NCBI GenBank assembly: GCA_028096805.1
Contig: JAOHDU010000004.1
Location: 1-55,735 of the forward strand
DNA from: Pontimonas sp.
GTDB lineage: Bacteria; Actinomycetota; Actinomycetes; Actinomycetales; Microbacteriaceae
Direction: 5' to 3'
DNA: 55,735 nt
Of the stretch, positions 1 to 55,735 are shown one piece after another (position 1 is the stretch's first letter; every line of letters begins with the position of its first letter). The position numbers and the translations under genes are program-made. The notes beneath the pieces are model-generated. The model searched no databases and was not told the origin of the DNA. It saw only the letters and a program-made list of their open reading frames with translations.

Positions 1-2144
1 TCGCAGAGACCGCCATCGCCCGCAGAAGAGCCATCCACTATTCCTCCGCCACCTCCAGCGGCGAAACATGCAGAAGCCCCCTTGATATCCGAAGTAACCC
101 CGGCACCTCCTTCCCCACCGGCGTTGGTGTCTGGCGTCTCACCGGCAGCGGAAAAGCCCCCTCCTCCACCACCAGGCCACCCGCTAAGAACGGGCACTGC
201 GGTTCCGTTTCGCCCCTTACCACCGTCGTTTCCTTGACCTGTCGATGACCCAATCACAGAGTTATCGCTTGAAACTCCCCCCGCCGAACCACCGCCAGAA
301 GCCCCCGCGCGCCCATTTCGCTTTTCGTTGTCAAGCCCTTCAGCACCTCCACCTCCACCTCCGCCTTCAGCTGTCAAGGCACCGAAGACACTCTCACCTC
401 CGTCGCCTCCGGCGTCATCGCTACGACCTTCACCCCCAGCACCAATAGTCGTGGCGAACTCGGAACGAGCGCTGACCGCGTAGGAATCAGATGTCAGCAC
501 CCCACCGGCACCACCCCCACCACCAGCCCTAGAACCACCTGCACCGCCACCGCCCACAACTAGGTACTTGATCTCCGTAACTGTCTCCGGCACAAACCAC
601 GATCCAGAGCTGCCCGTGTGCCCTCTTACCTCGACGACACAATCAGACCCAATCTCGGTCGTCACAATCGAAAGGTTTTGGGCGTTTTGATCACACGTGT
701 TACCGGAACCCACACCATCGAAAACTCGCAGGGTCACACTTGCCGTAGCCTCCGCGTAAATACCAGCCGCAGAAGTAGCAGTCACCACACAATCCCCCGT
801 ACCGGAGAGCGAAACAGTGGGAAGGCCGCTGTCAGGGATTGAACAGTTGGATGAACTCTCCGAATACGTGATCGCTGCTCCACCGATGGCGGATGCGGCG
901 GTGTCAAAGGTCAACGATGTGATGGACCCGCCGTCCCAATCCACGAAAGTGTTCGTCGGCGCCCAGGTGATGGTCTGGCTTGCCCTCGGTGTCACCGCGC
1001 TGCCGTGGGTAGCCGCGAGGCCGCTGCCGTTTGCGGTCACTGCTCGAACGCGCGGCGTATAGGCCGTACCGTTGGTCAGGCCGGAAATGGTCTTTGTCCC
1101 GTCGGTTGCCGACGCGAAACTAGTCCATGTTGAACCGTCAAATGAAAACTCGTAGTCCGTTACCGCCGCACCTCCAGTGTGGGCCGGGGTGGAAAAGCTC
1201 ACGTCAAGCTCGTTGTCCCCCGCGGTTACGGATGAAATAGTGGGAGCAGCGGCGATTAAGCTGTACCTGACTACAACTAAACCAACCGCGCCGGACCCAA
1301 AACCCGAGCCCGCATCTCCGCCGCCAGCGCCTGCTAACAAGCCGTTCTTTGCCGAATCGACGGCGCCGGGGTCGGTAGTGCCCGACTGGTCATTGTCTCG
1401 CCCCGGGCCACCCGATCCATAGCGAACCGCGACCCCAGTGATTGAGGACAAGAGGCCCGTACCGCCACTTAGCGTTCCTCCAACACCTCCCGCGCCACCG
1501 CCTCCACCGGCGCCGCAATCGCCGCTTCCACAGTCAGCACCGTTGGCGGTCCCGGTGCCACCGGAATTGCTCGCCGAAGGGCCCGCGCTCGATGGGCTCC
1601 CGCTGCTACCTCCTACTTTTGAGTTCCACCCTGCAGCGTCTCCGCCAGTAGCGTTGGCCCCCCCGAGAGTCGACGAGTCCCCGTCATTTCCTGCATTGGT
1701 TGCGTCACAAGTCCCACTGGCGCTCCCGCTGCCGCCTGCTCCGACGCTCACGGACACCGATCCCGACACCGAAGTTGTTCCCGTTGCTACGCCGCCCCCG
1801 CCGCCTCCGCCGCCCCAATAGACGCCGCATCTACCGCGGCTACCGCTGGCTCCACCGCCAACAACCAGGTACTGAATTGCGCTAACGCCAGACGGGACAG
1901 TCCACGTTGTCGAACCCGACGCGGTGAATTCCAGAAGACAGTAGTCCTGGCCGTCCACAGTCAAAACTCGCACGTCGACTCCGGAGGCGTTGCTGACCGT
2001 TTGGATACACAACGAGCCGCCTGATTCCGAGACCGTCGCCGCAAAACCGGGAGCCACCGATGCCGCTACGGGCATTAGTGATGGGACAAGCGCCAGTACC
2101 GTCACCAGAAGGCTTCCAAGCCAGATTTTGAGTGGGTTTTTCAC
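1..2144 (-). CDS. Secreted glycine-rich / fibronectin-III-like surface protein, partial (C-terminus beyond left edge)
   Basis: Reverse-strand frame open from GTG at 2144 to the window edge (>=714 codons, no stop in the stretches I translated by hand). N-terminus VKNPLKIWLGSLLVTVLALVPSLMPVAASVAPGFA is a signal peptide. Two Gly-rich modules start WTVPSGVSAIQYLVVGGGASG and WFVPETVTEIKYLVVGGGGAGG. Between them is an FN3-like domain (PTISSVTAGDNELDVSFSTPAHTGGAAVTDYEFSFDGSTWTSF...TISGLTNGTAYTPRVRAVTANGSG). Not in the supplied ORF list. Confidence 0.85.
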   Translation of the reverse strand, partial: MKNPLKIWLGSLLVTVLALVPSLMPVAASVAPGFAATVSESGGSLCIQTVSNASGVDVRVLTVDGQDYCLLEFTASGSTTWTVPSGVSAIQYLVVGGGASGSRGRCGVYWGGGGGGGGVATGTTSVSGSVSVSVGAGGSGSASGTCDATNAGNDGDSSTLGGANATGGDAAGWNSKVGGSSGSPSSAGPSASNSGGTGTANGADCGSGDCGAGGGGGAGGVGGTLSGGTGLLSSITGVAVRYGSGGPGRDNDQSGTTDPGAVDSAKNGLLAGAGGGDAGSGFGSGAVGLVVVRYSLIAAAPTISSVTAGDNELDVSFSTPAHTGGAAVTDYEFSFDGSTWTSFASATDGTKTISGLTNGTAYTPRVRAVTANGSGLAATHGSAVTPRASQTITWAPTNTFVDWDGGSITSLTFDTAASAIGGAAITYSESSSNCSIPDSGLPTVSLSGTGDCVVTATSAAGIYAEATASVTLRVFDGVGSGNTCDQNAQNLSIVTTEIGSDCVVEVRGHTGSSGSWFVPETVTEIKYLVVGGGGAGGSRAGGGGGAGGVLTSDSYAVSARSEFATTIGAGGEGRSDDAGGDGGESVFGALTAEGGGGGGGAEGLDNEKRNGRAGASGGGSAGGVSSDNSVIGSSTGQGNDGGKGRNGTAVPVLSGWPGGGGGGFSAAGETPDTNAGGEGGAGVTSDIKGASACFAAGGGGGIVDGSSAGDGGLC

Positions 2145-2533
2145 AGCCTCTCTAGTCTAATCTCGACGCCCCGGGGACAACCTCGCAACCGGTACCGTGG
2201 AAGACAGCGGTCGCGACGCGTGCAAAACTGCGAACGAGGCTGACTCAAAATTTCTCGTCGTTCGCGACTGCTGCCAATCCAACCGGGGCTTCCGACTACC
2301 GAACCTGCCCCGTCCGGGAACGCGAGAACAGGATGACTACCGCGGCGAGGAGGAAAACCCCAACAACCCACCAGCACCCTCCACGGTCAACAACACCGGC
2401 TCCTGAACCACCAGACCCAAATTCGACGCCTTGATAAACCCATCATCCGCAACGCCCCTAGACTCAACGTGGACGCAAGGTGCCCACCGAAAGGGTGTGT
2501 CAGTGAAGACCCCACAGCGCCGGACGAAAGCTC

Positions 2534-3232
2534 ATGACTGAGCCGCGGTGGCAAGCATTCGCGCGCCAACTGGAAGACTCCCGGTTGGGCACAACAACGG
2601 CGGAGAAAATCTGCCATGTCGCGGCAACTCTCGTGGGCGGAAGGGAAGCCTCGATCTCCCTTTTTGTTGACAATGCCTATCTAGCGCTCGCGGAATCGGG
2701 CCCACTGGCCCTCCTGCTGGATGAAACCCAGTTCCAACTTGGCGACGGTCCGGTCTTTGCCGCCCAAAGCTCTGCCGTACCGCTGGTTGTCGACGATATT
2801 TCGGGGACCGATGCCCGGGCGGAGTTTCCCGCGTTTGGTCCGATCGCCGAGAGCCGCAACGTGGGATCGATTGCTGCTTTCCCCATCGGTGTGGGTACCG
2901 CACGACTCGGGACACTCAACGTCTATCGCGAATTGGCAGGGCCACTGAGCGCGGAGGAATACGCCAACGGCCTCATCGCCGCCTCTTTTGCGCTCAGTGA
3001 AGCAATCGATTACCAGGCGGGAGTCGCGAAGCTGTTTAGCTCCGGTGAACTCCCCCAACGTTTTGAATCCAGCCACCTGCAGATCGCTGCGGGAATGGTC
3101 GCTGAAGCACTGGAGTGCTCGATTCTTGAGAGCTTGGTGCGCATTAGGGCCCGGGCTTTTGCCGACTCGGTGCCCGTTCTCGAGATTGCCAAGGCGATTG
3201 AAGAGCGAAAACTTGTCCTCGACTCGCAGTAG
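2534..3232 (+). CDS. GAF domain protein with C-terminal ANTAR-like domain
   Basis: GAF-like N-terminus; C-terminus AAGMVAEALECSILESLVRIRARAFADSVPVLEIAKAIEERKL resembles ANTAR. Confidence 0.75.
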   Translation: MTEPRWQAFARQLEDSRLGTTTAEKICHVAATLVGGREASISLFVDNAYLALAESGPLALLLDETQFQLGDGPVFAAQSSAVPLVVDDISGTDARAEFPAFGPIAESRNVGSIAAFPIGVGTARLGTLNVYRELAGPLSAEEYANGLIAASFALSEAIDYQAGVAKLFSSGELPQRFESSHLQIAAGMVAEALECSILESLVRIRARAFADSVPVLEIAKAIEERKLVLDSQ

Positions 3233-3246
3233 CAGAAAGGAAAACC

Positions 3247-3981
3247 ATGACCATACCCGCACTTGAGGAAGCAGAGGCGGTACGCCTTGCGTCCACGCTG
3301 ATTGAAATCACGTCCTCGGTAACCCACGGTGCTGAAACCATCGACATCTTCACGGATCTCGCTCAGCGGTGCGTGGAACTTCTTCCCGTTGCCGCAGCGG
3401 GAATACTGTTGCGCGATGCTTCGGGCAGGCTCCAAGTGATCGGCGCATCAAGCCCCTCGGCCCACCTATTGGACCTGTTCCAGGTGCAAAACGACGAAGG
3501 ACCGTGCTTAGAGTGCTCGAACACCGGTGAGCCAGTGTCCGACGAAGACTTGAGCGCCGATGGCCCGTGGCCGGGGTTCTCCGAGCAAGCCCGAGTCAAT
3601 GGTTTCGCCTCGACGTATGCCCTGCCACTGCGGTCCAGAGACCTCACCGTGGGGGCGTTGAATCTGTTCGCGAAAGGGCGGCTGAGCGAAGGTCAGCTGG
3701 TGATTGCCCAGGCACTCGCCGACTCCGCAACGCTCACGCTTATGCAGGTGGATCCCGCGGCCGATTTGCACATCGTGATCCAGCGCATTCACGTGGCCGT
3801 GGAATCTCGCAACACGATTGAGCAAGCGCAGGGCATGATTGCCCAACGATTCTCGCTCGAGGTTGAGGAGGCCTACCTGCGCCTACGGGAGGTTTCCCAC
3901 GAGACCCAGATGAGCCTGTACCAGGTGGCACGAGCCGTCGTCACCCGAGATCCCGGCTTCCCCGTGTCGACGCTGCTCTAA
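3247..3981 (+). CDS. GAF and ANTAR domain-containing transcription antitermination regulator
   Basis: GAF (EGPCLECSNTGEPVSDEDL...) followed by ANTAR (ALESRNTIEQAQGMIAQRFSLEVEEAYLRLREVSHE-type sequence). Confidence 0.85.
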   Translation: MTIPALEEAEAVRLASTLIEITSSVTHGAETIDIFTDLAQRCVELLPVAAAGILLRDASGRLQVIGASSPSAHLLDLFQVQNDEGPCLECSNTGEPVSDEDLSADGPWPGFSEQARVNGFASTYALPLRSRDLTVGALNLFAKGRLSEGQLVIAQALADSATLTLMQVDPAADLHIVIQRIHVAVESRNTIEQAQGMIAQRFSLEVEEAYLRLREVSHETQMSLYQVARAVVTRDPGFPVSTLL

Positions 3982-3993
3982 GGCAAGCCTCTG

Positions 3994-5595
3994 GTGGACG
4001 AGCAAACTCCCCCGGTCCCCGCGCAGGGGCAGCAGTCTGCTGCGCCCTCAACAGCAACGCGCGTCAGGGAATTTTTCTCGCCCGGCGCCGAGATATTGAC
4101 ACCCGACTACGTCACGCGACCCGAGGCGCGCTTTCTCCGCAGCGGGATTCCGTTCCCGTTTGTCATCGTGGCGATTCCCAGCTACAACGAAGAGCAATCG
4201 CTTCAGCGGACCATCCGCTCGCTGCGCGAGCAAACCCGGACACCGGATGAAATCGTGGTCATTGCCGACAACTGCACCGATAGCACGGTCGACATTGCCC
4301 GCAGCGAAGGTGTCTCCGTGTGGGAAACCCAGGACAACAGGGACGGTAAGGCGGGAGCCCTTAACCAGTTCTTTTCGGCATTCCTGGGCCTCCTTGATGA
4401 TGACGATGTCGTCCTTGTGATGGATGCTGACACCACCTTGACGGACCAGTTCATCGAGGCAACGACGGAAACACTGTTTTCCCCGTCTGCGAAAGAAATC
4501 GCCGGGGTGGGAGGCATTTTTCTCGCCGATGACGAGGACGACTGGAACCTGGTGCGCCAACTTCAGAGCAACGAGTACATCCGCTACCAACGCCGCCTCT
4601 CGCGCCGCCACGGGAGGGCGTTGGTGCTGACGGGAACCGGGACACTGTTTCGGGCAAAAACTCTTCGCCGGGTGCAGCAAGCGCGCCGGTCTGGGGAAAT
4701 TCCCGATTTGGCTGAGGCGGGAGGCGTCTATGACCTTTCTGCACTCACCGAAGACAACGAATTGACGCTGTCGCTGAAGGAACTGGGTTTCCGGGTGGTT
4801 TCCCCCAAGGCGTGCACCGTAAAAACAGCGATGATGCCCACCTGGTCAAGCCTGCATAAACAGCGACGCCGGTGGCAGCGCGGCGCGCTGGAAAATTTGA
4901 TTGCGCACGGGATCAATCGCAACACAGCCCCGTACGCGTTGCGTCAAGTCATGACGTATATCGGGGTGTTTTTTCTCCCTTTCTATCTCCACACGCTGAT
5001 CGTGGCCCTCGTCACGGACTCCGATCTCAACTTTTTTGAGCCCTTGTGGGTCGCGGTGGCCGTCCTCTACGTGGCGGAACAAACTTTTTCGGTCCGCAAG
5101 GGCGGTTTCCGAGCGATAGCGGTGAGCTTGTTGGTGATTCCCGAATTTTTCCTCTACGTCTTCCTCGATGTTGTGTATGTGGTGACCTTTTTTGGTTCGC
5201 TCTTTGCCACCGATGAAGCCTGGGGTCGAATGCGCCACCTTCGAGCCGACACCTACAACACCGGGGGCAAGGTGTATGCCGATAGCCCGATCACATCACG
5301 GCCCTACAGCGCTCATGCTCGCCATCGATCCCATGGAAAACACTCGTACCCGGCGCGCAGTTGGCGCTCCCCGAAACGCCTGGCCACCTCCCTCCACGGA
5401 ACTCACTATGCACGCCAGGCTCCCGCGCTTCGGCTGGTCGAAGTCATCCTTTTGATCGTCATTGTTTCGGGAACAATGGCAGCGATCGTTCTGCCCTTTG
5501 TGAGCCTTACTCTCGCCTGGAACCTGATTGCCATCTATGTCCTCCTTGGTGCGCTCGCCACCCTGGGGCGTCTGGTGCCGGTGCGAACCTTCTAG
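3994..5595 (+). CDS. Family 2 processive glycosyltransferase, membrane protein
   Basis: IPSYNEEQSLQRTIRSL, DADTTL, TEDNEL and QRRRW (QxxRW) motifs plus several C-terminal TM segments; GTG start. Confidence 0.85.
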   Translation: MDEQTPPVPAQGQQSAAPSTATRVREFFSPGAEILTPDYVTRPEARFLRSGIPFPFVIVAIPSYNEEQSLQRTIRSLREQTRTPDEIVVIADNCTDSTVDIARSEGVSVWETQDNRDGKAGALNQFFSAFLGLLDDDDVVLVMDADTTLTDQFIEATTETLFSPSAKEIAGVGGIFLADDEDDWNLVRQLQSNEYIRYQRRLSRRHGRALVLTGTGTLFRAKTLRRVQQARRSGEIPDLAEAGGVYDLSALTEDNELTLSLKELGFRVVSPKACTVKTAMMPTWSSLHKQRRRWQRGALENLIAHGINRNTAPYALRQVMTYIGVFFLPFYLHTLIVALVTDSDLNFFEPLWVAVAVLYVAEQTFSVRKGGFRAIAVSLLVIPEFFLYVFLDVVYVVTFFGSLFATDEAWGRMRHLRADTYNTGGKVYADSPITSRPYSAHARHRSHGKHSYPARSWRSPKRLATSLHGTHYARQAPALRLVEVILLIVIVSGTMAAIVLPFVSLTLAWNLIAIYVLLGALATLGRLVPVRTF

Positions 5596-5730
5596 AGACC
5601 CTCGTGCGCTACCCGCGCGTTTCCCTGCCGGTCGTGAGGACCCCATGCGAATCGCGCCGAATGTGGCGGCCACGATGAGATGTCGCACGTCGAAGGACCC
5701 AATGCCCTCTGGGCATGAGAGCCTTGGACC

Positions 5731-6093
5731 GTGCAGTCAGCAAACTTCTACGGTGTTTCCACCACAGGGATTTTTTGCCGATTCGGATGCCCCTCGAGGC
5801 AGCCCCGGCCAGAAAATGTCGTGTACTTCTCCGGAGTTGATGACGCCCTTCGCGGAGGATTTAGGCCGTGCAAACGATGCCGACCCGATCACGAGCGCTC
5901 CCCCGTGGCCGCATTCTCTGATTTCGTCTGCACTCAGTTGCTCGCGCTCCAACGAGCCCGCCCCGCTGGTTCTATCCAGTACTTCGCCGACCAGTTGTCG
6001 CTCTCTAAACGTCAACTGGAGCGAATCGTGCTCCAGGCGACCCATCAGTCGCCTCGGGCTTTTCTTAGCAGCTCACCGAGTGGGCGCCCGTGA
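5731..6093 (+). pseudogene. Ada-type Zn-binding domain with truncated AraC-type HTH (possible gene remnant)
   Basis: FYGVSTTGIFCRFGCPSRQPRPENVVYF...GFRPCKRCRPDH is the Ada four-Cys domain; followed by QYFADQLSLSKRQLERIVLQATHQSPRAFL (AraC HTH), then the frame is lost. No methyltransferase domain. Confidence 0.65.
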
Positions 6094-6983
6094 AAGGCGA
6101 CCTTCGGTGGCTGCCTGGCTTTATCGCGCTGGGTGTCGTGTGGGGCTCCTCTTTCCTCTTCATCGAACTTGCTCTGGAGAGCTTCACCCCCGCCGCCATT
6201 GTGTTTCTGCGAGGAGCGCTAGGAGCGCTCAGCCTGTTGGTGCTGTTGATCATCCGAAAGGAACGCTTGCCCGCCTGGAGTAAACACTGGTGGCACATCA
6301 CCGTGGTTGCGGCACTTTTGAACGCGGTCCCCGGTTTTCTTTTTGCCCTGGGGCAGCAATGGGTGCCAAGCTCCCTGGCCGGCATTGCCAATGCCACCAC
6401 CCCGATGATGACGGTCCTGGTTGTCGCGGTGGCTTTTCGTGACCAAAAGCCCTCGGCCAACCAATTCTTGGGAATCATCGTCGGCATTGGCGGGATTGTT
6501 TTGGTGACCGAAGTCATTGGTGCGTTCGAGGGTGCCACCGTTCTCGGTGTCGGGATTCTGCTGGCGGCGACGCTGTCCTATGGAATCGCCATGCCCTACG
6601 CCAAACGCCACGTGAGCACCCTGCCCTACAGCCCCTACGCTCTTGCGGCCGCTCAGGTGGGGGTGTCTGCGATCATCACCGCCCCGGGAGTGTTCCTCTC
6701 GGGCGCCGTGGCCCAACCACTGACGAGCTCAGCGGTATGGGGGATCCTAGGTCTCGGGGTACTGGGAACGGGGATTGCCTATGTGTGGAATTACCGAAAC
6801 ATCGAGCTCGTAGGAAGCGTTATCGCCTCCAGCGTTACCTACATCACCCCCGTCGTCGCGGTGATTCTCGGTGTTGTGCTGCTGCGAGAAAGCCTCAGCC
6901 CCGCGCAGCTCCTGGGCGGGGCTCTGGTGATTGTCTCGGCACTGCTGGTTCAAGAACGCTGGGTAGTTATCCGAAAAAAGTGA
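6090..6983 (+). CDS. EamA/DMT-family transporter
   Basis: 297 aa, about ten TM segments, LGVVWGSSFLFIELAL start typical of EamA. Confidence 0.88.
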   Translation: MKGDLRWLPGFIALGVVWGSSFLFIELALESFTPAAIVFLRGALGALSLLVLLIIRKERLPAWSKHWWHITVVAALLNAVPGFLFALGQQWVPSSLAGIANATTPMMTVLVVAVAFRDQKPSANQFLGIIVGIGGIVLVTEVIGAFEGATVLGVGILLAATLSYGIAMPYAKRHVSTLPYSPYALAAAQVGVSAIITAPGVFLSGAVAQPLTSSAVWGILGLGVLGTGIAYVWNYRNIELVGSVIASSVTYITPVVAVILGVVLLRESLSPAQLLGGALVIVSALLVQERWVVIRKK

Positions 6984-7054
6984 CGGGCGTTTCCCCTTCC
7001 CCCGACGGTGGGGCATTACCACCCATGTTCGAAAGGCTGGGTTAGCGTAGACGG

Positions 7055-8596
7055 ATGCTGCTTTCTCGTGTGCGCCCGGTCTTATCTCTCGTTGTCACGG
7101 CGATCCTCATCGCGGTCGGGCTGTCGCTCACAGCGTCGCCCGCTTATGCAGAAACAGCGGCAGACTGCGTCGCCGGCGAATTTTTCGATGGGTCCGCGTG
7201 TGTGGAAGCCCCAGCCGGCAGCTTCACCGACTCGGACCGTGCAACGGAGGCCACACTATGCCCCGAAGGACGGTATCAAGACCTGACAGGCCAGCAGTCG
7301 TGCAAGGTCGCCCCCGCGGGCTCGTATGTCAACACTGAGGGTGCCATCGCCGCCACCCTGTGCGCGCCCGGGACCTACCAGGGCAGCCCGGAAAGCACTA
7401 GTTGCCTGACAACGGCTGCCGGACACTACGCGGCAGAAGGCGCGACGGTCACCACCCAGTGCGCGATCGGAACCTACCAACCGGCGGCCGGCCAGGGTTC
7501 CTGCCTTGAGGCCCCGGCAGGACGATTTGTGGCGGGCACCGGCGCAACAGCCGCCACCCTGTGTGCTGTGGGCACTTTTCAAGCCAACACGGGCCAAGGC
7601 GCTTGCACACCTGCTCCAGCGGGCTCCATTGTGACGACAGAAGGCGCCATCGTCGCGACCCTGTGTGCCGTAGGCACGTACCAGCCAGACACGGCGCAAA
7701 CGAGCTGTCTGACCGCTCCGGCTGGCCGCTTTGCCGCCGAGGGCGCTGCCGCCGCCACGCCGTGTGCGGCGGGGACATACCAGCCAGAAGCCGGCAAAGG
7801 CTCCTGCATCGACGCTCCTGCGGGACGGTTTGTCGCCTCGAGCGGGGCTACGTCCTCCACGCTATGTGCTGCAGGAACCTATCAGCCCAGTGCCGGTCAG
7901 AGCTCCTGCATTGACGCCCCCGCCGGTTCGTTTGTCGCAACCACCGGTGCGCTCTCTGTCTCCCAGTGCAAGGCGGGCACTTACCAGAACGAAAAGGGCT
8001 CCAGCAGCTGTCGTGACGCGGGAGCGGGCTACTTTGTCGCTAAAGCCGGCGCTACTGCCCGGGTTGCGTGCCCAGCAGCGATTGGCACCACCGCCACCAG
8101 TTGTCCTGCAGCAACCGAGGGTGATGTAGCGGCAACCGATGTTGAAGAACTCGAGCCGGCTCCAGCGGACTCACCAGAACCTTTACAGGCCGAGAGTGAC
8201 GCCGCCAATCCACTGCAATGCCAACCAGGGACCTGGTCAGAAACGGGGCTCAGCACAGCGCCTGGCGGCTGCATTGAAGCGGAACCCGGTTACGCCGTGC
8301 TGTTGGCTGGCGCCACCCAGCAGACCGAGTGCGTCCCTGGCACCTTTACCCAGCAGGCTGGCGCCAGCTCCTGCCGGCCAGCACCAGAGGGAACTTTTGT
8401 TCCCTCCTCCGGTTCGTCGAAAGCTTATGTGTGCGAGGAAGCGGGAGGACTTGGGGCTAGCACCTGCCCCGGCTACGTGTCCCCGGCGATTATCACCGTG
8501 TGGGTAATTAGCGGTGTTCTGGTGCTCGGTGGTGCAGGAGCCGGCTTCTGGTGGTACCGACGCAAGATGGCTCCAGGCCCCCTGCGCGCTGACTAA
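7055..8596 (+). CDS. Cys-rich repeat surface protein (ephrin-receptor/GCC2-GCC3-like repeats), signal peptide and C-terminal TM anchor
   Basis: About 11 units of ~34 aa with consensus CaxGTYQPxxGQxSCxxAPAGxFVxxxGAtxxTL; N-terminal signal peptide; C-terminal VWVISGVLVLGGAGAGFWWYRRK. Confidence 0.85.
   Translation: MLLSRVRPVLSLVVTAILIAVGLSLTASPAYAETAADCVAGEFFDGSACVEAPAGSFTDSDRATEATLCPEGRYQDLTGQQSCKVAPAGSYVNTEGAIAATLCAPGTYQGSPESTSCLTTAAGHYAAEGATVTTQCAIGTYQPAAGQGSCLEAPAGRFVAGTGATAATLCAVGTFQANTGQGACTPAPAGSIVTTEGAIVATLCAVGTYQPDTAQTSCLTAPAGRFAAEGAAAATPCAAGTYQPEAGKGSCIDAPAGRFVASSGATSSTLCAAGTYQPSAGQSSCIDAPAGSFVATTGALSVSQCKAGTYQNEKGSSSCRDAGAGYFVAKAGATARVACPAAIGTTATSCPAATEGDVAATDVEELEPAPADSPEPLQAESDAANPLQCQPGTWSETGLSTAPGGCIEAEPGYAVLLAGATQQTECVPGTFTQQAGASSCRPAPEGTFVPSSGSSKAYVCEEAGGLGASTCPGYVSPAIITVWVISGVLVLGGAGAGFWWYRRKMAPGPLRAD
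7180..8090 (+). repeat. Tandem ~102-bp coding repeats (nine units of 31-34 aa)
   Basis: Cys-to-Cys period is 34 aa in most units (33 in two, 31 in the first); approximate boundaries. Confidence 0.75.
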
Positions 8597-8659
8597 TCAG
8601 TGTTTGTCAGGTAGCAGACCCACAGCCTGAGATTCCGGGCGCGGTTTTTTGATTGTGCG

Positions 8660-9826
8660 CTACTCGAAGCGGAGAGCTTCGACGGGCTGAAGCTTGGACG
8701 CTGTCCGTGCAGGCCACACTCCGAAGCCGACACCGACGGCAGCGGAGAAGCCCATAGCCACCGCCACCGTGACCGGATCAATAAAGAAGTCCCACCCGCC
8801 GAGTACGGAGAACCCATAGGAGGCCAGCTGGCCAATAATCAACCCGATAAGGCCACCCAAAACCGACAAGACGACAGCTTCCATCAGGAATTGGGTGAGG
8901 ATTTGCGACTGCTTCGCCCCAATGGCCCGTCGGACACCAATTTCTCGTGTTCTCTCGCGGACCGACACCAACATGATGTTCATGATTCCAATGCCACCAA
9001 CCACCAGGGAGATTCCGGCAATGCCGGTAATCAAAATTCCCAGCGTGCCCGTCACCGTCTTGATGGTGTCTTGCAGCGCTGCCTGATTGAAGATCGAGTA
9101 GGTGGCATCGTCATCGTCGACAACACCCTTGGAGTAGCGCAAGAACTGCTCTACCCGGTATTCCACCGGCGCTACAGCTTCCTGCGAGACCGCTTGAATG
9201 CTAATGGCGGAAAGGTACGGGGACTTAGAGAAAAGACTTCGCGCTGCTTCCTGGGTGATGTACACGTTTTGGCCTGCGCCAAAGCCATCGGCATCATCGA
9301 GCATGCCGACCACCGTGAAGGCAACGCCATCTAGTCGAATTTCATCGCCGATGGAATTCACGCTAAATCCCAGGTCTGAGGCACCTTCAGCCGAGACCAC
9401 TACTGTCCGGGTGTTTTGCAGGCCTGGCGCTTGGGGCAGAAAGGTCCCGATAGAGAGCTCCGGGTCCGCGAGGTCTGCGTAGGTTGGAGAAACCCCAATA
9501 ATGCCGACGCGAATGGATTCAGAACCATAGCTGGCAGTACCGTTGCCGTTCACCTGCGTACTGACCTGAAGCACGCCTTCGATATCGGCAATGGCTTCTG
9601 CATCAATTTCTTCCAAGCCGGTTGTCGTTGTTGCGGAGACAGTAATTTGGTTGGCTCCGAGAGACGCGAGGGACGAGTCAATACCCTGTTCTGCACCCTG
9701 TCCTACCGCCGTCAGCGCGACAACGGCACCGACACCAATGATGATTCCCAGCATGGTGAGTGCCGAGCGAACTTTCGCCGCGGCAATCCGGGAAAGGGAG
9801 AGCAAAAAGGTGAGCCAGAGGTTCAT
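8660..9826 (-). CDS. MacB-like ABC transporter permease (FtsX family)
   Basis: 388 aa; SALTMLGIIIGVGAVVALTAVGQGA and GGIGIMNIMLVSVRERTREIGVRRAIGA motifs. Confidence 0.92.
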   Translation of the reverse strand: MNLWLTFLLSLSRIAAAKVRSALTMLGIIIGVGAVVALTAVGQGAEQGIDSSLASLGANQITVSATTTTGLEEIDAEAIADIEGVLQVSTQVNGNGTASYGSESIRVGIIGVSPTYADLADPELSIGTFLPQAPGLQNTRTVVVSAEGASDLGFSVNSIGDEIRLDGVAFTVVGMLDDADGFGAGQNVYITQEAARSLFSKSPYLSAISIQAVSQEAVAPVEYRVEQFLRYSKGVVDDDDATYSIFNQAALQDTIKTVTGTLGILITGIAGISLVVGGIGIMNIMLVSVRERTREIGVRRAIGAKQSQILTQFLMEAVVLSVLGGLIGLIIGQLASYGFSVLGGWDFFIDPVTVAVAMGFSAAVGVGFGVWPARTASKLQPVEALRFE

Positions 9827-10527
9827 CGTGCACCCGCCATCGTGCCGACTTCATCTCGCTCAATCAGACCGTCGCGAATATAAATCCGTCTGTTCGCCGC
9901 AGCGGCCACTTCGAGGTCGTGGGTAATCAGCACCACGGTGCGCCCGTCGGCGTGGATTTCACGAAAGACATCCATCACAGCAGCACCCGAGGCGGTGTCA
10001 AGCGCCCCGGTCGGCTCATCAGCGAGCACAAGGTCGGGGTTCGTCACCAGTGCGCGTGAAATTGCCACACGCTGTTGTTGACCACCGGAAAGGCGCCCAC
10101 GGTCAAAGTCGAGTCGATCCCCCAGCCCCAATCGGGCCAGCATTTCTCCGGCACGTTTCGTCGCTTCGCGTGGCCGAACGCCCTGATAGAGCAGTGGTGT
10201 CGCCACGTTGTCGACCGCTGAGGTAAGCGGCAGAAGTTGGAACTGCTGAAAGACAAAGCCGATGGCTTTGGATCTCAGAGCGGTGAGTTCGTTGTCATCC
10301 AGCGTGGAAATGTCCCGGCCGGAAATTTTGACCGTGCCTGAGCTGGGTCGATCCAGGCAACCAATCAGGTTCATCAGAGTCGACTTACCCGAACCGGAGG
10401 GGCCCACAATTGCGACAAACTCGCCGCGACGAACCTCCAAGCTGACGTCCGCTAGGGCAACAGTGGGGACCTCACCGGTTTGATATTCGCGCCGAACATT
10501 GGTGAGCTCAACAACGAGATCACTCAC
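9823..10527 (-). CDS. ABC transporter ATP-binding protein (MacB/LolD type)
   Basis: Walker A GPSGSGKST, signature LSGGQQQRVA, Walker B LVLADEPTGALD; 4-nt overlap with the permease start. Confidence 0.95.
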   Translation of the reverse strand: MSDLVVELTNVRREYQTGEVPTVALADVSLEVRRGEFVAIVGPSGSGKSTLMNLIGCLDRPSSGTVKISGRDISTLDDNELTALRSKAIGFVFQQFQLLPLTSAVDNVATPLLYQGVRPREATKRAGEMLARLGLGDRLDFDRGRLSGGQQQRVAISRALVTNPDLVLADEPTGALDTASGAAVMDVFREIHADGRTVVLITHDLEVAAAANRRIYIRDGLIERDEVGTMAGAR

Positions 10528-11801
10528 TAGTCTCTGGCTCCCTCAGGAGGCCCACCAAAGCCGGAGGAAGTGGAGGGCAGTTCGCCGTCAGAACCCGTCA
10601 CGACTCGGTCACCGGCAGTGAGACCCGAAACAATCTCCACGTAGTAACCGCCACGAACACCAATCTCTACGGCAACTTCTTCAACACTGCCATCCTCCGA
10701 TTGGACGAGGGCAACATAACCGTCTTCGCGTTCACTAATTGCGGTTACCGGCGCCGAAATCACTCCGGTGGCTTCCTCAGTGGTAATACTTGCCTGCGCG
10801 GTCATCCCGGCTCGTAAGCCGGCGGGAGGGGTTGGAACGCTGATGGTGACGCCATAGGTGGTAATCGAACCGCCACTGGGGTCGACGCTACCGTAGGCGT
10901 CAACCTCGGTAACCAGTCCTTCGAGCCGAGCATCGGGAAGCGCGTCAAATTCGAGCGTCACGCTTTGCCCATCTGCGATACCGACCACATCGGACTCGGC
11001 GAAATCGGCCTCCACTACAAAAGTGTCCAGGGCGGCCAAGACAATGAACCCGGAAGTGCCGTTGACGCCAACGCTGGTGGTGCCAATGGGCTCACCCAGC
11101 TGCGATGCAACCGCGATAACGGTCGACGCCACCGGGGCGGTCATTGTTGCTCGGGAGAGGTCAGCCTGTGCGGCGTCCAGTTGATCCAGCGCGGAACGCA
11201 GCGACGCCTCGGCTGACGCTTTCTGCGGGTAGTAAGCCTCCAGTTGGCGGCGTGCGGTTTCCAGTGACGCCTCCGCGGTGACCTTCTGCTTTTGTGCGTT
11301 TAAGAGTGCGAGGGGTTCGTTGGGCTGTGGGTAGGAGGAGGAAGGAAATTCGTCCACGACGTTTTCAATGGCCAGCTCCGCAGCGGTAATCGCTTGGTCA
11401 GCGGCAGAAATTGCTTGGCGGGCCTGATCGGCCGTTGTTTCCGCATTGGCGATGCTGGCTCGAGCGGCTGCTACCGAAGCTCTGGCACCGGTGACGGCAG
11501 ATTCGAGCGAGGCGGTCTCAATAGCGGCGAGAACAGCGCCTGCCTCCACCGTGTCACCGACCTCGACGCTCAGTGATGCGAGAGTCGCCGCAGCAGCGCC
11601 CGGGAATTGAAGGCCGAATTCAACAGCGGGCGAAACCGTGCCCGATGCCGCAACCGTGACGTCCACGTCACGCACTGCTACCTCTTCGGTGAGAACCGTG
11701 GTCTCTTGGGCGGGAGCTAAGCCCACAGCAATGCCGGCTCCACCGGCAATAACGACGGCTCCGATAGCGATACCGGTAATGACTTTGGTTCTGGTTTTCA
11801 C
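10527..11801 (-). CDS. HlyD/MacA-like membrane fusion (adaptor) protein
   Basis: 424 aa; N-terminal TM, coiled coil and lipoyl-like hairpin regions; GVRGGYYVEIVSGLTAGDRVVTGSDGEL C-terminus. Confidence 0.88.
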   Translation of the reverse strand: MKTRTKVITGIAIGAVVIAGGAGIAVGLAPAQETTVLTEEVAVRDVDVTVAASGTVSPAVEFGLQFPGAAAATLASLSVEVGDTVEAGAVLAAIETASLESAVTGARASVAAARASIANAETTADQARQAISAADQAITAAELAIENVVDEFPSSSYPQPNEPLALLNAQKQKVTAEASLETARRQLEAYYPQKASAEASLRSALDQLDAAQADLSRATMTAPVASTVIAVASQLGEPIGTTSVGVNGTSGFIVLAALDTFVVEADFAESDVVGIADGQSVTLEFDALPDARLEGLVTEVDAYGSVDPSGGSITTYGVTISVPTPPAGLRAGMTAQASITTEEATGVISAPVTAISEREDGYVALVQSEDGSVEEVAVEIGVRGGYYVEIVSGLTAGDRVVTGSDGELPSTSSGFGGPPEGARD

Positions 11802-11948
11802 AGCGCTTATTGCTCCTTGTTGAGACCTGAGACCCTAAGTATGTCAGCGGGAACCTATGGAACGACCGCGATCTTCCTATGGGTTCCCTAAGAATGTGGA
11901 ACCCCGAGCACCCTGCCTCCGATTCGCCCTGGGCGCTAGACTCGCCGG

Positions 11949-12572
11949 ATGGTGAGCCCCAGTAACGACCGCCTGGTCTGGATTGATTGCGAAATGACGG
12001 GCCTTGACTCCTCCCGCGACGAGCTGGTGGAAGTAGCGGTTGTCATTACTGACTACGAGCTCACCGTGATGGACCCGGGTTTTCAGGTGGTCATCAAACC
12101 CTCCGACGCCGCGCTTTCCGGCATGGGAGACTTCGTCCGCCAAATGCACACCGACAGCGGGCTCATTGACGAAATCCCTGCGGGCCACAGCCTCGAAGAA
12201 GCAGAAGGGCTGGTGTATGACTACATCACTTCCCTGGTGCCCGAGGCCGGGCTTGCTCCGATGGCGGGAAACACGATCGGCACCGATCGTGTGTTTATCC
12301 ATAAAGAGATGCCGCGTGTTCACGAACACCTGCACTATCGAAACATCGATGTCTCCACCATCAAGGAACTAGCGAAACGGTGGCTGCCACCCGCATATTT
12401 CCTGGCCCCCACCAAAAACGGTGGCCACCGCGCCCTCGCCGACATTCGCGAATCCATCCGTGAACTGCAGTACTACCGCGCAGCCGTCTTCCAGCCAGCG
12501 CCAGGAATGGCCAAAAAGGATCTTACCGAGCTCGCTGCCACAGTGACGGCGCAGTGGGACAGCCAGCTGTAA
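11949..12572 (+). CDS. orn: Oligoribonuclease
   Basis: LVWIDCEMTGLDSSRDELVEVAVVITDYEL...GNTIGTDRVFIHKEMP...HRALADIRESI. Confidence 0.95.
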   Translation: MVSPSNDRLVWIDCEMTGLDSSRDELVEVAVVITDYELTVMDPGFQVVIKPSDAALSGMGDFVRQMHTDSGLIDEIPAGHSLEEAEGLVYDYITSLVPEAGLAPMAGNTIGTDRVFIHKEMPRVHEHLHYRNIDVSTIKELAKRWLPPAYFLAPTKNGGHRALADIRESIRELQYYRAAVFQPAPGMAKKDLTELAATVTAQWDSQL

Positions 12573-12609
12573 TACACTGAAGGCGCCCGCGGGTCTTCCC
12601 GCGGTCGCG

Positions 12610-12685
12610 GTGGGTATAGCTCAGTTGGTAGAGCGCCTGGTTGTGGTCCAGGAGGTCGCGGGTTCAAGCCCCGTTACTCACCCCA
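12610..12685 (+). tRNA. tRNA-His (anticodon GTG), CCA encoded
   Basis: GTGGGTA acceptor pairs with TACTCAC; D loop AGCTCAGTTGGTAGAGC; anticodon loop TTGTGGT; TPsiC arm CGGGTTCAAGCCCCG; C73 and a G at position -1 (12609), as expected for tRNA-His. Confidence 0.97.
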
Positions 12686-13163
12686 AAATTTTTCTATCAG
12701 CCCGCTCGTCAGAGTGGTGCAAGCGGAGAAACCGCTCCTCCTGCCTCGCCCAACGCTCCCACTGCGGACGGTACATCTCACCATCCCGGGCCATGGCCCG
12801 CTCCCACCGTGTATCTGCTGGGCACTCGAGCCACACGGTTTCTGTGGCCACTGCGGACGCGCCACTTCGAATCGCCCCGCACCCCTCGATGACCAGCGGC
12901 GTTCCCGGAGCAACCTCTCTCCAGTCACCCGGTGCCGCCTCGGACCAATTCCACCGCCGATACCCACCGGGCTGTCCCTGTCGAAGTGGCAGCAGCAACG
13001 AGCGATAGATGTGGGCACTACCAGCATCCAATCCATCCCAGCCTGGGTAGACCTCGTCGATACTGACCACCAGAGAACCGCTGCTGTCGCCCAGCTCGCG
13101 TGCAAACTCGGTTTTGCCGGCCCCCGAGCGTCCATCCACCAGCACAATCGAAGACTCAACCAC
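12678..13163 (-). CDS. P-loop ATPase/kinase (uridine-kinase-like fold)
   Basis: Walker A VDGRSGAGKTEFA; SIDEVYPGWDGLDAGSAHIYRSLLLPL; start chosen at the GTG of VVESSIVLVDG. Confidence 0.75.
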   Translation of the reverse strand: MVESSIVLVDGRSGAGKTEFARELGDSSGSLVVSIDEVYPGWDGLDAGSAHIYRSLLLPLRQGQPGGYRRWNWSEAAPGDWREVAPGTPLVIEGCGAIRSGASAVATETVWLECPADTRWERAMARDGEMYRPQWERWARQEERFLRLHHSDERADRKILG

Positions 13164-14574
13164 GCGTCGACTCCTCCCGGGCGGGGACATCCTCGCGGAG
13201 GGAGGACACCGCCCACACCACAGCAAAGGCCACCAAAATAAACAGGCTCGCCGCGGCCATCGCCATCCCCAGGTTGTCTCCCCCGGGGCGAGACATCAAC
13301 CGGAACATCACCAGTGGCAGCGTTTCCTGCGACCCGTAGGCAAGAAAGCTTGCAGCGCCAAATTCCCCCAGCGACGCAACGCTCACCAGAGCAATCGCTA
13401 CCGCCACCGGTTTGGCCAACGAGGGCAGCTCGATATGCCAGAGCGTCTGAGTGCGCCCCGCCCCGTCGAGAGCTGCTGCCTCGAGGATGTCGGAGGAGAG
13501 CGCTCGCCGTGCTGGCGCCAACACCTGGAAAGCCAGCGGCGTGAGAAAAACCGCCTGAACAAGAGGAAGCAACAACCAACTACCGGCGACCCCCAAAGGC
13601 AGGTACCCCGAGAGGACGAGTGCCGCAAGCCCGAACACCACCGGGGAAATCCCGATGGGCAAGAGAACAAACAGGCCCACCCTCTTGCGCGAGAGCCACC
13701 AGGCCATCAGTAGCGACAGTGTTGCTGCCACCAGCAGAGTACGCATCGAGTTACCCAGTGCTTCAGCGACACTGAGGTTCAAAATGTCGCGCGTGCCTCG
13801 GCCCGCCAAATTGGTGATGTTCTCAAATAGCCCACCCCCCGAGAGCGCCGCACGCGTAAACACTCCTCCCATAATCCAGACGATGACCCCGATCACACCA
13901 AAGCCGACCACACCACCCCAGCGTGACCTGCCGGCAAACGTGTCGCCCTCACCAAAAAGAACTGTGGGTGTGGCCCCCGCCCGCCGGGCAGCGAGGAATA
14001 ACCCCAGCGTCAGGAGGGTTTGCAGCCCCGCCAGTGTCGCCGCCACAGGAAGGTCAAGGTTTTGGAGGGCAGCCCGAGCAACCTGAGTTTCGAGCGTTTC
14101 CACCGATCCCCCGCCCAAGGTGATGACCAACCCATAACTGGTGGCGGAATAGAGCGCGACCAAGAGCGCGGCAGCGCTGAGTGCGGGCAACTGTTGCGGC
14201 CATTGAACCCGCCAACGAATCTGGCGCTCGGCGGCACCATCCAGCAGTGCCGCTTCGTATTGGTGTCGGGGCGTTAGTGAGGCGGCCGTCACGATGGCCA
14301 GGAAGCCCGCGTTCATCACGACATGGGCACCAATGATGGCGATAAGGGCAACACCCTCGTTCGACAGCGCATCGCCCAGAAGCGGCCGGAGCGCCAGGCC
14401 CACAAGAAAAGCGGGCAACAAGAAGGGCACCAGTAACACCCCGGTGACCACCCTCCGCAACCTGCGGAGGGTAGCTAACCAGTAACCGAGGGGGTAACCG
14501 ACGGCCAGTGAGGCCACCGCGCTGGCGAGAGCAATCAACGCGGTGGTCGCCAGAGGCCCCCCACTAGCCATCAA
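13156..14574 (-). CDS. thiP: Thiamine ABC transporter permease, ThiP-like
   Basis: 472 aa two-domain permease with FLLPAFLVGLALRPLLG; downstream of ThiB-like gene and TPP riboswitch. Confidence 0.8.
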   Translation of the reverse strand: MMASGGPLATTALIALASAVASLAVGYPLGYWLATLRRLRRVVTGVLLVPFLLPAFLVGLALRPLLGDALSNEGVALIAIIGAHVVMNAGFLAIVTAASLTPRHQYEAALLDGAAERQIRWRVQWPQQLPALSAAALLVALYSATSYGLVITLGGGSVETLETQVARAALQNLDLPVAATLAGLQTLLTLGLFLAARRAGATPTVLFGEGDTFAGRSRWGGVVGFGVIGVIVWIMGGVFTRAALSGGGLFENITNLAGRGTRDILNLSVAEALGNSMRTLLVAATLSLLMAWWLSRKRVGLFVLLPIGISPVVFGLAALVLSGYLPLGVAGSWLLLPLVQAVFLTPLAFQVLAPARRALSSDILEAAALDGAGRTQTLWHIELPSLAKPVAVAIALVSVASLGEFGAASFLAYGSQETLPLVMFRLMSRPGGDNLGMAMAAASLFILVAFAVVWAVSSLREDVPAREESTRG

Positions 14575-15517
14575 AGACTTCTGACCAGTCCCCTAACCAG
14601 GTGTCGCGAGAGGCGTTAATGTCGAGGTCCTCTCCCAGCGTGGAGGTGGCCGGTGTCGCAAATTCCGCCCAACTCTCGGGAACAGCAACACCCTCTACTG
14701 CGGGGTAGACATACATGGATTCCGGCACGGAGGCTTGAAATTCGGGGCTTCGCAGGAAGTCGACAAACACCTGTGCGCCTGCTTCATTGGCGGAACCTGC
14801 CACCACACCGGCAAATTCGGTTTGCCGGAAGCAGTCCACCAGTAAAGCGGCAGAGCCGGCGGAGCCGTCGTCATTTACTTCGGCGGCAGGTGAGGACGCA
14901 TAGCTCAGCACAATCGGTCTGTTGCCGCCGTAGCGGGTGAAGTCCGAAAAGTAGGCGTCCTCCCAGGACCCGGCCACCTTCACACCGTTGTCCCGCAAAT
15001 CTTCCCAAAACTGGGTGTGCTCCCCGGGCGTCCCAAAAGCAGCATGGGTAGAGGCGAGGAACGCAAGACCCGGTGACGAGAAGTTTGGGTTGGTGATCAC
15101 CGTGAGGTCGGCGTATTCCGGATTCACGAGGTCACGCCAGCGTTGCGGCGGGGTCACCCCTTGTTCCTGGAACCAGGCGATGTCGTAGTTGAAACACACA
15201 TCGGAGTAGTCAATCGCGACTGCGTCGCCTTTGACCACGCCCTCTGTTTCCGCGCGACCCAAGAACGTGTTGTCCACGCCAAAGAACGCATCAGCCACGG
15301 GGGCCCGCTTGGTCAACACCAACTGGTTGGTGAGCGAACCGGTGTCGCCTTGGCGCAGAATTTCGAGTTCATAACCCGTGTCGGATTCAAACTGTGCGAC
15401 CAGTTCTTCGCTGATCACGAAAGAATCGTGGGCCGCGACGCGAACCAGTGTGTTCTCTGGTGTCTGACACCCGGTGAGGCTGAGTACAGCGATCGCCAAT
15501 AGAGCTATCTTTTTCAT
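14564..15517 (-). CDS. thiB: Thiamine ABC transporter substrate-binding lipoprotein, ThiB-like
   Basis: Lipoprotein signal MKKIALLAIAVLSLTGC; VRVAAHDSFVISEELVAQFESDTGYELEIL...GDTGSLTNQLVLTKRAPVADAFFGVDNTFL. Confidence 0.88.
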   Translation of the reverse strand: MKKIALLAIAVLSLTGCQTPENTLVRVAAHDSFVISEELVAQFESDTGYELEILRQGDTGSLTNQLVLTKRAPVADAFFGVDNTFLGRAETEGVVKGDAVAIDYSDVCFNYDIAWFQEQGVTPPQRWRDLVNPEYADLTVITNPNFSSPGLAFLASTHAAFGTPGEHTQFWEDLRDNGVKVAGSWEDAYFSDFTRYGGNRPIVLSYASSPAAEVNDDGSAGSAALLVDCFRQTEFAGVVAGSANEAGAQVFVDFLRSPEFQASVPESMYVYPAVEGVAVPESWAEFATPATSTLGEDLDINASRDTWLGDWSEVFDG

Positions 15518-15561
15518 ATCGTGCCTTTCCTTTGAGGGGATGGGGCACGGGCTGAGATGTC

Positions 15562-15645
15562 CTCCCTTCGCTGGCATGACCCAGATCAGGTTCGACGGTC
15601 GAAACCTTGCGGTTTCCTCTCAGTCCACTAACGGACTCCCGTGTT
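15562..15645 (-). promoter_or_regulatory. TPP (THI-element) riboswitch
   Basis: Minus-strand GGACTGAGAGG...CGAACCTGATCTGGGTCATGCCAGCGAAGGGA matches the THI-box consensus (CTGAGA and ACCTGATCTGGGTAATGCCAGCGAAGGGA). Confidence 0.95.
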
Positions 15646-15655
15646 CGCCCTCAGT

Positions 15656-16483
15656 CTACGCTTTTCTCGCTTCGCGTATTTTCAGACTCCAGCGGAGGCT
15701 TTTGGCGATGGGATAAACGCCCAGGTAGGCCCACTGCGGTATCCGCAAGCGCTTTTTGCGCAACCCGTGGTGGTTATAGGTGGTGTCAAAACGTTTGATG
15801 TACGCCAGGAAGTCTTTGGGCGAGTCATCGAGGCGACGCGCACTCATCCCCACCACCATCTCGGGTGCGTAAACAATGGTGAAGCCCTCGTCATAAAGGT
15901 GAACAGACAAGTCAATATCTTCAAACATTTCGTGATCCGCATCCAGACAGATGTCCTTGCGCACGTCTTTCCATGCACTCCGTCGCAACGCCATGTTCGT
16001 GCCGAACAAGAAGTGATACTGCTTAACCAAACGCGAGATTGCTTTTCTGGCGGAATCATCCGCCAGTGCCATGTAGCGCCGAAGGGGCATGTCGTAGTAC
16101 GTCACGGGTCCGGTGGCAGCGTCAATGGACACATCCCGAAAGAGTGCCCCCGTGGCTTCTACCCAGTTGGGTTCCACCACCGAGTCCGAATCGATACGCC
16201 CGATAACCTCGGCGGTCACCGCATCAAAACCCATGTTTCGGGTGGGGGTGATTCCCTGCCCCGCATCTTGGCGCAACACCCGCAGCGGAGCATCCGGGAA
16301 GTCGGAGACAAGCTCGGCGAGAATCGCCGAGGTGAGGTCGGTGGACATGTTGTCCACGACGATGATTTCGTGGGCGGGAACCGTTTGATTCAATGCCGCG
16401 AGCACGCAGGATCGAATGGTCGATTCTTCGTTATACGCGGGAATGACGATGCCCACGGTGGGAGTGGGGGTGGAGGCTGCCAT
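15656..16483 (-). CDS. Family 2 glycosyltransferase
   Basis: TVGIVIPAYNEESTIRSCVLAALNQTVPAHEIIVVDNMSTD...GRIDSDSVVEPNW. Confidence 0.88.
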   Translation of the reverse strand: MAASTPTPTVGIVIPAYNEESTIRSCVLAALNQTVPAHEIIVVDNMSTDLTSAILAELVSDFPDAPLRVLRQDAGQGITPTRNMGFDAVTAEVIGRIDSDSVVEPNWVEATGALFRDVSIDAATGPVTYYDMPLRRYMALADDSARKAISRLVKQYHFLFGTNMALRRSAWKDVRKDICLDADHEMFEDIDLSVHLYDEGFTIVYAPEMVVGMSARRLDDSPKDFLAYIKRFDTTYNHHGLRKKRLRIPQWAYLGVYPIAKSLRWSLKIREARKA

Positions 16484-16484
16484 C

Positions 16485-16988
16485 TCAGCTCTCGCTCGCT
16501 AGGGGCGCCGCCAGGAGTTGCACCACCACCGCCCCACCTTTGGTGGCTTGGGTGGATACATCGTCAAATCCTTGCCGGTGGTGGAAACGCAGGGAGCCTG
16601 GATTCGGGGGCTCTAGGTTTACTTCGCAGGTCACAAAGTCACGCCCGGCGTGTCGGGCAAAGTCAAAAACCTTTGAATACAGCGTGGTTCCTACACCCTG
16701 CCCTTGCAGGGAATCGCCGAGAACGACGCGGTCGATGTAGAGGTGGTTTCGGTAGTGGGATTCGAAGAAGCGATAGTTTTCGCTGTCATAGTCAGCCCCG
16801 GGGTCCACTGCCATTACGAACCCGGCAACCTCTCCCGCATCATCCAGCACAACCCAGGCCAGCGAGCAGACGTCTGCGAGTTGCTCTAACTCTGAACGGG
16901 TGGTGTGCGGGACAGCGGGGTACCCGGCGTTGTTGATTTCCACCACCGCGTCGAGGTGAGTGGAATCGAGGTCAGCGAAGGTGGGCAC
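16485..16988 (-). CDS. GNAT-family N-acetyltransferase
   Basis: IDRVVLGDSLQGQGVGTTLYSKVFDFAR...EVNLEPPNPGSLRFHHRQGF. Confidence 0.88.
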   Translation of the reverse strand: MPTFADLDSTHLDAVVEINNAGYPAVPHTTRSELEQLADVCSLAWVVLDDAGEVAGFVMAVDPGADYDSENYRFFESHYRNHLYIDRVVLGDSLQGQGVGTTLYSKVFDFARHAGRDFVTCEVNLEPPNPGSLRFHHRQGFDDVSTQATKGGAVVVQLLAAPLASES

Positions 16989-17006
16989 GCCCCTATCTTG
17001 GCAGGA

Positions 17007-17480
17007 CTACCAGCCCCATGTGCCGGGCGCACCCTTGAAGGGCCCTTTCACCCACGAGGTGATCCACCCGCCATAAAAGTCGCCCTCTTGGGCGGTCACT
17101 ACTTCGCCATTAACGGTGCAGTGCTCCACGCGACCGGGATAGAGCGCCAAGTGGTCGACGATGTCGGCAAAGCCTGGGGTGGGTCTCGGGTACCACCAGG
17201 CCACACGTGAAAGCCGGTCATCACCGACGACGATGTCGCCGTAGCTGGCAACCCCTTTCCATTCGCACATGCTGCCACCCTCGACGGGTTCCACCAGGGA
17301 CATGTCGACGTCGGCGAAGGGCAGATAGTACGTCGGTGGATGGGATGTTTCGAGCACGCGAAGGGGGGCCTTGGTGTCCGCGATGACAACACCGTGGTGG
17401 GTGACGACAATCCGATCGGTGGTGTGTTCGAGGCGAGGAGGCCTCGGGTAGTCCCAGACAGACTCGATTTCTCTCTCCAC
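17007..17480 (-). CDS. DUF427 domain protein
   Basis: ESVWDYPRPPRLE...RVLETSHPPTYYLPFADVDMSLL-like...CEWKGVASYGDI...AWWYPRPTPGFADIVDHLALYPGRVE. Confidence 0.88.
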   Translation of the reverse strand: MEREIESVWDYPRPPRLEHTTDRIVVTHHGVVIADTKAPLRVLETSHPPTYYLPFADVDMSLVEPVEGGSMCEWKGVASYGDIVVGDDRLSRVAWWYPRPTPGFADIVDHLALYPGRVEHCTVNGEVVTAQEGDFYGGWITSWVKGPFKGAPGTWGW

Positions 17481-17657
17481 ATTGCCTCCTTTTAGAAAGT
17501 TGCCCCACTGTACCCGCGCTGAACTCTTGGTAACTGAGTGGTAACGGCACTAGGTTTGCCGCTCCAGTACCGCTACGCTGAAGATGTCGTTTGTTAGACG
17601 GATTTCCCTACTGGGTCTTTGGATGCAGTGCACCTCGTGAGGGGCAGGGTTCCCTGA

Positions 17658-17689
17658 AGTTTCGACCGTTGGTTTCGAGCGTCGAAACT
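17658..17689 (+). promoter_or_regulatory. Competing hairpins in the cold-shock mRNA leader
   Basis: AGTTTCGAC(17658-17666)/GTCGAAACT(17681-17689) 9-bp stem; alternative GTTTCGA(17672-17678)/TCGAAAC(17682-17688) 7-bp stem with 3-nt loop. Confidence 0.55.
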
Positions 17690-17722
17690 GCGCACCACAG
17701 CACCAAAGAAAAGAGACACAGA

Positions 17723-17926
17723 ATGACAACCGGAATCGTTAAATGGTTCAACGGTGACAAAGGCTACGGCTTCATCACTCCTGATGATGGCTCGGCCGAC
17801 GTTTTCGCACACTTCTCGGCAATCCAGTCCAGCGGCTACCGCTCACTGGAAGAAAACCAGAAGGTCGAATTCGATGTAACCGAGGGTCAAAAAGGCCCTC
17901 AGGCGGAGAACATCCGCCCCCTCTAG
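17723..17926 (+). CDS. Cold-shock domain protein
   Basis: [67 protein letters not shown], 67 aa. Confidence 0.97.
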
Positions 17927-17945
17927 TCTTCCTGCAAGACGCACC

Positions 17946-17977
17946 AGAGCGGGTCTGCCTTCGGGCAGGCCCGCTCT
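17946..17977 (+). terminator. Stem-loop terminator of the cold-shock gene
   Basis: AGAGCGGGTCTGCC TTCG GGCAGGCCCGCTCT, 14-bp stem with one G-U and TTCG tetraloop. Confidence 0.8.
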
Positions 17978-18006
17978 GTCGTTAACACCCGTCCTAGACT
18001 GGAGTG

Positions 18007-18504
18007 ATGCGTGCGGTAACCGAGGACATGATCCGAGCAAGCATGATCAACATGTCTGTTGACGAACTCGAGGTGATGACCATCCCGGGCCTGCACGAAA
18101 CCGTGTGGGACGAACGGGAGTTCCTCGGCTGGCGCGATGCCCACCATAAGACCCGCGGGTACTTAGTGTTTTGGGCGGGCGACGAATTGTGGGGTCTCAT
18201 GGTCCGTGCAGCGGCCTCCCCCATGCCGGGCGGGCGCAGTGCCATGTGTGTGCTGTGCCACACTCACCAGCCGGCACCGCAGGTGAGTTTGTTCACCGCC
18301 CCTAAAACGGGCGAAGCGGGTGCCCGGGGAGCTTCTGTCGGGACCTACCTGTGCGCTGATCTCGCGTGTTCGCTCTTGATTCGGGTGCTCCCCGTTGCCT
18401 CAGCAGAGATACCGGAGCCAGAGACCATCGTCACCCACAAGACGCGGGGCATGAAAGACCGCCTCTGGAACTTTTCGAAGCGGGTGCGCTCCGAGGCTGC
18501 CTAG
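18007..18504 (+). CDS. FBP-domain (EF-G-binding, treble-clef zinc finger) protein
   Basis: VWDEREFLGWRDAHHKTRGYLVFWAGDELWGLMVRAA...CVLCHTHQPAPQVSLFTAPKTGEAGARGASVGTYLCADLACS. Confidence 0.8.
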   Translation: MRAVTEDMIRASMINMSVDELEVMTIPGLHETVWDEREFLGWRDAHHKTRGYLVFWAGDELWGLMVRAAASPMPGGRSAMCVLCHTHQPAPQVSLFTAPKTGEAGARGASVGTYLCADLACSLLIRVLPVASAEIPEPETIVTHKTRGMKDRLWNFSKRVRSEAA

Positions 18505-18674
18505 CGACGTCGACCCAGAAACACCATGGGGATCGCGAAGGCCAAGCACGCGGTCAAAACCCCTGCACCAAACAGCCAGGGGGCGAAAACTTCGGGAACC
18601 ACGAACGAATAGGTGAACATCGGAAACGATGCAAGGAAGATAACAGACGTAACAACTACGATGACAATGTTCAT
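18501..18674 (-). CDS. Small two-TM membrane protein
   Basis: MNIVIVVVTSVIFLASFPMFTYSFVVPEVFAPWLFGAGVLTACLAFAIPMVFLGRRR, 57 aa. Confidence 0.6.
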   Translation of the reverse strand: MNIVIVVVTSVIFLASFPMFTYSFVVPEVFAPWLFGAGVLTACLAFAIPMVFLGRRR

Positions 18675-18710
18675 GGTCCCCCCAGTATTCCATATCGAAA
18701 GCCCCACCGG

Positions 18711-19469
18711 ATGAGCCAGGCCCGAAAAACCTCCCGACTCGTGATCCGGCGTATTCGAATCACGGGCTGGTCCGCCATCACGGCACTCCTGGTCACCATC
18801 GTGACCTTCCTCACGTGGTTCCACATTGTGTTGCCCGCTGATCGCGCGGCCGTCGATGCGGCGTTTGCCGATGACCGCATTGCTGTGTCACTTTCTCCCG
18901 GGCTCATCACCGCCGCCCCGGCGGATGCGGAATCCACCACCGGAATGGTCTTTTACCCCGGCGCAAAAGTGGATCCCTACGCTTACCTTCCCGCGCTCCA
19001 GGAACTCGTCGCGGATGGGCTGACCGTGGTGATTATTGAACCAATGTTCAACATGGCGCTGTTTGATGTCACTCCCTTGGTGGAGGCCACTGCAACCGCC
19101 GCCACCGTCACCGAGTGGTGGGTGGGTGGGCACTCGCTGGGCGGTGTCAAGGCCTGCATGGTCGCCGAGGAAGAGCCCCTCCAGGGCCTGGTGTTGCTTG
19201 CGAGCTTTTGCGCCAACGACCTCTCCGCAACGAACCTCGACGTCATTCAACTCCTCGGCGATCGAGATGACCTGACCGATCTGACGGCGGTCACAGAGGC
19301 CCGCGCATTGTTGCCCTCAGGAGCCCAGGAGCTAGTGATTGAGGGAGCGAACCACGCGTCTTTTGGTGCTTATGGCCCCCAATCAGGCGATGGTGAGGCA
19401 CGCATCAGCAAGACTGAGGGGTTTGCGGCACTGACCGAGGCGCTCACCCCCGTTGTGGGAGCCGACTAA
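18711..19469 (+). CDS. Membrane-anchored alpha/beta hydrolase
   Basis: N-terminal TM; nucleophile GGHSLGG; LLGDRDD and [12 protein letters not shown] catalytic motifs. Confidence 0.85.
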
Positions 19470-20986
19470 GCGTCTGTCTGTGCCCGCTCGATCACGAGAG
19501 CTTGCACGCGCGCCGCATCGGCTTGACCACGCATCGCTTTCATCACGGCCCCGATAATGGCGCCTGCGGCCTGAGTTTTGCCTTCGCGAATTTTGCCGAG
19601 CACATCGGGTTGAGCGGCCAGGGCTTCGTCAATCGCGGCCAACAGGGCGCCGTCGTCGGAGACAACTTCAAGACCCCGGGCAGCAACAATCTCCTCCGGC
19701 GTTCCTTCACCAGCGACCATGGCGCCGAGCACCTCTCGCGCCAGCTTGTCGGTGAGGCGCCCGTCATCGACCAGGGTCTGCAGGGCCTTTACGTCGTCGG
19801 CCGTGGCAATGGCCCCGGGTTCGACCCCTTGGTCGTTGGCGAGCCTACTGAGCTCGCCCATCCACCACTTACGCGCAGCGGCGGCAGAGACGCCCAAGGA
19901 CACCGTCTCGTGCATCTCGCCTAACAAACCAGCGTTCACAATCGCTTGGAAATCGACATCGGAGAAACCCCACTCGGCGCGCAGGCGACGTCGCATTTCA
20001 ACAGGTTGCTCCGGTAGCTGCGCTCGGAGGGACTCCACCAGCTCTGATGTTGCCTCGACCGGCAACAAATCCGGTTCAGGGAAATACCGGTAGTCATCCG
20101 CGTCGCTCTTGGGGCGGCCGGGTGACGTGACACCGGTGTCTTCGTGCCAGTGCCTGGTTTCCTGGGTGATGGCCCCACCAGAGGCCAAAATATAGGCCTG
20201 GCGCTGAATTTCATACCGGACCGCCCGTTCGATGGACCGGAACGAGTTCACGTTCTTGGTTTCGGTCCGCGTGCCATAGGCGGCAGAACCACGGGGGCGC
20301 AGCGACACATTCGCGTCACAGCGCAGGTTGCCTCGCTCCATGCGGGCGTGGGAAATCCCCAGGCTTCGCACCATGTCACGAATGGTGGAAACATAGGCGC
20401 GGCCGAGCTCACCCGCTCGGTGCTCAGCACCCTCGATGGGCTTGGTGACAATTTCCACCAGCGGCACACCCGCCCGGTTGTAGTCAACGAGTGAATACTC
20501 AGCGCCTTGGATGCGACCCGTGGCTCCACCCACGTGGGTGAGTTTTCCGGCGTCTTCTTCCATGTGGGCCCGCTCGATCGGCACATCGATGAGGGTTCCA
20601 TCATCGAGTTCGACGGACACAGACCCTTCGAACGCAATGGGCTCGTCGTACTGGCTGATCTGGTAGTTCTTCGCCAAATCGGGGTAGTAGTAGTTCTTCC
20701 GCGCAAAACGTGACACCGGAGCAATGTCGCACCCCAGCGCCAAACCCAACGAAATGCTGTATTCCACCGCTGTTTTGTTCACCACCGGGAGGCTGCCGGG
20801 CAAGCCCAGACACAAGGGTGTGATGCAGGTGTTAGGCGCGATCTGGGCTTCATCCATCGCCGCCGGGTTCGGGGCATCAGAAAACATTTTGGTGGCCGTC
20901 GAGAGCTCCACGTGGACTTCAAAGCCCACCACGGGCTCAAACATTTCCAGGGCTTGATCGAAATCCATCAGTTCAGGCTGAGCCAT
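19466..20986 (-). CDS. gatB: Asp/Glu-tRNA amidotransferase subunit B
   Basis: [25 protein letters not shown]...[28 protein letters not shown]. Confidence 0.97.
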
Positions 20987-20988
20987 GA

Positions 20989-22494
20989 TTACATCACCTC
21001 TGGAACGCGCTCGGACACCAAGAAGCCATCACGTTCTTCGAATAGCCGCTCGATCGTGGCTCCCACCTCGTAGAGCCGCGCGTCCTGATAGGCGGGTGCC
21101 ATCAGTTGCAGACCCACCGGTAAACCATCCTCAGCGCTGAGCCCCATGGGCAATGACATCCCGGGTATTCCCGCGAGGTTGACCGGGATGGTGGTGACAT
21201 CGCCCGCCCACATCGCCAACGGGTCGTCCATTTTGTCCCCCAGCGGGAATGCTGTGGTCGGCGTGGAAGGCGAAATCAAAACGTCAACTTTCTCGAAAGC
21301 CTGGGCAAAATCTTGCTGAATTAGTGTGCGAACTTTCTGCGCGGACCCGTAATAGGCGTCGTAGTAACCAGCACTCAGGGCGTAGGTGCCCAAAATGATG
21401 CGGCGCTTCACCTCATCACCGAATCCGGCATCTCGTGTGGCCGACATGACGTCTTCGACCGTGGGATTGCCCTCTGGCGTCACGCGCAAGCCAAAACGGA
21501 CTGAGTCAAACTTGGCGAGATTACTCGAAGCTTCCGCCGGCAAAATCAGGTAGTAGGCGGCCACAGCGTATTCGCAGTGCGGCAGGTTCACCTCCACCAC
21601 CTCAGCACCCTGCTGGGTGAGCAACTCCACCGCCTCGTCAAAGCGTTGACGAACTGCTGGAGAGATTCCCTCTCCCAGTAATTCGCTGACCACACCCACC
21701 CGAACCTCGGTGAGGTTCTCCGCACGAGCGCCGCGCTCGGCGGCTGCCGCCATGCTGGCCCACGGTGTGGGGATGCTGGTGGCATCCCTGGGGTCATGAC
21801 CTCCCATGACATCGTGCAACAACGCCGAGTCGAGAACGGTTCGAGAGACCGGGCCCACCTGATCGAGCGAGGAGGCCAGCGCGATGACCCCGTAACGGCT
21901 GACACCACCGTAGGTGGGCTTCACCCCCACCGTTCCGGTAAACGAGGCCGGTTGACGAATTGATCCTCCGGTGTCACTTCCCACCGCGAGTGGTGCTTGC
22001 CCTGCCGCCACGGCGGCCGCCGAGCCCCCTCCGGATCCTCCCGGAGCGACGGTGGGATCCCACGGGTTGTGAGTGGGGTGATAACCCGAATGTTCGGTGG
22101 AGGAGCCCATGGCGAATTCGTCCATGTTGGTTTTGCCGAGCGCCACCATTCCCGCCTCGCGAAGCTTGGACACCACCGTGGCGTCATAGGGCGGGGTCCA
22201 TCCTTCCAAAATGCGGGAGCCCGCCGTGGTCACCATGTCTGTCGTGCACAGCACGTCTTTGATCGCAATCGGCACCCCGGCCAGCGGCGACAGGCTCTCA
22301 CCAGCCGCTCGACGCTGGTCAATTGCGGCTGCGTTTTCCAAGGCTGTGGCGGAGCGAGCCAGAAAGGCCCCCAGCGCACCCTCGGTGGCGTCCATCCGGT
22401 GGAGGTGAGCTTGCGTGAGCTCAACGCTCGAGAGCGAGCCGTCCTGCAGCGCTTTCGATGCCGCCGAGGCGCGCATCGAAATCAGTTCGCTCAC
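20989..22494 (-). CDS. gatA: Asp/Glu-tRNA amidotransferase subunit A
   Basis: Amidase signature [34 protein letters not shown]. Confidence 0.97.
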
Positions 22495-22790
22495 TGTTCC
22501 TCTCCCAGGATGGCGCTGACCCGGAAACGGGACCCATCGTGGTCGGGCGCCCCTTCCAGGGCTTGCTCGGTGGTGAGCGGAGTACCGACAATATCTTCAC
22601 GAAACACGTTGCCCAGGGGAATGGGGTGCGAGGTGGGCACCACATCGTCTCCGGCGACCTTTTGCACGGCCTCAACAGCGCTCACGATGGCCGGAAGTTC
22701 ACCGCTGAGGCGGGTGATTTCCTCGTCGCTGAGGGCAATTCGTGACAGCGATGCGAGGTGGCGGATCGCCTCGGGGGTCATGTCGGGCAT
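22491..22790 (-). CDS. gatC: Asp/Glu-tRNA amidotransferase subunit C
   Basis: [43 protein letters not shown]..., operon position. Confidence 0.93.
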
Positions 22791-22815
22791 GTATCTCCTT
22801 TGGTGAGCCACCAGT

Positions 22816-25044
<2,229 letters not shown>

Positions 25045-25070
25045 TTAGGCGGGCGAAGCGATCAGAACCC

Positions 25071-25673
25071 CTAAATGGCGAGGTCTTGGGGAAGACCCGT
25101 GCGCAGGTTCCGCGGAAGGTGACCCACGTCGTTATGCGTAATCAACACCGGGGGTTTCGCCGTTCGCACTCGGATGATGGTGAGCCCAGCATTCGCTTGG
25201 TTGAGTCCGATCCAGCGCCAAGCTTCCGCGCCGAGGGCTTCGCGAACAAACCAGGCGATCACAAAGTTGTGGGTGATCAGCAGTTCGTGTCGATCCTCAC
25301 TGGAGCGGGCAAACCACTCGGCAATGGCATCCGACATTTGTGCCTCACCGGCGGCAAGCTCTTCGGGGCTGAACCCGCCAAAGAACCCTTCAAAGGCGGC
25401 AGGCATTTCCGGGGTCACGCCGCCTGGCACACAGTCCATCAACAGCGCGCTTTGTGTCGCGGCTTCGCGGCCCAACTCCGTGGTGATGACCTCCGCGGTC
25501 TCCACCGCGCGTTGCAGAGGTGAGGTGTAGGCGGCATCGAAAGGAACATCGCGCAGGCGCCTGGCCACCAGTTGGGCTTGCTGGAGCCCCTTGTCACTGA
25601 GCGGTCCCTCGGGAAGGCCAAACTCCGCGTCCACTTGTTCACCGTGGCGGACCAGATACAGGTACCGAGACAT
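25071..25673 (-). CDS. Histidine phosphatase family protein
   Basis: YLVRHGEQVDAEFGLPEGPLSDKGLQQAQLVA...AYTSPLQRAVETA. Confidence 0.92.
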   Translation of the reverse strand: MSRYLYLVRHGEQVDAEFGLPEGPLSDKGLQQAQLVARRLRDVPFDAAYTSPLQRAVETAEVITTELGREAATQSALLMDCVPGGVTPEMPAAFEGFFGGFSPEELAAGEAQMSDAIAEWFARSSEDRHELLITHNFVIAWFVREALGAEAWRWIGLNQANAGLTIIRVRTAKPPVLITHNDVGHLPRNLRTGLPQDLAI

Positions 25674-25692
25674 CCCTCGTCACACCCTCGCT

Positions 25693-27057
25693 TTAGCGCC
25701 CGGAGGCCACGCGGGATTCGTGGGCGAGGCCCTCGGCCATTCCCTCCGGCACCGCGCCTACAACGACCGCAGAGAGCGGCTCGTTCGCTAAGTCTTCGGC
25801 CATGGATTGCACTGCTTCGCGGGTCACCTCAGAAAGCCTGGCAAGCCCCTCATCTCGGTCTACAAACTCTCCCGTGTTTAACTCGGCACGACCCAGACGG
25901 ATCATGCGCGCATCACTGTTTTCGAGAGCCAGCGCAGAGCCTCCGGCAACGCTCCCAATCGTTCGGGTGAGCTCGTCTGCGGTAATGCCGGAATCAGCCA
26001 TTCGCCACAGCTCATCCTTCATCACTGTGGCGACTTCGTGGGCACTGCCCGGCGACGTTCCCCCAGCCATTCCAAACACACCCGCGTCGGCGTAACTCGC
26101 GCCGTAGGAATACACCGAGTAGGCGAGCCCCCGCTTCTCGCGAACCTCCTGGAAAAGCCGGGAAGACATGCCGCCACCGAGAACCTGAGACATCACCGCG
26201 AAGGCGTGGCGTCTCTCATCGCTGGCTCGAAGGCCCGGGGTCGCGAGCGCAACGACCGCCTGCTCCAGCGGCCGGGTCACCGTAAGCCCTCGCGCTGCGA
26301 ACTCCAGGGCGGCGGGTGCGCTGGATCGCCGTGGTGCCGGATCGGACCCCGCGGACATATCCCACCCAGAGGCTTCAAGAGCGCTGATCACGCGAGCGAC
26401 GACAACCTCATGAGAGAGTCCCCCCGCAGCCGTGACGACAAGCTCTGATGGGGTGTAGTAGCGCTGATAGTGGGCCATCACTGAATCCCGGGTGGCCGCT
26501 TTGATGGTCTCGGGGTTACCCCCAATGGGTCGCCCTAGGACGTGCGAGCCAAGAACGGTTTCCATCACGCGCTCGTGGGCAACATCGCTGGGGTCGTCAT
26601 CGGCCATCGCCAACTCTTCCAGAATGACGGTGCGCTCGACATCAAACTCGTGCGGGTCAAGGACAGAGTCCGCCACCATATCGGCGAGCACATCGATGGC
26701 CATACCGAGGTCGTGGTCCTGCACCTTTGCGTAATAGCAGGTGTGTTCTTTCGCCGTCATGGCGTTGTGTTCGCCCCCGACTTCGTCAAAAGCCACGGCG
26801 ATATCCAGCGCGCTGCGCGTGGTGGTGCCCTTGAACAACAGGTGCTCGAGAAAGTGCGTGGAGCCGTAGGCAACCGTGTCTTCATCTCGCGACCCGACGG
26901 CGATCCAGAAACCCACGGAGGCAGACAGCGCTCCGGGGACTTCTTCAGTAAGGATTCGCACCCCGCTCGGGTGAACGGTACGGGAGACAATCGCGTCCCC
27001 ACTGGCGGTGAAGGAGAGTTCCGGAGTGGTCAGATCAAAATCGACAGCGGGTGACAT
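25693..27057 (-). CDS. M16-family zinc metalloprotease (PepR-like)
   Basis: HxxEH motif in STHFLEHLLFKGT; located just beyond pnp. Confidence 0.93.
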   Translation of the reverse strand: MSPAVDFDLTTPELSFTASGDAIVSRTVHPSGVRILTEEVPGALSASVGFWIAVGSRDEDTVAYGSTHFLEHLLFKGTTTRSALDIAVAFDEVGGEHNAMTAKEHTCYYAKVQDHDLGMAIDVLADMVADSVLDPHEFDVERTVILEELAMADDDPSDVAHERVMETVLGSHVLGRPIGGNPETIKAATRDSVMAHYQRYYTPSELVVTAAGGLSHEVVVARVISALEASGWDMSAGSDPAPRRSSAPAALEFAARGLTVTRPLEQAVVALATPGLRASDERRHAFAVMSQVLGGGMSSRLFQEVREKRGLAYSVYSYGASYADAGVFGMAGGTSPGSAHEVATVMKDELWRMADSGITADELTRTIGSVAGGSALALENSDARMIRLGRAELNTGEFVDRDEGLARLSEVTREAVQSMAEDLANEPLSAVVVGAVPEGMAEGLAHESRVASGR

Positions 27058-27096
27058 GGCGCCCTTACACTAGCGCTTTTGACTGTGCGCTAAAGG

Positions 27097-27129
27097 CAGA
27101 AGGCCCGGAGCAATGCTCCGGGCCTTCTG
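27097..27129 (-). terminator. Stem-loop downstream of the rhodopsin gene
   Basis: CAGAAGGCCCGGAGCATTGCTCCGGGCCTTCTG near-perfect inverted repeat immediately past the rhodopsin stop. Confidence 0.8.
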
Positions 27130-27146
27130 GGTTTGGTAGGGAAGGA

Positions 27147-27857
27147 CTAGGCCTTCTTTGCTGCCGAAACAGCGACCATACCGAAACCAACCTTGTTGAG
27201 CACGTCAGCAATGACGTACACAATTGCGGCAATCGCAACAGCGTTGCTCACGTCAGCACCGCTGAGCTTCATGAACTCTTCGGTTGCTGTACCGATTGGG
27301 TAAATGGCCCAACCGAACATAACGAAGCGGCGCATGATGCGGACAGCGTTTGCTGCGTAATCTGGCATGCCGTCGAGCTTGACCTGGAACACCGCGTACA
27401 CGATGTAGACCCATGCGAGGCTCGAGATGATGAACCAGATCCAGGTGGACAGTTCACCCTCGGTTCCGACCTCACCAAGGTAACCGGTGACGATCATGAT
27501 GATGTCAGCGATAACAATGCGGGTCACGAAGCCCTTGCTGGCTGCGCCGGCAATAGCAACGATCAAACCGAACTCCACCAAAAGCAGTGGGGTGGTCAAC
27601 AGCCAGTCAATGTAACGGAAGGGCATCGTTGCGCCGATTTCCGCACCAGAGGCCATGGACCGGTCGAAGAAACCGACGATGTCGGTCATGACCCAGTACA
27701 TGATGGCTGCGATGAAGGTAATGATTCCCGCGTAGGTTGCGGCAATCCGGTGCTCGGGCTTCAGGTCGCCTCGTTCGAGAACGAAGTAGACCGTACCTGC
27801 CGCCATTGCGACAAATCCGAGCATAAAGAACGCCTGCGTGATCACAAGCAGATCCAT
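27147..27857 (-). CDS. Microbial rhodopsin, proteorhodopsin-like light-driven proton pump
   Basis: Helix C RYIDWLLTTPLLLVEF gives the D/T/E triad; Leu at the PR position-105 equivalent (green type); helix G YVIADVLNKVGFG with retinal-binding Lys; FGWAIYPIG helix F. Start set at MDLLVITQ with upstream AAAGGGAG. Confidence 0.95.
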   Translation of the reverse strand: MDLLVITQAFFMLGFVAMAAGTVYFVLERGDLKPEHRIAATYAGIITFIAAIMYWVMTDIVGFFDRSMASGAEIGATMPFRYIDWLLTTPLLLVEFGLIVAIAGAASKGFVTRIVIADIIMIVTGYLGEVGTEGELSTWIWFIISSLAWVYIVYAVFQVKLDGMPDYAANAVRIMRRFVMFGWAIYPIGTATEEFMKLSGADVSNAVAIAAIVYVIADVLNKVGFGMVAVSAAKKA

Positions 27858-28042
27858 GATTCTCCCTTTCATGATTCTTAACACCGCCCGTCGGCGCGAC
27901 GGACCCGTCGGCGGGTGGTCGAGGAATTGTCCTCTATGCAGTGAGTATCAAGGATGCTCACCAGCCCCAACACGCTACCCCTGGGCGCACTTTTTTGCTA
28001 CATAAACACCCTATTTTGGCTGAAATTTTCCTGAATGCCCGG

Positions 28043-28070
28043 TAAATAGAGGGCAGAAAAAGTACCTCAA
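28043..28070 (-). promoter_or_regulatory. Candidate rhodopsin promoter (TTGAGG-N16-TATTTA)
   Basis: Minus-strand ttgaggtactttttctgccctctattta in the AT-richer upstream region. Confidence 0.35.
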
Positions 28071-28164
28071 TCCTGTTTTCATCCATGGTAAATCAGCAAA
28101 AATTACCCGAATGGCCTCTTTTTGGCCGGGCGGAAAGCGTCGTGGCGTGGTTGAAGGTTAACGC

Positions 28165-28200
28165 ACGAAGACCCGACCTCCTGAGGGGCCGGGTCTTCGT
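28165..28200 (-). terminator. Stem-loop downstream of pnp
   Basis: ACGAAGACCCGGCCCCTCAGGAGGTCGGGTCTTCGT, ~14-bp stem with one mismatch. Confidence 0.8.
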
Positions 28201-28208
28201 GGCATTTA

Positions 28209-30443
28209 TTACTCGGCTGCGGCTTCGCCGTCCTCTGCCACCACGGGGCTGAGGGAGAGCTTGCCACGGTCATCAATCTTGGAGATTTCCACCAGGACTT
28301 TCTGACCCACCGACAGAACGTCTTCGACATCGTCGACTCGTTTGCCGCCGGCCAGCTTGCGCACCTCAGAGATGTGCAGCAGGCCGTCCTTGCCGGGAAC
28401 CAGAGAGATGAAGGCACCGAAGGCAGCGATCTTGACGACCGTTCCCAGGTACTGCTCCCCCACCTCGGGGTTCACGGGGTTGGCAATCGCATTGACGCGG
28501 GTGCGCGCTGCTTCAGCGCTCTCCCCGTCAACGGCACCAATGAAGACTGTGCCGTCATCGTCAATCGAGATTTGAGCGCCGGTCTCATCCTGAATCGAGT
28601 TGATGGTTTTACCCTTAGGCCCAATCAGCTCACCGATCTTGTCGGCAGGAATGTTCACGGTGATCACGCGAGGTGCGGTCGCAGCCATCTCATCCGGGGA
28701 ATCGATTGCTTCGTTCATGACCGCGAGGATGTGCAGTCGCGCATCCTTAGCCTGCGTCAATGCGCCCGCCAAGACGCTCGCTGGAATTCCATCGAGCTTC
28801 GTGTCGAGCTGAATCGCGGTGACGAATTCGGTGGTCCCTGCCACCTTGAAGTCCATGTCACCCAGGGCATCTTCCGCACCGAGGATGTCGGTCAGAGCTG
28901 CGTAGCGCATCTCCCCGTCAACCTCATCGGAAATCAGACCCATGGCAATACCCGCAACCGGAGCCTTCAGCGGAACACCGGCGTTGAGCATCGACAACGT
29001 CGAGGCACACACCGAACCCATGGAGGTCGAACCGTTCGAGCTCAATGCTTCCGACACCTGACGGATGGCGTAAGGGAACTCTTCACGAGAAGGCAACACC
29101 GGCACCAAAGCACGCTCCGCAAGGAAGCCGTGACCAATTTCACGACGCTTAGGGGTACCCACACGACCCGTTTCACCGGTCGAATAGGGCGGGAAGTTGT
29201 AGTGGTGCATGTAGCGCTTGCTCGTCACAGGGTTCAACGAGTCAATCTGCTGCTCCATCTTCAACATGTTCAGTGTCGTGACACCCATGATCTGGGTCTC
29301 ACCGCGCTGGAACAGTGCGGAACCGTGAACCCGAGGAATGATGTCCACCTCAGCATCAATGACGCGCAGGTCAGACCCACCGCGACCATCGATTCGGATG
29401 CCCTCAGCGAGAACGCGGGTGCGCATGACGCGCTTGGTCACCGACTTGTAGGCGGCGGACACCATGGCGTTGGAGCCTTCGGGAAGGGTGCCTGCCTCAA
29501 CCTGCGCGGCAACGGCATCTTTCACAGCGGACTTCAGCTCATCGTCTGCAGCCTGGCGTTCCTTCTTGTCAGCGATCTGGTAGACGCTCGCCAGTTTGGT
29601 GGCTGCCTCAGCGTCGACCGCTGCCAATACCTCGGGGGTGTAGTCAGCGAAGACCGGGTAGTTTTCGATTTCCTTAGCGGACTGGTCAGCGAGCTTCTGC
29701 TGCGCCTCGACCAGCTGCTTGAGGAAAGGCTTGGCCGCTTCGAGACCCTGCGCAACAACTTCTTCGCTGGGCTTCGTAGCGCCGCCCTGGATGAGCTCCC
29801 AGCTCACCTCGGTGGCTTCTGCTTCCACCATCATGATGGCGACATCTTCCGAGCCATCGGGCATGGTGACCACGCGGCCTGCCACAACGATGTCGAAGAC
29901 TGCTTCCGCCAGCTGGCTGTGCTTGGGGAAGGCAACCCACTGGTCACCGATCAGAGCCAAGCGCACCGCAGCGATCGGACCGCTGAAGGGCAGGCCCGAA
30001 ATCTGGGTGGACGCCGAAGCTGCGTTAATCGCGAGGGCGTCATAGAACTCATCGGGTGCCATGGAGAGCACGGTGATGACAATCTGCACCTCGTTGCGAA
30101 GTCCATCAACGAACGATGGACGCAACGGCCGGTCAATCAAACGGCACACCAGGATGGCGTCTGTGGAGGGGCGACCCTCACGGCGGAAGAACGAGCCGGG
30201 AATCTTGCCCGCAGCATACGAGCGCTCTTCCACGTCAACGGTCAACGGGAAGAAGTCAAAGCCTTCCCGGGCATTCTTTGAGGCACTGGTTGCCGAGAGC
30301 AACATGGTGTCCTCATCCAGGTATGCGGCAACCGCTCCCTGGGCTTGCTGGGCCAAACGACCCGTTTCAAAGCGCACAGTGCGCTTACCGAAAGCACCGT
30401 TATCGAGAACGGTTTCGGCGAATTTAATTTCTGGACCTTCCAT
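28209..30443 (-). CDS. pnp: Polyribonucleotide nucleotidyltransferase
   Basis: KH domain ([34 protein letters not shown]), S1 domain, RNase PH domains. Confidence 0.98.
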
Positions 30444-30693
30444 TAAGGTCACTTCTCCTTTATTCAGCAAACATTGCCGGCAGTGTTACCGGTAATGGCG
30501 GCGATCCGCGAGAGAGCAGGCATGAAGATATGCCACACACGTGTGAGGGCCTCATTCTGGCCAACAGTAGAAGTGCACTGTCTGGGACAGTAGACCACCA
30601 CCGGTGACCAGCTCCTTACCCACCTACTCCGTGGAGAGCCATATTTGGTTATCCATCCGCGTTGCGGACTTTCCCAGGGTATCGGCTTAGCCC

Positions 30694-30730
30694 CTAAAAA
30701 GCGATACCCCCGCGCCGGGCGGGGGTATCG
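30694..30730 (-). terminator. Rho-independent terminator of rpsO
   Basis: Minus-strand CGATACCCCCGCCCGGCGCGGGGGTATCG followed by CTTTTTAGG. Confidence 0.9.
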
Positions 30731-30743
30731 GATGTTTGGGGCT

Positions 30744-31013
30744 TTATCGGCGCAGACCGAGTTTTTCGATCAGCGCACGGTAGCGGGCGATGTCAATGCG
30801 CTGCAGGTAACCCAACAGGCGACGACGGCGACCGACCATCAGGAGCAACCCGCGACGCGAGTGGTGGTCGTGTTTGTGACCCTTGAGGTGCTCGGTGAGC
30901 TCCACAATGCGGTGGGTCATCAGCGCAATCTGGACTTCGGGAGAACCGGTGTCACCGGGGTGGGTCGCATACTTCTCGATGATTGTTGCTTTTTCTGCTT
31001 GGGCCATAGCCAT
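30744..31013 (-). CDS. rpsO: 30S ribosomal protein S15
   Basis: [53 protein letters not shown]. Confidence 0.98.
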
Positions 31014-31209
31014 GTCAGCTCTCCTTCGTCTCGCTGCGCGGCGCCACACCAGGATGGTGAAGCTCTCTCAATCCGCGGCCGTTTCACGGCACAAGGAGCA
31101 ACACTAGCACCGAGAAGGCCTCGCGAACAGACCCAGGACCGTTACCAAGGTGTGATGCCCGGGCCTTGTTGGCCCAGCACAGCTTTGGCACACTGATAGA
31201 CAGCTACTC

Positions 31210-31252
31210 ACCGCCCAGAAGCGCTGGAGGCTCCGCCTCGCCACTGGGCGGT
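31210..31252 (-). terminator. Inverted repeat downstream of aspA
   Basis: ACCGCCCAG ... CTGGGCGGT with internal GAGGC-TCC-GCCTC hairpin. Confidence 0.55.
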
Positions 31253-31258
31253 GGGGCG

Positions 31259-32806
31259 TTAACCGACGTTTTCTGGTTCTTCGCCGAGCGGAGGGAGAGG
31301 AATCAGACCCGTGGCAAGGGTTAGCCCGCTCAACCGGGCGGGAGACAGCACCGTATCGAGCTCTTCTGACGCCATCAACCCCTGGGCGATCACGAGCTCT
31401 CGCACTGTGCCTTTTCCGGCAAGCGCCTCGTGGGCAATAGCCGCAGCCTTCCCATACCCGATGTAGGGAGTGAGGGCGGTGACGACTCCGACGCTCGCTT
31501 CGACCATCTGGTGCAACCGGTCTTCGTTAGCGGTAATACCGTCAATGCAGTTGACCCTTAGTGTTTTACACGCATTGGTCAGCCACACCATCGACTGCAT
31601 CATGGAGGCAGCGATAATCGGCTCAAACGCGTTGAGTTGCAACTGCCCGGCCTCCGCCGCGGCGGTGACCGTGGCATCCGAACCAATCACCGCGAAGGCC
31701 ACCTGGTTGACCACCTCCGGGATCACGGGGTTGACCTTCCCGGGCATGATCGACGAGCCCGCCTGGCGCGCGGGAAGCTCAATTTCTCCCAGCCCCGCCT
31801 GGGGTCCGCTGGAGAGCAGCCTCAGGTCGTTGCATATTTTGGAGAGCTTCACCGCGGAGCGTTTGAGAACACTGGAGAGCGTCATGAACACTCCCGCGTC
31901 ACTGGTGGCCTCAATCAGGTCTGGCGCGGTGTGGATGGCGAGCCCCGTCAGCTCCGCTAGGTGCGCGCGAACAGCCTCGGGGTAGCGATGATCTGCTGTG
32001 ATTCCCGTGCCAATGGCCGTGGCGCCAAGGTTTACTTCGCACAGGAACGGGATGGTTTCTTCAATGCGGTCTTGGTCTTCTCCCAGCGTGTTCGCAAAGC
32101 CCCGGAATTCTTGCCCCAACGTCATCGGCACGGCGTCTTGCATCTGGGTGCGCCCCACTTTGAGGATGTCGGCAAATTCCCGGCCTTTTGCGGCGAAGGA
32201 TTCCGAGAGCAACCGGTGTTCGGCGGCAAGCCGCCACACTCCAAACACCATTCCCAACTTGATCGCGCTGGGATACACATCGTTCGTGCTTTGTGATCGA
32301 TTCACATCGTCAATCGGGTGCAAGTGCTGATAGTCACCTTTGGTGTGACCCATGATTTCTAGTCCCCGGTTGGCTATTACTTCATTGGCGCACATGTTGG
32401 TGGAGGTTCCCGCCCCACCCTGGACGGCACCCAGCACAAACTGTTCGTGCCAACGGCCTGCCACCAGTTCTTCACAGACCTGATCGATGACCGCGGCTTT
32501 TTCTGGCGAGAGGACACCAATGTCGCGGTTAGCGCGAGCGGCCGCTTGTTTCACGCGAGCAAGCCCGCGAATCATGTCGGGGTAGTTGGAGATCGCACGC
32601 CGGGTGATCGGAAAGTTCTCGAGCGCCCGAGCGGTGTGGATACCCCAGTACGCGTCGGCTGGCACCTCGTGCTCGCCCAGGGAGTCCTTTTCCACCCGCA
32701 TGGCGATACTGGCCGGATCGACGTGTTCATCCATGCCAGGGCGGTAGGTGGAATGTCCATCAGGTTCGGGCGAAAACGATGGCCCCGGTCCGGTTGTGTT
32801 CACCAT
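31259..32806 (-). CDS. aspA: Aspartate ammonia-lyase
   Basis: Fumarase-superfamily signature GSSIMPGKVNPVIPEVVNQ; HLHPIDDVNRSQSTNDVYPSAIKL. True start may be an internal Met. Confidence 0.95.
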   Translation of the reverse strand: MVNTTGPGPSFSPEPDGHSTYRPGMDEHVDPASIAMRVEKDSLGEHEVPADAYWGIHTARALENFPITRRAISNYPDMIRGLARVKQAAARANRDIGVLSPEKAAVIDQVCEELVAGRWHEQFVLGAVQGGAGTSTNMCANEVIANRGLEIMGHTKGDYQHLHPIDDVNRSQSTNDVYPSAIKLGMVFGVWRLAAEHRLLSESFAAKGREFADILKVGRTQMQDAVPMTLGQEFRGFANTLGEDQDRIEETIPFLCEVNLGATAIGTGITADHRYPEAVRAHLAELTGLAIHTAPDLIEATSDAGVFMTLSSVLKRSAVKLSKICNDLRLLSSGPQAGLGEIELPARQAGSSIMPGKVNPVIPEVVNQVAFAVIGSDATVTAAAEAGQLQLNAFEPIIAASMMQSMVWLTNACKTLRVNCIDGITANEDRLHQMVEASVGVVTALTPYIGYGKAAAIAHEALAGKGTVRELVIAQGLMASEELDTVLSPARLSGLTLATGLIPLPPLGEEPENVG

Positions 32807-32935
32807 GGTGGCGCCCCTTCGTGTGAGAAATACTCTCGACGCTCGTCAGTCTAGGAGCCTGAGGGTGGATTCACCGGCGGTCCGGGTACCGCTGTTACGC
32901 TATCGACACGATTGAGACCAGTAGTGAGGTACCCC

Positions 32936-33193
32936 ATGGCAGAGACAGCACCCATCCAGTTTTATGGCGCCAGCTGGTGTGGCGACTGTGTTCGAGCCCA
33001 GGCGCTCCTGGAGCACTACGGGGTCGGGTTTGAGTACCACGATGTCGACGCCAGCGAAGCCGACAAAGCGCAAGCTATTGAGCTCTCCGGGCGCCCCAAC
33101 ATTCCGGTCTTGGCCTTCACCGACGGCTCAGTCCTGACCGAGCCCAGCAACCCACTGCTCAACGCAAAGCTCACCGAACTCAATCTGATTTAG
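32936..33193 (+). CDS. Glutaredoxin/mycoredoxin-like protein
   Basis: IQFYGASWCGDCVRAQALLEHYGVGFEYHDVDASE...GRPNIPVLAFTDG. Confidence 0.9.
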   Translation: MAETAPIQFYGASWCGDCVRAQALLEHYGVGFEYHDVDASEADKAQAIELSGRPNIPVLAFTDGSVLTEPSNPLLNAKLTELNLI

Positions 33194-33223
33194 GCCGTCG
33201 GGGGCACCGCTTAGGCTCGCGGT

Positions 33224-34879
33224 ATGCAGCGACTCGACGACGGCGCCTGGGTCATCTCCCCCAGTGATCTCACCGCGTATACGCGCTGCCCGTGGGAGCT
33301 TGCCCGCACGGTGGATGAGAAACTGGGCAAACCGGTTGTTCTTGAGGACATCACCGACCCGATGATGGATTTGGTGGCAGCACTCGGCCTGGAGCACGAG
33401 AAACGCACACTCGAGACCCTGAAACAGTCACTGGCTCTGGTGATCGAAATCCCCTACAGCCGTGCACCGCGCTCCGCGGGAGCCAAAGCCTGGCGCGCAG
33501 CCATCCAAACCGCGAGTGACGCAACCACCGTGGCGCTCCACTCCGACGCTGACGCCCTCTTTCAAGCCGTGTTTTTTCAACCCCAACTGCCCGAGGCGGA
33601 GCTACCGATCGGGTTTCAAGGGTTTGCCGACTTTGTTGTGCGCCAAGGACCCCTCTGGGAAGTGTGGGACACCAAGCTCGCACGGCGCGCCAAAGACTCC
33701 GCACTCGTTCAACTAGCGGCCTACGCCGATCAACTCCACGAAGCAGGAATCGCCACCTCCCCCGAGGTTCGGCTGATTTTGGGCGATGGGCAGGCCAGTG
33801 TGCACACCGTCGATGACGTGATGTCGGAATACAAACACTTACGCGAGTTGGTGGTCCACCTCATTCATGAGCGTTCAGCACAGACCGACCCCGTGGAGTG
33901 GGGAAGCCCCCTGTATCCGGCGTGTGGCAAACCCGGGTGCAGTGCGTGCCACCAGGCGGTTCTGGATTACGACGACCTGTTTCAGGTGTACAAGCTCAGC
34001 ACTACCCAACGCAGCAAACTGCGGCTCGCCGGAATCACCACGATGGAGCAACTCGCAGAAAGCACCCCGGAATCGTTGCGGTCCTCGGTCAGTGGAGTGG
34101 GAGCGGCCACTCTCGAGCGATTGCGTCGACAAGCGAGGATGCAGTGGGCGACACTGGGCAACCCCGGTTCGCGACCCCAGTGGGAGGTTCTCTCGCACTC
34201 CGTGCTCGCGCAGGTTCCCTCGCCGAACCCGGGTGACCTGTTCTTTGATTTTGAGGGAGACCCGACCTACCAAGAGTGGGATGAGGAGGGTTTACCCATC
34301 ACGGAGAGCGGGGCTGGTTCACCGCCTCGCTTCGGCATTGAATACCTCTTCGGGGTCTGGGGGCACAACATCAACCCGGGATCCGCCAACCCGGATTTCC
34401 TCGGCATCTGGGCCGAAGACTTTGTGGACGAGGGCCTCGCCCTCCAACGCTTTTGCGAGCTGGTGGAGCAGCGCCTAGTCGAGTACCCCGACCTGCGGGT
34501 TTTTCACTACGCCTCCTATGAGCGCACCAAGCTCAAGCACCTTGTGGCCCGGCACAACACCCATCACGCTACGGTCACCAGCCTGCTGGATGATCTGTTG
34601 TGTGATCTTCTGCCCATCGTGACGAAGGGGCTCGTGGTGGGGCTAGGCAGCTACGGCCTCAAAGCCCTCGAAGCCGTGTACTTAGACAAGGGCGTCCGCA
34701 CCGGTATTGCCGGCGGCGGTGAATCAGTGGTCGCGTTCGCCCAGTACCGGGACCTGACCGCGACCGGTCGAACGGGCGAGGCTGCAGCGCTCAAGCAGAG
34801 CATCCTGCACTACAACGAAATTGACTGCTTCTCCACACGGGCACTGCGCGACTGGCTCATAAACGCCGCCAAGAGCTAA
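33224..34879 (+). CDS. TM0106-family RecB-like nuclease with YprB/RNase H-like C-terminal domain
   Basis: ISPSDLTAYTRCPWELARTVDEKLG; HhH LAGITTMEQLAESTPESL; exonuclease-like FFDFEGDPTY...FHYASYERTKLKHL...HYNEIDCFSTRALRDWL. Confidence 0.85.
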   Translation: MQRLDDGAWVISPSDLTAYTRCPWELARTVDEKLGKPVVLEDITDPMMDLVAALGLEHEKRTLETLKQSLALVIEIPYSRAPRSAGAKAWRAAIQTASDATTVALHSDADALFQAVFFQPQLPEAELPIGFQGFADFVVRQGPLWEVWDTKLARRAKDSALVQLAAYADQLHEAGIATSPEVRLILGDGQASVHTVDDVMSEYKHLRELVVHLIHERSAQTDPVEWGSPLYPACGKPGCSACHQAVLDYDDLFQVYKLSTTQRSKLRLAGITTMEQLAESTPESLRSSVSGVGAATLERLRRQARMQWATLGNPGSRPQWEVLSHSVLAQVPSPNPGDLFFDFEGDPTYQEWDEEGLPITESGAGSPPRFGIEYLFGVWGHNINPGSANPDFLGIWAEDFVDEGLALQRFCELVEQRLVEYPDLRVFHYASYERTKLKHLVARHNTHHATVTSLLDDLLCDLLPIVTKGLVVGLGSYGLKALEAVYLDKGVRTGIAGGGESVVAFAQYRDLTATGRTGEAAALKQSILHYNEIDCFSTRALRDWLINAAKS

Positions 34880-35775
34880 ACAAAGCGAATGCCGGCCCGA
34901 AGGCGCTGGCGCAGCGGGAAGAGGTCGTCTCCCACCAGCGAGGTGGATCCTCCCGCGAGATCGTCGCCGAGGTGTTCCACCAGGCTCGAGCGGGCGATGA
35001 GCTCAGCGGGAAGCCTTCCTCTCGACCCCACCGGCAGCACGGGCGCCGAGGTGTGGTCATCGGCGACCACAAAGCCGATGGCGCTGAACTTCACACCCAG
35101 CCCGCGCTGGAGTTTCTTGACCATCTGCGCCAGTTCTTTCATCGGGCGCTCTTTGGGCCCCAGTCCCTCGCTAGCGAGATCACCCTTCTGAACAGTGACG
35201 GGGTGCCCCCAGTCTTCGCTCTGCAGCGCCCAGAGCAAACTGGGCCCCAACACCACGTGATCAATTTTCTGAGCGCCCTGGTCGCGCGAGCCCTCAACGA
35301 GGACGTCGTGCCACACCTCAAACGCCGGGCCCAGCTCGGTCAAGTCTTTGGCGGTGTCCTCTTCCGCAATAGCCGCTGTCAAAATGTGCCGAATATCGGA
35401 GGGTGCTCGCTCGAGCAGTGCGGGGTCAAAAACGTTGTCAACCTCTACCCCTCGCCCCAGCCATTCGCGCACAAGAAGGCCGTAGCGCTCGCGGAACCAG
35501 CCGCCCGGGTGCCCGTGGGACTTGGCTCCCGCGCTGCGCGGCGCTGACGACCGTGCCCCGCCCTCTCGCCGGGGCACCCGCGAGGAGCCAGTCGGCTGCG
35601 AATCCGGTTCGCTGAGGGCTTCCCAGGCCTGTTGAACCCGGGCAAAATGCTCGGCCGTTCCCCCATGGTCGGGGTGGGACTCGCGCAACGCTCTGCGATA
35701 GGCACGTTTGAGCTCGTCTTCTGACGCTCCCGGTGACACACCAAAAAGCGTGTACGCCTCAAACTTCGACACCAC
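34876..35775 (-). CDS. J-domain protein with NERD-like C-terminal region
   Basis: FGVSPGASEDELKRAYRRALRESHPDHGGTAEHFARVQQAWEAL (J domain, HPD); QGAQKIDHVVLGPSLLWALQSEDWGHPV resembles NERD. Confidence 0.75.
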   Translation of the reverse strand: MVSKFEAYTLFGVSPGASEDELKRAYRRALRESHPDHGGTAEHFARVQQAWEALSEPDSQPTGSSRVPRREGGARSSAPRSAGAKSHGHPGGWFRERYGLLVREWLGRGVEVDNVFDPALLERAPSDIRHILTAAIAEEDTAKDLTELGPAFEVWHDVLVEGSRDQGAQKIDHVVLGPSLLWALQSEDWGHPVTVQKGDLASEGLGPKERPMKELAQMVKKLQRGLGVKFSAIGFVVADDHTSAPVLPVGSRGRLPAELIARSSLVEHLGDDLAGGSTSLVGDDLFPLRQRLRAGIRFV

Positions 35776-35796
35776 GCGAGAAACCCCTTTCGCCCC

Positions 35797-36303
35797 TCAG
35801 CCTAGAAAACCTGGGTTAGTTCCTGCTGAGTGCGACCAGTTGGTGGAGGCGGTGACAACGCTGTTGTCGCGACCGATGTGAAAGGTCGCTTCGAGAAACT
35901 CCCCGGCGAATGCGCGCGGCAACCAGAGTGCGGCATCTGACCACATGCGATCAAAAGGGATCTCAGCGATGTCCCACCAGCGGGGATCTAACTCGCTGGA
36001 GCGGCGAGGCTCTCCCTCAAACGTCCGGGCGAGGAACGCGTGGGAGCGCTGCGACAGCTCCGCTCGGTCAATGAAGGGGTACTCGATGACTGCGAGAGGC
36101 TCCAGGTCTGCGGGGTCAATGGTGATCCCCACTTCCTCCCAGACTTCCCGAACCGCTGTTTCCCTCGGTGTTTCCGAGCCCTCACTTTTGCCCCCCGGGC
36201 CCACGAGCTTCCCTCGACCGAGCCCGGTCAATTTCTCCCCCAGCAGCACTTGGGGTGACGCTTCGTCGGTTCTCATCAGGTACACCACAGCGACGTCAAA
36301 CAC
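35797..36303 (-). CDS. NUDIX hydrolase
   Basis: Nudix box GGKSEGSETPRETAVREVWEEVGITI. Confidence 0.93.
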   Translation of the reverse strand: MFDVAVVYLMRTDEASPQVLLGEKLTGLGRGKLVGPGGKSEGSETPRETAVREVWEEVGITIDPADLEPLAVIEYPFIDRAELSQRSHAFLARTFEGEPRRSSELDPRWWDIAEIPFDRMWSDAALWLPRAFAGEFLEATFHIGRDNSVVTASTNWSHSAGTNPGFLG

Positions 36304-36368
36304 GTCTCCAGGCTACGGGGTGTTGCTTCGTCGCTGGCAAGTGAGCGTTTCCTTGTTAGCCTCGAAGC

Positions 36369-37067
36369 GTGCGAGAGACTTTTGAAGACCTGCCCCACGC
36401 CGATCGGACCCCGCGATTGCGGACGGTCACCGGTTTCCTCTCACTCCTCGCCGCATTGACTTTGGCTGTCGCCCTTGGGGCCCAAATTATCGATCTGGTT
36501 CGCCGGGAACAGTTCTCCGCGCTGGAATTTGTGTCCTACTTTTCCATCCAATTCGCCTTCATCAGCTTCGTGGGACTCTTGCTCACCGGGCTCGCCGGGT
36601 TTAGTGGACGGCGAGACACTCCGAAGGTCGCGTCCGTCCGAAGTTTTCTTGCCCTGAACGCGCTGGCGGTCATCATCACCCACACGACTCTGTTCTCGCA
36701 GTCGCCAGCGAACGCCAGCGGAAGCATGACCGCGCTCGCCTGGCCAGACCTGGTCTTCCACCTGATCATCCCCGGCTACCTGGTGGTGGATTGGATTTTC
36801 AATCCGCTGCGGGCACGAATTCCCCGATGGGTGCCTTTTGCCAGCTTGCTCTATCCACTCGGGTGGATCGTCGGCGCTTTTGTGGTGGGCCAAGTAACCG
36901 AGTGGTATGTGAACCCGCGCCTAGACCCCGTCAACGCGGTGTCTCCGGCCCTCACCGCCGTCTACCTCGGGGGGATAGCCCTCACACTGGGGATGATGGC
37001 GCTAGCGGTACTCATGGTGAACCGGATCCACTATCGCCTGGTTCCCGCCAACCTGTTTGATTCGTAG
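36369..37067 (+). CDS. Pr6Pr-family membrane protein
   Basis: 232 aa, six TM segments; FVSYFSIQFAFISF...FHLIIPGYLVVDWIF...WVPFASLLYPLGWIVGAFVVG. Confidence 0.8.
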   Translation: MRETFEDLPHADRTPRLRTVTGFLSLLAALTLAVALGAQIIDLVRREQFSALEFVSYFSIQFAFISFVGLLLTGLAGFSGRRDTPKVASVRSFLALNALAVIITHTTLFSQSPANASGSMTALAWPDLVFHLIIPGYLVVDWIFNPLRARIPRWVPFASLLYPLGWIVGAFVVGQVTEWYVNPRLDPVNAVSPALTAVYLGGIALTLGMMALAVLMVNRIHYRLVPANLFDS

Positions 37068-37120
37068 TGTCAGTGGTTCCTGGGATGGTGAGGTTATCTC
37101 TCATTCCGGCCGGAGGAACC

Positions 37121-37318
37121 ATGACCGATCTGTTCGACGATTCACCCCCACCCTGTCCTGCGTGCAACCACGCGCAGAGCACTCCGCTGATCTTTGGAGT
37201 CCCTTCCCACGAGATGCTGGTGGCCGAGCGACTCGGGGATATCGCCCTCGGAGGCATCGCCGATGACCCCGCCCTCGAATGGGTGTGCGGCAGCAGAAGC
37301 TGCGGTCACCGCTTCTAG
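37121..37318 (+). CDS. Small zinc-ribbon protein
   Basis: MTDLFDDSPPPCPACNHAQSTPLIFGVPSHEMLVAERLGDIALGGIADDPALEWVCGSRSCGHRF; paired Cys knuckles. Confidence 0.75.
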   Translation: MTDLFDDSPPPCPACNHAQSTPLIFGVPSHEMLVAERLGDIALGGIADDPALEWVCGSRSCGHRF

Positions 37319-39447
37319 CTTCTGGCCTCCAAGGCCTGAGTGAGCACAGCAATCAGCGCGCTGACCTGCATCGTCGTCTCCACACCGGCGTCCGATTCTT
37401 CCCCATCGAGTGCACGCGCCGCGAGGCCAGACTTTTCATCGATGAGCTCAGCAATTCGTGCATCCAGGGTTTGGGCCGCGACAATGCGCCACGCGGTTAC
37501 CGGCAGTTCCTGACCGATCCGGTGGACCCGGTCAATGGCCTGGGTTTGCTCCGCGCTGGTCCACGACAGTTCAGCAAGGACCACGTTGGAGGCAACCTGA
37601 AGGTTCACCCCGACACCCGCAGCAAGCAGTGAACACACGATGACTTGAACGTCATCGTCCTCGGTAAAGGCATCGATGGCAGCTTGTCGCTGGGTGGAGC
37701 TTTGATCGCCCCTAATCGAGGTGGTCTTCACGCCGACCTGGGCGAAATGGGCCTCCGCGGCGTCCAGGACGTCAATGTGCTTGGCAAAGAACACCACTTT
37801 GCCGACGTTGCGCGCCAACTGGGCGGTGTAGTCAGCGGCCATGATGGCTTTGGCGCTACCAATTTTTCGCACCAAGGTGAACACATTGTCACCGGAGTCA
37901 TCCGCGGTGGTTTCCTCAACCTCCGACGAGGCGACCAGACGAACCAAATCCTCATCGATATCGTCTGCGGCGGCGCCTCGTGCAGCAATGACACGGTCAT
38001 AACGCTCCAGCAGCCGCTCAACGAGCTTGCGCTCAGCATCCACAATCGACCGACCCAGGGCACCATCGAGTTCCACGGGAATATCTGCCACACGCCTAGC
38101 GGGGATGTCCTTGGCGACATCTTGTTTGCGTCTGCGCACAATGCCCATGGAAATAACCGCTTTGCGGGCCTCATAGAAGAAGCCAGGCTCCACTGGGGTC
38201 AGCCCAATGGCTTCCAGTTTCGCCATCAGGGTCTGGGTGGGTTTTTTCTCATCGATCCAGCCCAAAAATTGCCAAATCATGCGGAAGTCTTCGATCTGGT
38301 TGATCAACGGTGTTCCGGTCAACGCCACCAAGAGCGGGTGACGCAGGCGCGCTTTGATTGTCTTTGCGACGGCTTGAACAGCTTTGGAGCGTTGCGAATC
38401 TTTGTTCTTGATGAAGTGGGCTTCGTCCACGACCATTCCGCGGAAATCGAACTTGGACAGCCACCCCACGTGGCGATCCAAAATGTCGTAGTTCACGATG
38501 AACACATCGCTAAAGGCGTTCAGCTCTAATCCATCCCCGTGAACGACGGTGGGTCGGCGGCCTGGCAACCACTGGTGAACCTCGCGAAGCCAGTTGGTTT
38601 TCACCACGTTCGGAACAACCACCAGCAGGGGGAAAGCCCCGGAGGCCTCTGCAGCCATCAGTGCCTGAGCAGTTTTACCAAGCCCCGGTTCATCCGCCAG
38701 TAAAAATGCTCGGTGACCTTGGCGGGCACTTTCGACAAAGTCCGCCTGGTGCACCATGAGGTCCACACCGCCCGGTGTGTGAACATCCGTCCCGCTGGGC
38801 AGCTCCATACTGGCGACCCCACCACCGGTCCCCTGCTCGAACGCCCGAAACAGCGGCTCAATCAACTCCCAGTTGATCAGCAAACCCTCGGCGGCGGCCT
38901 GCGGTTTTTGATAGGCCGCAAAATCAGGTGCCAAGAAGGGGTTCGCGAGCTGTGCTTGTCGAACAGACGCCGGCACCACCTGCTTCGCTGCTTCCGGCGC
39001 GGGCGTGACAGCCTCATCAACAATGATCAGGTCTTCCGGAGCGAGAACGGCACCCGATTGCACGAGAAAGTCCCGGCGCATTTTCTTGGCAGACTCGGAG
39101 ACCTTGGCTTCGGGTGCGAGAAGCGCGATAAGGGTTGTGTCTTTGGCGGCTGTTTTTGCCATGATCGCGGCCAAACCATCCAGTCGCTTCAGGGCTTCCT
39201 GCTTGTGGGCGGGGGAAGCATCGGTGTCTTCCTTTGCGCGTTGGCGCTCCTCGCGCACGAGGAGGGCAGCAACCTGAAACTTGGTGCGGTTATGACCGGC
39301 AACTTTGCCCCGGGACGCAGCGGATTCCACTTCGCGCACCGCGCGCGCCAAAACGGGGATGATGCCTTCATCATCCAGAGGCTTTTTCCGGCCGCGCTTG
39401 GCGGAACCAGAGCGCGACGAACTTCTTGGGGGGCCTTGTGGGGCCAT
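37315..39447 (-). CDS. SNF2-family DEAD/DEAH helicase
   Basis: LADEPGLGKTAQALMAAEAS, VDEAHFIKN, SWTSAEQTQAIDRVHRIGQ; start set at MAPQGPPRSSS. Confidence 0.92.
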   Translation of the reverse strand: MAPQGPPRSSSRSGSAKRGRKKPLDDEGIIPVLARAVREVESAASRGKVAGHNRTKFQVAALLVREERQRAKEDTDASPAHKQEALKRLDGLAAIMAKTAAKDTTLIALLAPEAKVSESAKKMRRDFLVQSGAVLAPEDLIIVDEAVTPAPEAAKQVVPASVRQAQLANPFLAPDFAAYQKPQAAAEGLLINWELIEPLFRAFEQGTGGGVASMELPSGTDVHTPGGVDLMVHQADFVESARQGHRAFLLADEPGLGKTAQALMAAEASGAFPLLVVVPNVVKTNWLREVHQWLPGRRPTVVHGDGLELNAFSDVFIVNYDILDRHVGWLSKFDFRGMVVDEAHFIKNKDSQRSKAVQAVAKTIKARLRHPLLVALTGTPLINQIEDFRMIWQFLGWIDEKKPTQTLMAKLEAIGLTPVEPGFFYEARKAVISMGIVRRRKQDVAKDIPARRVADIPVELDGALGRSIVDAERKLVERLLERYDRVIAARGAAADDIDEDLVRLVASSEVEETTADDSGDNVFTLVRKIGSAKAIMAADYTAQLARNVGKVVFFAKHIDVLDAAEAHFAQVGVKTTSIRGDQSSTQRQAAIDAFTEDDDVQVIVCSLLAAGVGVNLQVASNVVLAELSWTSAEQTQAIDRVHRIGQELPVTAWRIVAAQTLDARIAELIDEKSGLAARALDGEESDAGVETTMQVSALIAVLTQALEARS

Positions 39448-39586
39448 TCTTCTCCTTGGGAAATATGTGAGTGAGGTAAAGGGAGCCACTCAACTCCACC
39501 GAGATACCGCGGTGCCTCACCCTGAGTGAGGCCGACACCTTCAACCAGACCCGGGCGGGAACCGCTCCGGTGGTGAGGATGTGCCC

Positions 39587-41083
39587 CTAGTGTACCGCGT
39601 TCTGCGGCTGCTTGGCCTCACGGGCCTGTGAGAGGACTTCCGCAGCCCGCGCCATCGAGCTCGCCATCCCCTCAAACACAATGCCGTGAAACGGCATCAC
39701 CGCGAGCCAATAGAGTCGGCCACCCAAGCCATGCGGGAAGAAGATGGCCCGCTGGTGCAACACACTGCCGCCGTCGGCACCCGGGGACACCGTGAACTCT
39801 AGCCACGCCAGCCCGGGGAGCTTCATTTCGGCTCGAAGCCGCAAGAAACGACCGTGGTCGATTTCTTCGACGCGCCAGAAATCCAAGGCATCGCCGATCA
39901 CCAGGGAGTCCGGGTCCCGTCGGCCCCGGCGCAGACCCACTCCGCCTACCAACTTGTCTAACCAGCCCCTGGCCGCCCAAGCAACCGGTAGGGAGTACCA
40001 GCCGTTTTCTCCGCCAATGCTTTCCACAATTTTCCAGAGCGAATCAGTATCCGTCCGCGAAGCAAACTCTCGGGTGTCTGTGTAGACGGTGTGACCCGTC
40101 CACTCGGGGTCAGAGGGCAGACGGTCGGCGGGTGCTCCAATCACCGGGGTGTTCCGCCAGGAAGTCTCCATCTCCCCACTTCTCATCCGAGCAAGAGCCA
40201 ACCGGACTGCTCGCCGATATCCGATGAGGCCCTCCTGCGGCGGGGCAATGACCGCATCGATGTCGTGGTTCTTCATGACGGCATCGTGCAGGAGGGATTC
40301 GATGATGGGCACGGCGAGAGCCCGCGGGATAGGGGTCACGAGATTCACCCACTGTGATGCGAGCCACGGCGTGAGGACCGGTAGCGATGCGATGGGACGC
40401 TGCTTCAGACCTGCCTCTAGCGCGTAGCCATTCATCAGCTGCCCGTAACGGAAAACATCGGGTCCACCGATGTCGAAAGCTCGGTTGACTTCTGGGGGCA
40501 GCGTGGCCGAGGCGACCAAGTAGTGGAGGACATCGCGGATAGCGATGGGTTGAATAAAGTTGCGGACCCATTTCGGGGCGGGCATATAGGGCAACACCTC
40601 GGTGAGGTGTCGAATCATTTCAAAACTGGCCGAACCAGAACCAATAATGACCCCGGCTTGCAGAGCAATGGTGGGCACACCGGAGGACAGAAGAATGTCC
40701 CCGACCTCTTTGCGCGAGCCCAGGTGACGCGACAGGGGACCGTCGGGGTGGAGGCCCCCGAGGTACACAATTCGCTGCACGCCAGCACTGGCTGCTTCCT
40801 GGGCGACCGTATTGGCCACCGTCCGCTCGAGTTCTTCAAAATCGCCCGCCGAGGACATCGAATGCACCAGGTAGTAGAGCACGTCCTGGCCCGCCACCGC
40901 TGAGCGGACGTCGGCGACATTCAAGAGGTCACCCTGGACAATGTCAACGTCTTTTCGCCACGGGACGTTGTCCAGCCGGTGAGGCTCGCGAGCAATCACC
41001 CGGACCGTATGTCCAGCCTCAAGCAGTTTGGGCACCAGGCGCCCACCCACGTATCCGGTGGCACCCGTAACGAGAACCTTCAT
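39587..41083 (-). CDS. NAD(P)-binding SDR protein with DUF2867-like C-terminus
   Basis: MKVLVTGATGYVGGRLVPKLLEAGHTVRVIAREP; C-terminal DFWRVEEIDHGRFLRLRAEMKLPGLAWLEFTV. Confidence 0.88.
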   Translation of the reverse strand: MKVLVTGATGYVGGRLVPKLLEAGHTVRVIAREPHRLDNVPWRKDVDIVQGDLLNVADVRSAVAGQDVLYYLVHSMSSAGDFEELERTVANTVAQEAASAGVQRIVYLGGLHPDGPLSRHLGSRKEVGDILLSSGVPTIALQAGVIIGSGSASFEMIRHLTEVLPYMPAPKWVRNFIQPIAIRDVLHYLVASATLPPEVNRAFDIGGPDVFRYGQLMNGYALEAGLKQRPIASLPVLTPWLASQWVNLVTPIPRALAVPIIESLLHDAVMKNHDIDAVIAPPQEGLIGYRRAVRLALARMRSGEMETSWRNTPVIGAPADRLPSDPEWTGHTVYTDTREFASRTDTDSLWKIVESIGGENGWYSLPVAWAARGWLDKLVGGVGLRRGRRDPDSLVIGDALDFWRVEEIDHGRFLRLRAEMKLPGLAWLEFTVSPGADGGSVLHQRAIFFPHGLGGRLYWLAVMPFHGIVFEGMASSMARAAEVLSQAREAKQPQNAVH

Positions 41084-41134
41084 GCCCAAACCTTAGAGGT
41101 GTCGGCTGGGAAAGCAGAATCGATTCGCTAGCGT

Positions 41135-42019
41135 GTGGTGATGACCATGGATGCCGTTGTTGACTGGTTTGAGGCGTCCCATCGGGACCTCCCCTGGCGC
41201 TCACCGGACACCACCGCCTGGGGTGTCCTGGTGTCCGAAGTGATGCTTCAGCAAACTCCGGTCCCCCGGGTCGTTCCCCTGTGGCTGGAGTGGTTGGACC
41301 GGTGGCCCACACCCGAAGCCTGCGCGAAGGCTCCGCTGTCGGAAGTTCTCACCCTGTGGGGGAGGCTCGGTTACCCCAGGAGAGCAAAACGTCTCCACGA
41401 ATCAGCACAGGCCATTGTGGAGCGCCACAATGGCGAACTCCCCCACGACCTCGAGGAGCTCCTGGCGCTCCCCGGCGTCGGCGATTACACCGCGCGAGCG
41501 ATCCGATGCTTTGCTTTCGGCTATCCCGACCCCGTGGTGGACACGAATGTCCGTCGCGTGTTAGCTCGGCTCGAACACGGCGAAGCAGAAGCTGGTCCAC
41601 CCCGCACTGCTGCTGACCTGCGCGCTGGTCAAGAAGCCCTCGACCAGGTGCGAGGCGCGCGGAGGCAGGTCACGCTCGCTAAAGGCTTGATGGAACTGGG
41701 AGCGGTGCTCTGCACCGCGCGGAAACCCCTGTGCGGCAACTGCCCGGTTTCTGCATCGTGCCGGTGGAGGGCCGAGGATTACCCGCCCTATGAGGGCAAA
41801 CGCGCATCCGCCCAGGCTCGCTATGAAGGCAGCGACCGCCAAGCGCGAGGGTTAGTGCTGCGCGAACTGCGCGCCAGCGATACCCCGGTGCCGCTGTCGT
41901 TCCTGGGGACACTGGTCAGCGACCCGCAACAGTTTTCCCGGGCGCTTCACTCCCTGGTGGAGGACGGTCTGATTCGATATACCGCTGATTCCGAGGAGTC
42001 TGTCGAGCTTGGGTCCTAA
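41135..42019 (+). CDS. mutY: A/G-specific adenine glycosylase
   Basis: DLPWRSPDTTAWGVLVSEVMLQQTPVPRVVPLW; HhH LLALPGVGDYTARAI; Fe-S CxxC motifs. Confidence 0.95.
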   Translation: MVMTMDAVVDWFEASHRDLPWRSPDTTAWGVLVSEVMLQQTPVPRVVPLWLEWLDRWPTPEACAKAPLSEVLTLWGRLGYPRRAKRLHESAQAIVERHNGELPHDLEELLALPGVGDYTARAIRCFAFGYPDPVVDTNVRRVLARLEHGEAEAGPPRTAADLRAGQEALDQVRGARRQVTLAKGLMELGAVLCTARKPLCGNCPVSASCRWRAEDYPPYEGKRASAQARYEGSDRQARGLVLRELRASDTPVPLSFLGTLVSDPQQFSRALHSLVEDGLIRYTADSEESVELGS

Positions 42020-42789
42020 GCCTTGTCGCGGCGAATGATTTCTTTCATTCCCTCGATGGCCACGGGCAGCAAGTGGTCAACTTTTGACGCTTCCCATTCC
42101 TCAGGCGTCATCGGCGATTGATCCGGGTGACCCATCACCATCATCAGTCCGCCGGCTCTCACCCGGAGAACCGAAGAGACAATGTACAAAGCGGCTGCTT
42201 CCATCTCCGAGCAGATGGCACCCCCGCCAATCCACGCGGCCCAGCGGTCACTGAGCTGAGAGGCCACGGGCATTCGCTCGGGAGCGTGCTGGCCGTAGAA
42301 GGAGTCCTTGGATTGGGAAACACCGACGTGAACGTTTTTATCCATACCCACAGCAGCATCGCGAAGGGCCTGAGTGATATCTACGTCGGCGACGGCCGGA
42401 AACTCGATGGGAAGGTAATGCAACCCTGTTCCCTCATCGCGGATCGCACCCGAAACAATGGCGATATCCCCTGGCTTAATGTGCTCCTGCATGGAGCCCG
42501 AAGTCCCCACGCGAACAAAGGTGTCCGCTCCGATGGCGACGAGCTCTTCTAGGCCGATCGCGGCCGAAGGTCCCCCAATACCTGTCGACATCACTGCGAC
42601 TTTTTCCCCTTCGAGATACCCGGACCAGGTCTCATACTCCCGGTGGCTTGCCACTTTCTGGGGCTCGTCAAAATAGGACGCGATCATTTCGCAACGACCG
42701 GGATCTCCCGGGAGGAAGACGTATCGGCCGACATCGCCCTTGGCCAATTCAATGTGGTACTGGCGGGGGTTATCGCGCTTCATCGACAC
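42016..42789 (-). CDS. Nucleoside phosphorylase (uridine phosphorylase-like)
   Basis: VFLPGDPGRCEMIASYFDEPQKVASHREYETWSG...VGTSGSMQ...SEMEAAALYIVSSV. Confidence 0.92.
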   Translation of the reverse strand: MSMKRDNPRQYHIELAKGDVGRYVFLPGDPGRCEMIASYFDEPQKVASHREYETWSGYLEGEKVAVMSTGIGGPSAAIGLEELVAIGADTFVRVGTSGSMQEHIKPGDIAIVSGAIRDEGTGLHYLPIEFPAVADVDITQALRDAAVGMDKNVHVGVSQSKDSFYGQHAPERMPVASQLSDRWAAWIGGGAICSEMEAAALYIVSSVLRVRAGGLMMVMGHPDQSPMTPEEWEASKVDHLLPVAIEGMKEIIRRDKA

Positions 42790-42901
42790 TGGGTTCTCCG
42801 TCTGTTCGTGCGGGCAATTCTTGCCGGCATAGCGTTGTGGGGGCTATCTAGGACGATAGAGCGCTCTTCGCCAACGAGCAAGCGAGCGCTCATGTGCGCG
42901 T

Positions 42902-43354
42902 CTAGCGGTCTGTTGAGGAGGACTCTTCCTCGCCGGGCACGCTCTTGTAGGGATCAGCGTCGCCGGCGAAACGGGCGGACTGAGCCTGCCGGCCCGTTTC
43001 CGCATCTCGCTCACTGGCTTCACGCAACAGGTCCGCAATCGCCGAAGCGTTTTCGGGCAGGCCATCCAAAATGAACTCCAAGCTCGGCGTCAGCCGTGCG
43101 GTGATGTTCTTACCGACTTCGGTGCGCAACATGCCCGTCGCTGCGCGCAGCGCCTTCTGGGTGTCTTTGCGTTCAACTTCATCCCCAAGAACCGTGTAAA
43201 AAACACTGGCGTGTTGGAGATCACCCGTCACTTGAACATCGGTGATGGTGACAAACCCGAGCCGAGGGTCACGAAGTCCGCGTTGGAGGCGCTCAGCAAG
43301 GATTTGGCGGATCAAATCGGCCATCTTCCTTGCCCGAGGTGAGTTACTACTCAC
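42902..43354 (-). CDS. rbfA: 30S ribosome-binding factor A
   Basis: [50 protein letters not shown]. Confidence 0.96.
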
Positions 43355-45935
43355 GGATCTTCTCTTTCATCTCGATGGTCTCGATTTCGTCACCCACCTG
43401 GATGTCCTTGAGCTTGCCCAACCCGATTCCACACTCGAAGTCCGTCTTGACCTCGGTGACGTCGTCCTTGAATCGACGCAGCGAATCAATCGCAAGCCCA
43501 TCGTGCAAAACCACGCCATCGCGAATGATGCGCGCTTTGGCGTTCCTGGTGATGGTTCCCGACCGGACAATACATCCGGCGATGGTTCCCGCCTTCGAGG
43601 ACTTGAAGACCTCGCGCACCTCGGCAAAGCCCGACTGGACTTCTTCGAATTCGGGCTTGAGCATGCCCTTGAGCGAGTTCTCGATCTCTTCCAGAGCGTT
43701 GTAGATCACCGAGTAGAAGCGAACGTCAACACCCTCGCGCTGTGCGCGCTCGCGCGCCTTCGCATCGGGTCGAACGTTGAATCCGACAATGATCGCGTTA
43801 TCGATTGTGGCGAGGTTGATATCGCTCTCGGTGATTGCTCCCACACCGCGGTGGATGATGCGCAACTGCACCGAATCGCCGACCTCAATTTTGAGCAACG
43901 ACTCTTCGAGAGCCTCCACGGCACCGGAGACGTCTCCCTTGATGATGAGGTTGAGAGCTTCGATCTTGCCGTCTTCGAGAGCCTTGGTGAAGTCCTCGAG
44001 GTTGATGCGCTTACGAGCCTTCGCCAGCAAGGCGTTGCGCTCTGCTGCCTCACGCTTCTCCGCAATCTGACGAGCAGTTCGGTCATCGTCGGTGACCAGG
44101 AACGTGTCACCCGCACGAGGAACGCTGGAGAGCCCCTGGACCGCAACCGGCCTCGAGGGGTAGGCCTCCTCAACTGCCTCACCGTTTTCATCCGTCATGG
44201 CACGAACACGACCGTAGGCGGTACCGGCAACGATGGCTTCACCCACGCGCAGGGTTCCCGACTCAATCAGCACCGTGGCTACGGCGCCGCGACCCTTGTC
44301 GAGTTTGGCCTCGATGGCAACACCTCGCGCGGTGCGGTTGGGGTTTGCGCGCAGATCTAGCCCAGCGTCGGCCGTGAGAAGTACGGCGTCCAAGAGGTCG
44401 CTGATCCCCTCGCCTTTCAAAGCCGAAACCTTGACCATCTGGGTGTCGCCGCCGTATTCCTCAGCCACCAGACCGAATTCGGTGAGCTGCTGGAGCACTT
44501 TGTCGGCTTTTGCCCCGGGCGCATCCATCTTGTTGATGGCGACCACAATCGGGACTCCGGCAGCTTGTGCGTGATTCAGGGCCTCAATCGTCTGGGGCAT
44601 GATTCCATCGTCGGCCGCGACCACCAGGATCGCGATGTCCGTAACCTGTGCACCTCGCGCACGCATGGCCGTGAAGGCCTCGTGACCGGGGGTGTCGACA
44701 AACGTGACAGCTCGTTCGATTCCCTCGTGCTCGGTCCACACCTGGTAGGCGCCGATGTGCTGGGTGATCCCGCCAGCTTCAGCGGCGGTGACGTTGGCAT
44801 TTCGAATGGCATCGAGCAGCTTGGTCTTACCGTGGTCGACGTGACCCATGACCGTCACGACCGGCGGACGAATGACCAGGTCGGCTTCGTCTTCCACCTC
44901 GTCGAGGTCAATATCGAAGCTTTCCAGGAGCTCTTTATCTTCGTCTTCCGGCGAGACGATCTGTACCTTGTAGCCCAGCTCGGTACCGAGGATTTCGAAG
45001 GTCGCTTCATCGAGCGACTCCGTTGCTGTGGCCATTTCGCCAAGCTGGAACAGAACCGTCACCAGGTTTCCGGGGGGAACCGGGAAACCCGTCAAGTTTT
45101 CAATCTTGTCGGCGAAATCGCTCATAGAGGCGCCCTGGCGCAGACGGATGACGGTGGAGCCGTCACCGCGCGGGATGGATACGCCGCCTAAGCTTGGCGC
45201 CTCCCGCATTTCGTACTCTTGCCTCTTGGTCCGCTTCGACTTACGAGACTTGCTCTTGCCGCCACCGCGACCAAAGGCACCTGCGGTGCCACCGCCGGGG
45301 CCACGACCCCGACCACCGGCACCGGGGCGACCGCCACCGGGACGCGACCCGCCAGGTCCACCACCGGGACCTCCGCCAAAGCCACCGGGTCCACCACCGG
45401 GGCGCCCGGGACCACCGGAACGCTGCTGGAAGGGAGCGCGGGGCCCACCCTCACTGGGGGCAGGGCGGCGCGGCATCGCTCCCTGACCCGGGCGCGGAGC
45501 CGTGGGTCGACCCATTCCCTGAGCAGAGGCGAAAGGATTGTTACCGGGGCGCGGGATGCCGGGCTTGGCCATTCCCTGTGACGAAGCGAAAGGATTGTTA
45601 CCGGGGCGCGGAATACCGGGCTTCGACGACGGCGCCCCGCCATCCTCGGGAGCGGCTGGCTTTTCTGGCGCAGCCGGCGCCTGCGCTACTGGCTCGTCAA
45701 CCACAGGCGCAGCGGGCTTTGGAGCCGCTTTGGGGGCAGGCTTCTCTTCCTTCGGAACGGGCACAACGCCCTCTTCAGCGAAGGCTGCTTTGAGCTTCCT
45801 TGCGACGGGAGGCTCCACCGTCGATGAGGGACCTTTGACGAACTCGCCAATTTCTTTGAGCTTTTCGAGTGTGCGCTTGGAATCGATGCCCAGTTCTGCA
45901 GCAATCTCGTGTACGCGTGGTTTTCCAGCCACCAT
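43347..45935 (-). CDS. infB: Translation initiation factor IF-2
   Basis: GTPase [15 protein letters not shown]; Gly/Pro-rich N-terminal linker typical of actinobacterial IF-2. Confidence 0.98.
45530..45623 (-). repeat. 57-bp direct repeat within infB linker
   Basis: Two copies of gcgaaaggattgttaccggggcgcggratrccgggctt offset by 57 bp; encodes repeated [17 protein letters not shown]. Confidence 0.8.
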
Positions 45936-46015
45936 TCTCCTGTCTGGGCGAACCCAGTCAGGGCGCGCCGCTACCTACATTTGAGGCTCATCGCGAGCCG
46001 TTCATGAGGATTCCA

Positions 46016-46291
46016 TTAGCCATTCAGCCTTGTCTTAGCGAGGTCGGTTGACCTACTGAGGTTTTCCAGAGCGTCGCAGTCGAGTTTCGGACCCATTTTC
46101 AAGGCCCTCCCCCACGCTCTGCGCTGAAGAGAGTGAGAAATGCAGCCCTGGTTGCGGTGCACATAGGCCCCGCGCCCCGGCAGTTTCTTGCCCTCATCAA
46201 CGACCAGCTTGTGATCCACCGCCACTGCTCGAAGAAGGTTATTCGTCGAATCCGTGGACTGGCACCCCAAGCAACGCCTGATCACTGCCAT
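46016..46291 (-). CDS. ylxR: YlxR (DUF448) RNA-binding protein
   Basis: MAVIRRCLGCQ...LLRAVAVDHKLVVDEGKKLPGRGAYVH; between nusA and infB. Confidence 0.9.
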   Translation of the reverse strand: MAVIRRCLGCQSTDSTNNLLRAVAVDHKLVVDEGKKLPGRGAYVHRNQGCISHSLQRRAWGRALKMGPKLDCDALENLSRSTDLAKTRLNG

Positions 46292-46334
46292 TCTAGCCCC
46301 TTACCTGGGCGAAGAGCCACCGTGTGGGGCTCGC

Positions 46335-47342
46335 TCAGGAATCCATCACCGAATCCGGCTGGATATCGATCTTGGCTCCGGTCAATTTGGCTGCCAAGCG
46401 GGCGTTCTGACCCTCCTTGCCAATGGCCAGGGAGAGTTGGTAGTCCGGAACGAGAGCCCGCACCTGCCGCGCCTCCTGGTCCAGCACGAAAGCGCTGGTC
46501 ACTTTGGAGGGACTCAGCGCATTCGACACAAACTGGGCGAGATCGTCCGAGTGGTCGACGATGTCGATTTTCTCATCGCCAAGTTCGGCCTGAACCGCTC
46601 GAACCCTCTGGCCGAGTTCGCCGATGCACGCGCCTTTGGCATTCAAGCCCGGCTCAATCGCCGTCACCGCAATTTTGGTGCGGTGACCAGACTCGCGGGC
46701 AATGGACACAATGTCGATCAGCCCTTTTTGAAGCTCCGGCACCTCGAGAGTAAACAGCTGGCGAATCAAGCCGGGGTGTGTGCGACTGACCGTAATGGCG
46801 GGCCCTTTTGTGCCTTTTTCCACCTTGGTTACGTAGGCACGAAGCCTCGAGCCGTGCTCATAGACTTCGCCGGGGACCTGCTCTTCCGGGGGCAAAATAG
46901 CTTCCACTTCACCCAGGTTGAGGTGAATCATTCTGGGGTTGGGGCCCTGTTGGATAACACCGGAAACGATGTCCCCTTCCTTGCCGCGGTACTCACCCAA
47001 GATGCGATCGTCACCGATGTCGCGCAACCGCTGATTGATGACGTGCTTCGCTGCGGTGGCAGCGATGCGACCAAAATCGTGCGGGGTGTCGGCTTCTTCG
47101 CCGATGACTTCGCCCTCGTCGTTCACGATAGGGATGTACAGGGTGACATGGCCGGTCTTTTTGTCGAGCTCAACACGTTCACGCGGAGCGTCGGGGTCGA
47201 TACGCTGCCCGCGGTTGTCCGCAAGGCCCATGTGCTTCTCGTAGGCGACCAAAATGGCCTGTTCGATGATCGCCACTAAGTCATCAAAGGGAATTTCGCG
47301 CTCTGATTCCATCAGTTTCAGCACGCTCATGTCGATGTCCAT
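46335..47342 (-). CDS. nusA: Transcription termination/antitermination protein NusA
   Basis: S1 and KH domain sequence; AKLTGAKIDIQPDSVMDS C-terminus. Confidence 0.96.
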   Translation of the reverse strand: MDIDMSVLKLMESEREIPFDDLVAIIEQAILVAYEKHMGLADNRGQRIDPDAPRERVELDKKTGHVTLYIPIVNDEGEVIGEEADTPHDFGRIAATAAKHVINQRLRDIGDDRILGEYRGKEGDIVSGVIQQGPNPRMIHLNLGEVEAILPPEEQVPGEVYEHGSRLRAYVTKVEKGTKGPAITVSRTHPGLIRQLFTLEVPELQKGLIDIVSIARESGHRTKIAVTAIEPGLNAKGACIGELGQRVRAVQAELGDEKIDIVDHSDDLAQFVSNALSPSKVTSAFVLDQEARQVRALVPDYQLSLAIGKEGQNARLAAKLTGAKIDIQPDSVMDS

Positions 47343-47428
47343 GACAGCCCTCCTATTCGATTGTGCACACCGGGTGTGCTGCTAGCCAGAGTACAAGGGG
47401 CCAGACGTTTCCTCTACCCCAAACCTGC

Positions 47429-49192
47429 TTACGCTGAGGGCAGGGCGGCCAGCACGTCATCCAGCGGCATCGCGGTGCGCTCGCCGGTCCGGCGGTTCCA
47501 GTACTCCACCTGGCCTGCCGCAGCGTCCCTTCCCACAATCACGATGTGGGGAACACCCAGAATTTCCGCATCGGCAAACTTCACGCCCGGTGAAAGTTTG
47601 GGTCGATCGTCAAAAAGGACCTCTCTGCCGGATGCCTCCAGGTTCGCACACAGTTGCTCGGCAACCTCAAACACCACCTCGTCTTTGCCCGCTGCCACCA
47701 CGTGCACGTCGTAGGGGGCGATGGCCTCTGGCCAGATCAAACCCTTATCGTCGTTGTTGGCTTCAGCGATCACAGCAACCAGGCGGGTGACGCCGATTCC
47801 GTAGGAACCCATGGTGACCGTGACGAGGGACCCGTTTTCATCAAGAACTTTGAGTCCCAGCGCTTCGGCATACTTGCGCCCCAGCTGAAAAACGTGCCCA
47901 ATTTCCATGCCCCGCGCAGTTTCGATCGGCCCCGAACCATCCGGTGCTTCATCGCCATCAACAACCGCAGCGATGTCCACCACACCATCAGCGTGAAAGT
48001 CGCGACCGAACACCAGGTCGAATACGTGCTGCTCGTGGACGTTAGCGCCCGTCACCCACGAAGTTCCCGGCACAACGCGAGGGTCAACGTAGAACCTCAG
48101 TCCCGTGGATGCTTCGCTGCCAAGCCAGGGACCGCTGGCGGACCAGGGGCCGATGTAACCCTTGACAAGCCCCGAGTTCTTCGCAAAATCCTCGTCGGTT
48201 GCCTGCTCCACGCCAGCGGGGGCAAAAGCCACCTCTGCACGTTTCATGTCGACGTCACGATCGCCGGGTACCCCGACGACCACAAGCTCGCGAGAATCGT
48301 CCGGGTGCACGAGTGCGAGCACCACGTTTTTCAGGGTGTCTGCTGCCACCCACGGACCTGATTCTTTGGGGTGCCGGTCGTTAGCCAGTGCCACCAGTGT
48401 GTCGATAGTGGGGGTATTGGGGGAATCAAACACCACCGGTTCGCCGGCGGGTATATCAAGTGCCGCGGGGGCGGTGGAGACAAAGGCTTCCACGTTTGCT
48501 GCGTAGCCGCCCGCTGTTTTGACGTAGGTGTCTTCACCAATGTCTGTGGGGTGGAGGAACTCTTCACTGCGCGAGCCTCCCATGGCTCCCGCGTCCGCAT
48601 TGACGATGACGTAGTCAAGGCCCAGCCGCTGGAAAATGCGCTCATAGGCATCACGCTGTGCTTGGTAGCTGGTTTCTAACCCCTCATCGGTGTAGTCAAA
48701 GGAGTAGGCGTCCTTCATGGAGAACTCGCGACCCCGCAGCAGGCCAGCGCGTGGACGAGCCTCATCGCGATATTTATCCTGAATTTGATAGATCATCAGC
48801 GGGAGATCTTTGTAGCTCGAGTACAGGTCCTTCACCGTGAGGGTGAAGACTTCTTCGTGAGTGGGTGCCAGCAAATATTCCGCTTCTTTGCGGTCTTTGA
48901 GCCGAAAAATGCCGTCCCCGTACTCGTCCCAACGACCCGTTTTTTCATAGGGTTCTTTGGGTAACAGAGCGGGGAAATGAACGTGTTGCGCACCGGCAGC
49001 CTGCATTTCCTCGTGCACAATCTTCTCGATGTTCTGCCGCACCCGAAGGCCTAAAGGCAGCCAGGCAAAAATGCCCGGCGCTTGGCGCCGGATGTAGCCG
49101 GCTCGAACCAACCACTTATGGCTGGCGACTTCCGCGTCAGCGGGGTCCTCACGCAGAGTACGGACAAAGAGCTTGCTCAGGCGTGTAGGCAC
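47429..49192 (-). CDS. proS: Prolyl-tRNA synthetase
   Basis: [48 protein letters not shown]; class II motifs. Confidence 0.98.
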
Positions 49193-49212
49193 CGCTCTAG
49201 ACTACCCGCCCA

Positions 49213-50361
49213 CTATGCCGTGACGACCTCGGGAGCACCGCTGGGGGCATCGGGCATTTCTGCCGCGAGCCGGTTGGCCTCCTCAATCAAGGTCGCGACA
49301 ATGTCCGCTTCCGGAACCGTCTTGATGACTTCACCCTTGACAAAAATCTGGCCTTTACCGTTTCCACTGGCGACACCCAGATCTGCTTCGCGCGCTTCAC
49401 CGGGTCCGTTCACCACGCAGCCCATCACGGCAACGCGCAGAGGCACCGTCATGCCCTCGAGGCCCTTGGTGACATCCTCGGCCAGTGTGTAAACATCCAC
49501 CTGTGCCCGGCCACAGCTGGGGCACGAAACGATTTCAAGCTTGCGCTCCCGAAGGTTGAGGGATTCAAGAATCTTGAGGCCCACTTTCACCTCTTCGGCC
49601 GGTGGGGCAGACAGCGACACCCGGATCGTGTCCCCGATCCCCTCGCCGAGCAGAATTCCGAACGCAACGGAGGATTTGATGGTGCCCTGGAAGGCAGGGC
49701 CCGCCTCGGTTACACCCAGGTGGAGCGGCCAGTTACCGCGCTCGGCGAGCTGGCGATAGGCCTTCACCATGACGATGGGGTCGTTGTGCTTGACCGAGAT
49801 TTTGAAGTCGTGAAAGTCGTGCTCTTCAAAAAGACTGGCTTCCCACACAGCACTCTCGACGAGAGCCTCCGCGGTGGGCTTCCCATATTTTTGGAGAAGC
49901 CGCGGGTCCAACGAACCAGCATTGACACCGATGCGAAGACTGACCCCGGCGTCTTTCGCCGCCTTGGCGATTTCGCCCACTTTGTCGTCAAACTTCTTGA
50001 TGTTCCCGGGGTTTACGCGAACAGCGCCACACCCGGCGTCAATCGCCTGGAACACGTACTTGGGCTGGAAGTGAATATCCGCAATGACAGGAATTTGGCT
50101 CTTCTTCGCGATGATCGGCAAGGCTTCGGCATCATCGGAGGTGGGCACGGCGACACGGACAATGTCACAACCCGTAGCGGTGAGCTCGGCAATCTGCTGA
50201 AGAGTCCCGTTAATGTCGGTGGTTTGAGTCGTGGTCATCGACTGGACGCTGACCCTGGCATCGCCGCCAACTTTGACTTTCCCCACATTAATTTGCCGGG
50301 TCTCTCGGCGGGGAGCGAGGGTTTCGGGAACCTTGGGCATCCCTAGGTTGATAGCTGGCAC
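49213..50361 (-). CDS. ispG: (E)-4-hydroxy-3-methylbut-2-enyl-diphosphate synthase
   Basis: [69 protein letters not shown]. Confidence 0.98.
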
Positions 50362-50475
50362 TCGGTGGCACCCTTTCGTCGTCGCATCGATTGATGCAGT
50401 CGTTCCTCTATCTTAACGGCCGAGCCTTTCCCAGGCTCTCAGCCGAGCGAGGCTCACAAAGCACACGCCGGAGGT

Positions 50476-51804
50476 CTAAGAAAACAGCCGTATCGGATTG
50501 ACGATGTCGGCATACATGAGCAGAACGCTCATCCCCCCAAGAATCGCGACCACCACAAGAGTGAGCGGAACCAGGCGCGAGGCGTTCACAGGACCAGGAT
50601 CAGGTTTACCCCGGGCCCTCACGACTTTACGACGCACCGAATCGAAGAGGGCGACAGCGACGTGACCACCATCGAGAGGCAGGAGAGGGATGAGGTTGAA
50701 CACGAAGAGCGCCACGTTGAGGGACGCCAGGATGCCAATCAAACTGGCGGTGCGATCACTGAGTGAGAGAGTGTCGACAGTTGCAATCTCTCCGGCGATA
50801 CGCCCGACACCCACAACACTGATCGGCCCATTCGGGTCACGCTCATCCGGCCCAAACGCTGCGCGCGCGGTGTCGACTAATCGTTGCGGGAGCGTCGCGA
50901 TAATTCGGGCAACGCCCACCGTGTTGTCCCACACGGCCGGAAGAACCTCGGTGACCGGTTGGCGTTGATTCTCCAGCGCGGAACTAATCCCTACGAAACC
51001 GACGTTTTCGACCTGCGGATTTCCCTGCGCATCGACCAGAATCTCGCCGTCTTCCCCAAAGGCATAGCGTTCGGTAAGTAGTGGCGTCAGAGTTGTCGCC
51101 TGCACTTGCCCATCGCGCTCAAAAGTTATCGGCAGTGCGCGACCGGGCGACAAACGAATTTTCTCCGTCAGGGCGAACCACTCATCTACGGCTTCACCAT
51201 TGACGGACGTGATGCGGTCACCTGGTTGAAGCCCGGCGAGAGCACCGGGCGCGGCCGGGTCATTGGGCCCGCACTCGCTCCTGGTCTGCGTCGCAGGCAC
51301 GACGCATTCGGAGACCGAGCCAACGCTCAGGCTCAAAGCAGGAACACCAAATCCCATCAGCACGACGGCGTAGAGCACCACAGCGATCAACAAATTCATC
51401 AATGGCCCACCGAGCATGATGGTGATCCGCGGAATCAGTGGCAGCCGGTAGAAGCTGCGCTTTTCCATGTCGTCACGCTCTGCCTGTTCGGGAGTGACGT
51501 CCTCCCCCACAGCGTTATCGAGGAAACCCGTGGTCGAGACGGTGCTGGGGGTGTTCTCATCTTTCGGGGGATACATCCCCGCCATCGCTACGTAACCACC
51601 GAGCGGAATAGCTTTGAACCCGACCTCGGTTTCGCCGCGCTTTCGGGAGAAAAGGGTGGGGCCAAACCCAATCATGAACTGGGAAATGTAGACACCAAAC
51701 TTCTTCGCGGGGAAATAGTGTCCCCACTCGTGCAGGGCAATCGAGGCAATCAGCCCGAGTGCAATGACGAGAACACCCAGAGCGAAGGCCAGAGCTGTTT
51801 CCAC
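50476..51804 (-). CDS. Site-2 protease (M50, RseP-like) with PDZ domain
   Basis: HEWGH zinc motif; FMIGFGPTLFSRKRGETEVGFKAIPLGGYV; NLIPLLPLDGG. Confidence 0.95.
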   Translation of the reverse strand: METALAFALGVLVIALGLIASIALHEWGHYFPAKKFGVYISQFMIGFGPTLFSRKRGETEVGFKAIPLGGYVAMAGMYPPKDENTPSTVSTTGFLDNAVGEDVTPEQAERDDMEKRSFYRLPLIPRITIMLGGPLMNLLIAVVLYAVVLMGFGVPALSLSVGSVSECVVPATQTRSECGPNDPAAPGALAGLQPGDRITSVNGEAVDEWFALTEKIRLSPGRALPITFERDGQVQATTLTPLLTERYAFGEDGEILVDAQGNPQVENVGFVGISSALENQRQPVTEVLPAVWDNTVGVARIIATLPQRLVDTARAAFGPDERDPNGPISVVGVGRIAGEIATVDTLSLSDRTASLIGILASLNVALFVFNLIPLLPLDGGHVAVALFDSVRRKVVRARGKPDPGPVNASRLVPLTLVVVAILGGMSVLLMYADIVNPIRLFS

Positions 51805-51848
51805 GGCGTCACTCTAACCCGCGGGCCTGACACAGCCTTGGTTGATGC

Positions 51849-52943
51849 TTAGAGCGCTCCCTCGGCAATCAGCCGATCTGCCTCTTGACGCGCCCAGTCC
51901 TCAGCGCCGAGCACGCCTTCCAAGCTCATCACGTCGGGGCTGTGACGCTCCACCACCGAGGCTATGACATCGGTAATTCCGGTGAAGGCCAAGGCGCCGC
52001 GATGAAAAGCAGCGACGGCTTGCTCGTTGGCGGCGTTGAAGACCGCCGGGTAGGTAAGCCCTGCTTCGCCGACCGATTTGGCCATCGCTACCGCCGGGAA
52101 AGCCCCGTCATCAAGGGGTTCAAAGGTCCACTCGTGGCGCTGCGTCCAGTCGATCCCGGCAATGACGCCGGGCATGCGCTCGGGCCAGGTGAGGCCCCAC
52201 GCGATCGGCAAGCGCATATCTGGCGGTGATGCTTGCGCCATGGTGGAGCCATCCACAAATTCCACGAGCGAGTGCACGATGGATTGGGGGTGAACGGTGA
52301 CCTCAATACGATCAAAAGGCACACCAAAAAGCAGGTGCGCCTCGATCACTTCGAGGCCTTTGTTCACAAGCGTTGCGGAATTGGTGGTGACCACTAAACC
52401 CATATCCCACGTGGGGTGAGCGAGCGCTTGGGCCGGGGTTACCTCGTGCAGAGACTCGCGGGTGCGACCGCGGAAGGGGCCCCCGCTCGCGGTCACGATG
52501 AGCTTCGCCACTTCGGAGGCGCGGCCTGCCATGAGGGCTTGCGCCAGTGCCGAGTGCTCAGAATCCACGGGGACGATCTGGTCGGGTCTGTGCAGGGCAT
52601 CCGCCACCAAGCTGCCCCCGACGATCAGGCTTTCTTTGTTCGCTAAGGCGAGGGTGGCGCCTGATGCCAGAGCCGCCAGCGTGGGTTCGAGACCCACGGA
52701 CCCGGTGATCCCGTTGACCACCACATCGCAGGGGGTGTCCCGCACCAGAGCAGCGGCTTCCGCAGCGCCCACGGCAATCCGGTCAGTGGGGACCCCGAGG
52801 GCGGCGGCTTGCGCCTGTGCGCCCTCGATATCGGAGCCCACGGCGAGACCCACCACCTGGAAGTCTTCCGGGTGGGCAGAAATAACATCGATGGCTTGTG
52901 TGCCAATGGATCCGGTGGATCCCAGCAGGATGACTCTACGCAC
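51849..52943 (-). CDS. dxr: 1-deoxy-D-xylulose-5-phosphate reductoisomerase
   Basis: [31 protein letters not shown]; start set to GTG at 52943, overlapping mnmA by 8 nt. Confidence 0.96.
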
Positions 52944-54069
52944 GGGCCGGGGCAAGAGCACTGACGGTGCGATCGATAGTTGCCTGTCCCACCACGCGGG
53001 TACCCACATAAATCACGGCACTTTGGCCGGGAGCAACACCTAGGAGCGGTTCCTCCACCCGCACAACAAGTTCACCCTCGCTGATGCGGGCGCGAGCGGG
53101 GACGGGGTCCGCATGAGCCCGCACCTGCACGTGACAGTCGAACTCTTCGCACCCTTCGTCAGTCGCCTGCGCGTACCCAGAGGCAACGGGATCCCGTCCA
53201 GCAAACGACATCTGCGCACCGGCGAGCTCAGAAATCGCCAAGGCTTCCTTGGGGCCCACGACCACCTCGTTGGTTTTGGGGCGAACCTCGAGCACGTAGC
53301 GGGGCTTACCGTCGTCGGCTGGATACCCCAACTGGAGGCCTTTGCGCTGGCCGACCGTGAACGCGTGAGCACCCTGATGGCTTCCCACCACCTCACCGGC
53401 GGCATCCACGACAGCGCCCTCTTTCGCCCCGACGCGTTCGGCGAGCCAACCGCGGGTGTCCCCGTCGGGAATAAAGCAGATGTCGTGACTGTCAGGCTTT
53501 TGTGCGACAAAGAACCCGCGCTCGGCTGCTTCCTTGCGCACCTCGTCCTTGGAGGGGGTGGAACCCAGCGGGAAGTAACAGTGCTCGAGCTGTTCGGTGG
53601 TGAGCACGCCCAACACATAGGACTGGTCTTTGGCCCAGGTGGCGGCGCGGTGCAATTCTTTGCCCCCTTCGCCCTCGACCACGGCGGCATAGTGACCGGT
53701 CGCGATGGCATCAAATCCCAGTGCCAACCCTCGCTCCATCACCGCGTCAAACTTGATGTGCTGGTTACAGCGCATGCAGGGGTTCGGGGTGCGACCCTCT
53801 CGGTATTCATCCACAAAATCTTGAACAACATCGGCGGCAAAGCGCTCGGAGAAATCCCAGACATAAAACGGGATGCCCAACATGTCGGCCACACGCCGCG
53901 CATCCATCGAGTCTTCGATGGTGCAGCAGCCCCGCGCTCCGGTGCGCAAAGTTCCGGGTTGCCGTGACAGCGCCAAATGCACGCCCACCACATCGTGCCC
54001 AGCCTCCACCGCGCGGGCAGCCGCCACAGCGCTGTCCACGCCACCGCTCATCGCTGCCAAAACCTTCAT
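52936..54069 (-). CDS. mnmA: tRNA 2-thiouridylase MnmA
   Basis: [52 protein letters not shown]. Confidence 0.97.
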
Positions 54070-54097
54070 GGGCCCAGTCTAAACGCGGTCGCGGAAG

Positions 54098-55276
54098 CTA
54101 GCTCTTGACGCCCGCCAACCCGGCCTGGGTGGCACGCTCCACCACGGAGGGAAAAACCCGAATGACGTGCTCAACATCCTCGGCGCTCGTGGTGTAGCCC
54201 AGCGTCAACCGCAGCGCTCCCCACGCATCCTCCGGAGGCACCCCCATGGCGGAGAGCACATGGGAGGGCTCGGGCACACCGGCTTGGCACGCAGACCCGG
54301 TGGACACCTGAATTCCCTCCTGGTCACACAAAAAGAGCAGCACTTCGCCCGTGCAGCCGGGAACGGTGATGTGCAGGTTTCCCGGCAGACGGTTGCTGAG
54401 CGAACCGCGGACCACAATCTGAGGCGAATCCGCGAGCAGGCCCTCCCTCAAGCGATCGCGCAGCGCCGCCAAACGCTCCTGACCCGACTGCCGCGCTTGC
54501 GCGCGCACCTCCAAGGCCGCTGCCATGGCCACCGCGCCGGCAACATCCATCGTTCCCGAGCGGGAACGCTGCTGATTCCCACCGTGGTGCAACGCCTGAA
54601 GGGTGGGCGCTTGGCGAGAAAGAATCAAAGCGCCCGTGCCCACGGGACCGCCGAGTTTATGCGCCGACACGCTGAGGGCATCCACCCCCATCTCGGAGAA
54701 CGCCACGCGGCCATACCCCGCTGCCGCCACAGCATCCACGTGCACGCTGGCTCCCGCCGACCGGGAACGCTCGGCGATATCGGTCACCGGCTGATAACTG
54801 CCGACCTCGTTGTTGGCCAAAAGCGTCGTCACGATCGTGACACCGCCGGAATCCAGCGCTTCCTGCAACGAGTCAAGCTCCATGACGGCTTCGTGATCGA
54901 CGGCCACCTCTCGCCGCTGTGCGCCCTCCTGATCGACTAGCCAGGTGATCGCATCGAGGGTTGCGTGGTGCTCCGCCCGGGTGGCGGCAATAACCGCTGG
55001 GGAGCGCGCACCCTGCTGGCGCTGGTGTTCCCACACACTGCCCTTAAGCGCTGTGTTGATGGCCTCGGTACCACCGGAGGTAAAAATCACTTCCGTGGGG
55101 TGCGCTCCCACCACAGCGGCAACCCTCTCGCGGGCCTGCTCGAGCAAGGCTCTCGCCGCGCGCCCACCGCCGTGGAGGGCGCTGGGGTTTCCGGCAACTC
55201 CGAGAGCGTCAAGGTACGCCTCTTTGACAGCCTGCGGCATAGGGCTTGTGGCCTGGTGGTCCAGATAGACACTCAT
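54098..55276 (-). CDS. Cysteine desulfurase (class V aminotransferase)
   Basis: VYLDHQATSPMPQAVKEAYLDAL...FTSGGTEAINTAL...LSVSAHKLGGPVGTGALIL...STGSACQAGVPEPSHVLSAMG. Confidence 0.95.
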   Translation of the reverse strand: MSVYLDHQATSPMPQAVKEAYLDALGVAGNPSALHGGGRAARALLEQARERVAAVVGAHPTEVIFTSGGTEAINTALKGSVWEHQRQQGARSPAVIAATRAEHHATLDAITWLVDQEGAQRREVAVDHEAVMELDSLQEALDSGGVTIVTTLLANNEVGSYQPVTDIAERSRSAGASVHVDAVAAAGYGRVAFSEMGVDALSVSAHKLGGPVGTGALILSRQAPTLQALHHGGNQQRSRSGTMDVAGAVAMAAALEVRAQARQSGQERLAALRDRLREGLLADSPQIVVRGSLSNRLPGNLHITVPGCTGEVLLFLCDQEGIQVSTGSACQAGVPEPSHVLSAMGVPPEDAWGALRLTLGYTTSAEDVEHVIRVFPSVVERATQAGLAGVKS

Positions 55277-55280
55277 CGGC

Positions 55281-55735
55281 CTAGAACATGAGGGAGGTGA
55301 GCGTCGTTCGCGCCTTCTTCACGTCTTCATGCCCGGGGCCAGCGACGACAAAGAACGAGAGCAGCCGCTGGCGCAACAGCTCTTTATCCTCATCGGAAGC
55401 CGAGGGATACAGCGCGAGTAGGCGGCGACACGCATCCTCGACGTGGCCACCAGACATATCCAGGTCAGCTACGAGCAGCGCTTTGTGCACATCGCCCGGG
55501 GCGGCGGCGGCATCGGCCCGCGCCTGGTCCAGGGACACCCCTTGGACGCGCTCCAACAGTTCAACGTGGGCGAGACCTGTGGCAGCGTCGGCATCCGCCG
55601 GGGCCTCTTTCAACGCTTGCTGATACGCGGCTTTCGCAGCGGGGATATCTCCGCGCGAGAGCGCGTCAAAAGCTTCCTGGTGCAGTGGGGGAAGCGGTGG
55701 CTCCGGGGGCGCGGCTTCGTCGCCCTCGGGGGCGG
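55281..55735 (-). CDS. YbbN/thioredoxin-TPR-like co-chaperone, partial (N-terminus beyond right edge)
   Basis: Open frame continues past the listed Met to the window end: PPEGDEAAPPEPPLPPLHQEAFDALSRGDIPAAKAAYQQALKEAPADADAATGLAHVELLERVQG... Confidence 0.75.
   Translation of the reverse strand, partial: APEGDEAAPPEPPLPPLHQEAFDALSRGDIPAAKAAYQQALKEAPADADAATGLAHVELLERVQGVSLDQARADAAAAPGDVHKALLVADLDMSGGHVEDACRRLLALYPSASDEDKELLRQRLLSFFVVAGPGHEDVKKARTTLTSLMF

Follow-up and report, generated by a model that had tools for sequence, protein, structure and literature searches.

The Pontimonas rhodopsin gene as a probable single ancestral insertion between pnp and an M16 peptidase gene, with a candidate structured leader

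Introduction

Rhodopsin in the genus Pontimonas is known from Pontimonas salivibrio, whose protein is assigned to the Exiguobacterium subcluster in the accessible text of PMC6106888; the same text describes the gene as ancestral, with synteny in Yonghaparkia and acMicro-4 ("data not shown"). The accessible part of PMC7979833 enters the P. salivibrio rhodopsin WP_104913209.1 as PR/DTE, with an absorption measured at 538 nm. Another member of the Microbacteriaceae, Aurantimicrobium minutum, whose genome has crtYe/Yf and crtEb, produces retinal by an as yet unidentified route although it lacks both blh and diox1 (PMC7734400), and Luna-1 relatives are thought to rely on exogenous retinal (PMC12422013).

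Here we analysed a rhodopsin locus in a 55,735-nucleotide stretch of DNA, hereafter the window, which is contig C34 of a 74% complete, 0.99-Mb genome of the small aquatic actinobacterium Pontimonas. An initial annotation had described the rhodopsin gene as an independently transcribed cassette inserted into an rpsO-pnp-M16 peptidase block. Gene order was compared at 54 rhodopsin loci and about 30 pnp loci. Comparison establishes gene order, homology, purifying selection, conservation of leader and promoter-like elements, and retention of hairpins despite sequence change; on these grounds, we consider it likely that the gene encodes an ESR-like pump and is a stand-alone unit with its own promoter, terminator and structured leader, derived from a single ancestral insertion and vertically inherited.

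Results

Gene order at the locus

On the minus strand, the window carries rpsO, pnp, the rhodopsin gene, an M16 peptidase gene, a histidine phosphatase gene and an NAD-dependent DNA ligase gene, the last named from its sequence. Open reading frame positions and profile matches bear out the order rpsO-pnp-rhodopsin-M16, with the coordinates and strand that the initial annotation had given.

30744..31049, minus strand: rpsO, 30S ribosomal protein S15 (TIGR00952, 128.8 bits, above the cut-off)
30702..30730, minus strand: terminator-like hairpin after rpsO (12-bp stem followed by CTTTTTA; z -4.4)
28209..30443, minus strand: pnp, polyribonucleotide nucleotidyltransferase / pppGpp synthetase I (TIGR02696, 1339 bits)
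27147..27857, minus strand: ESR-like rhodopsin of 236 residues (PF01036, 146.6 bits; D84/T88/E95, retinal lysine K222)
25693..27057, minus strand: M16 family peptidase (PF00675, 124 bits; PF05193, 119 bits)
25071..25673, minus strand: histidine phosphatase family protein, the next gene of the conserved block (PF00300, 94 bits)

The histidine phosphatase gene follows the M16 gene in most relatives, and a genome-wide search of the 74% complete assembly found this rhodopsin gene as its single one. The window also holds a sub-threshold match to the Actino-pnp RNA upstream of pnp (RF01688, 30556-30612, minus strand, 33.5 versus 47.7 bits), and two matches that barely exceed their gathering scores, a cspA thermoregulator RNA (17597-17978, plus strand, 82.3 versus 78 bits) and a TPP riboswitch (15546-15652, minus strand, 55.0 versus 54.3 bits).

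Class and predicted function of the rhodopsin

The protein contains the type-1 microbial rhodopsin domain (Bac_rhodopsin), its PF01036 score lying far above the curated cut-off of 24.6 bits. Its closest solved relative by sequence is the Exiguobacterium sibiricum rhodopsin (ESR; PDB 4hyj, 171 bits), by a wide margin over other PDB matches. The acceptor aspartate D84, T88, the carboxylic donor E95 and the helix-7 retinal lysine K222 are unchanged in 20 relatives, giving the DTE pattern. A tree of 105 rhodopsins unites the ESR-like proteins of the Microbacteriaceae in a single clade (100/99) and sets them apart from the family's own actinorhodopsins (100/100); the deepest branches, including the join with ESR-type Bacillaceae, lack resolution. 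Identity as an actinorhodopsin was ruled out by this placement in a different clade and by an amino acid identity of 29-30%. Pairwise dN/dS values between the window's rhodopsin gene and those of Pontimonas relatives are 0.08-0.18, showing that the gene is under purifying selection in the genus.

These features point to an ESR-like, DTE, light-driven outward proton pump, the pumping by the window's own protein being predicted from its sequence. A role as a light sensor instead of a pump would draw on work, cited in the accessible text of PMC6106888, in which the Exiguobacterium protein is taken for a sensor that pumps poorly. However, the window's protein has the DTE motif with the carboxylic donor E95, no transducer-like gene occurs among the conserved neighbours, and the same text, which favours photoheterotrophy, reports that a homologous transduction system was not found in P. 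salivibrio. We therefore regard a sensor as quite improbable and take the protein to be a putative pump.

The pnp-M16 slot in relatives

Rhodopsin genes are present in 17 of the 19 Pontimonas genomes, and all 17 have the gene beside pnp and/or M16; wherever the contigs reach far enough, the order is pnp-rhodopsin-M16. The two genomes without it are 53% and 77% complete and likewise gave no M16 match. At one Pontimonas locus (L137), the pnp match stops 1.1 kb before the rhodopsin gene and M16 lies in two pieces, shifted, perhaps through a frameshift or an assembly error.

In other Microbacteriaceae, the interval between pnp and M16 is usually filled by an aldo/keto reductase (AKR) gene, with, in many cases, a TetR gene after it on the opposite strand and, in some, a PEBP-like gene before it; pnp and M16 are directly adjacent in some genomes (L087, L098, L101 and L212). 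The earlier picture of an insertion between two otherwise adjacent genes is thus not supported, given that most sampled members of the family have AKR, often with TetR, in between. In Pontimonas, pnp and M16 lie about 1.15 kb apart, roughly as far as in several AKR-carrying relatives, and spacing alone is therefore no evidence for insertion. Microcella and Yonghaparkia show pnp, (PEBP), rhodopsin, AKR, TetR and histidine phosphatase in succession; M16 gave no match at this locus, and none genome-wide for two of these genomes. Pontimonas and Microcella are sisters in the pnp tree (SH-aLRT 98), a single-gene proxy for the species tree.

The rhodopsin gene lies at other sites in other ESR-like Microbacteriaceae, and rhodopsin is patchy in the family as a whole (65 of 250 genomes). 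Two genomes of the genus g67 (G131 and G232) have an actinorhodopsin-class gene, 29-30% identical to that of the window, between pnp and M16 (7814-8488 in L084 and 5117-5791 in L085), and a third (G067) has no rhodopsin in the slot. The slot has therefore been used by two different rhodopsins.

Origin of the arrangement

The position common to the sister genus Microcella argues that the event is old and that inheritance within Pontimonas is vertical. We propose that the rhodopsin gene would have been inserted between pnp and M16, upstream of an AKR gene already present there, in the common ancestor of Pontimonas and Microcella, and would then have been passed on vertically in Pontimonas, with AKR and TetR lost there and M16 lost in Microcella. 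What survives of the initial annotation's acquired module is a self-contained unit in a slot that holds no rhodopsin in most of the family, but the acquisition is not recent. A rhodopsin phylogeny that matches the species had been named there as an argument against acquisition, and within the genus Pontimonas such a match is largely what is found.

The rhodopsin tree leaves room for another history, in which an ESR-like rhodopsin arrived twice, once in Pontimonas and once in Microcella, at a permissive site 3' of pnp. The best tree does not join Pontimonas with Microcella, and a distant small-genome group stands weakly next to Pontimonas (81/56); the site can be seen as permissive, lying between terminators and near strongly expressed genes, and the rhodopsin of a different class in g67 indicates that the slot was used at least twice. 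Against two insertions, the subfamily, the strand and the place upstream of AKR/M16/histidine phosphatase are identical in the sister genera, and a tree with a Pontimonas plus Microcella rhodopsin clade, that is, a single origin, is not rejected (AU p 0.45), so that we consider two insertions unlikely. That the window's own lineage recently captured a mobile rhodopsin cassette would suit the patchy distribution in the family and the other sites in other genera. Yet the gene sits at the same site in 17/17 rhodopsin-bearing Pontimonas and, up to AKR, in Microcella, and its dN/dS is low (0.08-0.18); this position, common to the genus and Microcella, rules out a recent insertion in the window's lineage, and we give the mobile-cassette reading next to no credence. 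A search for direct repeats at the ends of the rhodopsin unit found none. The single, old insertion therefore remains our preferred account.

Small-genome actinobacteria with a deep-branching pnp (L154, L161-L177) carry an ESR-like rhodopsin gene mostly after an ABC-type ATPase gene, a conserved site. The weak placement of the small-genome group beside Pontimonas in the rhodopsin tree gives a hint of transfer between the groups.

Promoter and flanking hairpins

The rhodopsin gene is bracketed by hairpins and preceded by promoter-like elements, all on the minus strand.

28164..28201, minus strand: hairpin after pnp, at the upstream edge of the rhodopsin unit (15-nt arms, 93% complementary)
27995..28000, minus strand: predicted rhodopsin promoter -35 element, TAGCAA (TAGnnA exactly 17 nt before the -10 element in 10 of 13 aligned Pontimonas loci)
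27972..27977, minus strand: predicted rhodopsin promoter -10 element, TAGCGT (TAGCGT/TAACCT/TAGCCT in 13/13 loci)
27861..27866, minus strand: ribosome binding site GGGAGA, invariant in the alignment
27092..27134, minus strand: hairpin after the rhodopsin gene, a likely terminator (21-nt arms)

The strong stem-loops reported at both ends of the gene proved robust. The region after pnp (28160-28205) folds at -32.4 kcal/mol (z -6.3 versus shuffles) and that after the rhodopsin gene (27090-27136) at -31.8 kcal/mol (z -7.5), and a hairpin of differing sequence occurs at the same place after pnp in 13/13 and after rhodopsin in 15/15 Pontimonas loci. The upstream region was said to be richer in AT; the direction holds, but the difference is modest (51-52% GC versus 56-61% around it). 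Although a simple sigma-70 scan detected no promoter upstream of the rhodopsin gene, the candidate promoter of the initial annotation gains support from TAGCAA-17-TAGCGT, which is conserved across the Pontimonas alignment. The predicted transcription start lies about 7 nt downstream of the -10 element, near 27965.

Promoter-like and terminator-like elements of the gene's own are thus conserved across species and, together with a 5' leader specific to rhodopsin, give comparative backing to the independent transcription suggested earlier. The rhodopsin gene appears to be a self-contained transcription unit: the hairpin after pnp would set it apart from pnp, and transcription would run from its own TAGCAA-17-TAGCGT promoter to its own hairpin, with the start point and the terminator action both predicted.

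A candidate structured leader upstream of the rhodopsin gene

Between the predicted transcription start and the start codon (27858-27965, minus strand) lies a structured leader that is specific to rhodopsin and present in a single copy per Pontimonas genome. The rhodopsin mRNA of Pontimonas would begin with this leader of about 108 nt, comprising three elements, P0, P1 and P2.

27938..27965, minus strand: hairpin P0, at the predicted mRNA 5' end (a few nt after the -10 element in 12 of 13 leaders)
27921..27934, minus strand: hairpin P1, GAGGA-CAAT-TCCTC (5-bp stem, two pairs changed on both sides, A-U/G-C)
27884..27918, minus strand: core P2, CCACCCGCCGACGGGTCCGTCGCGCCGACGGGCGG (35 nt, near-invariant across the genus)

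The sequence of P0 cannot be aligned between lineages, yet all 13 versions fold better than the mean of their own shuffles (mean z -2.0; z -0.9 for the window's alone). The covariation score of P1 was matched by 0/500 shuffles of the model-fitted alignment and by 1/500 of the unfitted one, such shuffles keeping relatedness in. Secondary structure is therefore conserved with compensatory changes, as seen from pair counts in P1 and from hairpin retention in P0. Between species whose rhodopsin genes differ at 43-58% of synonymous sites, the P2 core keeps 75-94% identity, and it can form two mutually exclusive stems; the P2 stem has no two-sided changes, and conservation is too high for P2 to be open to a covariation test. 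The full leader of the window folds moderately better than its shuffles (z -1.8), and the case for the leader therefore rests on comparison.

A covariance model of the leader (R1) gave one strong match per genome in 15 Pontimonas genomes, always before the rhodopsin gene; in two further Pontimonas genomes (G104 and G256), the contig stops just upstream of rhodopsin. Elsewhere in Pontimonas genomes the model gave two weak matches (E 0.7-1), which we treat as chance. The leader was not found in Microcella or at other ESR-like rhodopsin loci, and the core pattern did not occur in viral contigs. Rfam gave no family match in 27858-27977 at E values up to 5; Actino-pnp (RF01688) was rejected as an identity for the leader, matching weakly, below its cut-off and upstream of pnp. 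A literature search of titles and abstracts returned nothing relevant on a rhodopsin leader RNA.

Might the conserved stretch be a protein-binding DNA operator or an extended promoter, and not an RNA element? The 35-nt core is conserved as sequence, and its P2 pairs lack two-sided changes, as such a reading would have it. Conversely, P1 shows two-sided changes with a score that none of the 500 shuffles reached, P0 is kept as a hairpin directly after the -10 element despite its unalignable sequence, and the core, at 54-88 nt downstream of the -10 element, falls within the predicted transcript. A DNA element thus keeps some plausibility, although we lean clearly towards an RNA leader. Such a leader probably sets mRNA stability or translation, any regulatory role being deduced from conservation; protection of the mRNA by the 5'-terminal hairpin and control of translation would be the plain options, and a ligand switch is possible. 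A bolder and rather unlikely version would make the leader a new structured class devoted to one gene, its exclusive P2 pairings switching so as to adjust opsin synthesis to a signal, which could be retinal or carotenoid availability, light or temperature, in a lineage where no known retinal-forming enzyme is seen in most genomes.

Carotenoid and retinal genes

The absence of crt and blh genes from the window, as first noted, is upheld, the sole crtB match of the genome lying on contig C40. There (L232 2489-7139), a C50 cluster comprises idi, crtB, crtI, two lycopene cyclase domain genes (crtYe/Yf-like) and a crtEb-like prenyltransferase gene, and the other Pontimonas carotenoid loci examined have the identical gene set as far as the stretches extend. 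Searches of the window's genome found neither Blh nor RPE65, and its incomplete assembly (74%) could hide a retinal gene.

Among the 19 Pontimonas genomes, Blh is present in three (G030, G253 and G262), whose rhodopsins (L031, L146 and L143) group together in the P. salivibrio sub-clade, and an RPE65-type dioxygenase in none; Blh was not found in five rhodopsin-bearing genomes that are 90-97% complete. Across the family sample, Blh occurs in 27/250 genomes versus 65/250 for rhodopsin. In P. salivibrio (L234 4640-6474), Blh stands opposite a second, distant lycopene cyclase-domain match; the same pair occurs in L239 and L083, so far on the P. salivibrio side of the genus only. Pontimonas could obtain retinal by an A. 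minutum-like route or from exogenous supply.

Discussion

Our findings replace the view of a recently inserted rhodopsin with that of an old site, an inherited arrangement and an already known rhodopsin type. Since the slot is old and two unrelated rhodopsin classes have come to occupy it within one family, rhodopsin gain becomes datable by gene order. The leader offers a concrete handle on the control of a proton pump in a bacterium with a streamlined genome. Most Pontimonas genomes keep the rhodopsin under purifying selection yet show no match to either known family of retinal-forming enzymes, which makes the genus a second lineage of Microbacteriaceae, with A. minutum, to pose the question of the retinal source. 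Relative to the papers and libraries searched, the leader RNA, which may control rhodopsin, is previously undescribed, and the repeated use of the slot is likewise new; the P. salivibrio homologue and its position were already known from the accessible text of PMC6106888. The AKR history, the promoter and the leader RNA are not reported in the accessible text of PMC6106888 or PMC7979833.

Compared with structured 5' leaders and other cis-regulatory RNAs in Rfam, the Pontimonas leader likewise keeps its hairpins through compensatory changes before one gene and ends at the ribosome binding site, but it matches no family. The rhodopsin shares its fold family with ESR (4hyj), which, in the alignment, has a lysine where the window's protein has the donor glutamate E95. 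With the actinorhodopsins of the Microbacteriaceae it has the host family in common and, for the g67 copy, even the pnp-M16 slot, whereas it falls in a separate clade and is about 30% identical. Like the window's genome, that of A. minutum comes from the Microbacteriaceae and combines a rhodopsin and the C50 genes crtYe/Yf and crtEb with no blh/diox1 found; its rhodopsin, termed XLR, is functional, and it is in A. minutum that endogenous retinal was measured (PMC7734400). P. salivibrio differs from the window's genome in that Blh is present there and was not found here. The P. salivibrio CL-TW6 rhodopsin (C3B54_11643 in the accessible text of PMC6106888; WP_104913209.1 in that of PMC7979833) is placed in the ESR subcluster, has the DTE motif in common with the window's protein and is about 80% identical to it, and the P. 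salivibrio locus (L031/L009) has the genus and the pnp-rhodopsin-M16 position in common with the window.
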